Origin: Chryseobacterium sp. YIM B08800
GTDB lineage: Bacteria; Bacteroidota; Bacteroidia; Flavobacteriales; Weeksellaceae
DNA length: 64,000 nt
Direction of reading: 5' to 3'
Assembly (NCBI RefSeq): GCF_026163565.1
Contig: NZ_JAPDKN010000005.1
Span: 1 to 64,000 of the forward strand
Shown here: in pieces, positions 1 through 64,000 of the stretch
Numbering within the stretch: the first letter of the stretch is position 1
How the letters are laid out: each line of letters opens with the position of its first letter
Notes under the pieces: model-generated
Told to the model about the DNA's origin: nothing
Seen by the model: only the letters and a program-made list of their open reading frames with translations
Databases searched by the model: none
Translations under genes and position numbers: made by a program

Positions 1-25
1 TCGGGCGCAGCAAAGCTGCGCCCGA
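1..25 (-). terminator. Hairpin downstream of pafA
   Basis: An 11-bp perfect stem with an AAA loop (arms 1-11 and 15-25) lies 24 bases past the pafA stop codon. It is the likely pafA terminator; the T-tract on the minus strand would lie outside the window, so this cannot be confirmed. Confidence 0.6.
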
Positions 26-49
26 CTCTTTATTTAAAATACCAAAATA

Positions 50-1696
50 TTACTTTCCTAAAACCTCAGTAATCGGATTACCCACATTTCCACTTGGAAA
101 CTGAATGTGTAACAAGGCTGAAACCGTCGGTGCAATATCGGTCATGTGATATTCTTTGTTGCTTTCGCCATGCTTAATTCCCCATCCCATAAAAATCAAA
201 GGAATGTGTGCATCGTAAGAATTCCAAACACTGTGTGTAGTTCCTGTTTTCGAATAAGGAGGAAGCATAGAATCATGAGAAATCAATTGAATATCGCCAC
301 TTCTCTGTCTGTTGATCCCATTGATAATTCTTTGTTTTATCGGCTCAGGAATTGTTGCTTCCTGTACTTCTGTTGTAGAAACTGCGTATAAAACGGTAGG
401 ATCTTTTTCCAATTCGTGAATTGCAAATTCTTTAATATCTTCAAGCTCAAGCTTATTATCAGCCATTAATTTTCTGTCGAAATAAATTTGATAATTATCA
501 ACTCCGTTAATTAATTTATCAACTCCAAACTTAGCTTTCAGTTTTTCATTTAAGCTTTTTTCCATTCCTTCGCCAAAAAATCCGGTATTGATCTTATGTT
601 CTTTCAGAAAACCTACAGAATGCGCTCCACCATGATCCGCAGAAACAAAAACCGTATATTGATTTTTCCCTACTTTTCCGTCCAAATATTTGAAAAATTT
701 GGCTAAATCCTGATCTAATCTTAAATAAACATCTTCTACTTCAATAGAGTTCGGACCAAATTTATGTCCGGCATAATCTGTTGAAGCTAAATTGATGGCT
801 AAAATATCAGTGATATCATCTGCTCCTAAATTTTCACCTTCTACAGAAGCTTCAGCCAGTTTTAAAGTTAAAGTATTTCCGAAAGGAGTGTAACGGATGT
901 TGTCTTTTTTAGTTTTATAATCTTCAGCCAAATTACTATAAGGAAAAACAGGCGTTTTTGAACTTCCTAAAAGTCCTTCCCAAGGAGAATTGTCTGGCGA
1001 GCTCTCTGTGTATTGATTGATTGGCAATAAAGTATTCCAACCGTTTGCTACCAACTGGTCAGGAAGATTTTGAGAATTGAAAGACTTTACCCATTGTGGC
1101 AAATCATTCATATAATAAGTACTCGTAATAAAATCTCCGGTAGAATCGTCAAACCAATAAGCTCCATTTGGCGTGTGACCAGCCGGAAGAATTGAAGCTC
1201 TGTCTTTCAAAGAAACTCCAACTACTTTTCCCTGAAAATTAGTCGCTAATCTCAGTTCGTCTGTAACGGTTGTAGACCAAAGATTTTTCGGAGAATGACT
1301 TCCTACTTTTACATTGGTTGTACCAACAGGCTGTACGTTCTCATCGGTTGTGCAGTAAACATTTTTACCGGTTTCTTTGTCTGTCCAATCATTTCCGGCA
1401 ATCCCATGAATCGCTGGAACCGAGCCTGTATAAATAGAAGTATGCCCTAAAGCTGTGACCGTAGGAACATATGGAATATGTACATTATTTAAAGAGTATC
1501 CTTTATTTAAAAGTCTTTTAAAACCATCATTTCCGTATTTGCTATAATATCGGTAAAGATAATCCCACCTCATCTGATCAATGACCAAACCTACGACAAG
1601 TTTGGGTCTATCAACCTGATTGTTTTTATTTTTCTGAGCATTGATTGTAATTACAGACAGCAATGCAGCTGCAGCAATTGAAATTTTCCTAAACAT
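50..1696 (-). CDS. pafA: Alkaline phosphatase, PafA family
   Basis: This is a secreted phosphate monoesterase of the alkaline phosphatase superfamily, of the PafA type known from Elizabethkingia and Chryseobacterium. The start is placed at the ATG at 1696 (MFRKIS), which begins a clean signal peptide ending near INAQ; an upstream in-frame start would add eight unlikely residues. Visible active-site elements, in order, are the metal ligand D in LVIDQMRWDY, the nucleophile T81 in TVTALGHTS, the N of GIAGND, K/R in SLKDRAS, D and H in STDYAGH, DH in SADHGG, and the H of TGTTHSVW. The length of 548 aa fits the family. It most likely acts in the periplasm to free phosphate from organic esters. It stands alone, with a hairpin behind it. 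Confidence 0.93.
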   Translation of the reverse strand: MFRKISIAAAALLSVITINAQKNKNNQVDRPKLVVGLVIDQMRWDYLYRYYSKYGNDGFKRLLNKGYSLNNVHIPYVPTVTALGHTSIYTGSVPAIHGIAGNDWTDKETGKNVYCTTDENVQPVGTTNVKVGSHSPKNLWSTTVTDELRLATNFQGKVVGVSLKDRASILPAGHTPNGAYWFDDSTGDFITSTYYMNDLPQWVKSFNSQNLPDQLVANGWNTLLPINQYTESSPDNSPWEGLLGSSKTPVFPYSNLAEDYKTKKDNIRYTPFGNTLTLKLAEASVEGENLGADDITDILAINLASTDYAGHKFGPNSIEVEDVYLRLDQDLAKFFKYLDGKVGKNQYTVFVSADHGGAHSVGFLKEHKINTGFFGEGMEKSLNEKLKAKFGVDKLINGVDNYQIYFDRKLMADNKLELEDIKEFAIHELEKDPTVLYAVSTTEVQEATIPEPIKQRIINGINRQRSGDIQLISHDSMLPPYSKTGTTHSVWNSYDAHIPLIFMGWGIKHGESNKEYHMTDIAPTVSALLHIQFPSGNVGNPITEVLGK

Positions 1697-1717
1697 TGAA
1701 TAACTTTTTAGTGACCA

Positions 1718-1725
1718 CAAATTTA
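1718..1725 (-). promoter_or_regulatory. Possible -7 box for pafA
   Basis: On the minus strand this reads TAAATTTG, a match to the Bacteroidota -7 consensus TAnnTTTG, 22 bases before the chosen pafA start. I see no clear TTG -33 element at the right distance, so the call is tentative. Confidence 0.35.
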
Positions 1726-1857
1726 CGGGTTTTGAAAGTTTTGGTGTGTGAAATTTTAATTAAATTTAATGAAACACAATTGTATTATCTATGCAAAGGG
1801 CAATGTAGTAAGATAAAATCTTTTCGGAAATTATCTTTTAGAATTTACAGGGAATGA

Positions 1858-1989
1858 AATTTTTATCCCGACAATTCGCAAACACAACAAACTGGAATTA
1901 GGATTGATGAATTAATTAAATATAAAGATCAGGATTTTTTGGATAAAAAAGATTTGGAATTTGAAAGGGTTTTAAATGCTTTAAAATAA
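1858..1989 (+). pseudogene. Short ORF, probably a gene remnant
   Basis: A 43-codon ORF (MKFYPDNSQ... to ...FERVLNALK) reads through otherwise empty DNA between pafA and the next gene. The reading frame upstream of it is closed by stops at 1807-1812 and 1840. The acidic, lysine-rich C-terminus looks like real coding sequence, so this may be the tail of a decayed gene rather than a functional small protein. I do not recognise the family. Confidence 0.3.
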
Positions 1990-2105
1990 TTTCAACTTAG
2001 TTCGATTATTTACAATTTAACATAATTTTAAACTTTCTTCAAGCTCTTTAGCACCAATTTTGCTACCACAAAAAGGCAGAATTGCATCTCTCAACCTATT
2101 GAATT

Positions 2106-2810
2106 ATGAAGAATACGCTTTTAACAAGTGCTTTGGCAGTGCTTACTTTGTGGTCGTGCAATAATAAGGATCAAACTGTAGCTCAAACAGAAAATACAAA
2201 CTCTGATAAACATCAAAATTCACCCGAAGTAATTTCAGATACAGGTTATAACATCAGCAAAATTCCTGTTACCGATAAATTCCATGGGACTTTCCCTTAC
2301 TTCCAGCTTCCAGAAGGATATACGTTCACCGACCCAAATTCTTATCACGGAGACGGACAAATCAAAGATTTTGACAAAGAATATTTCTACGATCACGGCT
2401 CATATACTTCAATGGAGGGCAAAACTTTCAAAGCCGAAATTCGAATTTCTGAAGAATTTAAAGACAAGAAATTTTCACCACTTGAGATCCAGAAAAGTTT
2501 TGATGAATTAATTAAAAACGTCGGAGGTGTAAAAATCAATACTGGAGAACCTTTACGAGACCGCGAAGAAGAACGCATAAAAAGAGAAGATCCAGAAGCT
2601 TATAACTTAGGTTATATGCATTCTTGCAACAACTGGAAAAATGTAAATACCTACATCATTCGATCTGCCGAAAAAACAGTTTTTGTACAATACAATCTCG
2701 GAAAAGACCAAACTAGCATCACCGTTTTAGAAACTAAGCCTTTTGAAAATAAAATGTCGATCGTGGGTGAAAAACCTAAAGCGGATTCTTTAAATAAGAA
2801 GAAAAAGTAA
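2106..2810 (+). CDS. Hypothetical lipoprotein
   Basis: The first 18 residues form a lipoprotein signal ending in the lipobox LWSC, so the mature protein should be a lipid-anchored periplasmic or outer-membrane protein of about 216 residues. The middle (PYFQLPEGYTF onward) resembles regions found in some Bacteroidota OmpA-family lipoproteins, but no OmpA peptidoglycan-binding domain follows. The C-terminus ends in a lysine tail. No function can be assigned. It is convergent with the Fur-family gene downstream. Confidence 0.7.
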   Translation: MKNTLLTSALAVLTLWSCNNKDQTVAQTENTNSDKHQNSPEVISDTGYNISKIPVTDKFHGTFPYFQLPEGYTFTDPNSYHGDGQIKDFDKEYFYDHGSYTSMEGKTFKAEIRISEEFKDKKFSPLEIQKSFDELIKNVGGVKINTGEPLRDREEERIKREDPEAYNLGYMHSCNNWKNVNTYIIRSAEKTVFVQYNLGKDQTSITVLETKPFENKMSIVGEKPKADSLNKKKK

Positions 2811-2861
2811 CTTTTTAAAATACTCAAACATAACCTATATATTTTTGCAGGGGTTTTTATT

Positions 2862-3236
2862 TCATGCACAATCTTTACAAATCCCAGTCAAAATACAATT
2901 TACGCTTTCTACCAAATAACCTTTCTCCAAGGAAAACTGAACTTCATTCGGCAGACATTCTATTGTTTCGCATTTTGTACATCTGAAATGAAAATGATGA
3001 TCTGCCAGTTTTTTTTCTTCATATTTTATACAAACGGCAAAATACTGCTTTCCGTCTTCGGCAACGATTTTATGAAGAATTCCGTCTTCGCAGAATCTAT
3101 TGAGAACACGATAAATAGTTGCACGATCAATACTGATATCAACTTTTTGCATCACTGCATCTGAACTCATCGCTTTTCGAGAGCCTGCTAAAACATTCAA
3201 AACTGCTTCTTTGGTTGGGGTACTTCTTCTTATCAT
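2862..3236 (-). CDS. Fur-family transcriptional regulator
   Basis: A metal-dependent repressor of the Fur/Zur/PerR family. The N-terminal winged helix contains the recognition helix DRATIYRVLNRF; the dimerisation part holds the HHFHF metal site and two cysteine pairs, CTKC and CKDC, that bind structural zinc. The start is taken as the ATG at 3236; the longer frame would begin with TTG. The protein of 124 aa is slightly short for Fur. It is divergent from a flavoprotein gene whose promoter carries an imperfect Fur-like palindrome, so it may control that gene. Whether it senses Fe, Zn or peroxide cannot be told from sequence. Confidence 0.85.
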   Translation of the reverse strand: MIRRSTPTKEAVLNVLAGSRKAMSSDAVMQKVDISIDRATIYRVLNRFCEDGILHKIVAEDGKQYFAVCIKYEEKKLADHHFHFRCTKCETIECLPNEVQFSLEKGYLVESVNCILTGICKDCA

Positions 3237-3244
3237 TTTATTAA

Positions 3245-3284
3245 TGCGATTGTGTTGCAATAATAAAAATTTATTCTAACTTTG
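3245..3284 (+). promoter_or_regulatory. Bacteroidota promoter with imperfect Fur-like palindrome
   Basis: TTG at 3255-3257, a 19-base spacer and TAACTTTG at 3277-3284 match the Bacteroidota housekeeping promoter exactly. It would start transcription near 3290 for the flavoprotein gene. An imperfect 7-1-7 inverted repeat (TGCGATT-G-TGTTGCA, 3245-3259) covers the -33 element, in the place a Fur-type repressor would bind; only four of seven positions pair. Confidence 0.7.
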
Positions 3285-3334
3285 CCAAACATTCAAACAA
3301 AAATATTTTTGCAAACCTCTTAAAATCAGAAATT

Positions 3335-4240
3335 ATGAACGAAACAGAATACGAAGTGATCATTATCGGCGGAAGTTACTCCGGGCTTTCTGCAGCAATG
3401 GCTTTAGGAAGATCATTAAGAAAAACTTTGGTGATTGACAGCGGAAAACCATGCAATGAACAAACACCACATTCTCATAATTTCCTGACTCAGGATGGAA
3501 AATCACCTAAAGAAATCGCAGAAAGCGCACGAAAACAGGTAAGCGAATACGAAACCATACATTTTTATAATGGAAAAGCAGTCGATGCTAAAAAAACTGA
3601 AACCGGTTTTGAAGTCACCACCGAAAAAGAAGAAAAATTTCATTCAAAAAAACTGATTATTGCAACAGGAATTGTAGATGAAATTCCGAACATTAAAGGT
3701 TTTAAAGAATCTTGGGGAATTTCTCTGATTCACTGTCCTTATTGTCACGGTTACGAGTACAAAGGCAAAAAAACAGCAATTATTGCCAATGGCGATAAAG
3801 CCGTACATATTTCTTCGCTTGTTAAAAATTTAACCGAAGATGTTACACTTATCACAAGAGAAGAAGCCAATTTAACCGATGAGCAAAGAGAAAAATTAAA
3901 GCGAAACAATATTCAAATTATTGAAACTGAAATTTCAGGATTGAAGCACCATAACGGAATTGTTGAAAGCATTGTTTTCACAGACGGCACAGAAATAAAA
4001 TTTGAAGCAGTTTATGGAGCTTTTCCTTTTCATCAGCATTCAGAAATTCCTCAAAATTTAGGGTGTGAGTTTACAGAATTTGGTCATATTAAAACCGATC
4101 AGTTTCAGAAAACAAATGTTCCAGGAGTTTTTGTTTGTGGTGATAATTCTTCGATGATGCGCTCGGTTTCTAACGCAGTAATGACCGGAAATGTAGCCGG
4201 AGCAATGGTAAATATGGAATTGGTGACGGATTGTTTTTAA
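3335..4240 (+). CDS. Thioredoxin-reductase-like FAD/NAD(P) oxidoreductase
   Basis: A 301-aa flavoprotein of the thioredoxin reductase fold. The N-terminal FAD-binding loop is GGSYSGLSAA and the C-terminal FAD motif is VPGVFVCGD. The redox site is CPYC in HCPYCHGYE, where true thioredoxin reductases usually have CAT/VC; this variant defines a group whose electron acceptor is mostly uncharacterised. It sits alone behind a strong promoter and opposite a Fur-family regulator, which suggests a metal- or oxidant-responsive redox role. Calling it thioredoxin reductase TrxB would be too specific. Confidence 0.85.
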   Translation: MNETEYEVIIIGGSYSGLSAAMALGRSLRKTLVIDSGKPCNEQTPHSHNFLTQDGKSPKEIAESARKQVSEYETIHFYNGKAVDAKKTETGFEVTTEKEEKFHSKKLIIATGIVDEIPNIKGFKESWGISLIHCPYCHGYEYKGKKTAIIANGDKAVHISSLVKNLTEDVTLITREEANLTDEQREKLKRNNIQIIETEISGLKHHNGIVESIVFTDGTEIKFEAVYGAFPFHQHSEIPQNLGCEFTEFGHIKTDQFQKTNVPGVFVCGDNSSMMRSVSNAVMTGNVAGAMVNMELVTDCF

Positions 4241-4324
4241 ATAAATGTTAAATCTTTTTATCTAAAGATCTATATTGAATATTGAGCTTAAAAATTATTT
4301 ATATTTAAGTTCAATATTCAAAAA

Positions 4325-5695
4325 ATGATGAATAAAGATCTTTGGACTAAAATTGAGCAGTTTGATTTTGATCAACCTCCAAGTGAATATGATTTTACAT
4401 TGCGGTTGGCTCATGAAAATTACTAGACTCAGAATTTCACAAAGCAGGCGGTTTTAGAATATAAAAAATTCATGTATCTGGCTGCAGTTTCAGATATGAT
4501 GGTTTCTCCTTCAGAAACTGTAGATACGGTTTGGCATCAACATCTTATTTTCACAAAGTCTTATTCAGATTTTTGCACGATTTTAGGAAAACAGATTCAA
4601 CATATTCCTTCCACGCACAATAAAGAAGATTTTCAAAAATTTAAACTCGCCAAAGAACGTACTACAAAATTATATGAAAACTTTTTTGGAACACAACCAG
4701 AAAACATTTGGAATCATGCAAATCCATTTGAAAGTTTGAATTTAAAAAAATCAAAATTTAAATTGAGAACTTCATTAATTATAGGAATAGTTGCATTCAT
4801 AATTCTAAGTTTCCCACTCTACTTTTTACTGAAACCTTTATATCTCAGCATTAAAAATCCTGATTTTATTTTTTTATTTTTAGGATTAATCATCGTTTCC
4901 ATTCTTGGATTGGAATGGTACAATCGAAGAAAATTTGCACAAACTATTCATTTATTCGACAAAGATTCTTTTATATTTGATCTTCAGCCTTATGAATTAA
5001 TTTATCTTAAAAACAAAAATATTTCATCTGTCATCAACGGAGCCGTGAACGAATTAATTGATAATGGTTCGATAAAAACAAATGAAGACCAAACGATCAG
5101 CACTAACAAATTAACGTTTATAAAATCACGAGAACATCAACAGGTTATTGACTTATTGAATGAGCTTGGAAAAACCTCTTATCCCAATTTTTTAATTCAG
5201 TTGATTACAAAACCCGTGTTTTCAAACATTATTAAATCAATGGAAGCTGTTAAAAAATATTTTAACCGATCGAAAGCTTTCTCTAATTTATTCGTTCTAA
5301 ATTTTGTTATTTTTCTAGCATTAATTATGCTTGGATTTCTAAGATTGGTGACTGGAATTTTACGTGATAAGCCAGTTTTACTGATAAGTTTTGCTGTTAT
5401 TATTCTAAGTTTTATGATGATAGGATATTTATTCAGACTTACCACTTTATTTAATTCTAAAGTTTTACCCTATTTATACAAAACCGTGATATTGCCAAAG
5501 AAAGACACCAAAAACGATTGGCAATGGAGCTATTTTCTTATGGGAACGGCAGTTTTAACAACTTCTTTCGTTCCTTTAACCAACCGATCTGTATCAGTCA
5601 ATTCGGATGGTGGTTGTGGAACCTCATCTTCATCATCAGATTCTTCATGTGGAGGTAGTTCTTGTAGCAGTTGCGGAGGTTGTGGTGGAGATTAA
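4325..5695 (+). pseudogene. TIGR04222-type membrane protein, broken by an amber codon
   Basis: The natural start is ATG at 4325 (MMNKDLWTKIEQF...). The frame meets TAG at 4424-4426 (codon 34) and then continues open in the same frame to 5695, with the next ATG at 4472. In related proteins the motif here is ENGWT, so TAG most simply replaces TGG (Trp). The rest is intact: a WHQHLIF motif, two central membrane segments, two more membrane segments, and a Ser/Cys/Gly-rich C-terminus (CGGSSCSSCGGCGGD) typical of the family. The protein may still be made from 4472, by readthrough, or not at all. The family function is unknown. Confidence 0.75.
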
Positions 5696-5822
5696 TTTGA
5701 ATATAGGGTTGAAAAATTTGAGTTAGATTCTTAAAACTACTTCCTTAATTGAGATTAAAGTTTTTCTTGATTTGAATCGTCATACAAATTATAGATAGTC
5801 TATCAAATTAAAAAAACTAATA

Positions 5823-6200
5823 ATGAAATATTTAAAGATATTCTCAATTATCTCTTATTCTCTAATCATGCTGATAGGACAAATGATAGCAATTCCTTTT
5901 ATTTTTTGGTTGGGTTTTACTGTTTTTGACTTTGGAAATATTGATCAGCTTTTTGCATTTTTAGGTCTTGTAGGAATGATTCTCAGTTTTACAAAAAGTA
6001 AACATCCTATTTTAATTTCATTAATCAGTTTTACACTTATGATTTCTGCAGTTGCAAGCAGATTGATTCACGTTTCTATTGAAGCTTTAAATTATTCAGC
6101 TTTTACAATTCCATTTTTTATATTTATTGCAACTCAAATATTATTTATATTCTTAAACATAAAAGCTAAGAGAAAATCAAATCTATTTTACAAGATTTGA
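5823..6200 (+). CDS. Small membrane protein of unknown function
   Basis: A 125-aa protein that is almost wholly hydrophobic, with about four predicted membrane segments and a short basic C-terminal tail (KAKRKSN). No family recognised. It lies between the broken TIGR04222 gene and the convergent malate dehydrogenase gene, with which it shares the terminator at 6224-6250. Confidence 0.6.
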   Translation: MKYLKIFSIISYSLIMLIGQMIAIPFIFWLGFTVFDFGNIDQLFAFLGLVGMILSFTKSKHPILISLISFTLMISAVASRLIHVSIEALNYSAFTIPFFIFIATQILFIFLNIKAKRKSNLFYKI

Positions 6201-6223
6201 TTTCACATAAGAAAATAAACAAA

Positions 6224-6250
6224 GAATCCGCGCCCTTCGGGCGCGGATTC
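6224..6250 (-). terminator. Strong hairpin after mdh
   Basis: A 12-bp GC-rich perfect stem (arms 6224-6235 and 6239-6250) with a TTC loop, followed on the minus strand by a T-rich run. It ends mdh transcription and probably also that of the convergent upstream gene. Confidence 0.85.
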
Positions 6251-6272
6251 CATTTATGTAAAATCTAATTAA

Positions 6273-7199
6273 TTAGAATTTCAAATCACCATTTACTTCT
6301 CTTACCGCTTGTGCAGCTTCAGCAAATTTAGCTTGCTCTTCTTCAGTTAAAGAAATATTTACGATGCTTTCAACACCGTTTTTCCCGATAATTGCTGGAA
6401 CACCTAGACAGATATCGCTTTGTCCGTATTCTCCGTCAAGCATTAATGAGCAAGGGATCATTTTCTTTTGGTCACAAGCAATTGCCTGAACCATTACAGA
6501 AACTGCAGCACCTGGAGCATACCAAGCTGAAGTACCCAATAATTTAGTTAATGTAGCACCACCAACTTTAGTTTCTTCGATTACATATTTTTGTTTAGCT
6601 TCGTCAAGGAACTCAGTTACAGGAACTCCGTTTCTTGTTGCTTTGCTCAATAAAGGAAGCATTCCTGTATCACTGTGAGCAGCGATTACCATACCATCTA
6701 CATCAGAGATTGGAGCTTCTAAAGCTTCAGCCAATCTGTATTTGAATCTTGCAGAATCTAAAGCACCACCCATACCGATGATTTTGTGCTTAGGAAGACC
6801 TGAAGTTTTGTGTACCAAATAAGCCATAGTATCCATTGGGTTAGAAACCACGATAATGATTACTTCAGGAGAATTTTTTACTAAGTTTTCAGTAACTTCT
6901 TTTACGATTCCCGCATTGATACCGATCAATTCTTCTCTGGTCATTCCCGGTTTTCTTGGGATACCAGAAGTGATTACTGCTACATGAGAACCTGCTGTTT
7001 TGCTGTAATCTCCTGTTGTTCCTGTAATTTTTGTATCAAATCCGTTCAAAGATGCAGTCTGCATCAAGTCCATTGCTTTTCCTTCAGCAAAACCTTCTTT
7101 GATATCCACTAAAACTACTTCTGAACAGAAGTTTTTCATTGCGATGTATTCTGCACAACTTGCACCTACAGCGCCTGCACCTACTACAGTTACTTTCAT
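6273..7199 (-). CDS. mdh: Malate dehydrogenase
   Basis: NAD-dependent oxidation of malate to oxaloacetate in the citric acid cycle. The 308-aa protein belongs to the lactate-dehydrogenase-like malate dehydrogenases: N-terminal Rossmann loop GAGAVGA, the substrate-binding arginine in IPRKPGMTREEL, SNPMD, the second arginine in LDSARFKYRLA, and the catalytic histidine in AAHSDTGM. Full length for the family. It has its own promoter at 7299-7327. Confidence 0.97.
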   Translation of the reverse strand: MKVTVVGAGAVGASCAEYIAMKNFCSEVVLVDIKEGFAEGKAMDLMQTASLNGFDTKITGTTGDYSKTAGSHVAVITSGIPRKPGMTREELIGINAGIVKEVTENLVKNSPEVIIIVVSNPMDTMAYLVHKTSGLPKHKIIGMGGALDSARFKYRLAEALEAPISDVDGMVIAAHSDTGMLPLLSKATRNGVPVTEFLDEAKQKYVIEETKVGGATLTKLLGTSAWYAPGAAVSVMVQAIACDQKKMIPCSLMLDGEYGQSDICLGVPAIIGKNGVESIVNISLTEEEQAKFAEAAQAVREVNGDLKF

Positions 7200-7298
7200 A
7201 ATATATTGATTTATTGTTTTTAATGGTATTATGGAACTTTACAGTTTCATAATGTTACTTTTTATTATTTATTTGTTAGTCTAATTTTTTGCTTCCCA

Positions 7299-7327
7299 AA
7301 TGTACAAATTCCCGAAAAATTGAGCAA
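7299..7327 (-). promoter_or_regulatory. mdh promoter
   Basis: On the minus strand: TTG (7327-7325), 18-base spacer, TACATTTG (7306-7299), a close match to the Bacteroidota promoter. It predicts a 5' leader of roughly 95 bases. The -33 element lies inside the loop of the upstream operon's terminator hairpin. Confidence 0.7.
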
Positions 7328-7341
7328 TCTTTCGGGAATTT
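7308..7341 (-). terminator. Terminator of the phytochrome/heme oxygenase operon
   Basis: A perfect 12-bp stem (AAATTCCCGAAA 7308-7319 with its complement 7330-7341) and a 10-base loop, 19 bases after the heme oxygenase stop. The following T-run on the minus strand is short. It overlaps the mdh promoter. Confidence 0.7.
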
Positions 7342-7360
7342 TAATTCTTATTTAAGGAAA

Positions 7361-7912
7361 TTAATTAACGTTTAGTAAAAACGTATATAATTTTTTAGCT
7401 CCAGATAATACTTCGTTGTAGTTTTCTTCAGTCACTTCAGTGTCTAAAACCTCTTTAAAGTTTTTCCACATTGGTCCTGTATTTTCCTGATAACATCCGA
7501 AAAAATTGAATGTTACATTATCAAAACCTTCCGTTTTAGAAAGCTGTTTTGCAATAACATTTCCACCTAAAGTAGAACCTTCAATGACATACATTGCTCC
7601 CAAAGCCTCATGCTCATTCGCCAATTCAAAATCGTGAGAAGCTGTTTGGTTTTCTAAAGCTAAACTTGCCAGATCTTTTTCGATTAAAGGAAGCTTTACT
7701 CTTTGATCTAACTGAAGTTTTTCAGAAAATCTTTCAGAAAGGTTGCTGAATATTTTGTTTTCACTGTGAAGAAGCATCAAATAATTGGTATTGATGATTT
7801 TTTTATAATCTTCTAAAGTGAAAGTTTTATTAAAAATTTTTTCAGAATTAAAAAGCTTTTCGGCAGCATCATGATACTCCGCCGTATTTTGTTTTAGATA
7901 TTCAGATACCAT
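7361..7912 (-). CDS. bphO: Biliverdin-producing heme oxygenase
   Basis: A 183-aa all-helical protein of the heme oxygenase family. It opens heme to biliverdin, CO and iron. The likely axial histidine is H14 in AEYHDAAE; the distal-helix motif is YVIEGSTLGGNVIAK. It begins 9 bases after the stop of the bacteriophytochrome gene on the same strand, so its product biliverdin is most likely the chromophore for that protein. Gene symbol assigned by this context. Confidence 0.88.
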   Translation of the reverse strand: MVSEYLKQNTAEYHDAAEKLFNSEKIFNKTFTLEDYKKIINTNYLMLLHSENKIFSNLSERFSEKLQLDQRVKLPLIEKDLASLALENQTASHDFELANEHEALGAMYVIEGSTLGGNVIAKQLSKTEGFDNVTFNFFGCYQENTGPMWKNFKEVLDTEVTEENYNEVLSGAKKLYTFLLNVN

Positions 7913-7921
7913 ATTTTTGTT

Positions 7922-10129
7922 TTAAAGTTTCACAAATTTAGGTTTTTGAAACGTCAAAATAAAACAAGTTCCTTCTTTATTGCTTTCATAATCTACATTT
8001 CCACCCAATCTATTCATAATTCTGTGAACGATTGAAAGCCCTACTCCATTTCCTTTAAACTTTTTGGCATTATCCATTCTGTTGAAAATTTTAAACATTC
8101 TATGTTTATTTTCTTCAGGAATACCAATACCGTTGTCTTTAATTCGGTAGATAATCTGATCTCCGGCTTCCGTACCTTCTATTTCAATAATCGGTTGCTC
8201 CTGATCTGAAGAATATTTTACAGCGTTATTGATGATATTTAAAAATACCTGATGCAACATCGTTTTATCGGCCAAAACTTCCGGACATTCTTTAATCACT
8301 ACCATACTTTTCTGGCTGTCGTAGGTAATTTTAGCATTCTCGGTAATTTTCCGAATGGTAAGATTGGTTTCAATGGTTTCAAGCTGTATTTCACTGTGTT
8401 TTGCACGGCTTAGCTGAAGCACATTTTGCATCATTTCTGCCATATTATCGATCTCGCCGATAATAGAATTGATTTTATTTTTATCCTTGTCTGTAATATC
8501 TCCTAAACTGTTGAGCAACATTTGCGCATTTAGTTTCATCACGGTAAGTGGCGTTCCCAAATCATGCGAAATTGTGTATGAAAAACTGTCTAATTCTTCA
8601 TTTACTTTTTTCAGCTGGTCATTCAGCTTTTTTATGGTAATATATTGTTTATGCGAAGTTTCAAGAATCAAATCGCGGATAAGGTGTACTGCAATAATGT
8701 TTTTCGAACTCCATCTTTTAGAATTACCACGAATATTTTCTGTAAAAATCTGAAAAGAGGTACGCGGAGAAACAAATTGCGTTTCTATACCATCTTTTGA
8801 AATCACACCGATGTTTTTCTCCGGATTTCCTGCCCAATTGATATGTTCATCAAATTCTTTTCGGAACCAGATTAAAATCTCTTTTTTACTTCTTTCAACA
8901 AAATAAATGATGACACCTGCAGTATCAGAATTTAATCCTAATTCTAAACCGTAATCTTTCAGAAAGCTATTGCTTATAAAAATATTGTCTGAAGTATTTT
9001 CATACGCCCAGTTTACAATATTATTGATAATTTCTCGCTCCGGAGTTGCTCCGTCGGTTACAATTTCAGTGTCTGAAATAATGGCCAAACCATCTGCTTT
9101 TGGCATTAATCTTAATTCAGATTTGTTGAAATCTAACGACTCAAACAAAGTCCCGTGTTTTAAAAACTCAGACTTAAGCGCATACAATTTTTCATTAAGA
9201 TCAATCCTGTATTCTAATTCTTTTTTAGATTTAAAAGAAGAATAAGCGTTGGATGCCAAAACAGTAAAAATTCCCGCCTGTACACGATCTTCGAGGTCGA
9301 TATGTTTCGCTTCAGAATTTTGGCAGGTTACTAATCCCCACAATTGGTCATCAATAATAATCGAAATACTGAAACTTGATGAAGCTCCGGAATTTTTGAT
9401 GTATTGACCATGAATAGGCGACATTGCTCTGGAAGCCGCAAAAGTAAGATCGATATTTTTTTCATTGCGACTCAAGATGCGTACTGGCTCTGAATACACA
9501 TTAGAAAAGATTCTTTTTCTTTTCTTTTTATAAAGTTCACGTGCCTGTCTTGGGATATCGTGTTCAGGATAGTGAAGTCCCAAATAACTCTCGAGGTGAC
9601 TGTTTGTTTTTTCTGAAATTACCTTTCCTGAACCGTCGTTCATAAATTTATAGACCATAATTCGGTCATAATTGATGATCTTGGAAATCGTATTGAGGAG
9701 TTGATCCCAAATTTCCTGTTCGTTATCGATAATATAAAAATTATCATATTTATTGGTAATTCTTTTGTTTGGGTTTTCATAAACCGCTTCAAACTCTAAG
9801 AAAATATAATCATTTGCCCTGAAAACCGAAAAATGGTATTGTTTTTCGGCAATTATAATTTTGTCGAAATAGGTTTCATTTTCTCTTTTAGAAAGAAATC
9901 CTGCATCTTTGAAAATATCAGAATCAATCACAGTCTGAAAAACTTCAGGAAATTGTGAAAGTTTTTTTCCTAAAAGATCCTCACAACTTTCTATTGGGAA
10001 AACATCAGAGATATTTTCGCTAACGAAAGAAACGGTAAGAGAAGTTGTCTCGATGCCAATCAAGTATCCGAAACTTTGTATGTAGCCCGGAATATGAATG
10101 GGCTCATCATGACATTCAACAAAATTCAT
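7922..10129 (-). CDS. bphP: Bacteriophytochrome sensor histidine kinase
   Basis: A 735-aa red/far-red photoreceptor kinase. The order is PAS (about 1-110), GAF (130-300), PHY (310-490), HisKA and ATPase domains. Cys6 in VECHDEPIHIPG is placed where bacteriophytochromes attach biliverdin. Other phytochrome marks are PEHDIP (188-193), the conserved SPIHGQY in GAF and the PRTSF motif (455-459) of the PHY tongue. The phospho-acceptor is H522 in SHDLGTP; NNAVKYS, DNGIGIP and GNGVGLS are the N, G1 and G2 boxes. No response regulator gene adjoins it; the lone receiver protein at 19033 is about 9 kb away and only a speculative partner. Confidence 0.95.
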   Translation of the reverse strand: MNFVECHDEPIHIPGYIQSFGYLIGIETTSLTVSFVSENISDVFPIESCEDLLGKKLSQFPEVFQTVIDSDIFKDAGFLSKRENETYFDKIIIAEKQYHFSVFRANDYIFLEFEAVYENPNKRITNKYDNFYIIDNEQEIWDQLLNTISKIINYDRIMVYKFMNDGSGKVISEKTNSHLESYLGLHYPEHDIPRQARELYKKKRKRIFSNVYSEPVRILSRNEKNIDLTFAASRAMSPIHGQYIKNSGASSSFSISIIIDDQLWGLVTCQNSEAKHIDLEDRVQAGIFTVLASNAYSSFKSKKELEYRIDLNEKLYALKSEFLKHGTLFESLDFNKSELRLMPKADGLAIISDTEIVTDGATPEREIINNIVNWAYENTSDNIFISNSFLKDYGLELGLNSDTAGVIIYFVERSKKEILIWFRKEFDEHINWAGNPEKNIGVISKDGIETQFVSPRTSFQIFTENIRGNSKRWSSKNIIAVHLIRDLILETSHKQYITIKKLNDQLKKVNEELDSFSYTISHDLGTPLTVMKLNAQMLLNSLGDITDKDKNKINSIIGEIDNMAEMMQNVLQLSRAKHSEIQLETIETNLTIRKITENAKITYDSQKSMVVIKECPEVLADKTMLHQVFLNIINNAVKYSSDQEQPIIEIEGTEAGDQIIYRIKDNGIGIPEENKHRMFKIFNRMDNAKKFKGNGVGLSIVHRIMNRLGGNVDYESNKEGTCFILTFQKPKFVKL

Positions 10130-10146
10130 AATATGGTAATAATAAT

Positions 10147-10154
10147 CAAAGATA
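10147..10154 (-). promoter_or_regulatory. Possible -7 box for bphP operon
   Basis: The minus strand reads TATCTTTG, a TAnnTTTG match 18 bases before the bphP start, but no TTG at the -33 position. The remaining 180 bases up to the RDD gene are AT-rich and show nothing else I can name. Confidence 0.35.
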
Positions 10155-10336
10155 GTTAAATATTATGCTAAATCCCTCTTCCTGTGGTACGCAATGTGAT
10201 ATTTACATTATTTATTAACAATAATTATGATTTATTAAAAATAATATTAGAATAAACCAATCTCAACATCTTTTTTATTAATATTTTTTAACATATCAAT
10301 TAAAAAATATATAAAAATTTTTCCTTATTTTCAAAA

Positions 10337-12064
10337 TCACTTCTGCTCAGTTACTTCTGCCTGCAAACCATTGGTTTTCAACAGATAGATATGTTTTTGC
10401 TTTAAAGAATCCAAAACTTCAATTCTTGAAATATTTCTTTCACCTGATTTAAAATTTTCTATCGGAATAACTGTTGGATACTGCACATCATGTGTTATTT
10501 CTAACGGAAAAGAAGTATTCCATTTAATATCATTATTGGTGTTTTTTATACTTAGTATCGTTCCGCTTCCACCAACATTCTGAAAATAGACAGATGCTTT
10601 ATTATTACCATAATCGCTATTTTCACGGCTAATTGCCACTTCAAAATAAGGTGCGCTAAAATTGTAAACATTTTCAATTCCGTAGCGAATTCCGGGTTCA
10701 AAAAACTCTAATGTTTTTACCGGACGGTAAAGCTCATCCTTATTGGTCGGAAAAATATTGACCAGATCATTTTTTCTGATGACAAATGTTTTTGCAGTAT
10801 CTTTCTGCTGCTCATAAAGATATTTTGCCTGTGCAAAGTTAGATTCAGACAGAGATTCACCGGTAATTCTTTTAATCGTTATTTTATTGCCTTCAATTTT
10901 TTCAATTTTAAAACCGTAATTGTTTATGTTTCCGTAATAATCAACATCATTTACTACAAAAAACTGATTGGTATTTGGATTTTTAATTTCAGATGTTAAA
11001 AAGTCTATCTTTTCAGACTTCATATTATTGTATTCAATATTGGCTTTGTATTCCGTATAATATCGTTTTCCGAAATACATTACTAAAAGATAAATTGCTA
11101 AAACCGGTAAAATCCATAATAATCTGTTGGTTTTAAAGCCGGTTCGTTTTTCTTTTACCACATACGTTTCAGAAAGCGAATCGTGCCATCCTCTTTTTGA
11201 GAAAAAAGACAGCGCATCAAAAGGAATATTCCTGCATAAAGTTCTTAAAAATATTGTGGAAGAATTGGGAGATTCTGCTTTTGAATTTACAACTCTTGAT
11301 TCTGTTAAAAATTTTGCAGGTGTAGATCCAAAAAGAATTTCGGAAAGCGGATAATAGATAAAAATGAAAAATATAACAAGAAAATAAAGTGCCCATCTGC
11401 TTTCTAAAAACATTGCTAAAGCCTCATTTTTCATTAAAAAATCAGATTTCATCAGTGAATATCCTAAAGCAATTATTATTGGAATAAATATCAATGACAT
11501 TACCGTCACATCTACAATCCAATGAAAAAAACGCTGCCATTTCGGAGTATCTGTAACGGTAATTTTGTTTTCAGTTTCTAAAATATCAATTTCTTTCTCG
11601 CTTTTAATTATTTTTAAAATACGAAGACTGATGAAAATAAACATAACAAGCGTAACAGTACCAAACGTAGAATAAAATATCTGTAACGAACTAAGCTCTC
11701 CCCATTTTATTATAAATATCTTATAAAGTAAGCTTTGTAAAAGTATAATGATAGAATTTAAAAAAATAACAGAAAACACAAAACCTACTAAACGTGTTTC
11801 ACGTCCTTTAGTCTTTATGAACCGAAGACCACCAATAAAAAGCAAAACATAGAATACGAAGTTCCAAATTTCAAGATGATCAAAATTATTAGTAAAGTTG
11901 AGATTAAGAGGTGTGAAAAAAAAGAGAAACTGTATGACATCCGGAATTGTATTAAATTCTGAAGAGCCTTTCCATGTACCGTAAAACATATACGAACAGC
12001 AAAATATGCCAATGAGGGAAATTGCCAGCGAAGAGATGGCAATAAATCTGTAGTTTTTTTCCAT
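10337..12064 (-). CDS. RDD family membrane protein
   Basis: A 575-aa integral membrane protein. About four membrane segments form the N-terminal third, followed by an RDD-type domain from about residue 180 (KWQRFFHWIVDV ... GSTPAKFLTESRVV ... FLRTLCRNIPFDALSF) with its typical Arg/Asp positions. After one more membrane segment near residue 315 comes a large soluble part of some 230 residues that I cannot place. Function unknown; RDD proteins are proposed transporters or ion exchangers. It is 31 bases downstream of the nucleoid-associated protein gene and may share its transcript. Confidence 0.75.
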   Translation of the reverse strand: MEKNYRFIAISSLAISLIGIFCCSYMFYGTWKGSSEFNTIPDVIQFLFFFTPLNLNFTNNFDHLEIWNFVFYVLLFIGGLRFIKTKGRETRLVGFVFSVIFLNSIIILLQSLLYKIFIIKWGELSSLQIFYSTFGTVTLVMFIFISLRILKIIKSEKEIDILETENKITVTDTPKWQRFFHWIVDVTVMSLIFIPIIIALGYSLMKSDFLMKNEALAMFLESRWALYFLVIFFIFIYYPLSEILFGSTPAKFLTESRVVNSKAESPNSSTIFLRTLCRNIPFDALSFFSKRGWHDSLSETYVVKEKRTGFKTNRLLWILPVLAIYLLVMYFGKRYYTEYKANIEYNNMKSEKIDFLTSEIKNPNTNQFFVVNDVDYYGNINNYGFKIEKIEGNKITIKRITGESLSESNFAQAKYLYEQQKDTAKTFVIRKNDLVNIFPTNKDELYRPVKTLEFFEPGIRYGIENVYNFSAPYFEVAISRENSDYGNNKASVYFQNVGGSGTILSIKNTNNDIKWNTSFPLEITHDVQYPTVIPIENFKSGERNISRIEVLDSLKQKHIYLLKTNGLQAEVTEQK

Positions 12065-12095
12065 AAAATGATCGAAATTTATTTTATACTAATCT

Positions 12096-13109
12096 CTATA
12101 CTTCTTTATCAAAATAAAGCATATAAAATTTCCCTTTCTCATCCTGCCCCTGCTCAAGCATTTTTCGATCACCATGAATGTAAATATGGAAATTTTTATC
12201 TAATTTAATAATACTTTTGAAATGTCGCTGAGTTTTTTTCACTGCCGCTTCACTGATCGGGAATTCTTCAGCAATATTGATCTGCATTTCCTGTTCGTAA
12301 TCGGTTTTATAATTATTAAAACTTTCAATTACATGTTCGTCTTTTAAGACTTCAGCAGCAAATTCATCCAGTTTAAACTCTTCTTTTTCTTTGAAGAAAT
12401 TAATAGACTGATTCAGAAAATCGGCCTGATCTGCTCTTGAAACTTCAAATTCCTGAGGAAGCTGTTTTGTGATATAGTCTTTGTAAACCATCAAAGCTTC
12501 CTGTGTGTGGAAATACTCATCGTCACGCTGTTTTACCTTTAAGAAATCTTCAAACCAGTAATACATATCTCCGTTTTTGTTGTTATCAACCACGGAAAGT
12601 ACATAGCCGCTTTCTTTATTGTTATTGTAAATTAAGGCTGCTTTATCTATTTTTGAAAGACTGATTCCCTGGTCTTTTTCAATTTCGAAAGACTCGTTTT
12701 TAGGGAAAATCTTTAAGAAAGAATCTCTTTTTTCGGTTTTAAAAATTCCTATTTTATCTACTCTTTCGTCACTTTCTCTTTCGTCTTCAAAGAATATGAT
12801 AAATAATTCTCCACCCTGAACTCTAGGATTTTCTGCAGCTTCGAAAAGATGTTTTGCAATATTTTCTGCTTCCCAAAGAAATTTGGCTTTATCATCAAAA
12901 ATTTCAGATACCGAACTGAAAACCGGGTTGTTTACCAAATAAGAATCGCTGTAAAATTGATAGGTTTCTTCTGTTTTAAAAGAACCTAAAAAGTAATTTT
13001 CAAGCATTTCTACCGTGCCTTCATCCAATTGAAGCTCTTCCTGTGAAAGTATAAGTGATTCTCCGTTGATTTTATTTCCGACTCTGTGGACTACAATTTT
13101 TGTAAACAT
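12096..13109 (-). CDS. Nucleoid-associated protein, NdpA/YejK-like
   Basis: A 337-aa soluble, acidic protein resembling the 37-kDa nucleoid-associated protein family (NA37/NdpA). The start MFTKIVVHRVGN and the block GGELFIIFFEDER fit the Bacteroidota branch of the family. Presumed cytoplasmic and DNA-associated; its exact role is unclear. The upstream gene-free region and downstream RDD gene suggest it is the first gene of a two-gene transcript. Confidence 0.75.
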   Translation of the reverse strand: MFTKIVVHRVGNKINGESLILSQEELQLDEGTVEMLENYFLGSFKTEETYQFYSDSYLVNNPVFSSVSEIFDDKAKFLWEAENIAKHLFEAAENPRVQGGELFIIFFEDERESDERVDKIGIFKTEKRDSFLKIFPKNESFEIEKDQGISLSKIDKAALIYNNNKESGYVLSVVDNNKNGDMYYWFEDFLKVKQRDDEYFHTQEALMVYKDYITKQLPQEFEVSRADQADFLNQSINFFKEKEEFKLDEFAAEVLKDEHVIESFNNYKTDYEQEMQINIAEEFPISEAAVKKTQRHFKSIIKLDKNFHIYIHGDRKMLEQGQDEKGKFYMLYFDKEV

Positions 13110-13683
13110 CTCTGATTTTTATGGATTGCAAATATATTTATTCTGAAAATTAAAATCGACTAATTGTATCTTTTCTTTAACTGAATATCTTTAATTGATA
13201 ATCCTTTGTGCATTTTGAATCTTTGTCTTTCAAAAAATAAGTGAAATCACAGATTAGATGTAGTCAAACAGCTTTATATATCCTTGCATTTTTTACCGCC
13301 AAGGCAAACAAAGTTTTACAATAAATGCTTTTTTTTAAGATAAACAAAGGCATTTTATTTAACAAAGAAATACAATTGTTTAAATATCAATCATTAAAGG
13401 TACACACACTTAAAATCAAAGCTTTTTTCTAAAATTTTAATTTTTAGAATTTCATCAAAATCTTAATTAAAAATTTTCATTACATAATTTAAATGTTTCA
13501 TTACAAAACAATAAAAATCAATCTCTATTAATTGTGTTAGAAATCAATTCATTATAAATTTAATCACTAAACAAAGAAATAAAATCTCATTAAAATAACT
13601 ATTAATAAAAGACTTAGCAAAAGATATGAAATTAAAACAAAATTAATATGAAGAGCGATTTTTTAACATTTCGATGGAAAAAT
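13110..13683. other. AT-rich intergenic region
   Basis: About 570 bases without a supportable gene. The block near 13290-13370 (CCGCCAAGGCAAAC and following) resembles degenerate intergenic repeat sequence. The rest is very AT-rich and precedes a sigma-54-type promoter, so it could contain an enhancer-binding site, but I see no clear inverted repeat. Confidence 0.4.
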
Positions 13684-13699
13684 TGGTACGCTTTTAGCT
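13684..13699 (+). promoter_or_regulatory. Sigma-54 (-24/-12) promoter
   Basis: TTGGTACG-CTTT-TAGCT matches the RpoN consensus TTGGCACG-N4-TTGCW at all key positions, with the GG at 13685-13686 exactly 12 bases from the GC at 13697-13698. Predicted start of transcription is near 13710, about 20 bases before the next gene's ATG. Confidence 0.65.
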
Positions 13700-13730
13700 A
13701 ATACAAGAATGTTTTGAAAAAATATTTAAA

Positions 13731-14129
13731 ATGAAAAATATTGAGAAGAAAGCAATTAATGAAAATGGGGCAATTGAACATTTAAAAGTATTCTATCCTT
13801 CACTACAAAAGGAAATCGTGCAACTTTCAGCACAAGATAACTTTGCAGGAATTATTCAGACAACGGTAGATCATCTAAAAAATCTATTGCAGGAATCAAA
13901 GATTAATATTGTAAATCACAACATCAAAATGATGGACTGGTTGTACAGAAACGGAACACAAAACGTAAAACAGATTATTGAGAATCTTTTTGTGAGATCA
14001 TTCAGAAGCTTTAAAAAACAAACCGACACCCACCAATGGAATATTTTGTATCAATATATGCCGGTGAGTTTTCAGAAGATTTATGTAAAACAATCAAAAA
14101 TGGACGAAATCTTATTCAAACGACACTAA
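13731..14129 (+). CDS. Small conserved hypothetical protein (DUF7674-like)
   Basis: A 132-aa soluble, mostly helical, basic protein (MKNIEKKAINENG ... KMDEILFKRH). It resembles small uncharacterised Flavobacteria proteins, possibly DUF7674. No catalytic motif can be seen. It is a single-gene unit between a sigma-54-type promoter and the terminator at 14149-14180, which implies induction by an enhancer-binding protein under a particular condition. Function unknown. Confidence 0.65.
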   Translation: MKNIEKKAINENGAIEHLKVFYPSLQKEIVQLSAQDNFAGIIQTTVDHLKNLLQESKINIVNHNIKMMDWLYRNGTQNVKQIIENLFVRSFRSFKKQTDTHQWNILYQYMPVSFQKIYVKQSKMDEILFKRH

Positions 14130-14148
14130 ATCACATCATATATCACGA

Positions 14149-14180
14149 AAAATCCCGGAGCAAATTTGCTCCGGGATTTT
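14149..14180 (+). terminator. Bidirectional hairpin terminator
   Basis: A 13-bp perfect stem (arms AAAATCCCGGAGC and its complement) with an AAATTT loop, followed by T-rich sequence on both strands. It separates the convergent small gene at 13731 and the SusD gene. Confidence 0.85.
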
Positions 14181-14249
14181 CTATTTTTATAAAGGTAAAA
14201 TTGACTGATATTCATTTTTCAGAAACATCAATCAACTTTTAAAAAAAAA

Positions 14250-15788
14250 TTAAGGATTCTGTTCATATCCCGCTATCTGAATTTGAGATAAAGGAATCTG
14301 ATACAGATAATCATTGGTAGTAATGGTAAAGTTATAATTAAGACTTGCCGCAGCCTGATTAATAACATCCACAGCAGTATTCCAACGTACCAGATCGTGC
14401 CAATAAACACCTTCACCTGCAAATTCTACTCTTCTTTCTTTACGAAGCGCCGTTGTAAAATCATTTGCAGAAATAGAAGTAGAAACCGGAGTAAGACCAG
14501 CTCTTTGGCGGATTCTGTTTAAGTATAGAACAGCTGCAGCCGTATTTCCCTGATTGTTTAAAACTTCCGCATACATCAAAAGAACGTCTGCATAACGTAT
14601 AATCGGGAAATTAATTGGCCAGTCGTAACGGTTACTGATTACCAACCCCGGCTCACGGAATTTAATAAAATAATTAGCATTGTCGGGCTGACCATTCTGT
14701 GCAATAAATGATGTTTTTATCGTAAGGTTTTTTCTTAAATCACCTGTTTCGTAAGAATTTATCAGTGAAGTAGAAACTCCCAATTCGGCAGAACTGTAAA
14801 GACTGCTCTGTGCATTATAAAGAGGGTCGCTTACACCAAAGTTTGGCGACACATAACTTGGTAAATAAGATCCCTGAGAAACTCCTCCGCTGATATGCTG
14901 GATTTCAAATAGGTGATACTTATTATCGTTAGTACTTTTGAAAAGATCTGCATAATTGGGTGCGAAGGTGACATATTGCCCTTCCGCCTGGATAACCGCA
15001 AATAAATGATCTTTAGCTTTGATAAGATAAGAACTATTATTTAAAGGATAACCATAGCCTGTAAGATACATTCTTCCTAACATCGCATGAGCCGCTGATT
15101 TGGTGATTCTTCCTTTATTTTTTGTATCATAGGTATCTTTTAGACCTACAACAGACGCTTCGATTTCTGATGTAACAAAATCATACAAAGTTTGAAGATT
15201 AGTTCTGGGAACTGCTGCCGCTTCTGTCGGAGTCATCGGATGATCTATTAAAGGAACTTTTCCGAACATTCTCATTAACTCAAAATAAGCATACGCTCTT
15301 AAAAATTTAGTTTCTGCACGATACTGTTCTTTCGTCGCATTGTCAGCAAAAGGAACCTCATCGATTCTTGCTAAAATATTATTGGCATAACTTATCAATT
15401 GATAGGCATCATCCCAAAGAATTGACATTTCTTCGGTAGAAGAAGTATCCTGAAAACGGTTGATGGCAAAATAATCTCTGTTTCCGTTCTGAGAAATAGC
15501 ATTAAAGTTATTTGAACGAACCTCTGATGCCAAAAGGTAGATATTTACATCATACCCACCTCTTGAGGAAGAATTGATCATCGCAGAATAAACTCCTGAA
15601 ACCGCCTGCTGAATTTGTAATTCTGTGGTGTAAAAAGACGTTTGTGTGATATTATTTTCCGGCTCGAGCATCAAATCTTTTTCACAGCTAACTGCTGACA
15701 TCGTAAGTGCTCCAAAAATCAAAGCTTTGCCTAAAGTTTTAAAATTCAATGGTAAAAGAAATTTATTTTTAATATGTATTGTTTTCAT
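14250..15788 (-). CDS. SusD/RagB-family nutrient-binding lipoprotein
   Basis: A 512-aa surface lipoprotein that would cap the neighbouring SusC-like channel and bind its substrate. A signal peptide with lipobox SAVSC is followed by the usual mature start EKDLMLEPENNITQ. Helical TPR-like segments (FLRAYAYFELMRMFGKVPLI), the RYADVLLMYAEVLN helix, LNRIRQRAGL and RRVEFAGEG are family hallmarks, and it ends in YEQNP, near the typical SusD terminus. It starts 10 bases after the SusC gene. No glycosidase or sulfatase gene lies nearby, so the substrate is unknown. Confidence 0.95.
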   Translation of the reverse strand: MKTIHIKNKFLLPLNFKTLGKALIFGALTMSAVSCEKDLMLEPENNITQTSFYTTELQIQQAVSGVYSAMINSSSRGGYDVNIYLLASEVRSNNFNAISQNGNRDYFAINRFQDTSSTEEMSILWDDAYQLISYANNILARIDEVPFADNATKEQYRAETKFLRAYAYFELMRMFGKVPLIDHPMTPTEAAAVPRTNLQTLYDFVTSEIEASVVGLKDTYDTKNKGRITKSAAHAMLGRMYLTGYGYPLNNSSYLIKAKDHLFAVIQAEGQYVTFAPNYADLFKSTNDNKYHLFEIQHISGGVSQGSYLPSYVSPNFGVSDPLYNAQSSLYSSAELGVSTSLINSYETGDLRKNLTIKTSFIAQNGQPDNANYFIKFREPGLVISNRYDWPINFPIIRYADVLLMYAEVLNNQGNTAAAVLYLNRIRQRAGLTPVSTSISANDFTTALRKERRVEFAGEGVYWHDLVRWNTAVDVINQAAASLNYNFTITTNDYLYQIPLSQIQIAGYEQNP

Positions 15789-15798
15789 TATAATAAAA

Positions 15799-18705
15799 TT
15801 AGAAGTTAAAGTTTAAACCCATCATATAGACTTTTGCATTAGGATATGCTCCGTAATCGGTTCCGTCTGACTGTACAGATTCTGGGTTGTAGCCTCCATA
15901 ATAGTGATCTTTTCTCCAAACGTTTTCTAAACTCACATAGAGTCTGAGGTTTGAAATTTTAAGTTTTTCAGTAAGTTCTTTATCGAAACTATACCCAAGT
16001 GTAATATTTTTCAACTGAATATAAGTGGCATCATACAACCATCTTGTGTCTAACAAACCTCCTGTAGTACCATCCAGTCTCGGTGTTTTTCCGTCTCCTG
16101 GGTCTGCATCAGAACGCCAACGGTTTGCCCAGTTCCCCATCACGTTTTGCGTAGTTCCCATACTTGTACGGTCGATAGCTCTCCCTAATAATGCGTAGCT
16201 GTAGCCTCCTTTCTGCCCTTGGAAAAATACCGACAAATCGAAATTTTTATAAGAGAATGTATTGGTAAAACCCCAATAATAATCAGGAGTCGGTCCACCG
16301 ATAATGTGACGGTCGTTCTCATCAATTTTACCATCACCATTTACATCTCTATATTTAACGTCACCTGCAATAGCTCCTACAGTTTTTGCAACACCTGCAT
16401 TAGCTATATCAGCACTTGAAAGCACCCCGATTGCTTCATAAAGATAAAAGGAATTAAGCTCCTCTCCCACCATAATAATATTAGTAAGGTCGCTGAAACC
16501 CGTCGGAATCGGCTTGTTGTTATTTCCTAATTTTGTAACTTTATTATTATTAAATGCGATGTTGGCAGAAGTATTCCATTTGAATGCGCCCACTAAGTTT
16601 TTTGTACTTAAATCTAGTTCCAAACCTGTGTTTCGTACAGAACCTACATTCCTCCATATTGTGTTATATCCGGTAACTGAAGCAATAGGTTCCTGAAGAA
16701 GAAGATCGTTGGTATTTTTGATGTAGTAATCTGCGGCGAAATCTATTCTTTTAAATAAACCTACTTCTAAACCAAAATCAGAAGATTTTGTTTTTTCCCA
16801 GGTAAGATCCGGATTTGCAATGGTATTAGGAATAAGACCTGTAGAAACTGCCCCTCCAAACGAGTAATTACCTCCAGATAGTGTTCCGAATGCTCTGTAA
16901 TCTCCGATAGAATTGTTTCCGTTTTCACCCCAACTGTATCTCAGTTTTAAGTTGCTCAGCCAAGTCTGATTTTGCAAAAATTCTTCTTTATCGATTTTCC
17001 AACCTCCGCCGAATGCGGCAAAAGTTCCCCAAAGATTATTCCATCCAAATCTTGAAGATCCGTCTCTACGAATACTCGCAGATAACATATATTTACCTTT
17101 ATAATTGTAGTTTACACGCCCAAACATGGAAACCAGCATCCATTCTGAAGCAGTATACTCTGAATTTAAAACAGCCACCGACTGTGTGAAGTTGAAGGTT
17201 TTTAAATCATCATTAGGAAAACCTTTGTTCCTGTTGTACTGAGTTGTTGTTCTGTAATTTTCTGCACTATATCCTGCAATACCATCTAACTCATGATTTC
17301 CAAAAGATTTTTTATAGCTTAATAAACCTTCCCCTAAATATCTGTTGTAGTTTACCGTTCTTCTGCTTCCAATACTTACCTGCCCCGGAACGTTGGTAAT
17401 TAAATTAAACGTTGGCGTATAACCTGTGTTTGTATTAAAATTGTTGGTTGCCCCTCCTAATAATTTGAAATTTAAACCCGGCAAAATATCATACGAAACG
17501 TACAAAGTTGATAATAATCTGAATTCGTTGGTATCGTTGGTTGTGTTTTCCATTAACCCAATCGGACTTTGAGTAGAACCCGCCCATCTGTATTGTAAAT
17601 TTTTCCAGAAATTGGTATAAACGCCTGCTTCCAATTCGGCAACAGGAACCATCGACAACATTTTGTGAGCAGTGTTATCTTTTCCGTCAACAGTAGCTCC
17701 ATAACTTTTAGAGTAGCTTGGTCTTAAAGTTATTCCTGCTTTTAATTTATCTGAAAGATTTACATCAATCGCTGCACTCAGATTAAATCTGTTGAAACCT
17801 GTATTAATAGCTAAACCTTCCTGATCAAAATAAGCTCCTGAGATGGCATATTTTATTCCTTTACCACCTCCTCTTACAGCAAGCTGATAATTCTGAATGG
17901 CAGCCGGACGATAGAATTCGTCCTGCCAGTCGATGTATGCTAACTTATCGGTTCCCCATCTTGGGTCAATCATGTATTGAATGTTGGCTAAATTATAATC
18001 TGTAGTATTGGCTAGATTAAAATATTGTGCTCTTTTCTCATAACTGTCTGAAGCCGAATTTCCGGGTGCTAAAGCTGTCCATCTTTTATTGATCGCTTCA
18101 GTCGCAAAATCAATCCACTCCGAACTGTTCATAATATCTAGTTTTTTCTCAATAGTCTGAACTCCATAATATTGTGAAAAACTAAAAGTTGGTTTACCTG
18201 AAGCCCCTTTTTTAGTGGTAACAATTACAACTCCGTTTGAACCTCTGGATCCGTACATCGCTGTGGAAGCAGCATCTTTAAGTACATCAATCGATTGCAC
18301 ATCATCCGGAGAAATATTTGCCATATCGTCAACTACCATTCCATCTACAACATATACCGGTGAATTGCTGGCCGAAATGGATGCCGTACCACGAACTCTG
18401 ATTTCCAATGGCTCTCCGGGTTTTCCTGAAGTAGCACGGGTTTTAACACCCGCAATCTGACCAGTTAATGCCTGATCAACTCTTGCAATCGGACGATCTT
18501 TAAAAGTTGATGTATTTACTTTACCGACAGCACCTGTAACCTCTCCTTTTTTTTGGGTTCCGTAGGCAATAATCACAACTTCCTCGATCTCCTTTGTTTT
18601 AGATTTTGTACTATCAGTAGCCTTATTGGTAGTTTCTTTTTCCTGTGCGAAGATAAAACTTGTGGTACTTAGTAAAAGACCAAGAGTTATAATAGATTTC
18701 TTCAT
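15799..18705 (-). CDS. SusC/RagA-family TonB-dependent transporter
   Basis: A 968-aa outer-membrane channel. After a signal peptide (to about residue 20) comes a TonB-box-like EEVVIIAYGTQ, then the plug (PIARVDQALTGQIAGVKT, IRVRGTASI, PVYVVDGMVVDD, IDVLKDAASTAMYGSRG) and a long barrel ending in the aromatic GLNFNF. It lacks the N-terminal carboxypeptidase-regulatory-like domain many SusC proteins carry. With the SusD partner directly downstream it forms an energised uptake system for an unidentified oligomer. Confidence 0.96.
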   Translation of the reverse strand: MKKSIITLGLLLSTTSFIFAQEKETTNKATDSTKSKTKEIEEVVIIAYGTQKKGEVTGAVGKVNTSTFKDRPIARVDQALTGQIAGVKTRATSGKPGEPLEIRVRGTASISASNSPVYVVDGMVVDDMANISPDDVQSIDVLKDAASTAMYGSRGSNGVVIVTTKKGASGKPTFSFSQYYGVQTIEKKLDIMNSSEWIDFATEAINKRWTALAPGNSASDSYEKRAQYFNLANTTDYNLANIQYMIDPRWGTDKLAYIDWQDEFYRPAAIQNYQLAVRGGGKGIKYAISGAYFDQEGLAINTGFNRFNLSAAIDVNLSDKLKAGITLRPSYSKSYGATVDGKDNTAHKMLSMVPVAELEAGVYTNFWKNLQYRWAGSTQSPIGLMENTTNDTNEFRLLSTLYVSYDILPGLNFKLLGGATNNFNTNTGYTPTFNLITNVPGQVSIGSRRTVNYNRYLGEGLLSYKKSFGNHELDGIAGYSAENYRTTTQYNRNKGFPNDDLKTFNFTQSVAVLNSEYTASEWMLVSMFGRVNYNYKGKYMLSASIRRDGSSRFGWNNLWGTFAAFGGGWKIDKEEFLQNQTWLSNLKLRYSWGENGNNSIGDYRAFGTLSGGNYSFGGAVSTGLIPNTIANPDLTWEKTKSSDFGLEVGLFKRIDFAADYYIKNTNDLLLQEPIASVTGYNTIWRNVGSVRNTGLELDLSTKNLVGAFKWNTSANIAFNNNKVTKLGNNNKPIPTGFSDLTNIIMVGEELNSFYLYEAIGVLSSADIANAGVAKTVGAIAGDVKYRDVNGDGKIDENDRHIIGGPTPDYYWGFTNTFSYKNFDLSVFFQGQKGGYSYALLGRAIDRTSMGTTQNVMGNWANRWRSDADPGDGKTPRLDGTTGGLLDTRWLYDATYIQLKNITLGYSFDKELTEKLKISNLRLYVSLENVWRKDHYYGGYNPESVQSDGTDYGAYPNAKVYMMGLNFNF

Positions 18706-19005
18706 TTCGTGACTGGTGATTAATAATTATTATTTTTATACTTTCTCGTAAATTAAAACGTAAGAAAAGTTAAATCTGAAAGACATGATATTTCTCATAT
18801 TTTTATTTTTATAAAAGTATACTTATCGAAAATTTCTGCTATCCTGCTGTTACCTGCTCAAATCTCATTAGAAAGAAATAATGGTAGAGTAATTTATTTA
18901 CAGCCAACTTTTAAGCTTTATTTTTTCAAAAAATAAAAGATATAAATTTATGAATGTCGATTTAATAATGATTTGTTTCGAAATATTTCTTTACAATCTC
19001 AATGT
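18706..19005. other. Intergenic region upstream of susC
   Basis: About 300 AT-rich bases between the divergent SusC gene and the response regulator. I could not find a TAnnTTTG promoter for SusC on the minus strand. A GTATAC palindrome lies near 18828. Nothing else recognisable. Confidence 0.35.
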
Positions 19006-19024
19006 TGGCTTTGTTTTTGCCAAG
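19006..19024 (+). promoter_or_regulatory. Inverted repeat and sigma-54-like match before the response regulator
   Basis: TTGGC, nine bases, GCCAA. The same stretch matches a -24/-12 promoter (TTGGC ... TTTGC, GG to GC distance 12), but that would start transcription at the ATG itself, giving a leaderless message. It may therefore be an operator rather than a promoter. Confidence 0.35.
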
Positions 19025-19032
19025 CAAGAGGT

Positions 19033-19389
19033 ATGAAAACAATTTTTATCGTAGAAGATGAGACAGGCATCAGAGATGCATTACAATTGCTCCTGTCATT
19101 TGAGAATTATGACGTACGTTCATTTGCTACCGTTGAAGCTTTCAACAATAGAGATCAATCGGTCGTTCCGGATGTTTTTATTTTAGATGTAAGATTACCT
19201 GATGGTTCAGGAACCGATTTATGCAATCAAATAAAAGAAAACGAGGCTACCTCAAAAATTCCTGTAATGATTATCAGTGCTCATGCAAAAGCCGAAAATG
19301 TAATCAATTCTTGTGATGCCGATGAATTTATTTCTAAACCATTTGACATTGATGATGTTCTTGTTAAAATTGAAAAATTAACAGCTTAA
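19033..19389 (+). CDS. Single-domain response regulator
   Basis: A 118-aa receiver domain with no output domain. The start is the ATG at 19033 (MKTIFIVEDETG), which places the acidic pair E/D near residues 8-9; the phospho-acceptor is the Asp of FILDVRLPDGSG, the conserved Thr/Ser is in IISAH and the Lys in ISKPFD. Such proteins relay phosphate or act by protein contact. No kinase adjoins it; the nearest in the window is the bacteriophytochrome. Confidence 0.88.
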   Translation: MKTIFIVEDETGIRDALQLLLSFENYDVRSFATVEAFNNRDQSVVPDVFILDVRLPDGSGTDLCNQIKENEATSKIPVMIISAHAKAENVINSCDADEFISKPFDIDDVLVKIEKLTA

Positions 19390-19423
19390 TATTCTATCAA
19401 TTATTATAAATAAAAACACTCTG

Positions 19424-19460
19424 AAACACTCTGTTTTGGGGTGTTTTGTTTTTTTTAAAA
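19424..19460 (+). terminator. Terminator of the response regulator
   Basis: An 8-bp stem (AAACACTC / GGGTGTTT with one G-T pair, arms 19424-19431 and 19439-19446) followed by TG and a run of eight T. Confidence 0.8.
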
Positions 19461-19586
19461 AGATAAATTCAACAGTTTACAAAATTTAAATTTTCATTTA
19501 ATACTTGTTTTTCTAATTTTTGAATAACTTAATTTCATCATAAAATCTTTTGTCGTTTTTTATGGTTTTAAAAAAATATTTTTCAA

Positions 19587-19594
19587 TACTTTTG
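19587..19594 (+). promoter_or_regulatory. -7 box of the thiamin operon
   Basis: TACTTTTG matches TAnnTTTG and would start transcription near 19600, at the 5' end of the TPP aptamer. The -33 element is weak. Confidence 0.5.
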
Positions 19595-19597
19595 TGT

Positions 19598-19725
19598 ACG
19601 CTTTAGGGGTATTCTGAAAAGAATTGAGAGAGTCCCTTTGAACCTGATACGGCTTACACCGACGTAGGGAAAAGCAATATGTCATATTCTTAACTATGAC
19701 TGTTGTTCCGGATTTATCCTAAAGC
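19598..19725 (+). promoter_or_regulatory. TPP riboswitch (THI element)
   Basis: The aptamer (19600-19675) contains the conserved TPP-binding strings GGGGT, CTTTGAACCTGAT and ACGTAGGGAA. P1 pairs GCTTT (19600-19604) with AAAGC (19671-19675). A second complement to the same 5' strand, CCTAAAGC at 19718-19725, can form 8 bp with 19600-19607 and lies just before the thiM start. A small hairpin (19681-19686 with 19695-19700) sits between. There is no T-run, so control is probably of translation. It governs the thiamin genes that follow. Confidence 0.93.
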
Positions 19726-19746
19726 TTTTATTGAAAAAATATTAGA

Positions 19747-20544
19747 ATGGAAAATAATCTGTGGAATAACATCCTTCAAGTACGAAGCACCTCTCCCCTT
19801 GTTCACAGCATCACCAATTATGTGGTAATGAACAACACGGCAAATGCTCTTTTAGCAATTGGTGCCTCTCCTATAATGGCTCATGCAAAATCTGAAGTGG
19901 AAGAAATGATAAATATTTCTCACTCATTGGTCATCAATATTGGTACAATCGATGAATATTGGGAAGAAGCAATGCTTCTGGCTGCAAAAAAAGCGAATGA
20001 ATTAAACAAACCCTGGGTTTTAGATCCAGTTGGAGCCGGAGCGACCTCTTATCGTGATTCGGTTTTAAGCAAGATTCTTTCTTTAAACCCAACTGTCATC
20101 AGAGGAAATGCATCTGAAATTATCGCTCTTTCAAAAACCAGTAATACGATTACAAAAGGAGTCGACAGTACTGCAAAAAGTGATGAAGCGATAGAAGCTG
20201 CCAGAACATTAGCACAGCATCACAAATCGATAGTTTGTATTTCAGGTGAAACTGACATTATTATTAGTAAAAATCAAGAGATTCATTTAAAAAACGGCCA
20301 TCCGATGATGACAAAAGTTACCGGATTAGGTTGTACAGCAACTGCGATTATCGGTTCTTTCATTGGGGTTATTGAAAACAAAACTGAAGCGGTTGTCTCT
20401 GCAATGAGTTTACTAGGTATTGCTGGAGAAATAGCTGCAGAACAAAGCGCAGGTCCGGGAAGTTTACAGCTTAATATTACTGATAAGCTGTACAATATTA
20501 CAGAAGATGAGTTTTATGATCATTTAAAAATAATAAAACAATGA
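19747..20544 (+). CDS. thiM: Hydroxyethylthiazole kinase
   Basis: A 265-aa ribokinase-like enzyme that phosphorylates 4-methyl-5-(2-hydroxyethyl)thiazole with ATP, salvaging the thiazole half of thiamin. Family marks are SPLVHSITNYVVMNNTAN at the N-terminus, WVLDPVGAGAT, VIRGNASEI and the anion-hole/catalytic segment KVTGLGCTATA with its Cys. First gene of the salvage operon under the TPP riboswitch; its stop overlaps the thiE start by four bases. Confidence 0.95.
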   Translation: MENNLWNNILQVRSTSPLVHSITNYVVMNNTANALLAIGASPIMAHAKSEVEEMINISHSLVINIGTIDEYWEEAMLLAAKKANELNKPWVLDPVGAGATSYRDSVLSKILSLNPTVIRGNASEIIALSKTSNTITKGVDSTAKSDEAIEAARTLAQHHKSIVCISGETDIIISKNQEIHLKNGHPMMTKVTGLGCTATAIIGSFIGVIENKTEAVVSAMSLLGIAGEIAAEQSAGPGSLQLNITDKLYNITEDEFYDHLKIIKQ

Positions 20545-21179
20545 TCTTAAAACCATCATTTCCTTATCAGCTGTATTTAGTTATTTCCGAAAAAGATTGC
20601 TTAGGAAAAGATATTCTTGAAGTTGCAGAAAAATCGATTCTGGGTGGTGTTGATATTATTCAGTTGCGCGAAAAAAATACCTCAACAGAAGACTTTCTTC
20701 GAAAAGCATTTGCTTTAAAAGAGGTTACCGATAAATACAATATTCCGCTTATTATTAATGACCATTTTGAGGTTGCTGAAAAAGTTGGTTCAGCAGGAAT
20801 TCATGTCGGGAATAACGACAAATCTCCGGCAAGTCTCAGAAATGAATTGTTCTTTAAAGATAAAATGATTGGATATTCCATTGAATATTTAAGTCAACTT
20901 GAAAGTATAAACACAGAATTGTCAGATTATCTGGGAATCAGTCCCATATTTAGCACTAATACAAAAAAAGACACAGTGACAGAATGGGGATTGGAAGGTT
21001 TATCAAAAATAAGATATCTTACAGACAAACCACTCGTGGCTATCGGAAATATTAATTCCTCAAACGCAGCCTCCATTATAAAAGCCGGAGCAGATTCATT
21101 AGCTGTTGTATCTGCCATTTGCAGCGCCAAAAATCCGGAGAAAGCAGCTTACGAAATTAAAAATGAAATAGTAAAATGA
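20541..21179 (+). CDS. thiE: Thiamin phosphate synthase
   Basis: A 212-aa TIM-barrel enzyme joining HMP pyrophosphate and thiazole phosphate to thiamin phosphate. Motifs: DIIQLREKNTS, the IINDHFEVAEKVG strand, GIHVGNNDKSP, LGISPIFSTNTK and VAIGNINSSNA. It has an ATGA overlap with thiM upstream and with thiD downstream, so translation is probably coupled. Confidence 0.94.
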   Translation: MILKPSFPYQLYLVISEKDCLGKDILEVAEKSILGGVDIIQLREKNTSTEDFLRKAFALKEVTDKYNIPLIINDHFEVAEKVGSAGIHVGNNDKSPASLRNELFFKDKMIGYSIEYLSQLESINTELSDYLGISPIFSTNTKKDTVTEWGLEGLSKIRYLTDKPLVAIGNINSSNAASIIKAGADSLAVVSAICSAKNPEKAAYEIKNEIVK

Positions 21180-22009
21180 AAAAATATACTTATCCTACTG
21201 TTCTTACGATCGCAGGTTTTGATGGCAGTGGCGGCGCAGGAATACAGGCTGATATCAAAACATTTTCAGCTTTGGGATGTTATGCAACATCGGTACTTAC
21301 TGCACTTCCGGTTCAAAATACAATGGGTGTGAGAAAAATATATCCTGTTGCAATGGAAGCTGTTGCAGATCAAATAGAAGCTGTACTCGAAGATATTTTT
21401 CCTGATGCCATTAAAATTGGAATGGTTCACACTTCTCAATTGGTCGAAACCATTGTGAAAACTTTAAGTAAATATCCAAAAATCCCTATCGTATTTGATC
21501 CTGTAATGGTTGCTACAAGTGGACATCGCTTGATTGAAGAAGAAACCATTCAAACCATCATTGAACAATTATTTCCCATCGCAGAAATTATTACCCCGAA
21601 TATGGATGAAGCTTCTATATTGGCAAAAATGGAAGTTAAAACGTTAGAAGATATGAAAATTGCGGGTGAAAAGATTTTAAGATCAGGCTGTAAAAATATT
21701 CTTCTTAAAGGTGGACATCAGGAATTACCAACTGTCACCTCATTACTTTTTGAAGAAAACGGCAAACAATCTAGTTTTGAAACGATTAAGTTTGCAACGA
21801 ACAATACTCACGGTTCCGGCTGTACACTTTCTTCAGCAATTGCAGCTTTTATTGCACAAGGCGAAGATTTGTATCATTCGGTTGAATTGGCACAGCAATA
21901 TGTTTTTGAAGCTATTAAAAATGGAAAAGATGTTGTCGTCGGAAAAGGAAATGGTCCTCTTAATCACTTTTTTGATCCTCATAAAATAATTAAAAATGAA
22001 TTGGTCTGA
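21176..22009 (+). CDS. thiD: Hydroxymethylpyrimidine (phosphate) kinase
   Basis: A 277-aa ribokinase-family enzyme that phosphorylates HMP and HMP phosphate to supply ThiE. Motifs: TIAGFDGSGGAGIQADIK at the N-terminus, FDPVMVATSG, ITPNMDEAS, LLKGGH, and the catalytic NTHGSGCTLSSAIAA near residue 215. It overlaps thiE by 4 bases and tenA by 14. Confidence 0.95.
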   Translation: MKKYTYPTVLTIAGFDGSGGAGIQADIKTFSALGCYATSVLTALPVQNTMGVRKIYPVAMEAVADQIEAVLEDIFPDAIKIGMVHTSQLVETIVKTLSKYPKIPIVFDPVMVATSGHRLIEEETIQTIIEQLFPIAEIITPNMDEASILAKMEVKTLEDMKIAGEKILRSGCKNILLKGGHQELPTVTSLLFEENGKQSSFETIKFATNNTHGSGCTLSSAIAAFIAQGEDLYHSVELAQQYVFEAIKNGKDVVVGKGNGPLNHFFDPHKIIKNELV

Positions 22010-22646
22010 ATTAACCTGGAAACAAACTGAAGAGCGCTATCAAGCCATTCTTACCATGCCTTTTGTTTCTCAATTGGCAGACGGAAGTCTTCCCAAAGAA
22101 AAATTTCAGTTTTACATGGCTCAGGATTCTTTATATCTCGAGCATTTCGGAAGAGCATTGGCGCTGATTGCAGCCAGAGCGCATGACATCAGTAACACTT
22201 TGCAATATCTGAAATATGCAGAGACGGCAATTATTGTAGAAAATGCTCTTCATGAATCGTATTTTAAAGATTTTGGCTTAAAAGATAAAGGTACAATGCA
22301 GCCTGTCTGTCATCATTATGTACACTTTCTTAAAAGTACAGCTGCCCTAGATTCCGTAGAAATAGCGATGGCGGCAGTATTGCCATGTTTTTGGATCTAT
22401 AAAAAAGTAGGAGATCATATTTACAATACCTTACAATCTGAAAATAATCCTTACCAAAAATGGATTGAAACGTATGGCGGTGAAGAGTTTGCAGATGCCG
22501 TACAACAAGCTATTGCAATTTGTGATGAGGTAGCCGCTTCTACAACTCCTGCGATTAGAGAAAAAATGACAGAAGCATTTCTGACCTCATCCCGAATGGA
22601 ATATTATTTCTGGGAAGCAGCTTACAACAATAAAACTTGGATTTAA
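21996..22646 (+). CDS. tenA: Thiaminase II / aminopyrimidine aminohydrolase
   Basis: A 216-aa helical TenA protein, which releases HMP from degraded thiamin. Motifs include FYMAQDSLYLEHFGRAL, YAETAIIVENALHESYF, the active-site cysteine in VLPCFWIYKKVG and the C-terminal EYYFWEAAY. With ThiM, ThiD and ThiE it completes a salvage route; no de novo genes (thiC, thiG, thiS) are in the window. It overlaps the end of thiD, so it is the last gene of the riboswitch operon. Confidence 0.93.
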   Translation: MNWSELTWKQTEERYQAILTMPFVSQLADGSLPKEKFQFYMAQDSLYLEHFGRALALIAARAHDISNTLQYLKYAETAIIVENALHESYFKDFGLKDKGTMQPVCHHYVHFLKSTAALDSVEIAMAAVLPCFWIYKKVGDHIYNTLQSENNPYQKWIETYGGEEFADAVQQAIAICDEVAASTTPAIREKMTEAFLTSSRMEYYFWEAAYNNKTWI

Positions 22647-22696
22647 ATGTAAAGCTGTTTAAACTAATTTGAAATTCAACCAGTAATTAAACCCTA

Positions 22697-24274
22697 TCAA
22701 TAATCTTCAGAAATAATATGCTCTATACAATATTCTGCCAATGCCGTAATCGTTAAAAACGGATTAACACCAATTGTTCCGGGAATTAAAGAACCATCAA
22801 TAATGTAAAGATTTTCAGATCCCAAAAGTTTGCCCTTCATATCCGTTGCTTTTCCCAAAACGGCGCCACCTAATGGATGGTAACAAATATCAGCACCAAA
22901 ACCATTATTGAAAAGCAAATGCGCTCTTGTTCCGCCGTTTGCTTCATTCATTGTTTTAATAAAAAATTCGGCATTTTTTCTGGCAAGAGCTACGTTATCT
23001 GCAGACCATTTTAAATCTATTTTTCTAGAAATCGGATTAAAAAACACAGCACCTTTTTTAGGCACCGGATTAATCATTAAATAAAGTGAAGTTGCGACAT
23101 TCATTCCCATTGGAAGCGGTGCAATTTCAGCAAAAAATGGATGCTCTTTATCTTCCCAATTATCAATTCCACCAACAGGAATCGTAGAATGATTTACGCC
23201 AGTTCCGCCAGAAAATGTTTTGACAAAATTTCTGCCCGTCATGAAGTTCCCGTTGTTGCCCCAGTTTTTTCCAACTTCAGAATTTAGGATTAACTTATTA
23301 TCGTTTGATGATTTTAAAAGCAACTCTAAAGTTCCCATTGTACCGGCGCATAAAAACAGTTTTTTGCCTGTGATATTCTTTTTCGCAACTGTTTCACCAA
23401 GAGTATCTGTCTGGATAACTTCTAGAATGTAGGTGTTATCTGAAGATTTTGTTATGCTTTCAACTCTATGCAAATCATGAATTTGAACTTTACCCGTTTC
23501 TTGGGCTTTTTTAAGATAAGTTTTGTCTAAAGATTTTTTACCATGATTATTTCCGTAAATCACTTCACCCGCCAAAGCAGAACGGGGAACTTTATTTTCG
23601 TACTCAGCTTCCATGTATTTAAAATCGTAAACATTGGGAACACGCACGGTTTTAAACCCAGCTTTGTGAGCTTCATCTTCACCCACTTTATTGAATTTAT
23701 AAAAACTGCAGTTTTTGAGAAAATTTTCATCAGCAGAATTCACTTCAAGCTCCTTTTCAGCCAATGGAAAATATTTATTATAAAAATCTTCAGTACTCAG
23801 TTCGGGAAATATTTCTCTGAAATAATCTTTTTTGGGTAAAACAGCCATTCCTCCGTTGACAAGAGAACCGCCACCAACTCCCCTTCCCATCCATATTTTG
23901 ATGTTATCAAAATCCCATCGGTCAAGCGTTCCTGTATATTTTGGGGTATTGAAAATATTAAAAAATGGAGCAATCGTTTTCGTTCGTAACCAAGCTGCAG
24001 ATTTGCCGGGACTAATCATTGGAGAAAACTTTTCACCCGACTTTTCCCAATTAAGACCCATTTCAAGAATCGTTACCTCATGTCCGGATTCAACCAAACG
24101 CAGCGCAGCAACAGCTCCACCGTAACCGGAGCCGATAATAATATTATCAATTTCTAGATTTTCCGTCTCGACTTTAACTTCATTATTTTTTGCAAACAAA
24201 ACTGATGAAAAGCTTGTGAAATACAAGGCTCCCATACCTAAAAGTGAATGTCTGAGAAATTCTTTACGGTTCAT
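22697..24274 (-). CDS. GMC oxidoreductase, cholesterol-oxidase-like
   Basis: A 525-aa FAD-dependent oxidoreductase. The start is the ATG at 24274 (MNRKEFLRHS), which opens an N-terminal export signal similar to a Tat signal but with RK in place of RR. The FAD loop is GSGYGGAVAALRLVESG; GRGVGGGSLVNGG and the C-terminal IDGSLIPGTIGVNPFLTITALAE are typical of the cholesterol-oxidase branch. The alcohol it oxidises is unknown. It stands alone, convergent with tenA. Confidence 0.88.
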   Translation of the reverse strand: MNRKEFLRHSLLGMGALYFTSFSSVLFAKNNEVKVETENLEIDNIIIGSGYGGAVAALRLVESGHEVTILEMGLNWEKSGEKFSPMISPGKSAAWLRTKTIAPFFNIFNTPKYTGTLDRWDFDNIKIWMGRGVGGGSLVNGGMAVLPKKDYFREIFPELSTEDFYNKYFPLAEKELEVNSADENFLKNCSFYKFNKVGEDEAHKAGFKTVRVPNVYDFKYMEAEYENKVPRSALAGEVIYGNNHGKKSLDKTYLKKAQETGKVQIHDLHRVESITKSSDNTYILEVIQTDTLGETVAKKNITGKKLFLCAGTMGTLELLLKSSNDNKLILNSEVGKNWGNNGNFMTGRNFVKTFSGGTGVNHSTIPVGGIDNWEDKEHPFFAEIAPLPMGMNVATSLYLMINPVPKKGAVFFNPISRKIDLKWSADNVALARKNAEFFIKTMNEANGGTRAHLLFNNGFGADICYHPLGGAVLGKATDMKGKLLGSENLYIIDGSLIPGTIGVNPFLTITALAEYCIEHIISEDY

Positions 24275-24399
24275 AAAATGGTCTTTTGATTTGCTATAAT
24301 TTTTTTTAAAAACTATGGTATCTTTAGTAACTACTTCTTTTTGCAAAATCAAGACCACTCTGAGAAATCCTTTATAAATAATAAAATCAACTATTTTTA

Positions 24400-24407
24400 T
24401 AAGTTTG
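24400..24407 (+). promoter_or_regulatory. Possible -7 box before the gene at 24445
   Basis: TAAGTTTG matches TAnnTTTG 37 bases before the ATG; a -33 TTG is not evident. Confidence 0.35.
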
Positions 24408-24444
24408 TTGTACTTAATTTATGCAATAGTTAAATTTAAAACGT

Positions 24445-24894
24445 ATGAATATATCAGACTTAATTTTAGAACAAAAGCTTCTGAATATCAAAATTGGAGA
24501 TAACATAAATCATATTTCAAACCTGGAATTAATTTCTGATCAACAAGGAGATATTCCCGCATTATTCGGATATTATATCGATTATTTGTACTTTGAAATT
24601 ACTGTTATAGAACATACTGTTATCGGCATACAATTCGATTTTTCGTATGATATCGGAAAAATTTCAATAGAAATACAAGGGAACAAAATTGAACTTGATA
24701 GAAAAACTACAGGGTCTGATTTAATTTATTTTTTGAAAAATATAAACTGTGATTTTGAGAATATAGAATCAGAAACTGAACCCAAAAGAATTGTTTTGCC
24801 TCAAACTAAATGTTGTTTTTATTTTGGTGATGATGACAGGCTTTTAAAAATAAATAATTTTGATATGAAATTTTATAAAAAACTAATAACCTGA
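24445..24894 (+). CDS. Hypothetical protein
   Basis: A 149-aa acidic, soluble protein without a signal peptide or membrane segment. Alternating hydrophobic residues (YFEITVIEHTVIGIQFDFSYD) suggest a beta-rich fold. It contains a CC pair in QTKCCFYFGDDDR. Size, composition and setting in a row of small unrelated genes are like those of immunity proteins, but there is no toxin gene beside it, so this is only a guess. Confidence 0.6.
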   Translation: MNISDLILEQKLLNIKIGDNINHISNLELISDQQGDIPALFGYYIDYLYFEITVIEHTVIGIQFDFSYDIGKISIEIQGNKIELDRKTTGSDLIYFLKNINCDFENIESETEPKRIVLPQTKCCFYFGDDDRLLKINNFDMKFYKKLIT

Positions 24895-24962
24895 AAGAAT
24901 AGGGCAAAAATAAAAGCCTGCAATTAGCATTATTTATTACATTTACAAAAAATGAAAAAGAA

Positions 24963-25217
24963 TTGAAACTAATTTCCTTTGTTCTAACAATTTTTATTGA
25001 GTTTTTACTCATTGTAACCCTAAAACTATTAGATAATTATTCTTTAATAGTATTGATAATGGCATTTTGTGGTTTAGTGGGACTTTTAATTACTTTAAAT
25101 CGCCCGAAAAAATCAAAAACACAAAAGTTTGGATGGGGTCTTTTGTACGGATCATTAACCTCTTTAATCCTGACAATATCCTTTGTAACCTGGTTATCAA
25201 ATAACTTTCCACAATAA
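24963..25217 (+). CDS. Small membrane protein, TTG start or frameshifted start
   Basis: An 84-aa protein with three hydrophobic segments. In frame, the first start is TTG at 24963. An ATG at 24952 lies just upstream but is out of frame by one base and meets TGA after four codons; one extra A in its run of five would give MKKELKLIS and join the frame. So either TTG is used or the gene has lost one base. Family not recognised. Confidence 0.5.
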   Translation: MKLISFVLTIFIEFLLIVTLKLLDNYSLIVLIMAFCGLVGLLITLNRPKKSKTQKFGWGLLYGSLTSLILTISFVTWLSNNFPQ

Positions 25218-25231
25218 TTACAAAAACAATT

Positions 25232-25741
25232 ATGTTAGAAAGTTTATTATTTATTTTGTTGATTTTAGTGAGTGTATTATTCATTATCATTGCTTTAATC
25301 ACAATGTTAATTGGTTTTTTAAAAAAATCTTCTGCATTAAAAAAAACTGCTCTTACCATTGCCATTATTCCCATTGTATGTTGGGTATTAATTGCTTTTT
25401 GGTATTTGGTAACACTACCGTCATTCAATAAAAGTAATATGAAAAATTTTGCAGGAACTTATACTTCGAATATTTCAAAAAATAAAATAAATAGTCCAAA
25501 ATTAATCTTATCTGAAGACGGAAATTACCAGTTTGACGGACTTGAAGGAATTGGTCTAAAAAAACAAGGAACATGGAAAACAGGTGGTAATGATGGATTA
25601 ATAGAATTTTATGACAAAAATGGTAATCTGTCTGAATGGGCAAGTCCTTATGACAATGACGATGGATATAGCTTATCATTTGAATATCGAGGAACGCAAG
25701 ATTTTGAAACAATAATTTTTGTAAAATCCAAGCATGAATAA
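25232..25741 (+). CDS. Membrane-anchored hypothetical protein
   Basis: A 169-aa protein with two N-terminal membrane segments (about 3-30 and 40-62) and an exported C-terminal domain of about 100 residues (NFAGTYTSNISKN ... FVKSKHE). The FAGTY...GTWKTGG pattern is like small lipocalin-type stress domains. It starts 14 bases after the previous small membrane gene, so the two may be cotranscribed. Confidence 0.6.
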   Translation: MLESLLFILLILVSVLFIIIALITMLIGFLKKSSALKKTALTIAIIPIVCWVLIAFWYLVTLPSFNKSNMKNFAGTYTSNISKNKINSPKLILSEDGNYQFDGLEGIGLKKQGTWKTGGNDGLIEFYDKNGNLSEWASPYDNDDGYSLSFEYRGTQDFETIIFVKSKHE

Positions 25742-25839
25742 TCCAACTTAACAATCTATCTTTCAATATTTTAAAACAAAATTAAAATTACTAACTTAAT
25801 ACTTTAAAATCAGAAAAAAATTTAAATTTTAAAGATTTC

Positions 25840-26085
25840 ATGAAAGAACTAAAACTAATAACCCAAATTCTAATAATAACATTCGTTATTCTATTTTCAT
25901 TATCATTCTTAGCCATGATCATTGTATGTATTGCTATGATGGCTTCTTATTGGGGGAAAACAATGGGCAATGAGACCTCCGGATTTTTTAATGCAGCCCT
26001 CTTGTTAACATTCTTTATTGGGATAATTACATTTATTTTATGGACAATCTTACTTAAGCAAAGAAAAAAAAACGATACGAAATAA
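25840..26085 (+). CDS. Small two-segment membrane protein
   Basis: An 81-aa protein with two membrane helices (about 8-34 and 48-72) and a basic tail (LKQRKKNDTK). Family not recognised. It is followed after 15 bases by a secreted protein gene in the same direction. Confidence 0.55.
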   Translation: MKELKLITQILIITFVILFSLSFLAMIIVCIAMMASYWGKTMGNETSGFFNAALLLTFFIGIITFILWTILLKQRKKNDTK

Positions 26086-26100
26086 CTAACTAATACTACA

Positions 26101-26571
26101 ATGAAAATCATTATTTCTTCTTTATTCATGATAGTCACCGTTCTATTCTTTCCGAAAAAGGAAATAAAGAAAGATATTTCCGGGACCTGGAAACTGAATC
26201 TCTATACAATGGATTCTGACACCATTTATTATGAAAATACCGAAAAATACACCCTCAATTATTTTGAAAAAACGCTGGGTCACGTTAAAGATTCAGACGA
26301 AAAGAAGAAAATAGGTGAAAAATTGTATAATCAGTTTAAATCCACCGAACTTCGTATCAATAAAAACACCATTACAACCTATACGTATGATGGAAATCAA
26401 ACAGAAATCAACTTAAAATATAAGCTTGTGGACGGAAAAATTGTTCTTGATGAAAAAGCCAACCGCAAATACAAATACACCGTTAATTATAATCAAGAAA
26501 CAGATATTCTGACAATACACCAAGGCGATGCTAAAATGAGTGTGGTTAATAGATATTCGAGAATAAAATAA
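26101..26571 (+). CDS. Exported lipocalin-like hypothetical protein
   Basis: A 156-aa protein with an N-terminal hydrophobic segment serving as signal or anchor. ISGTWKLNLYTMDSDTIYY, followed by alternating strands and NRYSRIK at the end, resembles lipocalin-like domains common in Bacteroidota. No lipobox cysteine is present. Function unknown. Confidence 0.6.
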   Translation: MKIIISSLFMIVTVLFFPKKEIKKDISGTWKLNLYTMDSDTIYYENTEKYTLNYFEKTLGHVKDSDEKKKIGEKLYNQFKSTELRINKNTITTYTYDGNQTEINLKYKLVDGKIVLDEKANRKYKYTVNYNQETDILTIHQGDAKMSVVNRYSRIK

Positions 26572-26626
26572 GGAAAACAATCTTAAAAAATATAAACCAA
26601 TTGTAATCAAACTGACTGATAAAAAA

Positions 26627-27325
26627 ATGACCGTATTTTCGTATCATCTTGTAAAACTACCCTTCATTTCTGCACTCAAAATGATGTTTTCTCCTGTTAA
26701 GTCTAAACAGGTAAAAGGATTAATGTATGCGGAAACAATGTCTGCTATGGTTTTAGGCTCACCGATTCTCTCTAGATCTAGGATTTTTAACCGAGAAATT
26801 GTGTTTTTTGCTCAATGGGAAAATGAAAATTACCTGAATGATTTTTTACAATCAAATGCTAAAGGACAAAAAATAGCAAAAGGTTGGCATATAAGGCTGG
26901 AGTTTTTAAGACAATGGGGAAAAATTTCAGGATTTCAAATTCCTGACAAAAAATTAGAAATAGAAAACGAAAACATTCCTGTTGTAGCTGTCACCATCGC
27001 TCGAATGAAATACATCCAAATACCAAGATTTCTTCGTTGGGGAAGACCTGTGGAAAAACAAGTTCGAGATGATGATGGTACCACTCTATCTTTGGCATCT
27101 ATTCGATATCCAAACACGATTTCTACTTTTTCCATCTGGAAAACGCAAAAGGCAATGACAGATATGGTTCATGGTCACAGTAAAATGCCACAACCCAAAA
27201 GACATATTAATGCAATGAAAGAACGGGATAGAAAAGATTTTCATTTTGAATTCACAACATTACGTTTTAAGCCATTAGCAGAATATGGTGAATGGAAAAA
27301 TCAACAATATTTAAAATACTTATGA
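26627..27325 (+). CDS. Spheroidene monooxygenase (CrtA)-like protein
   Basis: A 232-aa soluble protein. The arrangement VVAVTIARMKYIQIPRFLRWGRPVEKQ, then TFSIWKTQKAMTDMVHGH, and the end FEFTTLRFKPLAEYGEW resembles the CrtA family, which oxidises carotenoids. A CrtI-like flavoprotein gene follows three genes downstream, which fits carotenoid work. Overall similarity is inferred by eye and the substrate is unknown. Its stop codon overlaps the next gene's ATG. Confidence 0.5.
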   Translation: MTVFSYHLVKLPFISALKMMFSPVKSKQVKGLMYAETMSAMVLGSPILSRSRIFNREIVFFAQWENENYLNDFLQSNAKGQKIAKGWHIRLEFLRQWGKISGFQIPDKKLEIENENIPVVAVTIARMKYIQIPRFLRWGRPVEKQVRDDDGTTLSLASIRYPNTISTFSIWKTQKAMTDMVHGHSKMPQPKRHINAMKERDRKDFHFEFTTLRFKPLAEYGEWKNQQYLKYL

Positions 27326-27870
27326 AATTTTTCGTCTTCAAATTGCTATTGATTTTAATTGTATTTTTTTCATCTTTTTCTGAAATCAACGCTCAGGAAT
27401 CGCATTTTTTCGATTTTGACCAAGTAGATTATTATTCGACAGATATTAGTACCCAAGGTATTTCTAAAATAGAATATCAGAGAAAGAAAAACTCATACGA
27501 GTATAAAAAAATAAGTAAGAAAGATGCTTTGTTTTTATCAATATTAAGAAATAATTATCCTGAAAAAATAGAAGAAGATTTTCCCAAAAAACTTATAAAA
27601 TATGGTTTTAAGAAAAATAATATCAATAAAAAACTGTACCCTGAAATAAATGATATTTTCAGCGAAAAGAACTGTAATGATAATTTGGAAAGTTTATGCA
27701 TCCCTACATTTAGAGATATTTTAGTTTTCAGGAAAAAAAATAAAATTGTCGGCATCGCCAAGATTTGCTATAGTTGTCATCTTGCAACAATAATCGGAAC
27801 CGAAAAAAGCATCAGGAATTTTGGAAGTTGCGGAGATTTTATCAAGCTGGAAAAAATAATGGGAAAATAG
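27322..27870 (+). CDS. Exported hypothetical protein
   Basis: Starting at ATG 27322, which overlaps the stop of the CrtA-like gene (ATGA), the 182-aa product has a classical signal peptide (MKFFVFKLLLILIVFFSSF, cleavage near INAQ). A longer in-frame start at 27292 would bury this signal. The mature part is basic, with four cysteines in its last third (NCNDNLESLC and ICYSC). Function unknown. Confidence 0.6.
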   Translation: MKFFVFKLLLILIVFFSSFSEINAQESHFFDFDQVDYYSTDISTQGISKIEYQRKKNSYEYKKISKKDALFLSILRNNYPEKIEEDFPKKLIKYGFKKNNINKKLYPEINDIFSEKNCNDNLESLCIPTFRDILVFRKKNKIVGIAKICYSCHLATIIGTEKSIRNFGSCGDFIKLEKIMGK

Positions 27871-28081
27871 ACTTTAATTTTCTAATCGACCAATGTAAAA
27901 ATACGCCAAACAATGGCAAGAATACCAAGAAAAATAAAACTTGCAAAGCATAAAAAATTAATTTTACACTATTATCATTATTACTTATTAAGTCAAAAAA
28001 AAAAAGTTTATTCATAAAAATTCAGATTGACTAAATTATATATTTTTCAATTATTCAAGACTTTAACAAAACGACGCAACT
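27871..28081. other. Short intergenic region with a membrane-peptide remnant
   Basis: On the minus strand, 27889-27978 reads as about 28 codons ending FLGILAIVWRIFTLVD and a stop, without a start codon. It looks like the last part of a small membrane protein gene. Otherwise AT-rich with nothing recognised. Confidence 0.3.
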
Positions 28082-28525
28082 ATGAAAAGTATTATTAAAA
28101 CCATTTTAATTGTAAGTATTGTAATTGGCGGAATTTTAGGAATTCTATATTACATTTATACACAAATTGATTTTGTCGGGCATAAAGATCCAAAAATTGT
28201 AGCAGAAAATGTAAAACGCTGGAATAACACAATCCTTTCTGCGGAATACAGAAATGGGACAGATTATTGTAACGTAGATCTTTTAGACTCTGTTAATATT
28301 CAAATTAATACTGGTAATAGTTCTTCCGGGGTAATATTGGATAAAGAATATAAAATATCAGGTGATACTATCATTATTGTAGGAGGAATTGAAGATGCTG
28401 CAAAATATATAAATAGTGACAAATTTTTAATACAAAAGAACAAGCTTCTTTATAAAATTAAATCTCCCGGTAATTTCGATACCATTCAGGCAATGACAAT
28501 AAAATTTAATAAAATCAAGAAATAG
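28082..28525 (+). CDS. Hypothetical protein with N-terminal membrane anchor
   Basis: A 147-aa protein with one N-terminal membrane segment (about 5-26) and a soluble exported domain that seems beta-rich. No known motif. It ends 9 bases before the CrtI-like gene and may be cotranscribed with it. Confidence 0.55.
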   Translation: MKSIIKTILIVSIVIGGILGILYYIYTQIDFVGHKDPKIVAENVKRWNNTILSAEYRNGTDYCNVDLLDSVNIQINTGNSSSGVILDKEYKISGDTIIIVGGIEDAAKYINSDKFLIQKNKLLYKIKSPGNFDTIQAMTIKFNKIKK

Positions 28526-28534
28526 AAATCTAAA

Positions 28535-30007
28535 ATGATTGAAGAGTATGATATAGCGATTTTCGGAGGCGGAATATCAGGGTTTTCAGCAGCATTAAGA
28601 CTACAAAGTAAAGGATTGAAAACAATCGTTTTTGAATCTCACGGGCAGTTGGGAGGATGCGCCGGTTTTTTTACCAAAAAAGGCTTTTCATTCGACGTGG
28701 GCGCTACAACTTTAGTAGATTTTACAGAAGGCGGAGTAGGAGGAAATTTTTTCAAAGATATTAACTTAGATATACCAAAAGGAAAATACATTGATTATAT
28801 AGCATGGCTTCCTGACAGACAAATTACGCTTTATCAGAATACTGAAAAATGGAAAAAAGAAAGACTTGATAAAATAGGCTCAACCCAAAATCATATAGAA
28901 TTTTGGAAACTTATGGATGAGGTAACAAAAGTGTTCTGGGCAGCAAGCAGAAAAAACATTAAACTCCCCGTTCGTACTCCGAAAGACATTTATATTCTAA
29001 TAAAATGCATTGGAATTAAAAACATTTATTTAGCCAAATATCTGAATTCAACAATGCTGGATATTTTAAAAAAATATAATCTGGAAAATGACAAACCTTT
29101 AATTGGGTTGCTCTCAATGTTGATAGAAGATACCGTTCACAGCACTATTGATAAAGCTCCGTTTATTAACTCAGCTTTGGGGGTTACCATCAGAGGAGCC
29201 GGATTAATGAGAGCGGAAGGAGGGATGAAAAGTTTTTGGAATCATTTATCAAATCATTATTTAAAAATAGGTGGCACTGTAAAAAAGGGAAATAAAGTTT
29301 TAAATTTTAAACAGGAAAACAACGGTTGGGACATCAAGACGAGCAAAGGCTATTTTAAAGCAAAAAAAGTAATCAACTCTTTACCTATCGACTCACTACA
29401 AACAATTTGTCCTGATTCAATAAAAAATAAATTACAGCCATTCATTATAAAAAATGAAAAAAATCTAGGAAGTGCAATCGTTGTTTTTTTAGGAGTTCCG
29501 GAAGAGGAAGTTTCCAATCAGATTTTAGATCATCATCAGGTTTTAATTGATTATGAATCGAAATTAGGCAATGGAAATAATATGTTTATTTCTGTTTCTG
29601 AAAAAGATGATCTTATTTCTGCGCCACAAGGATTTCGTTCAGTAATGATTTCAACCCATTGCGAACTTGCAGAATGGCAGAATCTTTCGGAAAAGGAATA
29701 TCAAATAAAAAAGGAAAACATTGGAGAGTATTTAATAGAAATTGCAAGAAAAATCTATCCAAACTTAGGGAAAAATTCTGTTATTTATGAAATCGGAACA
29801 CCGTTGACCTATCAGAAATTCACCAACAGAATCCATGGAAGTGTTGGCGGATTTAAACAAACTAAAGAAACTACCAACCTTAAAGCAGTTCCTCATGATA
29901 TCGGAGTTAAAAATTTTTGGCTTACCGGCGATAATACCTGGCCCGGATTAGGTACAGTCGCAGGATTAATTTCAGGACGAATAGCAAGTGAATATGCAGA
30001 AAAATAA
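28535..30007 (+). CDS. CrtI-family carotenoid desaturase/isomerase-like oxidoreductase
   Basis: A 490-aa flavoprotein. The N-terminal FAD loop is GGGISGFSAALRLQSKG followed by GQLGGCAGFF and FDVGATTL, typical of the phytoene desaturase/CrtH group; the C-terminal FAD block is LTGDNTWPGLGTVAGLISGR. These enzymes desaturate or isomerise polyenes. It is the last gene before a terminator and before the integrated element. With the CrtA-like gene nearby it may belong to carotenoid modification; the exact step is open. Confidence 0.75.
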   Translation: MIEEYDIAIFGGGISGFSAALRLQSKGLKTIVFESHGQLGGCAGFFTKKGFSFDVGATTLVDFTEGGVGGNFFKDINLDIPKGKYIDYIAWLPDRQITLYQNTEKWKKERLDKIGSTQNHIEFWKLMDEVTKVFWAASRKNIKLPVRTPKDIYILIKCIGIKNIYLAKYLNSTMLDILKKYNLENDKPLIGLLSMLIEDTVHSTIDKAPFINSALGVTIRGAGLMRAEGGMKSFWNHLSNHYLKIGGTVKKGNKVLNFKQENNGWDIKTSKGYFKAKKVINSLPIDSLQTICPDSIKNKLQPFIIKNEKNLGSAIVVFLGVPEEEVSNQILDHHQVLIDYESKLGNGNNMFISVSEKDDLISAPQGFRSVMISTHCELAEWQNLSEKEYQIKKENIGEYLIEIARKIYPNLGKNSVIYEIGTPLTYQKFTNRIHGSVGGFKQTKETTNLKAVPHDIGVKNFWLTGDNTWPGLGTVAGLISGRIASEYAEK

Positions 30008-30051
30008 TAAAATTTAGACGAAAAACTATCCTATAAACTAAAAACAAAAAA

Positions 30052-30079
30052 AAATCCCCAAGCTTACACTCGGGGATTT
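30052..30079 (+). terminator. Terminator after the CrtI-like gene
   Basis: An 8-bp stem (AAATCCCC 30052-30059 / GGGGATTT 30072-30079) with a 12-base loop and T-rich sequence after it. It marks the end of the host backbone left of the element. Confidence 0.7.
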
Positions 30080-30158
30080 CTATTTATACTGACTCTCTGA
30101 GTCTTATTTTCTTCTTCAAAAATAACATATATTGAAAATCAATTATTTATGATTTTAC

Positions 30159-30171
30159 GGTACAAATAAGA
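30159..30171. repeat. Candidate left attachment site
   Basis: GGTACAAATAAGA, identical to 50881-50893. It lies between the CrtI-like gene terminator and the first element remnant, where a left end is expected. Confidence 0.65.
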
Positions 30172-30260
30172 TACCGATTATTAGTGTAGTTTGTTGATAT
30201 ATAGATAAAAATTAACATCTCTTTCATTAGTAGATTCTTTTATTGCCATCTAAAAAAGAA

Positions 30261-30419
30261 TTATTTTTCTCGACGAGATACAAAATCAGTACTTTCTCTT
30301 CCAAATTGGAAAAAATCATTTTCTCTATAACCTTTCACTTTTTGAGCAATTAACTTTGAATATTTTAAATTGAGCACATTATTCGGATTTGCAAAATTAT
30401 TCAAATACAAATCATTTTT
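30261..30419 (-). pseudogene. C-terminal gene fragment
   Basis: Fifty-two codons (KNDLYLNNFANPNN ... DFVSRREK, stop) are preceded in frame by TAG and have no start codon. The composition is clearly coding. I do not recognise the parent family. It sits immediately inside the left attachment site, downstream of the Gabija genes, and is probably the debris of an earlier cargo gene. The remaining bases 30172-30260 and 30420-30488 show nothing. Confidence 0.5.
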
Positions 30420-30488
30420 CTATCAAGCTATTTGCTCAAATCAGTTTTAATAGCTGTTAAATTGCCCTTTTATTAATTGTGAAGCATT

Positions 30489-32261
30489 TTATTTAGCTTT
30501 AAACTCAATTCCAGGAAGTTTAAGCAAGCAACTTATATTTCTACTTACATTTTGATTTTTAAAATCTAGTTGAGTTTTACTAGCAGAAAAATATACTTGT
30601 TTTCTTGCTCTTGTTACTGCAACATAAAAAACACTTAACTCTTCTAAAAATCTATTTTCAATTTCTTTCGTGACATTTAGATTGCAATTTGTTCCACAAC
30701 CGCAATATCCACATAGTCCATAATAATTGGGAAAAGAAAAGGCCTCCATGTCAGGCAATATTACAAAATCCCATTCTAATCCTTTTGAACCATGAACGGT
30801 TGAAATAATAATTTTTGCTTCAACAAATTCTACATATTGTTTTAGACCATAACTTTCAAATGTATCTTTGATTAAAGACACTTTTTCATCGTTTGATAAA
30901 AAAGAAAAATCAGTAAAAACTTTAGATAAAAAAATTTCTAAAAGGATAAATAAAGAATTTGTTAAAGCATCCGAATTAGTTATTTTTGATTTAATTTTAT
31001 TAATTAATGACGTTGTCATTTTTTTAGTCACTTGATCTTTAATTCTAATAAGTTCAATAAATTCAAATAAACATTCGCGATTGAATTTCAAATAATTTGG
31101 GTCATCATCTGTAAATAGTCCATAAAAAAATGCAACCTCTTTGTCGTTAAATTCGTCAATAATTGCATTTATATTATTTCCTCGTTGTTTTACAAGTATT
31201 GCTATTTTTGAATCTGGATTTTTTTCAATTAATTCTAAGGATTGATTTATCAAATACTCTGCTTCTAATGATTGGCTATCAAATACTGAAAATTCAATTT
31301 TTGCTATTTCCGAAATATTTGGCGATGTTGGTGTTTCTGCATTCTTCCTTATATTACTGTCTAACAACAACATTTGTTTATTATGTTGGAATCTATAATT
31401 TTTATTTAATTCAATTTTATTTAGTTTAAATTGTTCTTCGGAATGAGAGATTAAGTTTGGAATAGCACCTATAAAGCCATAAATGCGTTGTAATGTATCA
31501 CCCATTAAAATTATTTTCGATTTTTCTGTAAATAATGAATTTAGAAGCACATAACTTAAAATATTTGTATCTTGATATTCATCGACTAAGATTGTACTAT
31601 ATAATCTTTGATAAAAATTTCGAATCACCGAATTATCGGTTAATAGTTTAAAAGCTAAAGATAATATTGCATTGTACGGAATTATTTTTAATGGCAACAA
31701 TTCTTTAATAACAGTTGTGTTATACGAGTCAATATTTTCCTTAACATATTTTCCGCTTACATTTTTTACTGCTGTATTAAAATTTGAGAGTATTTCAGCA
31801 TTTGCATAACTTAATCCTGATATTGATTGCATTAATTTTTTTGTATCACTATCATCAACTGATTGTAATTTTTCAATTTCAATTAAACTTGTGTGAATTT
31901 TATAACCATAACGTTTTAAAATTCTTCTGGCAAATCCATGATAATTTGTAACTAACATTTTATCTGAAATACTAAAATCTGACTTTGTCCCTTCTAAAAT
32001 AATTGGTATATTTTGAGTTACATCTTTTTTAATTTTATAAGCTGCATTTACACTAAAAGTAAGGGCTAATAATCTTTTTGGATATGGAATTTGGTTGGAG
32101 GCCAACATATAAGCAATCTTACTTACCATTGTTTTTGTTTTTCCATAACCAGCAGGGGCTTCAATTATCAATCTACTTTCTTGAGAAAAGATTATTTCTA
32201 ATTGTTTCTCATCTCCAAAGTGACTTTCTCTAAGTTTTTCTTCTATTATTGAATTATTCAT
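30489..32261 (-). CDS. gajB: Gabija protein GajB, UvrD-like helicase
   Basis: A 590-aa superfamily 1 helicase. Walker A is APAGYGKTKTM near residues 35-45, Walker B VDEYQDTN, and later motifs STVHGSKGLEWDFVILPD and FYVAVTRARKQVYF. Between the last two is an insertion with clustered cysteines (LCGYCGCGTNCN), possibly a zinc site. It begins at the last base of the GajA stop (TAATG). The pair OLD-type nuclease plus UvrD helicase is the Gabija anti-phage system; GajB is thought to sense or process DNA ends and license GajA. It is longer than some known GajB proteins of about 500 aa. Confidence 0.85.
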   Translation of the reverse strand: MNNSIIEEKLRESHFGDEKQLEIIFSQESRLIIEAPAGYGKTKTMVSKIAYMLASNQIPYPKRLLALTFSVNAAYKIKKDVTQNIPIILEGTKSDFSISDKMLVTNYHGFARRILKRYGYKIHTSLIEIEKLQSVDDSDTKKLMQSISGLSYANAEILSNFNTAVKNVSGKYVKENIDSYNTTVIKELLPLKIIPYNAILSLAFKLLTDNSVIRNFYQRLYSTILVDEYQDTNILSYVLLNSLFTEKSKIILMGDTLQRIYGFIGAIPNLISHSEEQFKLNKIELNKNYRFQHNKQMLLLDSNIRKNAETPTSPNISEIAKIEFSVFDSQSLEAEYLINQSLELIEKNPDSKIAILVKQRGNNINAIIDEFNDKEVAFFYGLFTDDDPNYLKFNRECLFEFIELIRIKDQVTKKMTTSLINKIKSKITNSDALTNSLFILLEIFLSKVFTDFSFLSNDEKVSLIKDTFESYGLKQYVEFVEAKIIISTVHGSKGLEWDFVILPDMEAFSFPNYYGLCGYCGCGTNCNLNVTKEIENRFLEELSVFYVAVTRARKQVYFSASKTQLDFKNQNVSRNISCLLKLPGIEFKAK

Positions 32262-33979
32262 TATTCGGAAAGTTCGACTGCTTTTGCAATAACTGTTTTG
32301 TATACTAAAGGAATTTCGTCAATTAACAATTTTTCACCAATTAATTTCCCTAAGGGATATGATTTTTTACCAGCAAACCATGATAAATAAAATGCTTTAA
32401 GGCTTAAAATATCTGTTTTTAGGATATCCAATAACCTTAAGTCGGAAATGAAATTTGTTGGTTGAATATTGTAAGCTTTTACTGCATATTTGTTTAAAGA
32501 ATTTATTTGAACAATTGCATTATCACTGTCAAACTCTTCTACAATTTCAGATAAAACACTTTCTTTACCATTATCAATTAGTGAAATTAGTTCCTCTTCA
32601 AAATCCTTTTTTGTAGTTAAATAAAGAGGTGGTAAAACAGGACTGTTATTATCTCTATCGCCTATCCCTGTTGATGGTATATCAAATTTACTTACTAAGT
32701 CAATTAACAATTTTATGGCAGCAACTTCTCCTCCACGTGATTGTATTACACTAATTCCCAATTCATCAAAATCAATTGACATTTTTTCTGCAAAATGAGA
32801 AAATGAACTTTCTTCAGAATCACCTTCTACAAAAATAACACATCTAGAAAAAAAAGCTTCCTTAATTGAAGGAAAATGCATGTGCAGTCTTTTAGAATGT
32901 TTTTCAGTTAATATTACTTGTGACCCCGATTTTATATTTGTTATGCCATTTTTAGGATAAAGTCTGATTATCTGAGTATAATCATCTAATAGAATATTTG
33001 GAGAATGTGTTGCTACAATTATTTGTCCGTTAAAACCATCAATGTCAAATAGTTCTTTTACAAGTTTCTGGAATTCGACGTTTTTATTTGAAATAATATT
33101 GTTTAAGTATTTTATAAGAGATCTTTGCATATAGGGATGTAAATGAATTTCCGGTTCATCTAAACCAATAATTAGAGATATATGTTTAGTATGATTGGTA
33201 TCATGTTCAAAAATTCCTTTTTCTTTTCTTTGTTCCTTTATAGATTGTATGCGTTCTAAAATTGACAATGTAATAAGAATTAAGAATTGTACACCGTATC
33301 CTGATTTCGTTAGTGAATTCCCTTTGTCATCTTTTAAAACAATAATCTTTGAAAGTAAGCTTTCTAAATCACTTTCTGATGTCGCATTTATTTTAAAATC
33401 ATTAAATGTCTTTAATTTTGAAATTTTACCGTTAAGATTTCCTAATAATTCATTTAGTTTCTGCTCATTTATAAAGTCAGTGTCTTTTAATTTTTTCTCT
33501 GCTAAATAATTAGCAACAATATTAGATAAGAATTTACCAACGCCTCGACCTTTGTCAAAATTGATTTCTGAAATAGGATTGCGTAAAGAATCATAATGAA
33601 TATAATTGACGCATCTGATAACAGTTGGATGAATATATGTGTTAGTTTCTGTGTGATAAAATTCAATATTATCATCAGTAGTTATTTGCCTACAAGAAAT
33701 ATTGATTAAATGATAATCATTAGTATCGAAAAGGTCTTCAAAGTGTCCTATTTCAATATCTTCCAATTTTACTTGAAGAGAAATTTCTATCGGTTTTGAG
33801 ATATCCGTAAAATCATTAAATTTAAATGCTCTGTTAGTAAATAATATTTGTAAAAGATTTAGAAGGTTTGATTTTCCTAGATTATTTTCACCAACTATAA
33901 AATTACAATTATCAGCGAATGATACAGATTGACAATCTAGATTTCTATAATTGTTGATAGTTAGTTTTTTTATTTGCAT
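32261..33979 (-). CDS. gajA: Gabija protein GajA, OLD-family ATPase-Toprim nuclease
   Basis: A 572-aa protein with an N-terminal ABC-type ATPase and a C-terminal Toprim nuclease. Walker A is GENNLGKS (30-37), the signature and Walker B follow at GLDEPEIHLHP with IIVATHSP after it, and the Toprim motifs are FVEGDSEES and GIGDRDNN. The size matches GajA closely. GajA is a sequence-specific nicking endonuclease that is held in check by nucleotides in healthy cells. It is first in a two-gene operon with gajB. Confidence 0.87.
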   Translation of the reverse strand: MQIKKLTINNYRNLDCQSVSFADNCNFIVGENNLGKSNLLNLLQILFTNRAFKFNDFTDISKPIEISLQVKLEDIEIGHFEDLFDTNDYHLINISCRQITTDDNIEFYHTETNTYIHPTVIRCVNYIHYDSLRNPISEINFDKGRGVGKFLSNIVANYLAEKKLKDTDFINEQKLNELLGNLNGKISKLKTFNDFKINATSESDLESLLSKIIVLKDDKGNSLTKSGYGVQFLILITLSILERIQSIKEQRKEKGIFEHDTNHTKHISLIIGLDEPEIHLHPYMQRSLIKYLNNIISNKNVEFQKLVKELFDIDGFNGQIIVATHSPNILLDDYTQIIRLYPKNGITNIKSGSQVILTEKHSKRLHMHFPSIKEAFFSRCVIFVEGDSEESSFSHFAEKMSIDFDELGISVIQSRGGEVAAIKLLIDLVSKFDIPSTGIGDRDNNSPVLPPLYLTTKKDFEEELISLIDNGKESVLSEIVEEFDSDNAIVQINSLNKYAVKAYNIQPTNFISDLRLLDILKTDILSLKAFYLSWFAGKKSYPLGKLIGEKLLIDEIPLVYKTVIAKAVELSE

Positions 33980-34172
33980 TGTTTTTTTTTATTTACGTGA
34001 ATTATTTGGTTAACTTTTTCCGTCTTTTGTAACTAGGGTTGCTAGTACCCTTTATATACCCGCTATATTATTCAGTGTACTCACCCATACTCGACTTTAT
34101 ATAAAAAAAAGTGAGCGTTTGTCTTTTTATAGTTTAAATAACCTGCTCAAAGATAATTGATCTAATATAGTA
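33980..34172. other. Intergenic region upstream of gajA
   Basis: AT-rich sequence that should hold the gajA promoter, although I see no exact TAnnTTTG on the minus strand. It contains an inverted repeat AGGGT ... ACCCT around 34046-34062. No gene seen. Confidence 0.35.
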
Positions 34173-34620
34173 TCAATTACGTGTTACCGTAAATTGCTTA
34201 AAATTCAAACTCCAGTTGTTGTTTTTTATTGAGACAATCTTCAGCAACTTTTTAAAAAACGGAATAAAATACATCTGTTTATTTCTTGTTCCCAAATTCC
34301 TTATTTCTTCATCTGTATGATTAGCAAGAATCTTGGCAATCGGTAAAATGTTACCCGCCTCAATCCTAAATGGTTTGTAAATATCTTTTGGACGTTTAGT
34401 AAATTTTTTGTTAATAGCACGAAGCAGCAGCAGTTTGGAAATTGTTTCAGCAGTATAATCTTTCGGTGTACATCCCTATCTTACGCTTGTTCTAGCAGAT
34501 TGCAATCCTACACTGTCTCTTTTTCTTATTAATTCCTTTTCCTAGTAGGCAAGAGAAGCCATTAAATTTCAAAATAGTCGCCATCAATAGTTACAGTATC
34601 TATATCCTTAACAAGACATT
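34173..34620 (-). pseudogene. Decayed serine recombinase (resolvase/invertase)
   Basis: On the minus strand the sequence reads IDTVTIDGDYFEI, then after a one-base frame change MASLAY-stop-EKELIRKRDSVGLQSARTSVR-stop-GCTPKDYTAETISKLLLL and on to a stop at 34173. The pattern DT-T-DG, ASLA-(F)E-ELIR-R---GL-SAR matches the core of serine resolvases and invertases. TAG stops lie at 34544-34542 and 34478-34476. The N-terminal catalytic-serine part is not recognisable. The gene is certainly dead; it records an earlier insertion between Gabija and the restriction system. Confidence 0.6.
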
Positions 34621-35122
34621 TCATTATGACCTTGATCACTTAAACTTAAGATTAGATCAATTATGCTTTTCAAACTTCAGCCTAACCTCCTATATGATTT
34701 TAAACAAGGAAAAATAAATATGATCTAACGTCCTTATAATTTTCGATACGATACAATATCTAAAAAAATTTTTATTAATTTTTGTTTATATAATAATGTC
34801 GTACAGAATTTAGATGCTGTAACATCTTTTATTTCTATCTTTCCGCTAGAATCTCTCCTTCGCAAACACCTTTAAATAGAAGGTTATAACTAACTTAAAG
34901 TCAAAGTAAAAGTAACATTTGTACTACTTTTGTATACCTGTAATCTTGTAATTCAATGTAAATCATATAATTAAAATTTCCCAACTAACCCCTAATAATT
35001 GATAATTCCGTTTGTACAGTTTCATGTACAGATACTTTAAGATAAATAAAGTTTACATTTCTAACAAGTAAAGTTAGGATATTATTTTTGTAGATAACGA
35101 GCGCAAAGAGGAGAGTTATAGT
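34621..35122. other. Non-coding stretch between recombinase remnant and restriction genes
   Basis: About 500 AT-rich bases with no supportable gene. It probably contains the unrecognisable N-terminal part of the recombinase remnant. Confidence 0.35.
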
Positions 35123-36802
35123 TTAAAATAATTTTGTGATTTTTTGAAAATTTTGTAATAAATGATCTATATTATTATCATCAACCGATTTTGCAACAAT
35201 CAATTCTTTTGTATTTGTTAAAAAGCATTTACCATTAAGTTGTCTGAAATTATCATTTACAAAAATTGCAACATGTTCTTCACTTAAATTACATTTATAG
35301 AACGAGTATTTGCATTCAGTTTCATTATTAAAGTAGTTTAAAAAATTATTTCTAAAGGTCTCTTTTATTTCGTTTCTAAACTTTTCGATATCGGAATTGT
35401 TGAATGTAGTGTATGATTTTAATACATAAAGAAAATTTATCTTATATTGATGTACAAATAAGGTATCTCTATCGAATAATCGATCTTTAAAATGGTATGA
35501 AGTTATAGGTTCCCCTTTCTTAATAATTGAATGCTCATCGTAGTTGTCAACATTGTCAATATAACCATAAATGAAGAAATTTGGTGAAATATTGTAGCCT
35601 TCAGTTACTTTATCTCTATATCGCAGAGGTTTTATATGCTCTTCTCCTTTCTTATTTAAAAGGTCAATATTGAATTGAATTACATTTTTTGCATAAGTGA
35701 ACTGCTTATACTTTGATATTTTTCCAGCCTGACTATTAGATTTATAATATTTAGAATCTCCTATGTAAAATATATCGCTGGTGTCAATTAAGGATTTATA
35801 ATCGTAAATATGGTCAATGATTTTACCATCGTCATTATGTTTCAACTTATCGATTGTAACCCCATCAACTTCGTATTTTTTAAGTTCATCTGAGAAAAGC
35901 TTATCTACCATATCTTCAAAAACTAAGTTGTAGTTGGTAATTGCCATATAATCCTCTCTTTTTCGTTTAATGCTGCTAAAATCATATTGAGAGAAATACA
36001 TTTCACAAAGTCCGTACATACGTCTTAATACATCACTAAAATAGCGGTACTTAATCTTTCTTAATTTCGATAAACCCGTTGTACAAAGATACTGGAAAGC
36101 AGTACCTGATATGATTTGGTAGGATTTATCAATTTTTAAATTAAGATGGTGCTCGTGGTTAAGATGGTTGAGAATACTAAAGAAATAAGTAATCAATTCT
36201 TCTTCGGTATTTATGACTTTCTTTCTATTTGCAATCTCAGTATAAATTGGCGTTTTACCCCCAATAAAAATAGGTAATGATTTTCTTATCGTTTTCTCCC
36301 ACTTTGGTTTCCTAGCTTGGTTGGAAGTGAATTCAATATGTTTAAATAAGATTTGCTGCTTGTTTTTCTTATAGAAATTGACAAAACTTAAAAGTATATC
36401 TAGAAATGAATAATCCTTTACTCCTAAATTTGTATTCAGTTCAAAGGTTTCAGTTTCATGGATAATTGAAGTATCATTATATCTTTTGCGGTATTCAATT
36501 AAACTATTGTAGAAATACACCGAAAGCTGCCTTACCCAATTGTATTCTGTTTTATGCTTTATTGATTCCTCTTTAATTAAATTAAGCAAATTGTCCTTAT
36601 GTGTTCCCAAAACGGTTTCTTCGCCATCTTTCATAAACACTTTTGGAAGCATGAATACCAATTTGTTTTTATCAAAAGAATGATAATAACCCACGGACGT
36701 AAGAGTTCCTTCGAGTCCGTTAAGTTTATAAAACTTTGGATCCTCGAATAAATCTCTTAAAAGATCTTCGGAGTAATTTTCGCCTTCAATCAGAATATGC
36801 AT
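35123..36802 (-). CDS. LlaJI-family restriction endonuclease subunit
   Basis: A 559-aa protein without a signal peptide. Its layout, WVRQLSVYFYNSLIEYRKRY, SFLDILLSFVNFYKKNKQQ, and later FYIGDSKYYKSNSQAGKISK, resembles the LlaJI restriction subunit family and the McrC type of nuclease partners; the D...K segment DSKYYK looks like a PD-(D/E)xK active site. It starts two bases after the stop of the McrB-like gene. In such systems this subunit cuts DNA when driven by the McrB-like NTPase. Family assigned by eye. Confidence 0.65.
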   Translation of the reverse strand: MHILIEGENYSEDLLRDLFEDPKFYKLNGLEGTLTSVGYYHSFDKNKLVFMLPKVFMKDGEETVLGTHKDNLLNLIKEESIKHKTEYNWVRQLSVYFYNSLIEYRKRYNDTSIIHETETFELNTNLGVKDYSFLDILLSFVNFYKKNKQQILFKHIEFTSNQARKPKWEKTIRKSLPIFIGGKTPIYTEIANRKKVINTEEELITYFFSILNHLNHEHHLNLKIDKSYQIISGTAFQYLCTTGLSKLRKIKYRYFSDVLRRMYGLCEMYFSQYDFSSIKRKREDYMAITNYNLVFEDMVDKLFSDELKKYEVDGVTIDKLKHNDDGKIIDHIYDYKSLIDTSDIFYIGDSKYYKSNSQAGKISKYKQFTYAKNVIQFNIDLLNKKGEEHIKPLRYRDKVTEGYNISPNFFIYGYIDNVDNYDEHSIIKKGEPITSYHFKDRLFDRDTLFVHQYKINFLYVLKSYTTFNNSDIEKFRNEIKETFRNNFLNYFNNETECKYSFYKCNLSEEHVAIFVNDNFRQLNGKCFLTNTKELIVAKSVDDNNIDHLLQNFQKITKLF

Positions 36803-36804
36803 TT

Positions 36805-38859
36805 CTATTCTATTATCGGTTGATTTTCTTCTGCAACTTGACCTAAATCTTGCTCTTCCTCTCTAGAAGGATAAGCTGTAATTGATGCTAAATCTATTCT
36901 TTCGAAAAGTTCCTTTACTTTGGTTAAACCATTGGTAAAAATCGGAAAAAAATCTTCGTAAGAACCATTCGATTCAAACACTTTGTTATCTTCGTCTTTA
37001 AATACATCGTTCCATAGGTAAAAAATAACTTTATTGATAAATGGCTTGAGCGAAATGTTATTGGCGTCATCAGGTTTAATAAAGTAGTTCCCAATACATT
37101 TATCCATTCCTAATGCCTGATTGTTTTTGATGTGATTGTTATTGATTTTTGCAATAAAATCTATCCATTTGTATTTTGAACCATCGCCCAAATCAATTTC
37201 AAAATTGAAAGACTCGTTACTTTTTCCTTCTTCATTTTGTACATCATAACAAATTGGAACATACTCCCATTCCCATCTTCTTTTAAAGGCAGAATCCATC
37301 GGGAAAAGCGATTGGTCAGAAGTATTCATTGTTGCCAAAATATGCAAATTAGAAGGTAATTTTAAACCTTTAGCAATGCCTTCATGTTCTTTATTATTAT
37401 CAAACTTCTCAATTAAATGATCATTAAGTTCTTTTGATGGAGTAACCGTATAATTAGAATTACGGTCTAGTAATTGGAAAATTTCACCGAAAATTTCGGC
37501 ACAATTTCCTCTATTTATTTCTTCGATTACCAAATAGTAATCGTTATCCAAATCTTTCCACGCTTCTGTATAAATTTTAGCAAAAGCTTGTGGTACAAAC
37601 TTATAACTAACTATATTTTCCCTATCATCTTTTTTTTCTGATGAAGGTTTATAGCCGCCAACAAAAGACGCGTTGTCAAATTCAGGATGAAAAGTTACTC
37701 TCTGGTAAAATTTAGGATCTAATTTTTTTATTATTTGGTCAACCTTGTAAGATTTACCTGTACCTGGAGCACCGTAATAAATAGTATTTGATGCTTTTTT
37801 CGCTGTACTGATTAGTTTAAAAAGATCTCCATCTTTTATTATCTTTAACTTATTTAAAGAAATTTCTGCAATATACTTATTAAAATTTTCAAGTCTTAAA
37901 GCTCTATCACTTATTTCATACCATTGATTATTTAAATAGTTGTTATCTTTATTTAATAAAGTAAATTTATCTAAAAAGAAGCGACGAGTATCAGATGATT
38001 TTAAATTTTCAATTGATTGCTCTTCATTAAATTGTCCAAACACAATTTCAAAACCAAAATATTTGGGAATTGTAATGCCTACATATTCTCTGTCTTCAAT
38101 TGTTGCATTTTTTGTTTGGTAGCCTGACAGTATTGTTGCTTCATCGTAATTATTAAATAAGTATTTAAAACTATCACATATTGCTTGACGTAAATTTTTA
38201 TTTTCAAATAAAACAATTTCCTTTTCTGATAGTTCTGCTTCTTTAGTTTCTTGATTAGATATACTAATTTCCAAGAAATCAAAAAAACCTTTTTTATCAC
38301 CTCTTGTTGGAAGAGAATAATCATAAATACATGATTGTAAATCTTCGTATACAATGCCTTCTTTTAGTTTTAATTTATTATTTTTAACTTGATAAAGCTG
38401 CGAATATGTATTTATAACATTTATTAAAATATCATCATTGCCAATTGCTTCTCCGAAAAGTTCCATTTTAACTACAGACCAATCTAATTCGGTTTTGCTT
38501 TCAAATAAAAGTTTAGAAATTTCAACATTAAGTATTTTAGGTTGGATGTTTTCAAATCCACGAGCAGTATATGGATTAGGTACATAATAATTCTTAAACC
38601 AATTGTCAGAATACTGTATTATTTCGAAAGGATGAGGGTTATAGTGAAACCTAGTGTGTAAAATAAGTTCATCTTCGTAATATAGACCAAGTTGAGCAGC
38701 TAATTGATAAGGAGTACGAAAAAAATCTTCAGAGCCGAATGCGCTATTAGTTTGTTGTCTTGCAATGTTCTTTACTAAATCTTCTTTTGGTAGAACAGTA
38801 ATTAATTCTCTTACAGTTTTAAAATATGGATTTCTCCATCTACAAATTGGGTCAGCCAT
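36805..38859 (-). CDS. McrB-like NTPase subunit of a LlaJI-type restriction system
   Basis: A 684-aa AAA+ protein. The N-terminal half is probably the DNA-recognition part and shows no common motif. The motor follows: Walker A YYGAPGTGKSYK, Walker B VIEEINRGNCAEIFGE and the McrB-type ATMNTSDQSLFPMDSAFKRR. McrB relatives use GTP to translocate DNA. It lies 59 bases after the methyltransferase gene and directly before the nuclease subunit gene, all on one strand. Confidence 0.8.
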   Translation of the reverse strand: MADPICRWRNPYFKTVRELITVLPKEDLVKNIARQQTNSAFGSEDFFRTPYQLAAQLGLYYEDELILHTRFHYNPHPFEIIQYSDNWFKNYYVPNPYTARGFENIQPKILNVEISKLLFESKTELDWSVVKMELFGEAIGNDDILINVINTYSQLYQVKNNKLKLKEGIVYEDLQSCIYDYSLPTRGDKKGFFDFLEISISNQETKEAELSEKEIVLFENKNLRQAICDSFKYLFNNYDEATILSGYQTKNATIEDREYVGITIPKYFGFEIVFGQFNEEQSIENLKSSDTRRFFLDKFTLLNKDNNYLNNQWYEISDRALRLENFNKYIAEISLNKLKIIKDGDLFKLISTAKKASNTIYYGAPGTGKSYKVDQIIKKLDPKFYQRVTFHPEFDNASFVGGYKPSSEKKDDRENIVSYKFVPQAFAKIYTEAWKDLDNDYYLVIEEINRGNCAEIFGEIFQLLDRNSNYTVTPSKELNDHLIEKFDNNKEHEGIAKGLKLPSNLHILATMNTSDQSLFPMDSAFKRRWEWEYVPICYDVQNEEGKSNESFNFEIDLGDGSKYKWIDFIAKINNNHIKNNQALGMDKCIGNYFIKPDDANNISLKPFINKVIFYLWNDVFKDEDNKVFESNGSYEDFFPIFTNGLTKVKELFERIDLASITAYPSREEEQDLGQVAEENQPIIE

Positions 38860-38918
38860 TATTATTAGTTATTTTACAAAATTAAAATTATTTAAATATC
38901 CGAAAATACTTACAATAA

Positions 38919-40412
38919 TCAATTATAACTTGTTTTTTTTTCTCTTGGTGAACTTTTCTTTTTATCAGCAAATTGTGTAATATCCATTTGCTTTAGTAAG
39001 GCAATTAGAACATCAACAACGATACTATTACCTGCTTGACGATACATTTGGGTATCACTAACAACTTGAATAAAATCGTCCCTAAAACCCATTAATCGTA
39101 GACATTCTTTAGGTGTAAGTTTTCTTATTCTACCAGTGTGTGTAACATAATTATCTACACCAGCACGATGCATTTTATGCATGGATTGTAGCAAAGGCCT
39201 AGCAACTTCCAAATCAGTTTTAATTGACGTTTTAAAATTTTTAGTACCTTCACTTAAAACATAATCTCTTACTTTGTCTGATAAATAATATTTTTCTTCG
39301 ACTGTATTAACATCAAATATGAATTCGTCAAATTCTTTTTCCTCTATTGATTCAAAAATAAAATCGCCATGCCAATTAAACTGCTGATTTGCTTTTTGAC
39401 ATAAAGCAATATCACCATTAATTTGTGTATAGCGTTTATTTCTGTTAAATGTACTTGTTACAAACTTTACCCCCTTTTCCTTTAAATAGTATTTGCTTTC
39501 GGTATAATCTTCAAGAAAATCCTGCATGCGATGTTCTAAACTTATAGGTTCAGGGAATGTAAATTCAATATTATGATCTCTAAACCCAACTACGAATATT
39601 CTCTCTCTATGTTGGGGCATACCATAATCTTTTGCATTCAAAACTTGATACGAATATTTATATCCTAATTCATCAAAAGTTGCCTTAATAGTTTCAAAAG
39701 TGTTTCCGTTATCATGGTTAACAAGTCCTTTTACATTTTCGAAAATAAAAACTTTTGGTTGAGTCTCCTTTATAATCCTAGCAAATTCGTAAAATAGTGT
39801 GCCTCGTGTGTCCTCAAAACCTCTTCTTTTACCTACCATAGAAAAAGATTGACACGGGCTTCCACCCACTAGCAAATCAATTTCATTATGATATTTTTCA
39901 GCATTTAACTCACAAATATCGCTATACCAGTTTTCATCTTTGATTTTATAATTTGCGATGTAACTTTCTTTTACATGTTTATCAATATCACAAGCAAATT
40001 TGATTTCAGTATTAATGTTAAGTCTTTTAAAAGCATACTCTATTGCACCAATGCCAGAGAATAAAGTGCCAATTTTGATAGTGCTATTGGGATTGCTAAA
40101 ATTTTTATTTCTCCAATCTGTATCAAATTTGGCACTTTGTTGAGCAAATTTTTCTACAACAATATTAAAAAGATTATGTCCCTTAAAATTTTCTGATAGT
40201 TTTTCTTTGCAAAAAAGATTAATCAATATATCTTTATCCAAATTTAAACTGCTTGATACCTTTTCCAACAGAATGGGGTTAAGTTTCCTCTCATTTTTTT
40301 CTATTTTGGATAAGGTTGAAGTACTAACATTTAATTCCGCAGCTACTTTCCTTAAAGGCAAGCCTAATTCTGTTCTTCTTTCCTTAATAAAACCACCCAC
40401 AGTACGCTCCAT
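38919..40412 (-). CDS. C5-cytosine DNA methyltransferase with N-terminal HTH
   Basis: A 497-aa modification enzyme. The start is the ATG at 40412 (MERTVGGFIKERR); the longer frame would begin with TTG at 40424. Residues about 8-60 form an XRE-type helix-turn-helix (LPLRKVAAELNVSTSTLSKIEKNE). Then come C5 motifs: I FSGIGAIEYAF, IV GGSPCQSFS with the catalytic Cys, VI FENVKGL, VIII QHRERIFVVGF, IX LTPKECLRLMGF and X YRQAGNSIVVDVL. It should methylate cytosine in the site recognised by the adjoining restriction subunits, and the HTH probably represses its own promoter. The lysine-rich tail (DKKKSSPREKK) is unusual. Confidence 0.92.
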   Translation of the reverse strand: MERTVGGFIKERRTELGLPLRKVAAELNVSTSTLSKIEKNERKLNPILLEKVSSSLNLDKDILINLFCKEKLSENFKGHNLFNIVVEKFAQQSAKFDTDWRNKNFSNPNSTIKIGTLFSGIGAIEYAFKRLNINTEIKFACDIDKHVKESYIANYKIKDENWYSDICELNAEKYHNEIDLLVGGSPCQSFSMVGKRRGFEDTRGTLFYEFARIIKETQPKVFIFENVKGLVNHDNGNTFETIKATFDELGYKYSYQVLNAKDYGMPQHRERIFVVGFRDHNIEFTFPEPISLEHRMQDFLEDYTESKYYLKEKGVKFVTSTFNRNKRYTQINGDIALCQKANQQFNWHGDFIFESIEEKEFDEFIFDVNTVEEKYYLSDKVRDYVLSEGTKNFKTSIKTDLEVARPLLQSMHKMHRAGVDNYVTHTGRIRKLTPKECLRLMGFRDDFIQVVSDTQMYRQAGNSIVVDVLIALLKQMDITQFADKKKSSPREKKTSYN

Positions 40413-40461
40413 ACAATTATACAATTTTGTCCAAAAATATGGAATATTTTTTGAATCTCAA
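40413..40461 (-). promoter_or_regulatory. Promoter and candidate operator of the methyltransferase
   Basis: On the minus strand: TTG (40461-40459), 19-base spacer, TATTTTTG (40439-40432), an excellent Bacteroidota promoter with a start near 40428. Between it and the ATG lies a tandem repeat, TACAATT at 40412-40418 and again at 40420-40426 on the plus strand, well placed for the HTH of the methyltransferase to bind and shut off its own gene. Confidence 0.7.
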
Positions 40462-40482
40462 TAACAGATTATATATTATGAT

Positions 40483-40914
40483 ATGACAGATAGACACACT
40501 CCTGCACAAAGAAAATATAATATGCAGCAGATCAAGGGAAAAAACACAAAACCTGAAATATTGTTACGGAAAATTCTTTTCTCCAAAGGTTACAGATATA
40601 GGATAAACACTAAAAATCTACCGGGAAAACCCGATATTGTCCTAAAAAAATACAACACAGTAATTTTCGTTAATGGATGTTTTTGGCACGGACATAAAAA
40701 CTGCAAATATTTTGTTATACCAAAAACTAGGACAGCTTTTTGGACTGAAAAAATTATTACAAATATTAAGAGGGATCAAAATAATATCGAATCATTATTA
40801 GATCTAGGATGGAATGTTATTACTGTTTGGGAATGTAACTTAAAGAATAATAAAATTGAGGAAACGGTTGACAAGTTGATTAGTAAATTAAACAATAGTT
40901 CACCCATTTTTTAA
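40483..40914 (+). CDS. vsr: Very short patch repair (Vsr) endonuclease
   Basis: A 143-aa mismatch endonuclease. It nicks next to T:G mismatches produced when 5-methylcytosine deaminates. Motifs: RKYNMQQIKGKNTKPE at the start, GKPDIVL with the catalytic Asp, VNGCFWHGHKNCKYF with the His/Cys zinc region, FWTEKI and WNVITVWECNL. Full length. It is divergent from the C5 methyltransferase gene, the usual partner of Vsr, and protects the methylated sites of that system from mutation. Confidence 0.93.
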   Translation: MTDRHTPAQRKYNMQQIKGKNTKPEILLRKILFSKGYRYRINTKNLPGKPDIVLKKYNTVIFVNGCFWHGHKNCKYFVIPKTRTAFWTEKIITNIKRDQNNIESLLDLGWNVITVWECNLKNNKIEETVDKLISKLNNSSPIF

Positions 40915-40974
40915 AATTTTATTTCCTATATTTAAAAAGGAGAAGGAATTTGAATTCTGAACTCCCTTATAATA

Positions 40975-40998
40975 AAATACCGATTTTCGTCGGTATTT
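40975..40998. terminator. Bidirectional hairpin between vsr and the HTH gene
   Basis: A 9-bp perfect stem (AAATACCGA / TCGGTATTT) with a TTTTCG loop. It serves the convergent vsr and HTH genes and overlaps the last codon of the HTH gene. Confidence 0.75.
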
Positions 40999-41230
40999 AT
41001 TCATTTATAAGTTTAAAAAATTGTTCAAGAGTAAGCTTTCTTGCCTTGCAAATTCTATAGAGTGTTTCAACAGGAATTCTATATGTATTATCACTCTTAA
41101 TTTTTCGTACAGTACTTTCTTCAATATCATGACTTTTAGCAAACAAGTTCTGTGACTTATTTTCTTTAAGCCAAGGAATCAACCAATTTTTAGTTATATA
41201 CGAACAGATTTTCTCGTTTATGTCAATCAT
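40997..41230 (-). CDS. Small HTH regulator beside the Cas12f-sigma unit
   Basis: A 77-aa DNA-binding protein. The ATG at 41230 (MIDINEKICSY) is preferred; eight extra residues are possible upstream. A helix-turn-helix is visible as LFAKSHDIEESTVRKIKSD, and KARKLTLEQFFKLINE closes the domain. It is divergent from the structured RNA, sigma factor and Cas12f genes, with a perfect palindrome between them, so it is the best candidate repressor of that unit. Alternatively it is an orphan regulator of the neighbouring restriction system. Confidence 0.7.
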   Translation of the reverse strand: MIDINEKICSYITKNWLIPWLKENKSQNLFAKSHDIEESTVRKIKSDNTYRIPVETLYRICKARKLTLEQFFKLINE

Positions 41231-41260
41231 ATAGCAAAAGAAATATTTTGACATTGAAAT

Positions 41261-41282
41261 ATTACGGTCGTTCGACCGTAAT
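41261..41282. promoter_or_regulatory. Perfect palindromic operator candidate
   Basis: ATTACGGTCG, two bases TT, then its exact reverse complement. It begins 30 bases upstream of the HTH gene start and ends 19 bases before the -33 element of the RNA promoter, in a position to control both directions. Much more GC-rich than its surroundings. Confidence 0.65.
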
Positions 41283-41301
41283 TAAATTATTTTTATTATA
41301 T

Positions 41302-41332
41302 TTGGAATAAATTATTTATAAAAGTAATTTTG
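41302..41332 (+). promoter_or_regulatory. Promoter of the structured RNA and sigma-Cas12f operon
   Basis: TTG (41302-41304), 20-base spacer, TAATTTTG (41325-41332). Predicted start near 41338, directly before the structured region. A second -7-like TATATTTG at 41297 lacks a -33 partner. Confidence 0.65.
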
Positions 41333-41337
41333 CGATA

Positions 41338-41580
41338 GTTTAAGGAAATATAGAAGCTATTGCTTAGATTCTCGACTGGAAAACTGGCACTTTTCAAAAA
41401 GCAACGAGAGGATAAGTAAATGTGCCCACGACTTCGGCGTGGGCTCACTTATCGTTGCTTGGTATGCCAGTACCACCGGTCGGTAAGTTGAGTTCCACGC
41501 CTTTCTTTTGGGCAAAATGTAGTGGCTGAGTATTTTCCAATGAAGTATACAGTTCGACTTATTTAATCAAAGCAGTTCTT
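41338..41580 (+). ncRNA. Structured RNA, candidate guide RNA scaffold for the dead Cas12f
   Basis: A dense set of nested helices: ACTGGCA (41383-41389) with 41465-41471; AAGCAAC (41399-41405) with 41454-41460; GATAAGT (41411-41417) with 41447-41453; GCCCACG (41424-41430) with 41438-41444 around ACTTCGG; AAGTTGAGTT (41485-41494) with 41551-41560, enclosing CCAC/GTGG (41495-41498 / 41522-41525). TCTCG (41370-41374) can also pair with 41405-41409 as a possible pseudoknot. The layout and motifs such as CGAG...GTGCC and CGGTAAG recall Cas12f tracrRNA scaffolds. If it is a guide RNA, the guide should follow the last helix, from about 41561. The exact ends and guide are inferred, not seen. Confidence 0.55.
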
Positions 41581-41610
41581 CAAGCAATAATTAGCTCAAA
41601 TACACTGCTT
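41570..41610 (+). promoter_or_regulatory. Inverted repeat abutting the sigma factor start codon
   Basis: AAGCAGT (41570-41576) is complementary to ACTGCTT (41604-41610), which ends directly before the ATG at 41611. Pairing would fold the ribosome-entry region and could hold sigma translation down, and would be exclusive with use of 41561-41580 as a guide. Confidence 0.4.
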
Positions 41611-42426
41611 ATGAAAAGAACAAACTCTCTGCCCCGAAACCTCACCGATTTTCAGCTATACAAACTGTTGAAAGAAGGAAACCCCGTTGCTTTGGAACAC
41701 ATTCATCTACGCCACAAGAGACTTCTTTTCTGGCTTGGATGGCAGGTGTTGAAGGATGATTTTGTAGTAGACACTATTGTTCAGGATACCTTTCTAAAAT
41801 TGTGGACACACCGTGAAACCATTGAATCGCCTGATCATATTATAGGCTTTTTACGTTTTGTTATGAAAAGGGATTGTATGGCATATGTCAGTGCTCCCAA
41901 AAATAAATTCACCCGCCTGATGCCTTCTCTTGACAGTTTTGAGAACTATCAGGATTATCTTGCAGGTTACGACCCCCTAAGAGATAAAGAGCACTTAAAT
42001 ATCCAGGAATCCGATCAAAACAAATTCGATGAAATCGTAAAGGTGTTGCCCGTCTTAAACCCAAAACGGAAACACCTGATAGAACTCTGCCTTGAATACG
42101 GCTTTCAGTACAAACCCATCGCAGAGGCTATGGGAAGTAGCGTGACAGGCATCAGCGCCGAGGTAAACAAAGCCATAGATAATCTTAGGAAAATTCTTAA
42201 AGTCGCTTCTTTTGAGAAGCCGGAGGAAAAAGCTTTCCATTATAACCAGCAGTCAGAAAAACTCAGCAGTCAGCAACGCGAAATCATCAAAAGAAGGTTT
42301 GAGCAGAAATCCTCTTTTACGGTAATTGCAAAAGAACTCAAACTGTCTGAAAAAGAAGTCCACCGCGAATTTCTTTACGCCTATCAGCAACTGCAAAATC
42401 AAAACCGATCTCAAATACTGCTTTAA
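41611..42426 (+). CDS. ECF-like sigma factor partnered with dead Cas12f
   Basis: A 271-aa sigma-70-family protein. Region 2 spans about 12-95 (LTDFQLYKLLKEGNPVALEH ... TIVQDTFLKLWTHRETI), region 4 about 136-197 (VLPVLNPKRKHLIELC ... YKPIAEAMGSSVTGI). Typical ECF factors stop there at about 180-200 residues; this one adds a second region-4-like unit (about 208-262: LSSQQREIIKRRFEQKSSF, then VIAKELKLSEKEVHREF). No anti-sigma gene is adjacent. Its stop is one base before the Cas12f start, so the two are translated together. Inferred role: to engage RNA polymerase at DNA sites chosen by the Cas12f-RNA complex rather than by a promoter sequence. Codon use is richer in GC than the neighbouring restriction genes. 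Confidence 0.85.
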   Translation: MKRTNSLPRNLTDFQLYKLLKEGNPVALEHIHLRHKRLLFWLGWQVLKDDFVVDTIVQDTFLKLWTHRETIESPDHIIGFLRFVMKRDCMAYVSAPKNKFTRLMPSLDSFENYQDYLAGYDPLRDKEHLNIQESDQNKFDEIVKVLPVLNPKRKHLIELCLEYGFQYKPIAEAMGSSVTGISAEVNKAIDNLRKILKVASFEKPEEKAFHYNQQSEKLSSQQREIIKRRFEQKSSFTVIAKELKLSEKEVHREFLYAYQQLQNQNRSQILL

Positions 42427-42427
42427 C

Positions 42428-43522
42428 ATGGAAAAATCCACCATAACCCTGACCCGGAAAATTCAGCTGGTGATTGATGTTCCATCTGAAGATAAAAGCC
42501 AGATGTGGGAAAAACTCTACCGGTATCAGAACCGCTGTTTCCGTGCGGCTAATCTGATCGTTTCCCATCTGTATGTACAGGAAATGATCAAGGATTTCTT
42601 TTACCTCACAGAAGAAATCCAATACAAGTTAGCTGATGAAAAAAAAGATAAAATGGGAATGTTTGACCGCTCCAAAACAAACACCACAGCACGCCTGGTC
42701 TTTGACCGTTTTAAAGGCGAAATCCCCACCGACATTCTTGGATGCCTGAACAATACGATTCAATCCACCTTTTCCAAAAACAAAGCCGACTATTGGCAGG
42801 GATCAAAATCCTTAATGAATTTTAAAAAAGACATTCCCATTCCGCTTCCTGTCAAGTGTATCAGCAAAATGAAGTATGATCCAGAAAAGAAAGCTTTTTG
42901 CTTCAATATGTTTGCGATCCCAGTAAAAACATATTTGGGAAAAGATTTCTCTGATAAACATTTAATCATGGAACGCTTTTTAAAAGAAGAGATCAAGCTG
43001 TGCACATCCCAGATCCAGCTGAAAGACGGTAAGATTTTTTGGCTCGCGGTCTTTGAATTTGAGAAAGAAGACCACGGTTTAAAACCTGAAATCATTGCTG
43101 AAGCGTCTTTGTCTTTAGAACACCCAATCGTGGTAAAAGCCAGCAATGTGCGGATGACTATTGGTTCGAAAGAGGAATTTCTGTATCGAAGGTTGGCAAT
43201 ACAAGCCAGTAACAAAAGAATTCGAGCCGGAGTCGCTTATTCCCGTTCCGGAAATGGAACCAAACGGAAACAGAAGGCACTGCACAAAACAGAGAATCTG
43301 GAAAACCGTTTTGTCAGTCATCGACTTCATCTTTACAGCAGGATGCTGATTGATTTCTGCATCCGGCAACAGGCAGGCACCTTGATTCTTAAAGATCAGG
43401 AAGACAAAATAGGGATTGCAAAAGAACAGGAGTTTGTGCTTCGCAACTGGAGCTATTATGAATTGCAGACCAAAATAAAATACAAAGCAGAAAAAGCCGG
43501 TATCGAATTGATCATCGGATAA
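42428..43522 (+). CDS. Nuclease-dead, C-terminally shortened Cas12f homologue
   Basis: A 364-aa protein of the Cas12f/TnpB superfamily, starting at ATG 42428 (MEKSTITLTRK). By eye it aligns with Cas12f1 through the N-terminal half (RAANLIVSHLYVQEMIK, NFKKDIPIPLPVK) and RuvC region (YRRLAIQASNKRIRAG, LRNWSYYELQTKIKYKAEKAG). The RuvC-I Asp of the GIDVG motif is absent (PIVVKASN, about 233-240); the RuvC-II Glu of the MENL motif is Lys322 in LILKDQ; and the protein ends at ELIIG, before the zinc finger and the third RuvC aspartate. It therefore cannot cut DNA but may still bind guide RNA and target DNA. The full fit to a sigma-coupled role is inference from context. Confidence 0.87.
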   Translation: MEKSTITLTRKIQLVIDVPSEDKSQMWEKLYRYQNRCFRAANLIVSHLYVQEMIKDFFYLTEEIQYKLADEKKDKMGMFDRSKTNTTARLVFDRFKGEIPTDILGCLNNTIQSTFSKNKADYWQGSKSLMNFKKDIPIPLPVKCISKMKYDPEKKAFCFNMFAIPVKTYLGKDFSDKHLIMERFLKEEIKLCTSQIQLKDGKIFWLAVFEFEKEDHGLKPEIIAEASLSLEHPIVVKASNVRMTIGSKEEFLYRRLAIQASNKRIRAGVAYSRSGNGTKRKQKALHKTENLENRFVSHRLHLYSRMLIDFCIRQQAGTLILKDQEDKIGIAKEQEFVLRNWSYYELQTKIKYKAEKAGIELIIG

Positions 43523-43530
43523 CTAAAAAA

Positions 43531-43637
43531 AACGAGGGTGCTTGTAAACCCGTAGGGTGAGGTTTTGAACACTCACTAAATACTGGAAACTAAATACTTT
43601 TTCCGGTGTATACAACGGCGTGGGTTTCTTTTTTTTC
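43531..43637 (+). ncRNA. Structured 3' region with terminal T-run
   Basis: Directly after the Cas12f stop: small hairpins (GGGT/ACCC near 43536-43551, GTGAG 43557-43561 with CTCAC 43572-43576), a 9-bp direct repeat CTAAATACT at 43576 and 43590, then TTTTCC-GG-TGTATACA, and a run of eight T at 43629-43636. AAACCC (43546-43551) can pair with GGGTTT (43622-43627). It is at least the operon terminator. It could also be a second RNA or the guide-bearing one, since its CTAAATACT...GTATACA segment resembles 41525-41550 in the upstream RNA. Confidence 0.4.
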
Positions 43638-43640
43638 AAA

Positions 43641-43829
43641 ATGAAGAAAGCATTATCAAAAAGCAAAGTATTGCAAGTGGGATAATCCTACATCATCAAA
43701 GGTGTCATCTATCAATCTAGCGACATTGCCTGCTTGATTGGTTACTTGCCTGCATTCTTGCTTTACTGGCTTCTTGCTTCCTTGATTGCTATCAATCAAA
43801 AGAAATTACTTTGCAATAAGTTGCGGTTA
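43641..43829. other. Repeat-rich spacer beside the relaxase gene
   Basis: Between 43720 and 43800 variants of TTGCCTGC, CTTGCTT and TTGATTGCT recur, and a 7-bp hairpin TTGATTG-CTAT-CAATCAA lies at 43782-43799. No convincing gene. It is the junction between the cargo and the mobility genes and could be a transfer- or recombination-related site. Confidence 0.4.
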
Positions 43830-44990
43830 TCAGAGTCTTTTTATCTTTCTTTTATTTTGAATTGGAATATCCTCGATCTCATAATTTGTACTATTATTAC
43901 CGAATTGCAACAAAGAGAAAAGCTGATATGTAATCTCAGTATCTTTAAAAATCTCATTGAAGGCAGCAAATGGAACCGTATTTTCTTGCGAAATTTTCTG
44001 TGCTATTTTTTCCATTTCCGATATCAAATTTTGCTTATTTGTTCTATCTAAGTTTGGACTTCTATATCTTGAAAATTTTATCTCTCTTTCAAGAATATAT
44101 GTGACAGAATCTAAATATTTTTTCTTTTCAGAAGCAAAAACGGTCGGGTTGGACAATAGAACAGCGTTTTTGCTTTTGAATTGATATACTTGTTTTTTTA
44201 AATCATCAACCTTTGTATTGAGCTCAACAATTTGTTTTGACTTAGAATCTAATTCGGTTTCATTTTTAAAAATTGTACTTTTGTAAGTTCGAAATGCTTT
44301 TTCATAATTCGCAATTGTTTTGTCAGTCTTAATTTTTTTAAAACCTAAAAAATCATTTTCCTTTACTATCAGCTCTTCCGATTTTCTAGAACTCATCTCA
44401 GACTTCATTGAATTGAATCTTTCCTCCAAAACTTTAAGATCTTCTTCTCTTTGCTGAATTTTAAATTCGATAGCCTCTAATCTTCCTTTCGATCCAGAAA
44501 TACCCCTTTCCATATTCAGACATTCAGCTGTCAGATCCTGCATTTTTGAATAGTGGTAAGATTGGTGTTTCAGTGTTTTACCAGTTTCCAAATCTTGCCA
44601 GTCAGCCACCAAATGAGCGTGGTAATTGGGTTTCCATTCTTTCGTGTCTTTATCGGTATGACCTTCGTCTTTATGAATAGCAATTTGAAAAACACGAATT
44701 TTCATTTCTTCTTCCAGTCTCTTCGCCAAGTTTTGAAGTTCCAACATGGTTGTGTCTTCTTTAATAACAACTACAGCTTCCCGAACTGGCATTGCATTCT
44801 TCTGCAATTTCCTTCCGGACTTTTCTTTACAGTATGCTTCGATTTGTTGGATTCGGTCTACTATTTTCTGCTCCATCCAATATTCATTCTTTGATGTCAG
44901 ATCTTTACGGATATAGTCGAAAGTCTTCTTTCTGAAATTATGAGTTTCAGAATCCGATTTGACAGTTTTAAAATTAATTGAAGTCTTCAT
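43830..44990 (-). CDS. mob: MobV-like relaxase (mobilisation protein)
   Basis: A 386-aa protein. The N-terminal 150 residues hold the relaxase-like motif: HKDEGHTDKDTKE...NYHAHLVADWQD corresponds to the HxDE...HxH metal site of MobV/Pre relaxases, followed by KTLKHQSYHYSKMQDLTAE. Residues about 180-320 are a coiled coil rich in E, K and Q. It should nick the element's oriT for transfer by a helper system. Not the first gene of a long operon; 275 non-coding bases with hairpins lie upstream. Confidence 0.78.
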   Translation of the reverse strand: MKTSINFKTVKSDSETHNFRKKTFDYIRKDLTSKNEYWMEQKIVDRIQQIEAYCKEKSGRKLQKNAMPVREAVVVIKEDTTMLELQNLAKRLEEEMKIRVFQIAIHKDEGHTDKDTKEWKPNYHAHLVADWQDLETGKTLKHQSYHYSKMQDLTAECLNMERGISGSKGRLEAIEFKIQQREEDLKVLEERFNSMKSEMSSRKSEELIVKENDFLGFKKIKTDKTIANYEKAFRTYKSTIFKNETELDSKSKQIVELNTKVDDLKKQVYQFKSKNAVLLSNPTVFASEKKKYLDSVTYILEREIKFSRYRSPNLDRTNKQNLISEMEKIAQKISQENTVPFAAFNEIFKDTEITYQLFSLLQFGNNSTNYEIEDIPIQNKRKIKRL

Positions 44991-45099
44991 TATTTTTCAT
45001 CTTTAAAAGTTTATCAAAGATTTCTTTGATTAAAATTGCTGTAAAATATTATGCAGAATTCCAATTTACCTGTGCATATTTTACGCACCTTTGAAATAG

Positions 45100-45122
45100 A
45101 CCTGTGTGTTTTTTACACAGGT
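45100..45122. terminator. Hairpin upstream of the relaxase gene
   Basis: An 8-bp perfect stem (ACCTGTGT / ACACAGGT) around a 7-base T-rich loop. It could end transcription from the primase gene or be part of the oriT region. Confidence 0.5.
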
Positions 45123-45149
45123 TTTCACCAGTCAACCTTAGTCTATTTA

Positions 45150-45240
45150 ACTCAGGTTAGAAGCCTCGCAGAGCGTATTTGAAACTTTGTTGGGAGGAAC
45201 GACCTTCAAAGTTGCGAATGCGCTCCTAACTTCTGCGGGT
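45150..45240. other. Candidate origin of transfer
   Basis: A long interrupted inverted repeat upstream of the relaxase: CGCAGA (45167-45172) with TCTGCG (45232-45237), AGCG (45172-45175) with CGCT (45221-45224), and AACTTTG (45183-45189) with CAAAGTT (45207-45213), enclosing GGGAGGAACGACC. GC-rich for this region. Its position beside mob suggests oriT; the nick site cannot be fixed. Confidence 0.45.
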
Positions 45241-45268
45241 AGTTGGTAAAAACATACAGCACGATTTA

Positions 45269-46252
45269 TCAACGTTTCATTTTAAAACCATTTGATTTTC
45301 TAATTTCTGGTTCCGGCTTTCTCTCTTCTGTTTTATCAGCTTCAGGAAATTTTATAGAATTCTTACATGAGTTAATCGAGGAATCATTGTTTATCCGATG
45401 CATCAAAAATTCGTTCAGATCTTTATGGTTTGAATAGACAATGGAATGATCTTTTGCTTCCGGAAAAGATTTTATGATTTCAGATTTACATTTAATTCCA
45501 GCATTATCGTTGTCCAGAAAAAGATTGATATCAGAGTAGTTTTTCAAATATTCTATGGACTTATTTAAAAGAGCAATGGAATTCATTACTAGAATATCTC
45601 CTGCAAAAGATTTCTGCATTTCTATAAAAGACAGGGCATCCATAAAGCCTTCAAAAACTGCTACACTTTTGATATTTTTATCTTGAAGATTTGATATATT
45701 CTGTACATTACTATTGAGATTAAGTATTGAAATATCCTTTTTCAACAATGAACCTTTATAAAAAGAATTGCGAAGCTCAAAGCCTCCGGATAAATTCTCG
45801 AAGCCAATTGCGTAGAGTTTCTTTTCTCCGATTGTAAATCGTACTTCTTTTATATAATCATAGATTTTAGGACTTAATCCACGTCCCTGCAAATATTGTT
45901 TTAGGTTTTGATTTTGGAGACCCAGTATTTCATCAATTCTGTAATTTGGTTCTGACTTTTTCACCTGTGCTTGCTGATGAAAAGAAGAAAAATTTTGTTT
46001 TTTCGCCCAGTCCAAAACTTCATTTACCGAGGTCTTTAAATATTTCTTCATAAAATCGGTGTTATTACCGCCTATTCCTTCTGAATGAAGATACCAAGCA
46101 TTAAGTCTTTTATTTAATTTAAATGAGGCTTGGGATTCGCTGGCAAAGGGGTTGAGATACCAAGCTTCTTTTTCATTTTGTTTCGTGGGAAGGTGTCCGA
46201 GAGAAAGGAGGACTTCTTCCAACGATATGCTGTTAAATTGTTTGCAGTTCAT
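45269..46252 (-). CDS. Toprim-domain primase-like protein
   Basis: A 327-aa protein starting at ATG 46252 (MNCKQFNSISL). The N-terminal part (YLNPFASESQASFKLNKR, WYLHSEGIGG) resembles the CHC2-like domain of plasmid primases but I see no zinc cysteines. The Toprim domain carries AVFEGFMDALSF with the catalytic Glu and LFLDNDNAG with the DxD. It likely primes DNA synthesis for the element during transfer or replication. It is encoded downstream of the helicase gene, separated by the repeat cluster. Confidence 0.8.
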   Translation of the reverse strand: MNCKQFNSISLEEVLLSLGHLPTKQNEKEAWYLNPFASESQASFKLNKRLNAWYLHSEGIGGNNTDFMKKYLKTSVNEVLDWAKKQNFSSFHQQAQVKKSEPNYRIDEILGLQNQNLKQYLQGRGLSPKIYDYIKEVRFTIGEKKLYAIGFENLSGGFELRNSFYKGSLLKKDISILNLNSNVQNISNLQDKNIKSVAVFEGFMDALSFIEMQKSFAGDILVMNSIALLNKSIEYLKNYSDINLFLDNDNAGIKCKSEIIKSFPEAKDHSIVYSNHKDLNEFLMHRINNDSSINSCKNSIKFPEADKTEERKPEPEIRKSNGFKMKR

Positions 46253-46288
46253 AGAATTAAATTTTCGTATTGTGAATGAGATATTTTT

Positions 46289-46491
46289 TGTTGAATTGTT
46301 GAGTAAACATTGTAACCTATTGATTAAATACAATTTGGATATTCAACAAAGTCTCAACGATTCAACAAACTAGAGTTTCAGCACTCAACAGACATTCAAC
46401 AAAAAGTTGGATCTTAAAGTTTGTTGAGGATTTTGTTGACTGTTAAGTATTTGATTTTATTTTCATTATCAGTTAATTCAACAGTTCAACA
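46289..46491. repeat. Iteron-like cluster (TCAACA), candidate replication origin
   Basis: Ten exact copies of TCAACA or its complement TGTTGA lie within 203 bases, at 46289, 46297, 46343, 46362, 46385, 46396, 46422, 46434, 46478 and 46486; most extend to ATTCAACAAA. One near-copy is at 46354. Chance would give well under one. The cluster lies between the primase and helicase genes and enters the end of the helicase ORF. Confidence 0.65.
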
Positions 46492-47702
46492 TATTTACCA
46501 AGGATAAAATCCTTTTTTATGGTGAAAAACCGACCAACTGAATTGTTTTGGTAAAAGGTTCCAGCAAAATCAATATCGTATCTGATATAAGTCAAACCAT
46601 TAGTTTGTGGAACTAATTTCCAAGTTTCTTTGAGTAGATTTCGAATATCATTTCTTGTCCAATATGTTGGTCTGAACATTCGATTCATCATATTCAGCAA
46701 ATCTTGTGGAACAACATTGATCTGTTCATCATTATTGCTTTCAAAAAACTCATATAGCAACTCAATAATCTTAGATTCCAGTTTATTATTATTCTTGAAA
46801 ACTAATTTTTGAAGTGCTTTAGTTCTTATTTCATCGGCAGAAAACCACATTCTGGTTTTCTTCTCCGTTGAAAATGATCGATCAATTAAAAACCGAAGAA
46901 AATAGGGGATCTCTGCAATGAGATTGCTTAGAAACTCGGTATTTTCAGTTTTAATAGGATTAATTTTTAGAATCCAGAATCGAATTTCATTTTCATCAAT
47001 TTGAATGAAATTTTCTTCGTTATTGGAACACAAAATAAACTTGGCGAAAAAGTCGATTTCTTCTCTGTCTCTTCCTTTGGCTTCGAGTTTATCTTTATTG
47101 GTTGTCGATAGATATTTTAATCGTTCAGTAATTTCTTTTTTATCGAAGAAAACTTCATCAATAGCCACCACTAACATTGCTGCCCAATCGGAATTAAATT
47201 GGCTTCCAAAAGAATCACCTTTGATGTAGGTCATGTTCAAACCGAAAATCTCTTTCAACCATTTGATGAATGTAGATTTTCCGGTTGATCTCTCTTTAGA
47301 AACCAAACATAAAATTGGTAGAATTTGCGTTGGAAATTGTAAAAGAATTTTCAAGTAATCCAAACCCATTTCCAGCTGCTCGCCGAAAATATGGTCTACA
47401 AATTTTAGCGAAAATGAAATCGAGTTTTTTAAATCTTCCTTTTCACAAGAAGGCGCAAAAGGAATTTCATTGTAAATATTATAAAAACCTTTAACGATTT
47501 GTTGATAATCTAAATGTTCAGGAATACAGCAAAACCCATCATATTTCGGAATATCACCAACAAAACTTTTTCCGTGGTCGTTGATAATTGTTTCCCGATT
47601 CCAACGAACCAAAACCGAAGTTGTATCACCAGAGATTAAGGGCTTTTCTATGTTTTTATAGTAAGTGGTTCCAACTCTCAAATAAGGGGATTTCTTGCTC
47701 AT
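46473..47702 (-). CDS. Primase-helicase / DUF5906-type ATPase
   Basis: A 409-aa protein with an SF3-like ATPase: Walker A SKERSTGKSTFIKWL, Walker B VVAIDEVFF, then ILCSNNEENFIQID, the sensor-like part, and DRSFSTEKKTRMWF near the C-terminus. Proteins of this kind unwind DNA at the origin of plasmids, phages and mobilisable islands of Bacteroidota. Its ATG overlaps the stop of the HTH gene upstream by four bases. Confidence 0.78.
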   Translation of the reverse strand: MSKKSPYLRVGTTYYKNIEKPLISGDTTSVLVRWNRETIINDHGKSFVGDIPKYDGFCCIPEHLDYQQIVKGFYNIYNEIPFAPSCEKEDLKNSISFSLKFVDHIFGEQLEMGLDYLKILLQFPTQILPILCLVSKERSTGKSTFIKWLKEIFGLNMTYIKGDSFGSQFNSDWAAMLVVAIDEVFFDKKEITERLKYLSTTNKDKLEAKGRDREEIDFFAKFILCSNNEENFIQIDENEIRFWILKINPIKTENTEFLSNLIAEIPYFLRFLIDRSFSTEKKTRMWFSADEIRTKALQKLVFKNNNKLESKIIELLYEFFESNNDEQINVVPQDLLNMMNRMFRPTYWTRNDIRNLLKETWKLVPQTNGLTYIRYDIDFAGTFYQNNSVGRFFTIKKDFILGKYVELLN

Positions 47703-48076
47703 CTTGACAGATTTTGACTAGAACCAATGTTTGACTGTCGTGAATTTTTCTTAAAGCTGGCTTCCGCTTCCGATTGAATTTCCTGTAACGTTTTCTTTTT
47801 ACCTTTGGAAATCCAGTCTAAAAGTTCATCTTCAAAAAAATACAGTTTCTTTCCATTTTTATAGCAGGGAATTTTTCGGGTTCTGACCAATGTGTAGACA
47901 GTTGGTTTTGCTTTGCCAATTAATTGACAAGCTGCTTCAATGTCAATTGGAACTCTCTTTTGAGAAATCACAGGAACTTCTTTTCTTTCTACAAGAAACT
48001 TAATCTCTGCGATTTCGCTAACTAAATGTGCCACTGCTCGTGGCAGGTTTTCAAATGAAATTTCGTTACTATCCAT
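47699..48076 (-). CDS. HTH (MerR/excisionase-type) protein
   Basis: A 125-aa protein with a helix-turn-helix of the HTH_17 type: PIDIEAACQLIGKAKPTVY, TLVRTRKIPCYKNGKKLYF, DELLDWISKG. An acidic N-terminal helix precedes it. It probably controls the downstream helicase gene, with which it overlaps by four bases, or serves as a second directionality factor. Confidence 0.75.
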   Translation of the reverse strand: MDSNEISFENLPRAVAHLVSEIAEIKFLVERKEVPVISQKRVPIDIEAACQLIGKAKPTVYTLVRTRKIPCYKNGKKLYFFEDELLDWISKGKKKTLQEIQSEAEASFKKNSRQSNIGSSQNLSR

Positions 48077-48112
48077 AACTAATTGTTTTTAATTGTTATG
48101 GTGCAAAGAAAA

Positions 48113-48165
48113 AAAGTGATTCCTCCGTGATATACGTAAACATGCAATCACAGAGGAATCACTTT
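48113..48165 (-). terminator. Long hairpin with T-run
   Basis: Arms of 13 perfect base pairs (AAAGTGATTCCTC 48113-48125 with 48153-48165), one mismatch, five more pairs (GTGAT 48127-48131 with ATCAC 48147-48151) and a 15-base loop. On the minus strand a T-rich run follows, so it can end the integrase operon before the helicase operon. The stem is longer than usual for a terminator and may have another role. Confidence 0.7.
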
Positions 48166-48201
48166 ACAAACACTATGTTTTGTAATTTTTTATAAGTTTT
48201 A

Positions 48202-48981
48202 TTAGTATGCCAAATTTTCTTGAATTTTGATTATGCCTTTTTTAGGTTCGTCCTTTAAATGTGACTTGATGGTATCAGCATCAATATCATCAAGCGAGAC
48301 AAAAACAGTTTTTAATAATTTCGAAACCCGTTCTTGTTTTATCGGTTTAAAATGATTCCAAATATTCCAGCCAAAATGATAGAGATCAAGATTTGAAAGT
48401 CCTTTGGTAACGACTGAAGTGTGAAGTGGAATTTCTTCTTGTTTTGCATAGAGGCTTATTGAATTGCAAATTGCAGCAAGATCTTCGTCAGTTACATATA
48501 AAGCAAATTGATTGCGGGTATAATCAATAGCTATTTGTAATTTTTGATTTTCAATCTGTTGCTTTTCTTGAAGTTGAACTTTTCTTATAGACTCCAAATT
48601 TACCAATACAGAAGTTTGAGCTAAATTATTTTCCTGTGAATCTTCATTGAAATGAATTGATGAATTTTTGTTCATTATTGTTTCTTGCTCTTCAATTTTT
48701 CCATCTAAATTATTCGCTGGAAGTGATTTTATCACGTTGTTTTTTAAATTCTTCCGTTTCTGTATAAATTTTTTAATACCTACTAAAATTACATCCAGAA
48801 ATAAAATAATAATGCCATAAATCAAAACACTGAAAGCGGTAATTGACCAAAAAACAATATTCGCAGTATATTCATCTCCTCCTTTATGAAGAAAAGAAAG
48901 TCTTGCCAAAGTACCTGCAACTACACATACGAGCAGAACAGAAAGATAAATAACTATATATTCGAAATATTTCAGATTCAT
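48202..48981 (-). CDS. Element-encoded membrane protein of unknown function
   Basis: A 259-aa protein with two N-terminal membrane helices (about 8-28 and 43-72), a polar linker and a soluble C-terminal domain of about 110 residues (AIDYTRNQFALYVTDEDL ... GWNIWNHFKPIKQERVSKLL). It overlaps the end of the integrase gene by four bases, a common arrangement in flavobacterial mobilisable elements. Function unknown. Confidence 0.65.
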   Translation of the reverse strand: MNLKYFEYIVIYLSVLLVCVVAGTLARLSFLHKGGDEYTANIVFWSITAFSVLIYGIIILFLDVILVGIKKFIQKRKNLKNNVIKSLPANNLDGKIEEQETIMNKNSSIHFNEDSQENNLAQTSVLVNLESIRKVQLQEKQQIENQKLQIAIDYTRNQFALYVTDEDLAAICNSISLYAKQEEIPLHTSVVTKGLSNLDLYHFGWNIWNHFKPIKQERVSKLLKTVFVSLDDIDADTIKSHLKDEPKKGIIKIQENLAY

Positions 48982-50225
48982 TTTTGTAAGTTCTTTAGAT
49001 GAATGGCTTGTGAAGCTTTATTTTTCTTTTCATCTACAACTTTTGCGTAAACTTGAGTAGTTTTTACATTTGTATGTCCAAGCATTTTACTCACGGTGTA
49101 AATATCTGTTCCACTCGAAAGCTGCAGAGTAGCAAAAGTATGTCTAAAATTATGAAAAGTTATTTTTTTGGTAATTCCTGCACTTTCAATCCACTTTTTA
49201 AGTGGCCGAGAAATCCAAGCTGGATTAGTCAGATTTTTAAAAATCAAATCAGTCTGAAGACCTACTTCACCACAAAGCTGTAATGCTTGTTTAGAAATCG
49301 GCATGTATTCTACACCTTTTGTTTTTTTCTGCGTGAAATTGATTTTTGCTTGCTCATTTTCGATAGTTATTTCGTTCCATGTTAGTTTTTGGATATCAGA
49401 ATGGCGTAGACCGGTTAAAGCTGAAAATAGCGCTGCACGTTTAAGAACATCAAGTTCGCAAGGCGTTTCAACCAATGTATTAAGTTCTTCCAGAGTTAAA
49501 TATTCTCGTCTTGATTCCTCATGTGGAATCGATTTTACTTTAGCAGAAATATCAGATGTAAAGTAACCATCAATAAAAGCTTCTTTTAACGCAGCTTTAA
49601 AAACAGAAAAATATGTTGAAGCAGTATTCTGAGAAATAGTATTCTCCTTATTACTTCCACTTTTTGCAGTCAAAAGATATGATTTAAATTTTTCACAGAA
49701 TTTTGTATTTATCTCTGAAAAGGTAATTTTTTCACCTCCAAAATCTTTTAGAAATTTAATGGAGCGATACCAATTTATTTGTATAGATTCGGAACTGTTT
49801 TTATGCCGCTTAGTGACTAGCAAATCAAAATATTTGACAAAATCCTCCTGAGATTTTTCTTTTTCTTCCGCCTTTATTGCGTCGAGTTCACTGTAGAGTT
49901 CTATATTATCATATTCTCTTTGACGTAATTTGCGAAGAGAATCTGCGTAGATCATTGTTTCTCGGTCATTTTCACTTTTACAAACTATGATTCCGTTATC
50001 ATCTCTTTTAGGTTTAAATGAAACTGAATCTTGCGTAGTTCTTGCAGGCCTTTTTTTGTCAAAATCTACAGTTGTGACACTTCGGTTCAAATATTCCCGA
50101 ACTCGTTGTGCTTTCTCTTTACCAGGCAAAATCACAGGATAACTTTCCAAATAAATGAACCATTCTTTTCGGAACTCGGCCTTTCGCAATCTTACTGTAA
50201 CTTTAGTTTTCAATAATTCTTTCAT
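48978..50225 (-). CDS. int: Tyrosine recombinase (integrase)
   Basis: A 415-aa integrase. The N-terminal arm-binding and SAM-like core-binding parts (FVKYFDLLVTKRHKNSSE, NTASTYFSVFKAALKEA) precede the catalytic domain: Arg in ALTGLRHSDIQKLTW, HNFRHTFATL with H-x-x-R, and LGHTNVKTTQVYAKV with the nucleophilic Tyr. It would join and excise the element at the 13-bp repeats. It overlaps the excisionase-like gene upstream and the membrane protein gene downstream by four bases each. Confidence 0.93.
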   Translation of the reverse strand: MKELLKTKVTVRLRKAEFRKEWFIYLESYPVILPGKEKAQRVREYLNRSVTTVDFDKKRPARTTQDSVSFKPKRDDNGIIVCKSENDRETMIYADSLRKLRQREYDNIELYSELDAIKAEEKEKSQEDFVKYFDLLVTKRHKNSSESIQINWYRSIKFLKDFGGEKITFSEINTKFCEKFKSYLLTAKSGSNKENTISQNTASTYFSVFKAALKEAFIDGYFTSDISAKVKSIPHEESRREYLTLEELNTLVETPCELDVLKRAALFSALTGLRHSDIQKLTWNEITIENEQAKINFTQKKTKGVEYMPISKQALQLCGEVGLQTDLIFKNLTNPAWISRPLKKWIESAGITKKITFHNFRHTFATLQLSSGTDIYTVSKMLGHTNVKTTQVYAKVVDEKKNKASQAIHLKNLQK

Positions 50226-50791
50226 TTTCCGTCAAAAATTTTATCGATTAAATTTTTAGGCACATACACGAAACTTCCAACTTTTTTTGTAGGAATCTTG
50301 TTTCTTTTAATAACATTTGAAACCGTGCTAGGATTAGCATTGAACTTCTCGATGACTTCTGAAATCGTATAGCAATTACCGACTTCAAAATTGGGTTTCT
50401 CAATTGCTATTTCTTTTTTCTCAGGTACTTCAACAGCTGAAAACAAAGCTTCCAAATCTGACCGCTTCACACGGGTCAGTCTTGTTCCTAAGTTAGTTCC
50501 AGTAATTATTCCTCTTTTTATATACCTGTGAATAGTATCTTTAGAAATTCCAAACATAACTGTAGCTTCAGCAACAGAAATAAATTCCCTTGTTTGTACT
50601 TCAGCAATCTTGTTTTTATATTTTAGTAAAAGAATTTCTTTTTCAACTTTTTCTTTTTCAAGTTTCTTCTTTGCCTTTAACGATTTATTATTACAAGAAG
50701 TAGAACAAAAACGACTTGTAACTGTCTTTGCTTCAAAAGGCTTTGAGCAATGCTCACAGACCCTCGGTATTTTTAATTTACTAAATCCCAT
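50222..50791 (-). CDS. Zinc-finger double-HTH protein, excisionase-like
   Basis: A 189-aa protein. The N-terminus has a four-cysteine finger (CEHC ... FCSTSC), followed by a lysine/glutamate-rich coil, one HTH_17 unit (ISVAEATVMFGISKDTIHRY) and a second (YTISEVIEKFNANPSTVSN). It is the first gene from the right end of the element, 90 bases from the attachment repeat and just before int, the usual place for a recombination directionality factor. Confidence 0.75.
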   Translation of the reverse strand: MGFSKLKIPRVCEHCSKPFEAKTVTSRFCSTSCNNKSLKAKKKLEKEKVEKEILLLKYKNKIAEVQTREFISVAEATVMFGISKDTIHRYIKRGIITGTNLGTRLTRVKRSDLEALFSAVEVPEKKEIAIEKPNFEVGNCYTISEVIEKFNANPSTVSNVIKRNKIPTKKVGSFVYVPKNLIDKIFDGK

Positions 50792-50880
50792 TCTGAAATA
50801 ACATCCTGCACATTTTCTGTTTTTTGGCTTCTAAAATAAAATAAGACGCATAAGACGCACATATTATCCAAATAACGATT

Positions 50881-50893
50881 GGTACAAATAAGA
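50881..50893. repeat. Candidate right attachment site
   Basis: GGTACAAATAAGA, identical to 30159-30171. Located between the excisionase-like gene and the dnaK terminator. The transcription start predicted for the integrase operon falls inside it. Confidence 0.65.
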
Positions 50894-50895
50894 GA

Positions 50896-50926
50896 CAAAA
50901 ATACAATAAAAAATGATTAAAATCAA
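50896..50926 (-). promoter_or_regulatory. Promoter of the integrase operon, outside the attachment repeat
   Basis: On the minus strand: TTG (50926-50924), 20-base spacer, TATTTTTG (50903-50896). It would start transcription near 50890. If the repeat is the true edge, both promoter elements lie in host DNA. Confidence 0.6.
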
Positions 50927-50953
50927 CTATTACCAAAAATTACAAAACAAAAA

Positions 50954-50986
50954 AAATCGCTGTAAACATTACATTTACAGCGATTT
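50954..50986 (-). terminator. dnaK terminator
   Basis: A 13-bp perfect stem (AAATCGCTGTAAA / TTTACAGCGATTT) with a 7-base loop, followed on the minus strand by eight T. Confidence 0.9.
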
Positions 50987-51028
50987 GCTAATTTATTTCA
51001 ATCGATATTAATCGATGATAATTGCTAC

Positions 51029-52918
51029 TTATTTGACTTCTTCGAAGTCTGCATCCTGAACATCTTCTGCTCCGTTTGCGTTACCTTGAGTTTGTTGAGC
51101 TCCTGCATCAGCACCTTGACCTTGTGCGTACATTTCTTCTGAAGCTGCCATCCAAGCCGCATCTAAAGCTTCAGTTTTAGCTTTTACATCATCTCCGTTT
51201 TTAGCTTCAAAAGCTGCTTTCAATTCTGTGTGAGCAGTTTCAATTGCTGCTTTTTTGTCTGCAGATAATTTATCACCAAACTCTTTTAATTGCTTTTCAG
51301 TTTGGAAAATCAATCCGTCAGCTTTGTTGAAGATTTCAACTTCTTCTTTCTTCTTAGCATCAGCTGCAGAATTTTCCTGAGCTTCTTTTTTCATTCTTTC
51401 GATTTCTTCGTCAGAAAGACCAGAAGATGCTTGGATTTTGATAGACTGCTCTTTACCAGTTCCTTTATCTTTAGCAGAAACGCTCAAGATTCCGTTTGCA
51501 TCGATATCGAAAGTTACTTCGATTTGAGGAACTCCTCTTTGTGCTGGTGGAATATCTGTAAGGTCGAATCTACCGATTTCTTTATTATCGTTAAACATTG
51601 GTCTTTCACCCTGTCCTACTCTGATGCTTACAGCTGGCTGGTTGTCTGAAGCTGTAGAGAATACTTCAGATTTTTTAGTTGGGATGGTAGTGTTTGCTTC
51701 AATTAATTTGGTGAAAACTGAACCCATTGTTTCGATACCTAAAGAAAGTGGCGTAACGTCTAACAAAAGAACGTCTGTAACGTCTCCAGTTAAAACCCCA
51801 CCTTGAATAGCTGCACCAATTGCTACAACCTCATCCGGGTTAACTCCTTTTGAAGGTTTTTTACCGAAGAATTTCTCAACTTCTTCCTGAATGATTGGGA
51901 TTCTTGTAGAACCACCTACCAAAATCACTTCGTCAATATCGCTGATAGAAAGACCTGCATCAGAAAGCGCTTTTTTACAAGGCTCCATAGAACGTCTTAC
52001 CAAATCTGCAGATAACTGCTCGAATTTAGCTTTAGTTAAAGTCTTCACTAAGTGTTTAGGACCTGTAGCTGTAGCTGTGATATAAGGAAGGTTAATCTCA
52101 GTTTGAGGAGAAGAAGACAACTCAATTTTTGCTTTTTCAGCTGCTTCTTTCAATCTTTGTAATGCAATTGCATCAGATTTCAAGTCAACACCTTCTTCAG
52201 CTTTGAATTCGTCTGCCATCCAGTTGATAATTACATCATCAAAATCATCACCTCCTAAGTGTGTATCTCCATTTGTAGACAATACTTCGAAAACTCCGTC
52301 TCCTAAATCCAAGATAGAAACGTCGAAAGTACCACCACCTAAATCGTAAACTGCAATTTTTTGGTCTTTGTGAGATTTATCCATACCATAAGCCAAAGCT
52401 GCTGCTGTAGGCTCGTTGATAATTCTTTCTACTTTAAGACCTGCAATTTCACCAGCTTCTTTAGTCGCTTGTCTTTGAGCATCGTTAAAGTAAGCAGGAA
52501 CAGTGATTACCGCTCTTGTTACTTCCTGTCCAAGATAATCTTCAGCAGTTTTCTTCATTTTCTGAAGTGTCATTGCAGAAATTTCCTGTGGTGTATATTC
52601 TCTGTCGTCGATTTTTACTTTTACAGTATCATTTGGTCCGGCTACTACTTCATAAGGTACTCTAGAGATTTCCTGAGTATCTTCTTTGAAGTGAGTTCCG
52701 ATGAATCTTTTGATAGAATATACTGTTTTCTTTGGGTTGGTTACCGCCTGTCTTTTTGCAGGATCACCTACTTTTCTTTCACCATCTTCTGTAAACGCTA
52801 CAATAGAAGGTGTAGTTCTTTTACCTTCTGCATTAGGGATAACTACAGCATCTTTACCTTCCATTACTGCAACGCAAGAGTTGGTTGTACCTAAGTCAAT
52901 TCCGATTATTTTACTCAT
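51029..52918 (-). CDS. dnaK: Chaperone DnaK (Hsp70)
   Basis: A 629-aa Hsp70. The ATPase domain starts [19 protein letters not shown] and has [43 protein letters not shown] and [10 protein letters not shown]; the substrate domain begins after the [13 protein letters not shown] linker, and the helical lid ends in a Gln/Gly-rich tail and DADFEEVK. Full length. No grpE or dnaJ is adjacent. I see no CIRCE element upstream and no clear TAnnTTTG promoter. Confidence 0.98.
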
Positions 52919-53016
52919 AATATTTATATTTTTTCTAATTTTTAAATTTAATTTACATTCTCAATTTCTCAATTTCTGTACCATTAGAATTTTTGTGACA
53001 AATTGACATAAAAAAA

Positions 53017-53044
53017 CAAAAACTCCGATTATATCGAAGTTTTG
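53017..53044 (-). terminator. Terminator of the metalloprotease gene
   Basis: An imperfect stem around 53018-53029 and 53033-53044 (AAAACT-C-CGAT with ATCG-A-AGTTTT, one mismatch), 29 bases after the stop codon, followed by T residues on the minus strand. Confidence 0.6.
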
Positions 53045-53072
53045 TTTTAATAAAAGCTGGAAATATTTTCAC

Positions 53073-54356
53073 TTATTTTTTGATAAATTTCATAGATTTC
53101 ACAATATCTTTTCCGTTATAAGTTCTTACATAATAAATTCCGGAAGCAAAATCTTTCACATCAATTTTATCTGTTTCATTTTTAATGAAGGCTTTTTTAA
53201 CCAATCTTCCTTCAGCATTAAATATTTCTATTTCATTAATCTTCGTTAATGGTGATGCTATTGAAATATATTGTGTTGTAGGGTTTGGGAAAATATTAAT
53301 TGCTTCTACCTTTTCAGTTTCATTAACAGATAAAAGAGAACAACCATTTGCATTCAACAGACTTGCTCTGGGACCAATCATTGTATTACTTGTAATCGTT
53401 TTCTGATCATTCGTAAACATTGCCATCTGATAATCAGCCACATAATCCATATAATTCATAAACATTGCGCCATTTGCACTTGAAGTACAAGTATACTGAT
53501 TATCAGGGAAAACAGGATTGTCCTGCTCATAGTAAGGACCATTAGTTGCTGGTGTATCTGCACAACCGTCACTTCCGCCGGAAGTTCCACAAACACCGGT
53601 ATTACCCCAAATATGATTCAGACCGAAATAATGGCCAATCTCATGAGTAGCAGTTCTGCCTAAGTCATACCCTTGCCAAAGAGTACCTACTGTACCCATA
53701 TTAAAACATCCTATAACTAATCCATCAATTGGCATTCCTGCAGCACTAGGTAAATATGCAAACCCTAAAGTACCATCCCATGGCTCACCTTGCGAATCAA
53801 AACCATCAAAATATCCTACCCAGATATTCAAATATTTTGTAGGATCCCAAGCTGCCAAACCGCTTGATGTATAATAACTGTTTCCTAATACAAAACTTTG
53901 TGGTACTGATTTTCTCTCAATCCCTGTAGTAGCATTACCGTTCGGGTCTCTTGTTGCCATACAGAATGCCAATTCTAAATCAGCAGCATTTGGTTGAAAA
54001 GCAGCCGGTACAACTGTATTAAAATCTGTATTTTGCTTTCTGAAATCTTGATTAAGTGCAGTAATCTGAGACAAAATTTGTGCATCAGAAATATTTTGCT
54101 GCGCAGTTTTGTACAAAACGTGTACTACAACCGGAATTGTCACTACAGCCTTTTTTTTCTGAGTTTTGTAATCATTATTAATTAAAAAATCTCTCAAATC
54201 TGCTTCCTGAAGTTTTGCTTGTGGGTTTTTTGCAAAGAAATCTGTCATTACTTTGTCTGTTGCGCAAATTCGCTTCACTTGTGGAGCTACGGGTGCTTGC
54301 TGGGCTTGTAAAGAAAATCCAGCAGCAGCTAATAGAATAAGGTAGAATTTTTTCAT
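53073..54356 (-). CDS. Secreted M43-type zinc metalloprotease with type IX sorting tail
   Basis: A 427-aa exported protease. The signal peptide ends near SLQAQ; a propeptide-like region leads to VTIPVVVHVLYK. The zinc site is TATHEIGHYFGLNHIWG (HExxHxxGxxH, third ligand His), followed by the met-turn region FMNYMDYV, as in cytophagalysin/pappalysin-type M43 peptidases. Cysteines before the met-turn likely pair. The last 80 residues (INIFPNPTTQYISI ... GIYYVRTYNGKDIVKSMKFIKK) form a type A type IX secretion tail, so it should reach the cell surface or medium. Confidence 0.92.
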   Translation of the reverse strand: MKKFYLILLAAAGFSLQAQQAPVAPQVKRICATDKVMTDFFAKNPQAKLQEADLRDFLINNDYKTQKKKAVVTIPVVVHVLYKTAQQNISDAQILSQITALNQDFRKQNTDFNTVVPAAFQPNAADLELAFCMATRDPNGNATTGIERKSVPQSFVLGNSYYTSSGLAAWDPTKYLNIWVGYFDGFDSQGEPWDGTLGFAYLPSAAGMPIDGLVIGCFNMGTVGTLWQGYDLGRTATHEIGHYFGLNHIWGNTGVCGTSGGSDGCADTPATNGPYYEQDNPVFPDNQYTCTSSANGAMFMNYMDYVADYQMAMFTNDQKTITSNTMIGPRASLLNANGCSLLSVNETEKVEAINIFPNPTTQYISIASPLTKINEIEIFNAEGRLVKKAFIKNETDKIDVKDFASGIYYVRTYNGKDIVKSMKFIKK

Positions 54357-54373
54357 ATGAATTATTTTTCTTA

Positions 54374-54381
54374 CAAATATA
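54374..54381 (-). promoter_or_regulatory. Possible -7 box of the metalloprotease gene
   Basis: Minus-strand TATATTTG (TAnnTTTG) 18 bases before the ATG; the -33 element is not evident. Confidence 0.4.
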
Positions 54382-54421
54382 ATGATTACAAAAATTAATT
54401 AAAGATTAATATTTACATCTG

Positions 54422-54450
54422 TTGAAGTTTACGTTTTTTAGCTATTTTTG
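54422..54450 (+). promoter_or_regulatory. ppk promoter
   Basis: TTG (54422-54424), 18-base spacer, TATTTTTG (54443-54450), a full Bacteroidota promoter match; start expected near 54456, 13 bases before the chosen ATG, which supports that start. Confidence 0.7.
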
Positions 54451-54468
54451 ATAAATTTTACACAAAAT

Positions 54469-56541
54469 ATGTCTTTACATTTTAATCCCAGAGATGTTAC
54501 CTGGTTAGCATTTAACGAAAGAGTTTTACAAGAAGCAATGGACGAAAACGTGCCGCTTCATCTCAGAATTCGTTTTCTTGGGATTTTCTCAAATAATCTG
54601 GATGAGTTTTTCAGAGTGCGTGTTGCCGGTTTGAAGCGTGCGATGGATTTTAAAGAAAAAGTAATTGCCGAATCATTTTATCAGCCACCATCGAAAATTC
54701 TTCAAAGAATTAATGAAATTGTTATTACCCAACAAGCAAACTTTGATAAAACCTGGAAAAAAATTCAGGTTGAAATGGCAGAGCAAAAAGTTTTTATTAA
54801 AACTTCAAAAAATCTTAGCGCCAAACAGAAAGAATTTGTACGACAATATTTTGATGAAGTGGTAGAAGCCAATGTTATCCCTATCCTTCTTCACGAAAAC
54901 ACACCTATGCCATACATGAGAGACAAAAGTTTGTATCTCGGTGTTGCTATGAGAAAAAAAGACTGGAATTACCACAGCAACTATGCAATTATAGAGATTC
55001 CTTCACGTTTTGTTGGGAGATTTGTTTTGTTACCTACCGAAGATCCTGAAGAAAAAAATGTCATGTTGCTTGAGGATGTTATCACTTTCAACCTACCGCA
55101 TATATTTTCTTATTTTGGGTACGATGAGTTTTCTGCCCATGCTTTTAAAGTAACAAAAGATGCCGAGATGGATATTGATAACGACATCAAAACCAACTTT
55201 GCCGAAAAAATAGAAAAGGGACTTAAAAACCGTAGAAAAGGAAAACCTACCCGTTTTGTTTTTGATAAAGACATGGATAAAGCAATGCTTGAATTGCTTA
55301 TCCGAAAATTAAATTTAAGCAAAAAAGACAGCATTATTCCCGGAGGAAAGATTCATAATTTTAAACATTTCATGGATTTTCCTGATGTCATTGAGTACAG
55401 CCAAAAACCCGTAGAAAGAACATCTTTTACGCATCAGGCTTTTGAACATGGCGAAAGAGTGACAGATGTTATTTTGAAACAAGATGTTTTATTAAGCTTT
55501 CCGTATCATACTTACACGCCGGTAATTGATTTATTGCGTGAAGCTGCAATGGATCCGGATGTGAAGTCTATTCAGATTACCGCTTATCGTTTGGCAAGTA
55601 ATTCAAAAATAAGTAACGCATTGATTTATGCTGCCAGAAATGGTAAAGAAGTAACGGTAATGCTCGAACTTCAGGCAAGATTTGATGAAGAATCGAACCT
55701 GATGTGGAAAGAAATGTTTGAGCCTGAAGGAATCACTGTTTTAATAGGAATTCCGGACAAAAAAGTACATGCCAAATTGTGCATTATCAAAAAACGGGTA
55801 CACAATAAAACCCTTCAATATGGTTTTGTAAGCACCGGAAATTTTAACGAAAAAACTGCCAAAATTTATGGTGACCATTTGATAATGACTTCCGACAGAA
55901 GCATAATGGCAGACATCAATAAAGTTTTCACTGTACTAAAAAAACCGAAAGAAGATTATTTATCTGTTCTAAAAACCTGTAAAAATCTGATGGTTTGTCC
56001 GCAGTTTATGCGTGAAAAAATCGTACATCATATCGATAAAGAAATTGAAGAAGCCAAAGCCGGAAGAAAGGCAGAAATGATCATCAAAGCCAATTCTGTA
56101 AGCGACCGGGCTTTAATTAATAAAATGTATGAAGCTGCGCAAGCCGGAGTGGTAATCAGAATGATTGTAAGAGGTATTTACTGCGCAATCAACCAGAAAG
56201 AATTTAAGCAGAAAATTAAAGCAATAAGCATTGTAGACGAATACTTGGAACATGCAAGAGTGATGTATTTTTACAATAAAGGTTCTGAAGACATCTATAT
56301 TTCTTCTGCCGATTGGATGAATAGAAACTTAGATTACAGAATAGAAGCAGCCGCAAAAATATCTGATAAAAATCTTAAAAAAGAACTGAAAGATATTCTT
56401 GATATTCAGCTAAAAGATAATGTAAAAGCGAGAATTTTAGACAAAAAGCTGAGCAATGAATACATCAAAAACGGCGAAAAAGAATGCCGTTCACAAATCG
56501 AAACCTATAAATATCTGAAAGCAAAAACTACAGGAAAATAA
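54469..56541 (+). CDS. ppk1: Polyphosphate kinase 1
   Basis: A 690-aa enzyme that polymerises ATP gamma-phosphate into polyphosphate. The ATG at 54469 (MSLHFNPRDVTWLAFN) is preferred to the one at 54448, which would lie over the promoter. Family marks: SWLAFNxRVLQEA-like start, FRVRVAGLK, FPYHTYTPVIDLLREAAMDP, the first catalytic-histidine block KVHAKLCIIKK, STGNFNEKTAK, and the second, LEHARVMYFYN, then SSADWMNRNLDYRIE. Full length. Followed after 101 bases by a Ppx/GppA phosphatase gene, a classical pairing of synthesis and breakdown. Confidence 0.96.
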   Translation: MSLHFNPRDVTWLAFNERVLQEAMDENVPLHLRIRFLGIFSNNLDEFFRVRVAGLKRAMDFKEKVIAESFYQPPSKILQRINEIVITQQANFDKTWKKIQVEMAEQKVFIKTSKNLSAKQKEFVRQYFDEVVEANVIPILLHENTPMPYMRDKSLYLGVAMRKKDWNYHSNYAIIEIPSRFVGRFVLLPTEDPEEKNVMLLEDVITFNLPHIFSYFGYDEFSAHAFKVTKDAEMDIDNDIKTNFAEKIEKGLKNRRKGKPTRFVFDKDMDKAMLELLIRKLNLSKKDSIIPGGKIHNFKHFMDFPDVIEYSQKPVERTSFTHQAFEHGERVTDVILKQDVLLSFPYHTYTPVIDLLREAAMDPDVKSIQITAYRLASNSKISNALIYAARNGKEVTVMLELQARFDEESNLMWKEMFEPEGITVLIGIPDKKVHAKLCIIKKRVHNKTLQYGFVSTGNFNEKTAKIYGDHLIMTSDRSIMADINKVFTVLKKPKEDYLSVLKTCKNLMVCPQFMREKIVHHIDKEIEEAKAGRKAEMIIKANSVSDRALINKMYEAAQAGVVIRMIVRGIYCAINQKEFKQKIKAISIVDEYLEHARVMYFYNKGSEDIYISSADWMNRNLDYRIEAAAKISDKNLKKELKDILDIQLKDNVKARILDKKLSNEYIKNGEKECRSQIETYKYLKAKTTGK

Positions 56542-56642
56542 CCTTAACAAAAAAGGCACAAAATAATATTTCCGTAAATTTGGCTTTTAAAAATCGCCCA
56601 ATCACAAATTAAAAAACTAAAATTCAATAAAATACATTCAAA

Positions 56643-57527
56643 ATGATCATTGCAGCGATAGACATAGGAAGTAATGCAGCCCGACTTTTAATCAATGAGG
56701 TAAAAATTCAAAACGGGAAACCTGAGTTTATTAAACTCAACCTTCTCAGAATACCTTTACGATTAGGAATGGATGTTTTCACTCTTAGAAAAATCGGTGC
56801 AGAAAGGGAACAAATGGTCTTAGATTCTATGAAGATTTTCAGTGATTTGATGAAAATTTACAAAGTAGAACATTACAGAGCTTGCGCAACGAGCGCCATG
56901 CGTGATGCCGAAAATGGTAAAGAAATTATTGAAAAAGTAAAAAACCACTCCGATATTACCATCGAAATTATTTCAGGGGACGAAGAAGCAACTTTAGTCT
57001 ATGAAAACCACGTTGCTGAAGGTCTTGACAAAGATTTTGCCTATCTTTATGTAGATGTTGGAGGTGGTTCTACCGAGCTTACATTCTACGAAAACGGAAA
57101 AATGGTTTACGAAAGATCTTTCAACATTGGAACCATCAGATTGCTTAACGATCTGGTAAGCGAAGACAACTGGAAAGAAATGAAGGAAGAGATCCGAAAA
57201 AACATCAACAGCAAGAAACCTATTGTTGCTATTGGTTCGGGAGGAAACATCAACAAAGCCTTTTCGATGAGCAAAACCAAAGACGGAAAACCTATGTCTG
57301 CAACTTATCTTAAAAAAGTCTACAAAGAGATCAACGCATTGACTGTAGATGAAAGAATGAGCAAATATAATTTAAGACAGGATCGTGCAGATGTTTTGGG
57401 TCATGCTTTAAGAATTTACAACAATGTAATGACTTGGTCTGAAATCAGCAGGATTTTTGTGCCGAAAATTTCCGTTGCGGATGGTTTGATTCATAATATT
57501 TATGAGAGGGTTTCGGGGGAAAAGTAA
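56643..57527 (+). CDS. ppx: Ppx/GppA-family exopolyphosphatase
   Basis: A 294-aa protein of the sugar kinase/actin fold. Phosphate loops are IAAIDIGSNAARLLINE at the N-terminus and LYVDVGGGSTELTFYE; ATSAMRDAENG and IGSGGNINKAF are also typical. It should release phosphate from polyphosphate ends or hydrolyse pppGpp. It lacks the extra C-terminal domain of long E. coli Ppx, like other short Bacteroidota members. Downstream of ppk1 on the same strand. Confidence 0.9.
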   Translation: MIIAAIDIGSNAARLLINEVKIQNGKPEFIKLNLLRIPLRLGMDVFTLRKIGAEREQMVLDSMKIFSDLMKIYKVEHYRACATSAMRDAENGKEIIEKVKNHSDITIEIISGDEEATLVYENHVAEGLDKDFAYLYVDVGGGSTELTFYENGKMVYERSFNIGTIRLLNDLVSEDNWKEMKEEIRKNINSKKPIVAIGSGGNINKAFSMSKTKDGKPMSATYLKKVYKEINALTVDERMSKYNLRQDRADVLGHALRIYNNVMTWSEISRIFVPKISVADGLIHNIYERVSGEK

Positions 57528-57673
57528 AAAATATCATTCCTTCTATGAACACAAGCTATTATTTATATGGTGAAATTTAAATTTCTATTTTTTGCTCAGT
57601 CCTTGTTCTTGTGACAAATTCTTGTGACAGACAAAATAAAAAATTGCAATCACCGAAAAACAAAACCGAAAAG

Positions 57674-58036
57674 ATGGAAAATGAAAATTCAATTGATAAA
57701 CCGAATGAAGAAAATAAAATTTCTCTTCTGAAGCAATCAATGTTTGAATACATAGAGATAGCACAACCTTCTTACACAAAAACTGATGTAGAAGAATGTG
57801 TAAATATTCTTAATAAATACCGCTCAGACTTAGCAAATTCAACATCGAAAGACGAAGGCATGAAAATCGTACAAAATACGATTGAAAGTTTAAATAGGCT
57901 TAATGAAAAATGTAATTTTGAATTAATTGAAACTTCTGAACGCGAACAAATTGCAGAAATAATAATTTCAGAAAGTGTTAAAAAAGGCTACAGCAAAGCT
58001 GATGAAGATATTACCGAAGATTGGAGAGAGTGGTAG
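57674..58036 (+). CDS. Hypothetical acidic helical protein
   Basis: A 120-aa soluble protein from ATG 57674 (MENENSIDKPNEENK); a GTG start at 57611 would add 21 basic residues. It appears all-helical, with two cysteines (VEECVNILNKY, NEKCNFELIE) and a tryptophan at the end (DWREW). No family recognised. The 70-odd bases before it show no promoter match. Confidence 0.55.
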   Translation: MENENSIDKPNEENKISLLKQSMFEYIEIAQPSYTKTDVEECVNILNKYRSDLANSTSKDEGMKIVQNTIESLNRLNEKCNFELIETSEREQIAEIIISESVKKGYSKADEDITEDWREW

Positions 58037-58210
58037 ATTAAACAAAACCATTTCTTTCAATATTTTATTTTTGAGTTAAACAAACAACAATTAACAGTAA
58101 CTTAAAGAATCACCCCTTTTTAAAACAAATTATTAATCAAATCTTAAAATTCGCTTAAAACCCTCACAACGTACAATCTTCATTTTTGCACAAATAATAA
58201 ATTAGTAAAA

Positions 58211-61200
58211 ATGAAAAACAAATACCTTTTGAGAGGCTTATTACCGATTGCCGCTTTATTTCATGGCGCAGTTTCAGGGCAAAGCACATTAGTTCACTAT
58301 TGGAACTTTAATAATAATGCATCTGTTGCTGCCATCACAACACCTACTTCAACACTTTTGAATGGTTCTATCACAGCAACTTCTACAGGAACAGGAAGTA
58401 CAGATACTTTTATTGATTTTGCTGGCGGAACATCACAAAACTTTAATGTAGATAATTTTAATGCAAGAAACGGAGATGCTTCCGGAACGCATTTGAGATA
58501 CAATTATCCAATCAACGGAAATGTACAATTTAATTTGCCAACGACAGGTTATAACAATGTTGTGGTGAAATTTTCTACAAGAAGATCAGGTTCGGGTGCA
58601 GGAAATCAAAACTGGTCTTATTCTTTAGACGGAACTACTTTTGTACCGTATCAAACGGTTACTTCACAGGATGCCAATCCGCAGCTCATCACATTTGACT
58701 TTTCGAATGTTACAGGAGTTTCAAATAACCCAAATTTTAAATTAAAAGTTGAGTTTACTCAAGGCAGTGGCGGAGCTGTTGGAAATAACCGCTTCGATAA
58801 TTTCACGCTAGATGCAACTTCAGTTGGCGGAACTGATACTACTCCACCAACTGTTGCCTATTTGCCTGCAAACAACGTCAATAACGCTTCTACAACAGTA
58901 AATCCAACGATTACTTTTAATGAAAACGTAAGATTAATCGACAACTCTGCAATTACTTCTGCAAATGCACAAAGCTTAATTGAATTACGTTTAGGAAACT
59001 CTACAGGAAATGCAGTTCCGTTTACAACAACATTTGCCAATAATGTAATTACGGTAATTCCTACGGGAGGTTTAGTTCCAAATCAGGCTTATTATTTAGC
59101 TTTAAAGCCAAATATGGTGGAAGATACAAGCGACAATGCGATAACAACGGCAACTTCTAGTATTTTCACAACAGCTGGAACAAGCATCTCTTTAGATAAA
59201 ACTTTAATTAAGGTTAATGAAAATGCAGGAATTTTAGCATTTAAAATAAATGTCACCAATCCTTCCAATGCAACCGTAAATTTGGTTGCGAAACCGGCTT
59301 CTTTCAACACCGCAAACAGCAGTGATTTTACCTTTACAAGCCAAACAATCAACATTACGCCTTCTACAACAAGCGTAACTGTAAATATTCCAATTCTTGA
59401 TGATACTTTGGAGGAGCAACAGGCAGAATATTTTGTTTTAGGTTTAGAAAATCCAGTAGGAACAACGATTTCAGGAGATACTTCATCAACAGTATATATT
59501 ATTGATAATGATAAAGCGGCTCCCGTTCCTTCTAACCAAATTTCATTAAATTATATAGGAAGTTTTGATCCTTCAGGAAATAATAACAGTTCAACAGAAA
59601 TTGTAGTTCATGATCCTGCAACTCAAAAATTATTTACCATCAGTTCTTTAACGGATGTTTTTGATATTATTAATTTTGCTAATCCATTAGCTCCGTCAGT
59701 AATTAATACTGTAAATATGGCTCCTTATGGCGGAATTACAAGCATCGCCGTGAAAAACGGACTTGTTGCTGTAGCTTCTCCAAACGGAACAAACGCACAA
59801 CAAAACGGATCGGTAGTTTTCTTCGACATCAATGGAAATTTCTTAAAACAAGTTACCGTAGGAGTTTTACCGGACATGATTACATTTACCCCGGACGGAA
59901 CAAAAGTAATGACCGCAAATGAAGGCGAACCAAACGATGCTTATACGGTAGATCCTGAAGGTTCAATAAGTATTATTGATATTTCAGGTGGAATTAATAA
60001 TTTAACTCAGTCAAATGTTACTACGCTTGGTTTCACAGGCTACAACAGCCAGGAAGCTGCATTTATCAGTTCAGGTGGAAGAAAGGTAAAGTCTACAAGC
60101 ACTTTGGCGCAGGATCTTGAGCCAGAATACATTGCCATCAGTCCAGACAGCCAGAAAGCTTGGGTTTCTTGCCAGGAAAACAACGGAATTATCGAAGTAA
60201 ATCTTAGCAACAATACTTTAGGAAATATTTGGGGATTGGGTAAAAAAGATATGAATCTTCCAGGAAACGGCTTTGACGCTTCAGACAACAACGGAGAAAT
60301 TCTTATCGCAAACTGGCCTGTAAAAGCGTATTACAATCCTGATGCAATGGCTTCTTTCAAAGTTGGAAACACCAATTATCTGGTTACCGCAAACGAAGGT
60401 GACGAAAAAGATTTAGGTGGATTCAGCGAAAGAACAACCGTTGGAGCAAATGGTTATACTTTAGACTCAACCATTTTCCCAAATGCTTCTGTTTTAAAAG
60501 CTTCACATAATTTAGGAAGATTCAGAGTGACCAATGTAAACGGAAATACAGACGGAGACGCAGATTTTGAAGAAATTCATGCTTTGGGAACAAGGTCATT
60601 CTCAATTTTCAATGCAGATACCAAACAAATCGTTTACGACAGTGGAGACAGATTTGAAAGATATATCGCAGCCAATCACCCTTTGATTTTTAATGCAGAT
60701 AACGAAGCCAACGGAGCGAAAAACCGAAGCCGCGCAAAAGGTCCTGAACCGGAAGGTGTAACTTTAGGAACCATTGCCGGACAAACTTTTGCATTCATTA
60801 CTTTGGAAAGAACCGGAGGTGTGATGGTTTACAACGTAACCAATCCAAACAACGTCACTTTTGCAGATTACAAACACTCAAGATCAACTTCTGCATTTGG
60901 TGGAGACAACGGTCCGGAAGGAATTATTTATATTGCTCCAGAGAATACGACGACCAACAAAGGTTACGTCATCGTTGCAAACGAAATCAGCGGAACTTTA
61001 TCGATGTATGAAGTACAACCTTCTGCATCATTAGCAACAGGTGAAGTAAAACCTGAAAAAGCAAGTTTCAACATCTTTCCGAATCCTGTAAACAAAGGAA
61101 ACACTCTTTATTTCAACAGAGCTCAAGGTTATGAGTTGTACGATATGAGCGGAAAACTTATTGGAAAAGAGAAAAACGCATTAACCATCGATACTTCAAA

Positions 61201-61267
61201 ACTAAACACCGGAGTTTATTTAATTAAAACTTCAGAAGGTGAAGTGAAGAGATTCATCGTGAAATAA
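58211..61267 (+). CDS. Type IX-secreted choice-of-anchor I family protein
   Basis: A 1018-aa surface or secreted protein. In order: signal peptide (to about 23), a LamG-like N-terminal domain (LVHYWNFNNN), an Ig-like SbsA-type domain (TPPTVAYLPANNV...FNENVRL, about 210-320), a Calx-beta-type domain (about 325-435, ending VYIIDND), and a beta-propeller of the choice-of-anchor I type (from about 445; DGTKVMTANEGEPND, EPEYIAISPDSQKAWVSCQE, KGPEPEGVTLG). The last 75 residues (FNIFPNPVNKGNTL ... NTGVYLIKTSEGEV) are a type IX sorting tail. Some relatives are called alkaline phosphatases, but no catalytic site is visible. Confidence 0.88.
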   Translation: MKNKYLLRGLLPIAALFHGAVSGQSTLVHYWNFNNNASVAAITTPTSTLLNGSITATSTGTGSTDTFIDFAGGTSQNFNVDNFNARNGDASGTHLRYNYPINGNVQFNLPTTGYNNVVVKFSTRRSGSGAGNQNWSYSLDGTTFVPYQTVTSQDANPQLITFDFSNVTGVSNNPNFKLKVEFTQGSGGAVGNNRFDNFTLDATSVGGTDTTPPTVAYLPANNVNNASTTVNPTITFNENVRLIDNSAITSANAQSLIELRLGNSTGNAVPFTTTFANNVITVIPTGGLVPNQAYYLALKPNMVEDTSDNAITTATSSIFTTAGTSISLDKTLIKVNENAGILAFKINVTNPSNATVNLVAKPASFNTANSSDFTFTSQTINITPSTTSVTVNIPILDDTLEEQQAEYFVLGLENPVGTTISGDTSSTVYIIDNDKAAPVPSNQISLNYIGSFDPSGNNNSSTEIVVHDPATQKLFTISSLTDVFDIINFANPLAPSVINTVNMAPYGGITSIAVKNGLVAVASPNGTNAQQNGSVVFFDINGNFLKQVTVGVLPDMITFTPDGTKVMTANEGEPNDAYTVDPEGSISIIDISGGINNLTQSNVTTLGFTGYNSQEAAFISSGGRKVKSTSTLAQDLEPEYIAISPDSQKAWVSCQENNGIIEVNLSNNTLGNIWGLGKKDMNLPGNGFDASDNNGEILIANWPVKAYYNPDAMASFKVGNTNYLVTANEGDEKDLGGFSERTTVGANGYTLDSTIFPNASVLKASHNLGRFRVTNVNGNTDGDADFEEIHALGTRSFSIFNADTKQIVYDSGDRFERYIAANHPLIFNADNEANGAKNRSRAKGPEPEGVTLGTIAGQTFAFITLERTGGVMVYNVTNPNNVTFADYKHSRSTSAFGGDNGPEGIIYIAPENTTTNKGYVIVANEISGTLSMYEVQPSASLATGEVKPEKASFNIFPNPVNKGNTLYFNRAQGYELYDMSGKLIGKEKNALTIDTSKLNTGVYLIKTSEGEVKRFIVK

Positions 61268-61295
61268 TTTTTTTTACTTAATAATTTACTTTCGT

Positions 61296-61325
61296 AGCCT
61301 CGGATTTTTTCCGGGGCTTTTTTGT
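61296..61325 (+). terminator. Terminator of the choice-of-anchor protein gene
   Basis: An 8-bp GC-rich stem (AGCCTCGG 61296-61303 / CCGGGGCT 61111-type arm at 61311-61318, one G-T pair) with an ATTTTTT loop, followed by six T. Confidence 0.85.
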
Positions 61326-61369
61326 TGGTTTAAATTTCATTATTTTTACATAAAGTCGTTAGTAAATAC

Positions 61370-62182
61370 ATGAACACTCCGGAAACAATCAAATTATTTG
61401 AAAAAGCATATAAAGCAAAAACTGATAATAATTATTGGAATCAAATCTCACAACTCAGAAAATTTGCCACTCAAGAGATGATTTCCGAATGCATTCTTCT
61501 CATTGATTCTGAAGATTTAAAATCTAAACAAATTGGAATTGATATTTTATCTCAGCTTGGGAAAAATAGAAAGAGTTTTATTCACAAAATGTTTGATAAA
61601 ATCTTTAATTTTTTTGAAACATCTAATAACGAAAATTTAATTCTTACAAGCCTATTCGCCATAGGACACAATAATGAATATTTAAAAATAAAACATATTA
61701 AAAGTTTAGAAAAATTTAAAAACTCAAAATCAACAGATGTGAGATATGCTTTAACGTTTTCTTTGCTTGGAGTTGAAAAAAAGATAGCAATTGATATACT
61801 CATAGAGCTGGCTCAGGATAAAAGCTTAAAAATTAGAGATTGGGCAACTTTCGGCTTAGGAACACAGATAGAGACAGATAATAAAGAGATTAGGGGTATT
61901 TTATATAAAAATTCTTTATCAAATAATGATCAGATTAGACAGGAAGCAATAAAAGGTCTTGCAAATCGGAATGACCAGAGAGTCGAAAAATTAATACTTT
62001 CCGAACTTTATAAGGAAAATTTCGGCACTTTATTTTTTGATACTTTACTCAATATTAAAAATGGTGAACAATATCTTCCACTCATTATAAATATTTATGA
62101 AAAATATAAACATGACCAAGATATTAATACTGAATGGTTATCTGATTTGAAAAAATGTATTAAAGTCTTACAGGAAATATAA
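61370..62182 (+). CDS. HEAT-repeat-like protein
   Basis: A 270-aa soluble helical protein. Repeated helix pairs with HEAT character are visible: ISECILLIDSEDLKSKQIGI, DVRYALTFSLLGVEKKIAI, KSLKIRDWATFGLGTQ and NDQIRQEAIKGLANRNDQRV. Such proteins are protein-binding scaffolds. It lies upstream of a gene with a barstar-like domain on the same strand; both may belong to a cluster of toxin-immunity-like genes. Confidence 0.7.
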   Translation: MNTPETIKLFEKAYKAKTDNNYWNQISQLRKFATQEMISECILLIDSEDLKSKQIGIDILSQLGKNRKSFIHKMFDKIFNFFETSNNENLILTSLFAIGHNNEYLKIKHIKSLEKFKNSKSTDVRYALTFSLLGVEKKIAIDILIELAQDKSLKIRDWATFGLGTQIETDNKEIRGILYKNSLSNNDQIRQEAIKGLANRNDQRVEKLILSELYKENFGTLFFDTLLNIKNGEQYLPLIINIYEKYKHDQDINTEWLSDLKKCIKVLQEI

Positions 62183-62213
62183 ATTAATAAATTAGCTATT
62201 AAAAAACAATTAT

Positions 62214-62906
62214 ATGTTTGCATTCGCTCTTGATACCCTCGAAAAACCACAAATTATTTCTTTAATTGAGAATGTAAAAAATCTCGAAAGCAATAAAACC
62301 AATTTTGGTTTTCGCAAACTTAGGTTAATTAATGTTGAAAATCCTACCCGATTAAAATTAGAAATAGAAAAAGCAATTGATAATTCTGACAATCACGGTT
62401 GCATTTATCTTTTAGATCAGAATAATTCAATTCTTACAGGAACATTTATCAATAATATTAAAATTTCAAAATCAGATAAGAATAATCTCAGTTTGAGCGG
62501 CTATGTTTGGCATCAACCAAAAGGTTATTATAAAGCCTGGAAAATGAAGATGAATAACCAAATTAATGATAAAAATATTTGGAAAAATTTTGAAAAGAAT
62601 GAATTACAAGGTTGGTTAGTTTTTGCTTTAAACAATATGAATACTGAATCTTCAAAAGAAGATCTAATAATAGAAATCAACGGAGATCATTTTAATAATC
62701 TTGATGAGTTCTTTTGTACGCTTGGTGAAGAAATCAATGGAGTTGCAGGATATTTTGGAAGAAACATTCCGGCTCTTTACGATTGTATGAGAGGTGGTTT
62801 TGGAGTTAACTCAATTGAAAAACTCACTTGGAAAAACCATCAGAAAAGTAAGAAACTTTTTAAATCGAAATTCTGCAAATATTTGAAGATTTTGATGTTG
62901 AAATAA
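62214..62906 (+). CDS. Protein with C-terminal barstar-like domain
   Basis: A 230-aa soluble protein. The C-terminal third (LIIEINGDHFNNLDEFFCTL, GYFGRNIPALYDCMRGGFG, LTWKNHQKSKKL) matches the barstar (ribonuclease inhibitor) fold: first strand, helix, the YFGRNxxALxDC helix and the last strand with WKNH. The N-terminal 130 residues are unassigned. Barstar relatives neutralise barnase-type RNases; no such toxin gene is seen beside it, so it may be an orphan immunity protein. Confidence 0.7.
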   Translation: MFAFALDTLEKPQIISLIENVKNLESNKTNFGFRKLRLINVENPTRLKLEIEKAIDNSDNHGCIYLLDQNNSILTGTFINNIKISKSDKNNLSLSGYVWHQPKGYYKAWKMKMNNQINDKNIWKNFEKNELQGWLVFALNNMNTESSKEDLIIEINGDHFNNLDEFFCTLGEEINGVAGYFGRNIPALYDCMRGGFGVNSIEKLTWKNHQKSKKLFKSKFCKYLKILMLK

Positions 62907-62952
62907 ACCTGCAATAAGTTTTGGCTAAAGCCAAATGAATTTTTTGATTTTT

Positions 62953-62972
62953 GAGCGGGCTAAAGCCCGCTC
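62953..62972. repeat. Intergenic palindrome GAGCGGGC-TAAA-GCCCGCTC
   Basis: An 8-bp GC-rich perfect inverted repeat with TAAA loop in AT-rich DNA. Very likely one copy of a REP-type genomic repeat; it is not followed by a T-run. Confidence 0.6.
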
Positions 62973-62988
62973 CTATTGATTTAGAGGC

Positions 62989-63036
62989 AACCTTGTCAAG
63001 GTTAACTTTCATGTGGTTAATAACCTTGACAAGGTT
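62989..63036. repeat. Double palindromic repeat element
   Basis: A 16-bp perfect inverted repeat (arms 62989-63004 and 63021-63036) with a 16-base loop. Each arm is itself a palindrome, AACCTTG-T-CAAGGTT. It is probably a short dispersed repeat of this genome. Confidence 0.6.
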
Positions 63037-63051
63037 TAAAAACATAAAAAA

Positions 63052-63076
63052 AAGGCAGACCTTCAAGATCTGCCTT
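63052..63076 (-). terminator. Terminator of the NifU-like gene
   Basis: An 8-bp stem (AAGGCAGA / TCTGCCTT) followed on the minus strand by eight T. Confidence 0.85.
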
Positions 63077-63099
63077 CAAAAAATATATTGTCTTATTTT

Positions 63100-63348
63100 T
63101 TACTCTACATTTACTACCTTCTCAATTTCAGGAGCGTGCTGTTTGATAGTATTTTCTACGCCTAATTTCAAAGTTGAGAAATTAAGAGAGCAACCAGAAC
63201 AGTTTCCTAAAAGTTTTACAAAAACAGTATTGTCTTTTACATCCAAAAGCTCAATATCACCGCCGTCTTTATTCAAAAACGGACGAATGCTTTCCAGAGC
63301 TTCCATTACTCGGGTTACAGTGTCTTCGTGTGTTGTATTTGTCTCCAT
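63100..63348 (-). CDS. NifU-like Fe-S scaffold protein
   Basis: An 82-aa protein matching the NifU C-terminal domain (Nfu). ESIRPFLNKDGGDIELLDV is followed by the cluster-binding GNCSGCSLN with C50 and C53. Such proteins carry 4Fe-4S clusters to target proteins. The Mrp-type Fe-S carrier gene lies just upstream on the same strand (42 bases), so the two form an Fe-S assembly unit. Confidence 0.9.
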   Translation of the reverse strand: METNTTHEDTVTRVMEALESIRPFLNKDGGDIELLDVKDNTVFVKLLGNCSGCSLNFSTLKLGVENTIKQHAPEIEKVVNVE

Positions 63349-63390
63349 ATTTGGGTTTGGTTTTCAAAAATGTATTTGAAATTATTTTAA

Positions 63391-64000
63391 TTATTTTTTT
63401 GGTGAACAACCAGCCATTGTTGATATTTTCACGGCTTCAGTTGGCGGAAGAAACTTATTTCTTTCTACTAAACTCTCTACCATTTTCTTCGCAGTTTCTG
63501 TATAGATCTCAGCGATTTTAGAACCTTCCTGTAAAGCTGCTGGTCTTCCTACATCTCCAGCTTCTCTGATGCTCTGAATCAAAGGAATTTCACCTAAAAC
63601 AGGAATATTTAAATCTTCAGCTAAATATTGCGCACCTTGGTTTCCAAAGATATAATATTTATTGTCAGGTAATTCTTCCGGTGTAAAATACGCCATATTT
63701 TCTACCAATCCAAGAACAGGAATGTTGATACTTTCCATATTAAACATGGCAATACCTTTTCTAACGTCTGCCAAAGCAACGTGTTGAGGTGTACTTACGA
63801 TTACTGCTCCTGTTACCGGAACTTCCTGAATGATAGACAAATGAATATCACCCGTTCCCGGAGGAAGGTCAATTAATAAGAAATCTAATTCTCCCCAAGC
63901 TGCATCTCTGATCATTTGGTTCAAAGCTTTTGAAGCCATTGGTCCTCTCCAAACTACCGCCTGATTGGCTCCTGAAAAATATCCGATAGAAAGCATTTTC
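63391..64000 (-). CDS. Mrp/ApbC-family Fe-S cluster carrier ATPase (partial)
   Basis: The C-terminal 202 residues of a gene that continues past the right window edge; the P-loop itself is outside. Seen are VVWRGPMASKALNQMI, DFLLIDLPPGTGDIHL (Walker B region), VSTPQHVALADVRKGI, ENMAYF and a C-terminal AGCSPKK. The CxxC typical of some Mrp proteins is not in this part. It likely loads Fe-S clusters onto apoproteins with the neighbouring NifU-like protein. Confidence 0.92.
   Translation of the reverse strand, partial: KMLSIGYFSGANQAVVWRGPMASKALNQMIRDAAWGELDFLLIDLPPGTGDIHLSIIQEVPVTGAVIVSTPQHVALADVRKGIAMFNMESINIPVLGLVENMAYFTPEELPDNKYYIFGNQGAQYLAEDLNIPVLGEIPLIQSIREAGDVGRPAALQEGSKIAEIYTETAKKMVESLVERNKFLPPTEAVKISTMAGCSPKK

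What the first reader, a model, noticed from the sequence alone, without database searches (positions are those of the whole stretch)
41338..43522. Nuclease-dead Cas12f fused by operon to a sigma factor: an RNA-guided transcription unit
Seen: a sigma-70-family gene ends one base before a Cas12f-like gene, both behind a highly structured RNA with its own promoter. The Cas12f lacks the RuvC-I Asp, has Lys322 for the RuvC-II Glu and stops before the zinc finger and RuvC-III Asp. There is no CRISPR array, no cas1/cas2 and no transposase. Known: Cas12f relatives bind guide RNA and DNA; I recall recent reports of dead Cas12f working with ECF sigma factors in Bacteroidota. Inference: the complex recruits RNA polymerase to a guided site and turns on one or more genes without a normal promoter.
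Basis: partly seen in the sequence, partly recalled or inferred. Interest (0 to 1): 0.96.

Follow-up and report, generated by a model that had tools for sequence, protein, structure and literature searches.

The report
RNA-guided sigma switch for leader RNAs
A likely Chryseobacterium-type bacterium carries a CRISPR-like protein with a dead cutting site beside a sigma factor and a predicted guide RNA whose guide matches a structured leader sequence in front of its own genes and of an outer-membrane nutrient-uptake operon, so it would likely switch those genes on by RNA guidance.

Summary
Window 41611-42426 (ECF sigma) and 42428-43522 (nuclease-dead Cas12f) are relatives of the chains in PDB 9n9q/9n9c, so the protein pair is a new member of a kind already solved. 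Two corrections. (1) The guide RNA is not the structured RNA upstream: it lies downstream, outside the given coordinates (about 43523-43636), with a conserved scaffold and a 3' guide GGCGTGGGTTTC running into a T-tract. (2) The upstream structured RNA (about 41338-41509) is the apparent target: a covarying, multi-copy leader family without an Rfam 15 match, with its own promoter, a terminator-like 3' end, a small divergent gene before it (52 of 54) and often SusC behind it. The own genome has two copies: before sigma-dCas12f itself and before SusC-SusD-S9 peptidase. GGCGTGGGYT occurs six times in 4.24 Mb: the guide, both leaders, three coding frames. Some relatives match guide to leader over 9-14 nt; other guides match nothing found. 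Predicted: transcription starts inside the leader, past its terminator-like helix, giving self-activation plus SusCD activation. Leaders also occur in many genomes without dCas12f, and nothing here measures expression.

The parts
40997..41254 (-). Small divergent HTH (Cro/C1-type) gene, 85 aa; inferred regulator of the leader promoter
   Evidence: PF13443 HTH_26 E 4e-06; 52 of 54 leaders fetched elsewhere also have a divergent ORF of 65-160 aa 40-260 bases upstream
41261..41282 (.). Palindrome ATTACGGTCG-TT-CGACCGTAAT, possible operator
   Evidence: read from the sequence
41301..41332 (+). Bacteroidota-type promoter: TTTG 41301-41304 and TAATTTTG 41325-41332 (consensus recalled)
   Evidence: sequence; TAnnTTTG box in 95 of 98 leaders against 5% of random windows, spaced pair in 81 of 98 against 1.3%
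41338..41509 (+). Structured leader RNA; start inferred, model match 41365-41507
   Evidence: R1 154.9 bits
41436..41443 (+). GGCGTGGG in the leader, apparent guide target; preceding base is C, or G if the protospacer starts one base later
41490..41509 (+). GAGTTCCACGCC, pairing strand for GGCGTGGGCTC, then T-rich tract: terminator-like end
   Evidence: 97.5% of cells paired; T-rich tail in 41 of 44 and 54 of 54
41611..42426 (+). ECF sigma factor, 271 aa, with a second region-4-like stretch
   Evidence: PDB 9n9q_C RpoE E 5.8e-76
42428..43522 (+). Nuclease-dead Cas12f, 364 aa
   Evidence: PDB 9n9c E 1.5e-161; PADLOC Cas12f 9.5e-51
43523..43616 (+). Guide RNA scaffold (conserved core 43534-43616; 5' end not known)
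43617..43636 (+). Guide GGCGTGGGTTTC (43617-43628) followed by a T-run

Best explanation
This is a sigma-dCas12f operon with a predicted downstream guide RNA whose guide matches a structured leader in front of its own operon and in front of a SusC-SusD operon, and it likely recruits RNA polymerase to those leaders and would start transcription past their terminator-like 3' end. Shown by sequence: relationship to the solved chains, the dead RuvC site, the conserved scaffold, the covarying leader family and the 8-nt match. Inferred: (1) dCas12f loads the guide RNA and opens the leader DNA at GGCGTGGG, on the strand that reads toward the downstream gene. (2) The partner sigma brings RNA polymerase. 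(3) Transcription starts downstream of the target, so the new transcript lacks the GGCGTGGG strand that pairs with GAGTTCCACGCC and is not stopped there. (4) At 41436 this is positive autoregulation; at contig C100 it turns on SusC-SusD-S9 peptidase. From the leader's own promoter, in contrast, a short leader RNA would be made that mostly ends at the T-tract.
For: Solved relatives; co-occurrence of sigma and dCas12f. Scaffold conserved in 44 distinct downstream regions and in distant relatives, with the sequence after TATACAAC varying between copies. Leader with 11 of 25 pairs changed on both sides and kept, 98.6% of cells paired, at most 39% when slid. Leader upstream of sigma in 46 of 62 distinct cassettes. 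Own genome: GGCGTGGGYT at six places, two of them the two leaders. Same-strand guide-leader matches in other genomes: 12 nt in G048, G105 and G092, 11 in G118 and G155, 9 in G044, 12 in G127 and 14 in G032. For each of these the match to the leader strand is longer than to its complement (6-7 nt). C100 operon: SusC TIGR04056 3.1e-201, SusD, S9 peptidase. TldR, a related dead nuclease, works with guides as short as 6 nt (PMC13418256, passages seen).
Against: The own guide matches its leaders over only 8 contiguous nt (p 0.0165 against shuffled guides) and differs at nt 9. GGCGTGGG is conserved in the leader for its structure anyway, and leaders occur in 89 of 151 family genomes without dCas12f. 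In one search, 16 of 26 guide-genome pairs gave no match better than shuffled guides (p > 0.05), among them all three G125 guides and all those of G113, G117 and G121. In G098 and G043, 6 of 7 leaders compared read GGCGTGAG, a mismatch at nt 7; 8 of 37 distinct cassettes have AGC instead of GGC at positions 7-9 of their own leader. 16 of 62 distinct cassettes had no leader in the stretch examined. No transcript, binding or activation was measured; the terminator loop is unusually large.
Confidence: 0.6

Rival explanations
1. dCas12f with its guide RNA acts at the leaders as a roadblock or repressor, as TldR does; it would silence leader promoters, and sigma would serve elsewhere.
For: Dead homologues such as TldR repress (PMC13418256, abstract and passages). 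The target lies inside the transcribed leader, a place where a bound complex could block elongation.
Against: The pair is related to a solved dCas12f-RpoE entry, and sigma is found with dCas12f in all 44 genomes that have it at E <= 1e-15.
Confidence: 0.12
2. The guide pairs with the leader RNA, not the DNA: it would compete with the terminator-like helix (antitermination), or the leader RNA would act as a decoy for the guide RNA.
For: The leader RNA holds CCACGCC, complementary to GGCGTGG of the guide; the own guide matches the leader strand over 8 nt and its complement over 7.
Against: Longer and shifted guides match the leader strand over 9-12 nt and its complement over only 6-7 nt.
Confidence: 0.1
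3. The leader match is a by-product of a conserved hairpin; the real targets are other sites or incoming mobile DNA.
For: Own match only 8 nt; many guides of relatives are unmatched; the cassette sits in a mobilisable island with Gabija, a McrB-like gene, a methyltransferase and Vsr.
Against: The only other exact GGCGTGGGYT sites in the genome are in three open coding frames. Guide and leader agree over 11-14 nt in several genomes.
Confidence: 0.14

Closest known systems
dCas12f-sigmaE RNA-guided transcription (PDB 9n9c, 9n9m, 9n9o, 9n9q; recalled: Hoffmann et al. 2025 preprint 'Exapted CRISPR-Cas12f homologs drive RNA-guided transcription', not seen)
   Same: Full-length dCas12f relative, ECF sigma partner relative, dead RuvC; target before SusCD and a 5'-G motif agree with what I recall
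   Different: The apparent target is a multi-copy structured leader that also stands before the cassette itself, and the own match is short. Whether the published system does the same could not be checked
Cas12f nucleases (PDB 9nzo, 9nzr, 8dzj)
   Same: Shared protein family (E 3.3e-37, 3.4e-37, 6.4e-15)
   Different: RuvC Asp and Glu replaced, C-terminus missing, no CRISPR-like array near it
TldR, TnpB-derived RNA-guided repressors (PMC13418256, passages seen)
   Same: Exapted dead nuclease with a guide RNA and a short seed
   Different: Closer to Cas12f models (PADLOC 9.5e-51) than to NCBIfam guided_TnpB (51.4 bits, cut-off 100); has a sigma partner; predicted activator

Membership tests
dCas12f-sigma RNA-guided transcription system | dCas12f similar over its full length to the solved one | tested here: met
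   9n9c, residues 1-364 to 1-365, E 1.5e-161
dCas12f-sigma RNA-guided transcription system | RuvC active site lost | tested here: met
   Asp to Ser227, Glu to Lys322 against 9nzo, early stop
dCas12f-sigma RNA-guided transcription system | Adjacent partner ECF sigma that co-occurs with it | tested here: met
   9n9q_C E 5.8e-76; 44 of 197 genomes with sigma against 46 of 197 with dCas12f, two of them fragments
dCas12f-sigma RNA-guided transcription system | Guide RNA with conserved scaffold and 3' guide | tested here: met
   comparative only; transcription not shown
dCas12f-sigma RNA-guided transcription system | Guide-matched genomic target with 5'-G motif upstream of genes (motif recalled) | tested here: inconclusive
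   leader sites found; base before the match is C or A in the own genome, G only if the protospacer starts one base later; G in G044 and G092
dCas12f-sigma RNA-guided transcription system | Transcription from the target without a promoter | not testable with these tools
   needs 5'-end mapping
Type V-F CRISPR-Cas immune effector | Active RuvC nuclease | tested here: not met
Type V-F CRISPR-Cas immune effector | CRISPR array nearby | tested here: not met
   30000-51000 only
TldR | TnpB-like dead nuclease without sigma partner | tested here: not met
Any Rfam 15 RNA family (for the leader) | Covariance-model match at the leader | tested here: not met
   one sub-threshold BSnc120 hit at 40931-41014, outside the leader; five loci from four leaders, no hit at a leader

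The most novel reading that the evidence does not exclude
One short guide RNA turns a widespread, undescribed structured leader-RNA family into an RNA-guided regulon: the sigma-dCas12f complex initiates inside the leader, downstream of one strand of its terminator helix, and so bypasses attenuation at its own operon and at SusCD operons at once, a natural self-amplifying CRISPR-activation circuit carried on a mobilisable island.
Probability: 0.45. Interest if true: 0.82.

Novelty: new variant of a known kind. Interest (0 to 1): 0.62.

Why it matters
The protein pair is a relative of solved structures; what is added is where it acts. If the guide-leader reading is right, it explains why 47 of 62 distinct cassettes carry the same guide start, gives a testable regulon with self-activation, and shows RNA-guided initiation used to jump over an RNA leader. 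It also exposes a structured RNA family, without an Rfam 15 match, in 133 of 197 family genomes and often ahead of SusC genes.

Tried and rejected
Upstream structured RNA as the guide RNA: rejected. It is multi-copy and present in genomes without dCas12f, while the downstream block has a constant scaffold with a varying 3' part.

Other genomic targets of the window guide: with one mismatch allowed, GGCGTGGGTTTC has 4 matches in the own genome including itself, against 9 for the reversed control pattern. The other three are two coding frames and a terminator-like hairpin.

Rfam name for the leader: none. One of the five loci has a whalefall-1 hit downstream of its leader.

Structure prediction of dCas12f: mean pLDDT 53.8 from a 15-row alignment; not used and no fold search run.

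Literature: ten searches listed no paper that I recognised as being on a dCas12f-sigma pair or on this leader. I looked at passages of five listed papers; the rest I saw as listings. Three ids were not held. The library lacks bioRxiv's own preprints and most subscription journals, so this says little about print at large.

Faulty steps corrected: the SusC query was translated in a wrong frame (redone; SusC queries checked with NCBIfam). In one search the T-tail count for the 54 non-cassette leaders gave 24 of 54 because the pattern caught a later motif; one search anchored it and gave 54 of 54 (at least 5 T in 9 nt). One search used 44 of the 50 cassette leaders (four repeats and two weak ones left out).

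Full report
What is there. The window lies in a 4.24 Mb genome of 132 contigs. The closest named relatives of its dCas12f in one scan are from Epilithonimonas and Chryseobacterium (93-95% identity for the best five of 27 loci), so the host is inferred to be of that group. Sigma (41611-42426) and dCas12f (42428-43522) are one base apart. dCas12f matches PDB 9n9c, 'Nuclease-deactivated Cas12f', over its whole length (E 1.5e-161), and sigma matches the RpoE chain of 9n9q (E 5.8e-76). Other Cas12f chains match more weakly (9nzo, 3.3e-37). In the 9nzo alignment the window has Ser opposite the Asp of DLG and Lys opposite the second RuvC Glu; Ser227 is the same in 15 of 15 relatives aligned. An AlphaFold model was too poor to use.

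Co-occurrence. dCas12f is found in 46 of 197 genomes of the family and this sigma (E <= 1e-15) in 44 of 197. The two lists differ only by G069 and G119, where one search shows dCas12f fragments of 31 and 75 residues. The own genome holds one copy.

The guide RNA. Downstream of dCas12f lies a block conserved across the 44 distinct downstream regions aligned and in relatives of about 56-63% protein identity. Its consensus has 14 pairs, two with changes on both sides (18 rows), and it ends in TATACAAC (with small variants), after which the sequence differs between copies. Seven relatives read closely have two to four copies in tandem (L062, L063, L064, L048, L049, L075, L076). The window copy reads GGCGTGGGTTTC, then T's. 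In 47 of 62 distinct cassettes the first guide begins GGCGTGGG. A single-sequence fold of the window copy is not remarkable (z -1.39, 20 of 200 shuffles as good).

The upstream RNA is a leader family. A 201-base query from 41330-41530 has matches in 17 of 19 genomes given, the own one included. Forty-one leader sequences, cassette and other, were aligned. For the structure, 98.6% of cells pair and 11 of 25 pairs change on both sides and stay paired; no slid version exceeds 39%. The last strand, GAGTTCCACGCC in the window, pairs with GGCGTGGGCTC (97.5% of cells), and a T-rich tract follows (41 of 44 cassette leaders; 54 of 54 others). It looks like a terminator, though its loop is large. A TAnnTTTG box precedes 95 of 98 (background 5%), and the spaced TTTG pair 81 of 98 (background 1.3%). 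Model R1 finds the family in 133 of 197 family genomes and in 67 of 296 genomes drawn from the order, which include family members. There was no Rfam 15 match at the leader.

What lies around the leaders. In 54 copies examined, nearly all outside the near-sigma cassette setting: SusC behind 24, a TlpA-like gene only in 1, a small protein of about 180 aa without SusC in 21, sigma in 1, nothing recognised in 7. Of those 7, L107 is at a contig end. L093, and also the TlpA-only L105, show TlpA-like then SusC-like genes in longer fetches (the G118 ones checked with NCBIfam). Five (L095, L096, L097, L106, L111) lie about 1.8-2.8 kb upstream of a sigma-dCas12f pair on the same strand, by the coordinates. 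The small protein has no Pfam family. A divergent ORF of 65-160 aa lies 40-260 bases upstream in 52 of 54; only the two of the own genome were tested, and both are HTH proteins.

Own genome. R1 finds two leaders, C78 (154.9 bits) and C100 (136.1 bits); the next score is 23.3 bits. Behind C100 lie SusC (TIGR04056, 3.1e-201), SusD and an S9 peptidase. GGCGTGGGYT occurs six times: the guide, the two leaders and three open coding frames. The two leaders are homologous, so they count for little more than one independent event.

Guide against target. Contiguous same-strand matches to leaders of the same genome (26 guide-genome pairs): own 8 nt (p 0.0165 against shuffled guides), G044 9, G048 12, G092 12, G105 12 and 11, G118 11, G155 11, and these p are at most 0.0015. 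The other pairs fail: all three G125 guides (5-7 nt), the second G092 guide (7 nt, p 0.21), the guides of G113, G117 and G121, and the guide types TGAGCGG, GGGGCGG, AGAGCGCC and AGAGCTCC. By reading, the common prefix is 12 nt in G127 and 14 in G032 (where guide and leader share the variant GGCGTGGGTCTC), 8 in G120, G142 and G169, 9 in G133 and G135, and 10 for one of two G095 leaders. In G098 and G043, 6 of 7 leaders compared read GGCGTGAG. The matches run along the strand of the downstream gene and are longer there than on the complement (9-12 against 6-7 nt, own 8 against 7), which favours a DNA target over RNA pairing.

How it may work (inferred). A complex bound at GGCGTGGG that starts transcription downstream would make a transcript without one strand of the terminator-like helix, so the gene behind would be read. 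At 41436, 175 bases before the sigma start codon, this is self-activation; 46 of 62 distinct cassettes carry a leader upstream of sigma, and the other 16 showed none in the stretch held. At C100 it would raise SusCD. The HTH protein may control the leader's own promoter through the palindrome 41261-41282. The weakest link is that leaders are far more common than dCas12f: they are in 44 of 46 genomes with it and in 89 of 151 without (Fisher p 5e-7, not corrected for kinship). The leader therefore has a life of its own, which the cassette would exploit.

Known or new. The protein pair is a new member of the dCas12f-sigma kind, known to me from PDB names in the calls and from a recalled preprint that could not be opened. 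The multi-copy leader as target, and the self-target, may or may not be in that work; I found nothing on it in the held library (searches under Tried and rejected). I file it as a new variant because of the leader and self-target, with that reservation.

Noticed in passing
window 30489-50791: The cassette sits in an integrative island next to dnaK with Gabija GajA/GajB, a McrB-like gene and its partner, a DNA methyltransferase, Vsr, a relaxase-like gene, primase, VapE-like helicase and tyrosine integrase. Relatives of the relaxase (5 of 47), primase (10 of 47) or VapE (4 of 47) lie beside other cassettes.
   Followed up: partly
L172-L211: The leader also stands before a conserved protein of about 180 aa with no Pfam family, and in many genomes without dCas12f; its role there is unknown.
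   Followed up: partly
L048, L049, L062, L063, L064, L075, L076, downstream of dCas12f: Tandem arrays of two to four guide RNAs; guides such as TGAGCGG, GGGGCGG, AGAGCGCC and AGAGCTCC have no target found.
   Followed up: partly
window 41611-42426: The sigma factor has two region-4 stretches, at residues 141-188 and 217-253; the second may be a docking or extra DNA-binding part.
   Followed up: no
L262:1902-1954: Whalefall-1 RNA match (42.1 bits, gathering 37) downstream of a leader in genome G428.
   Followed up: no
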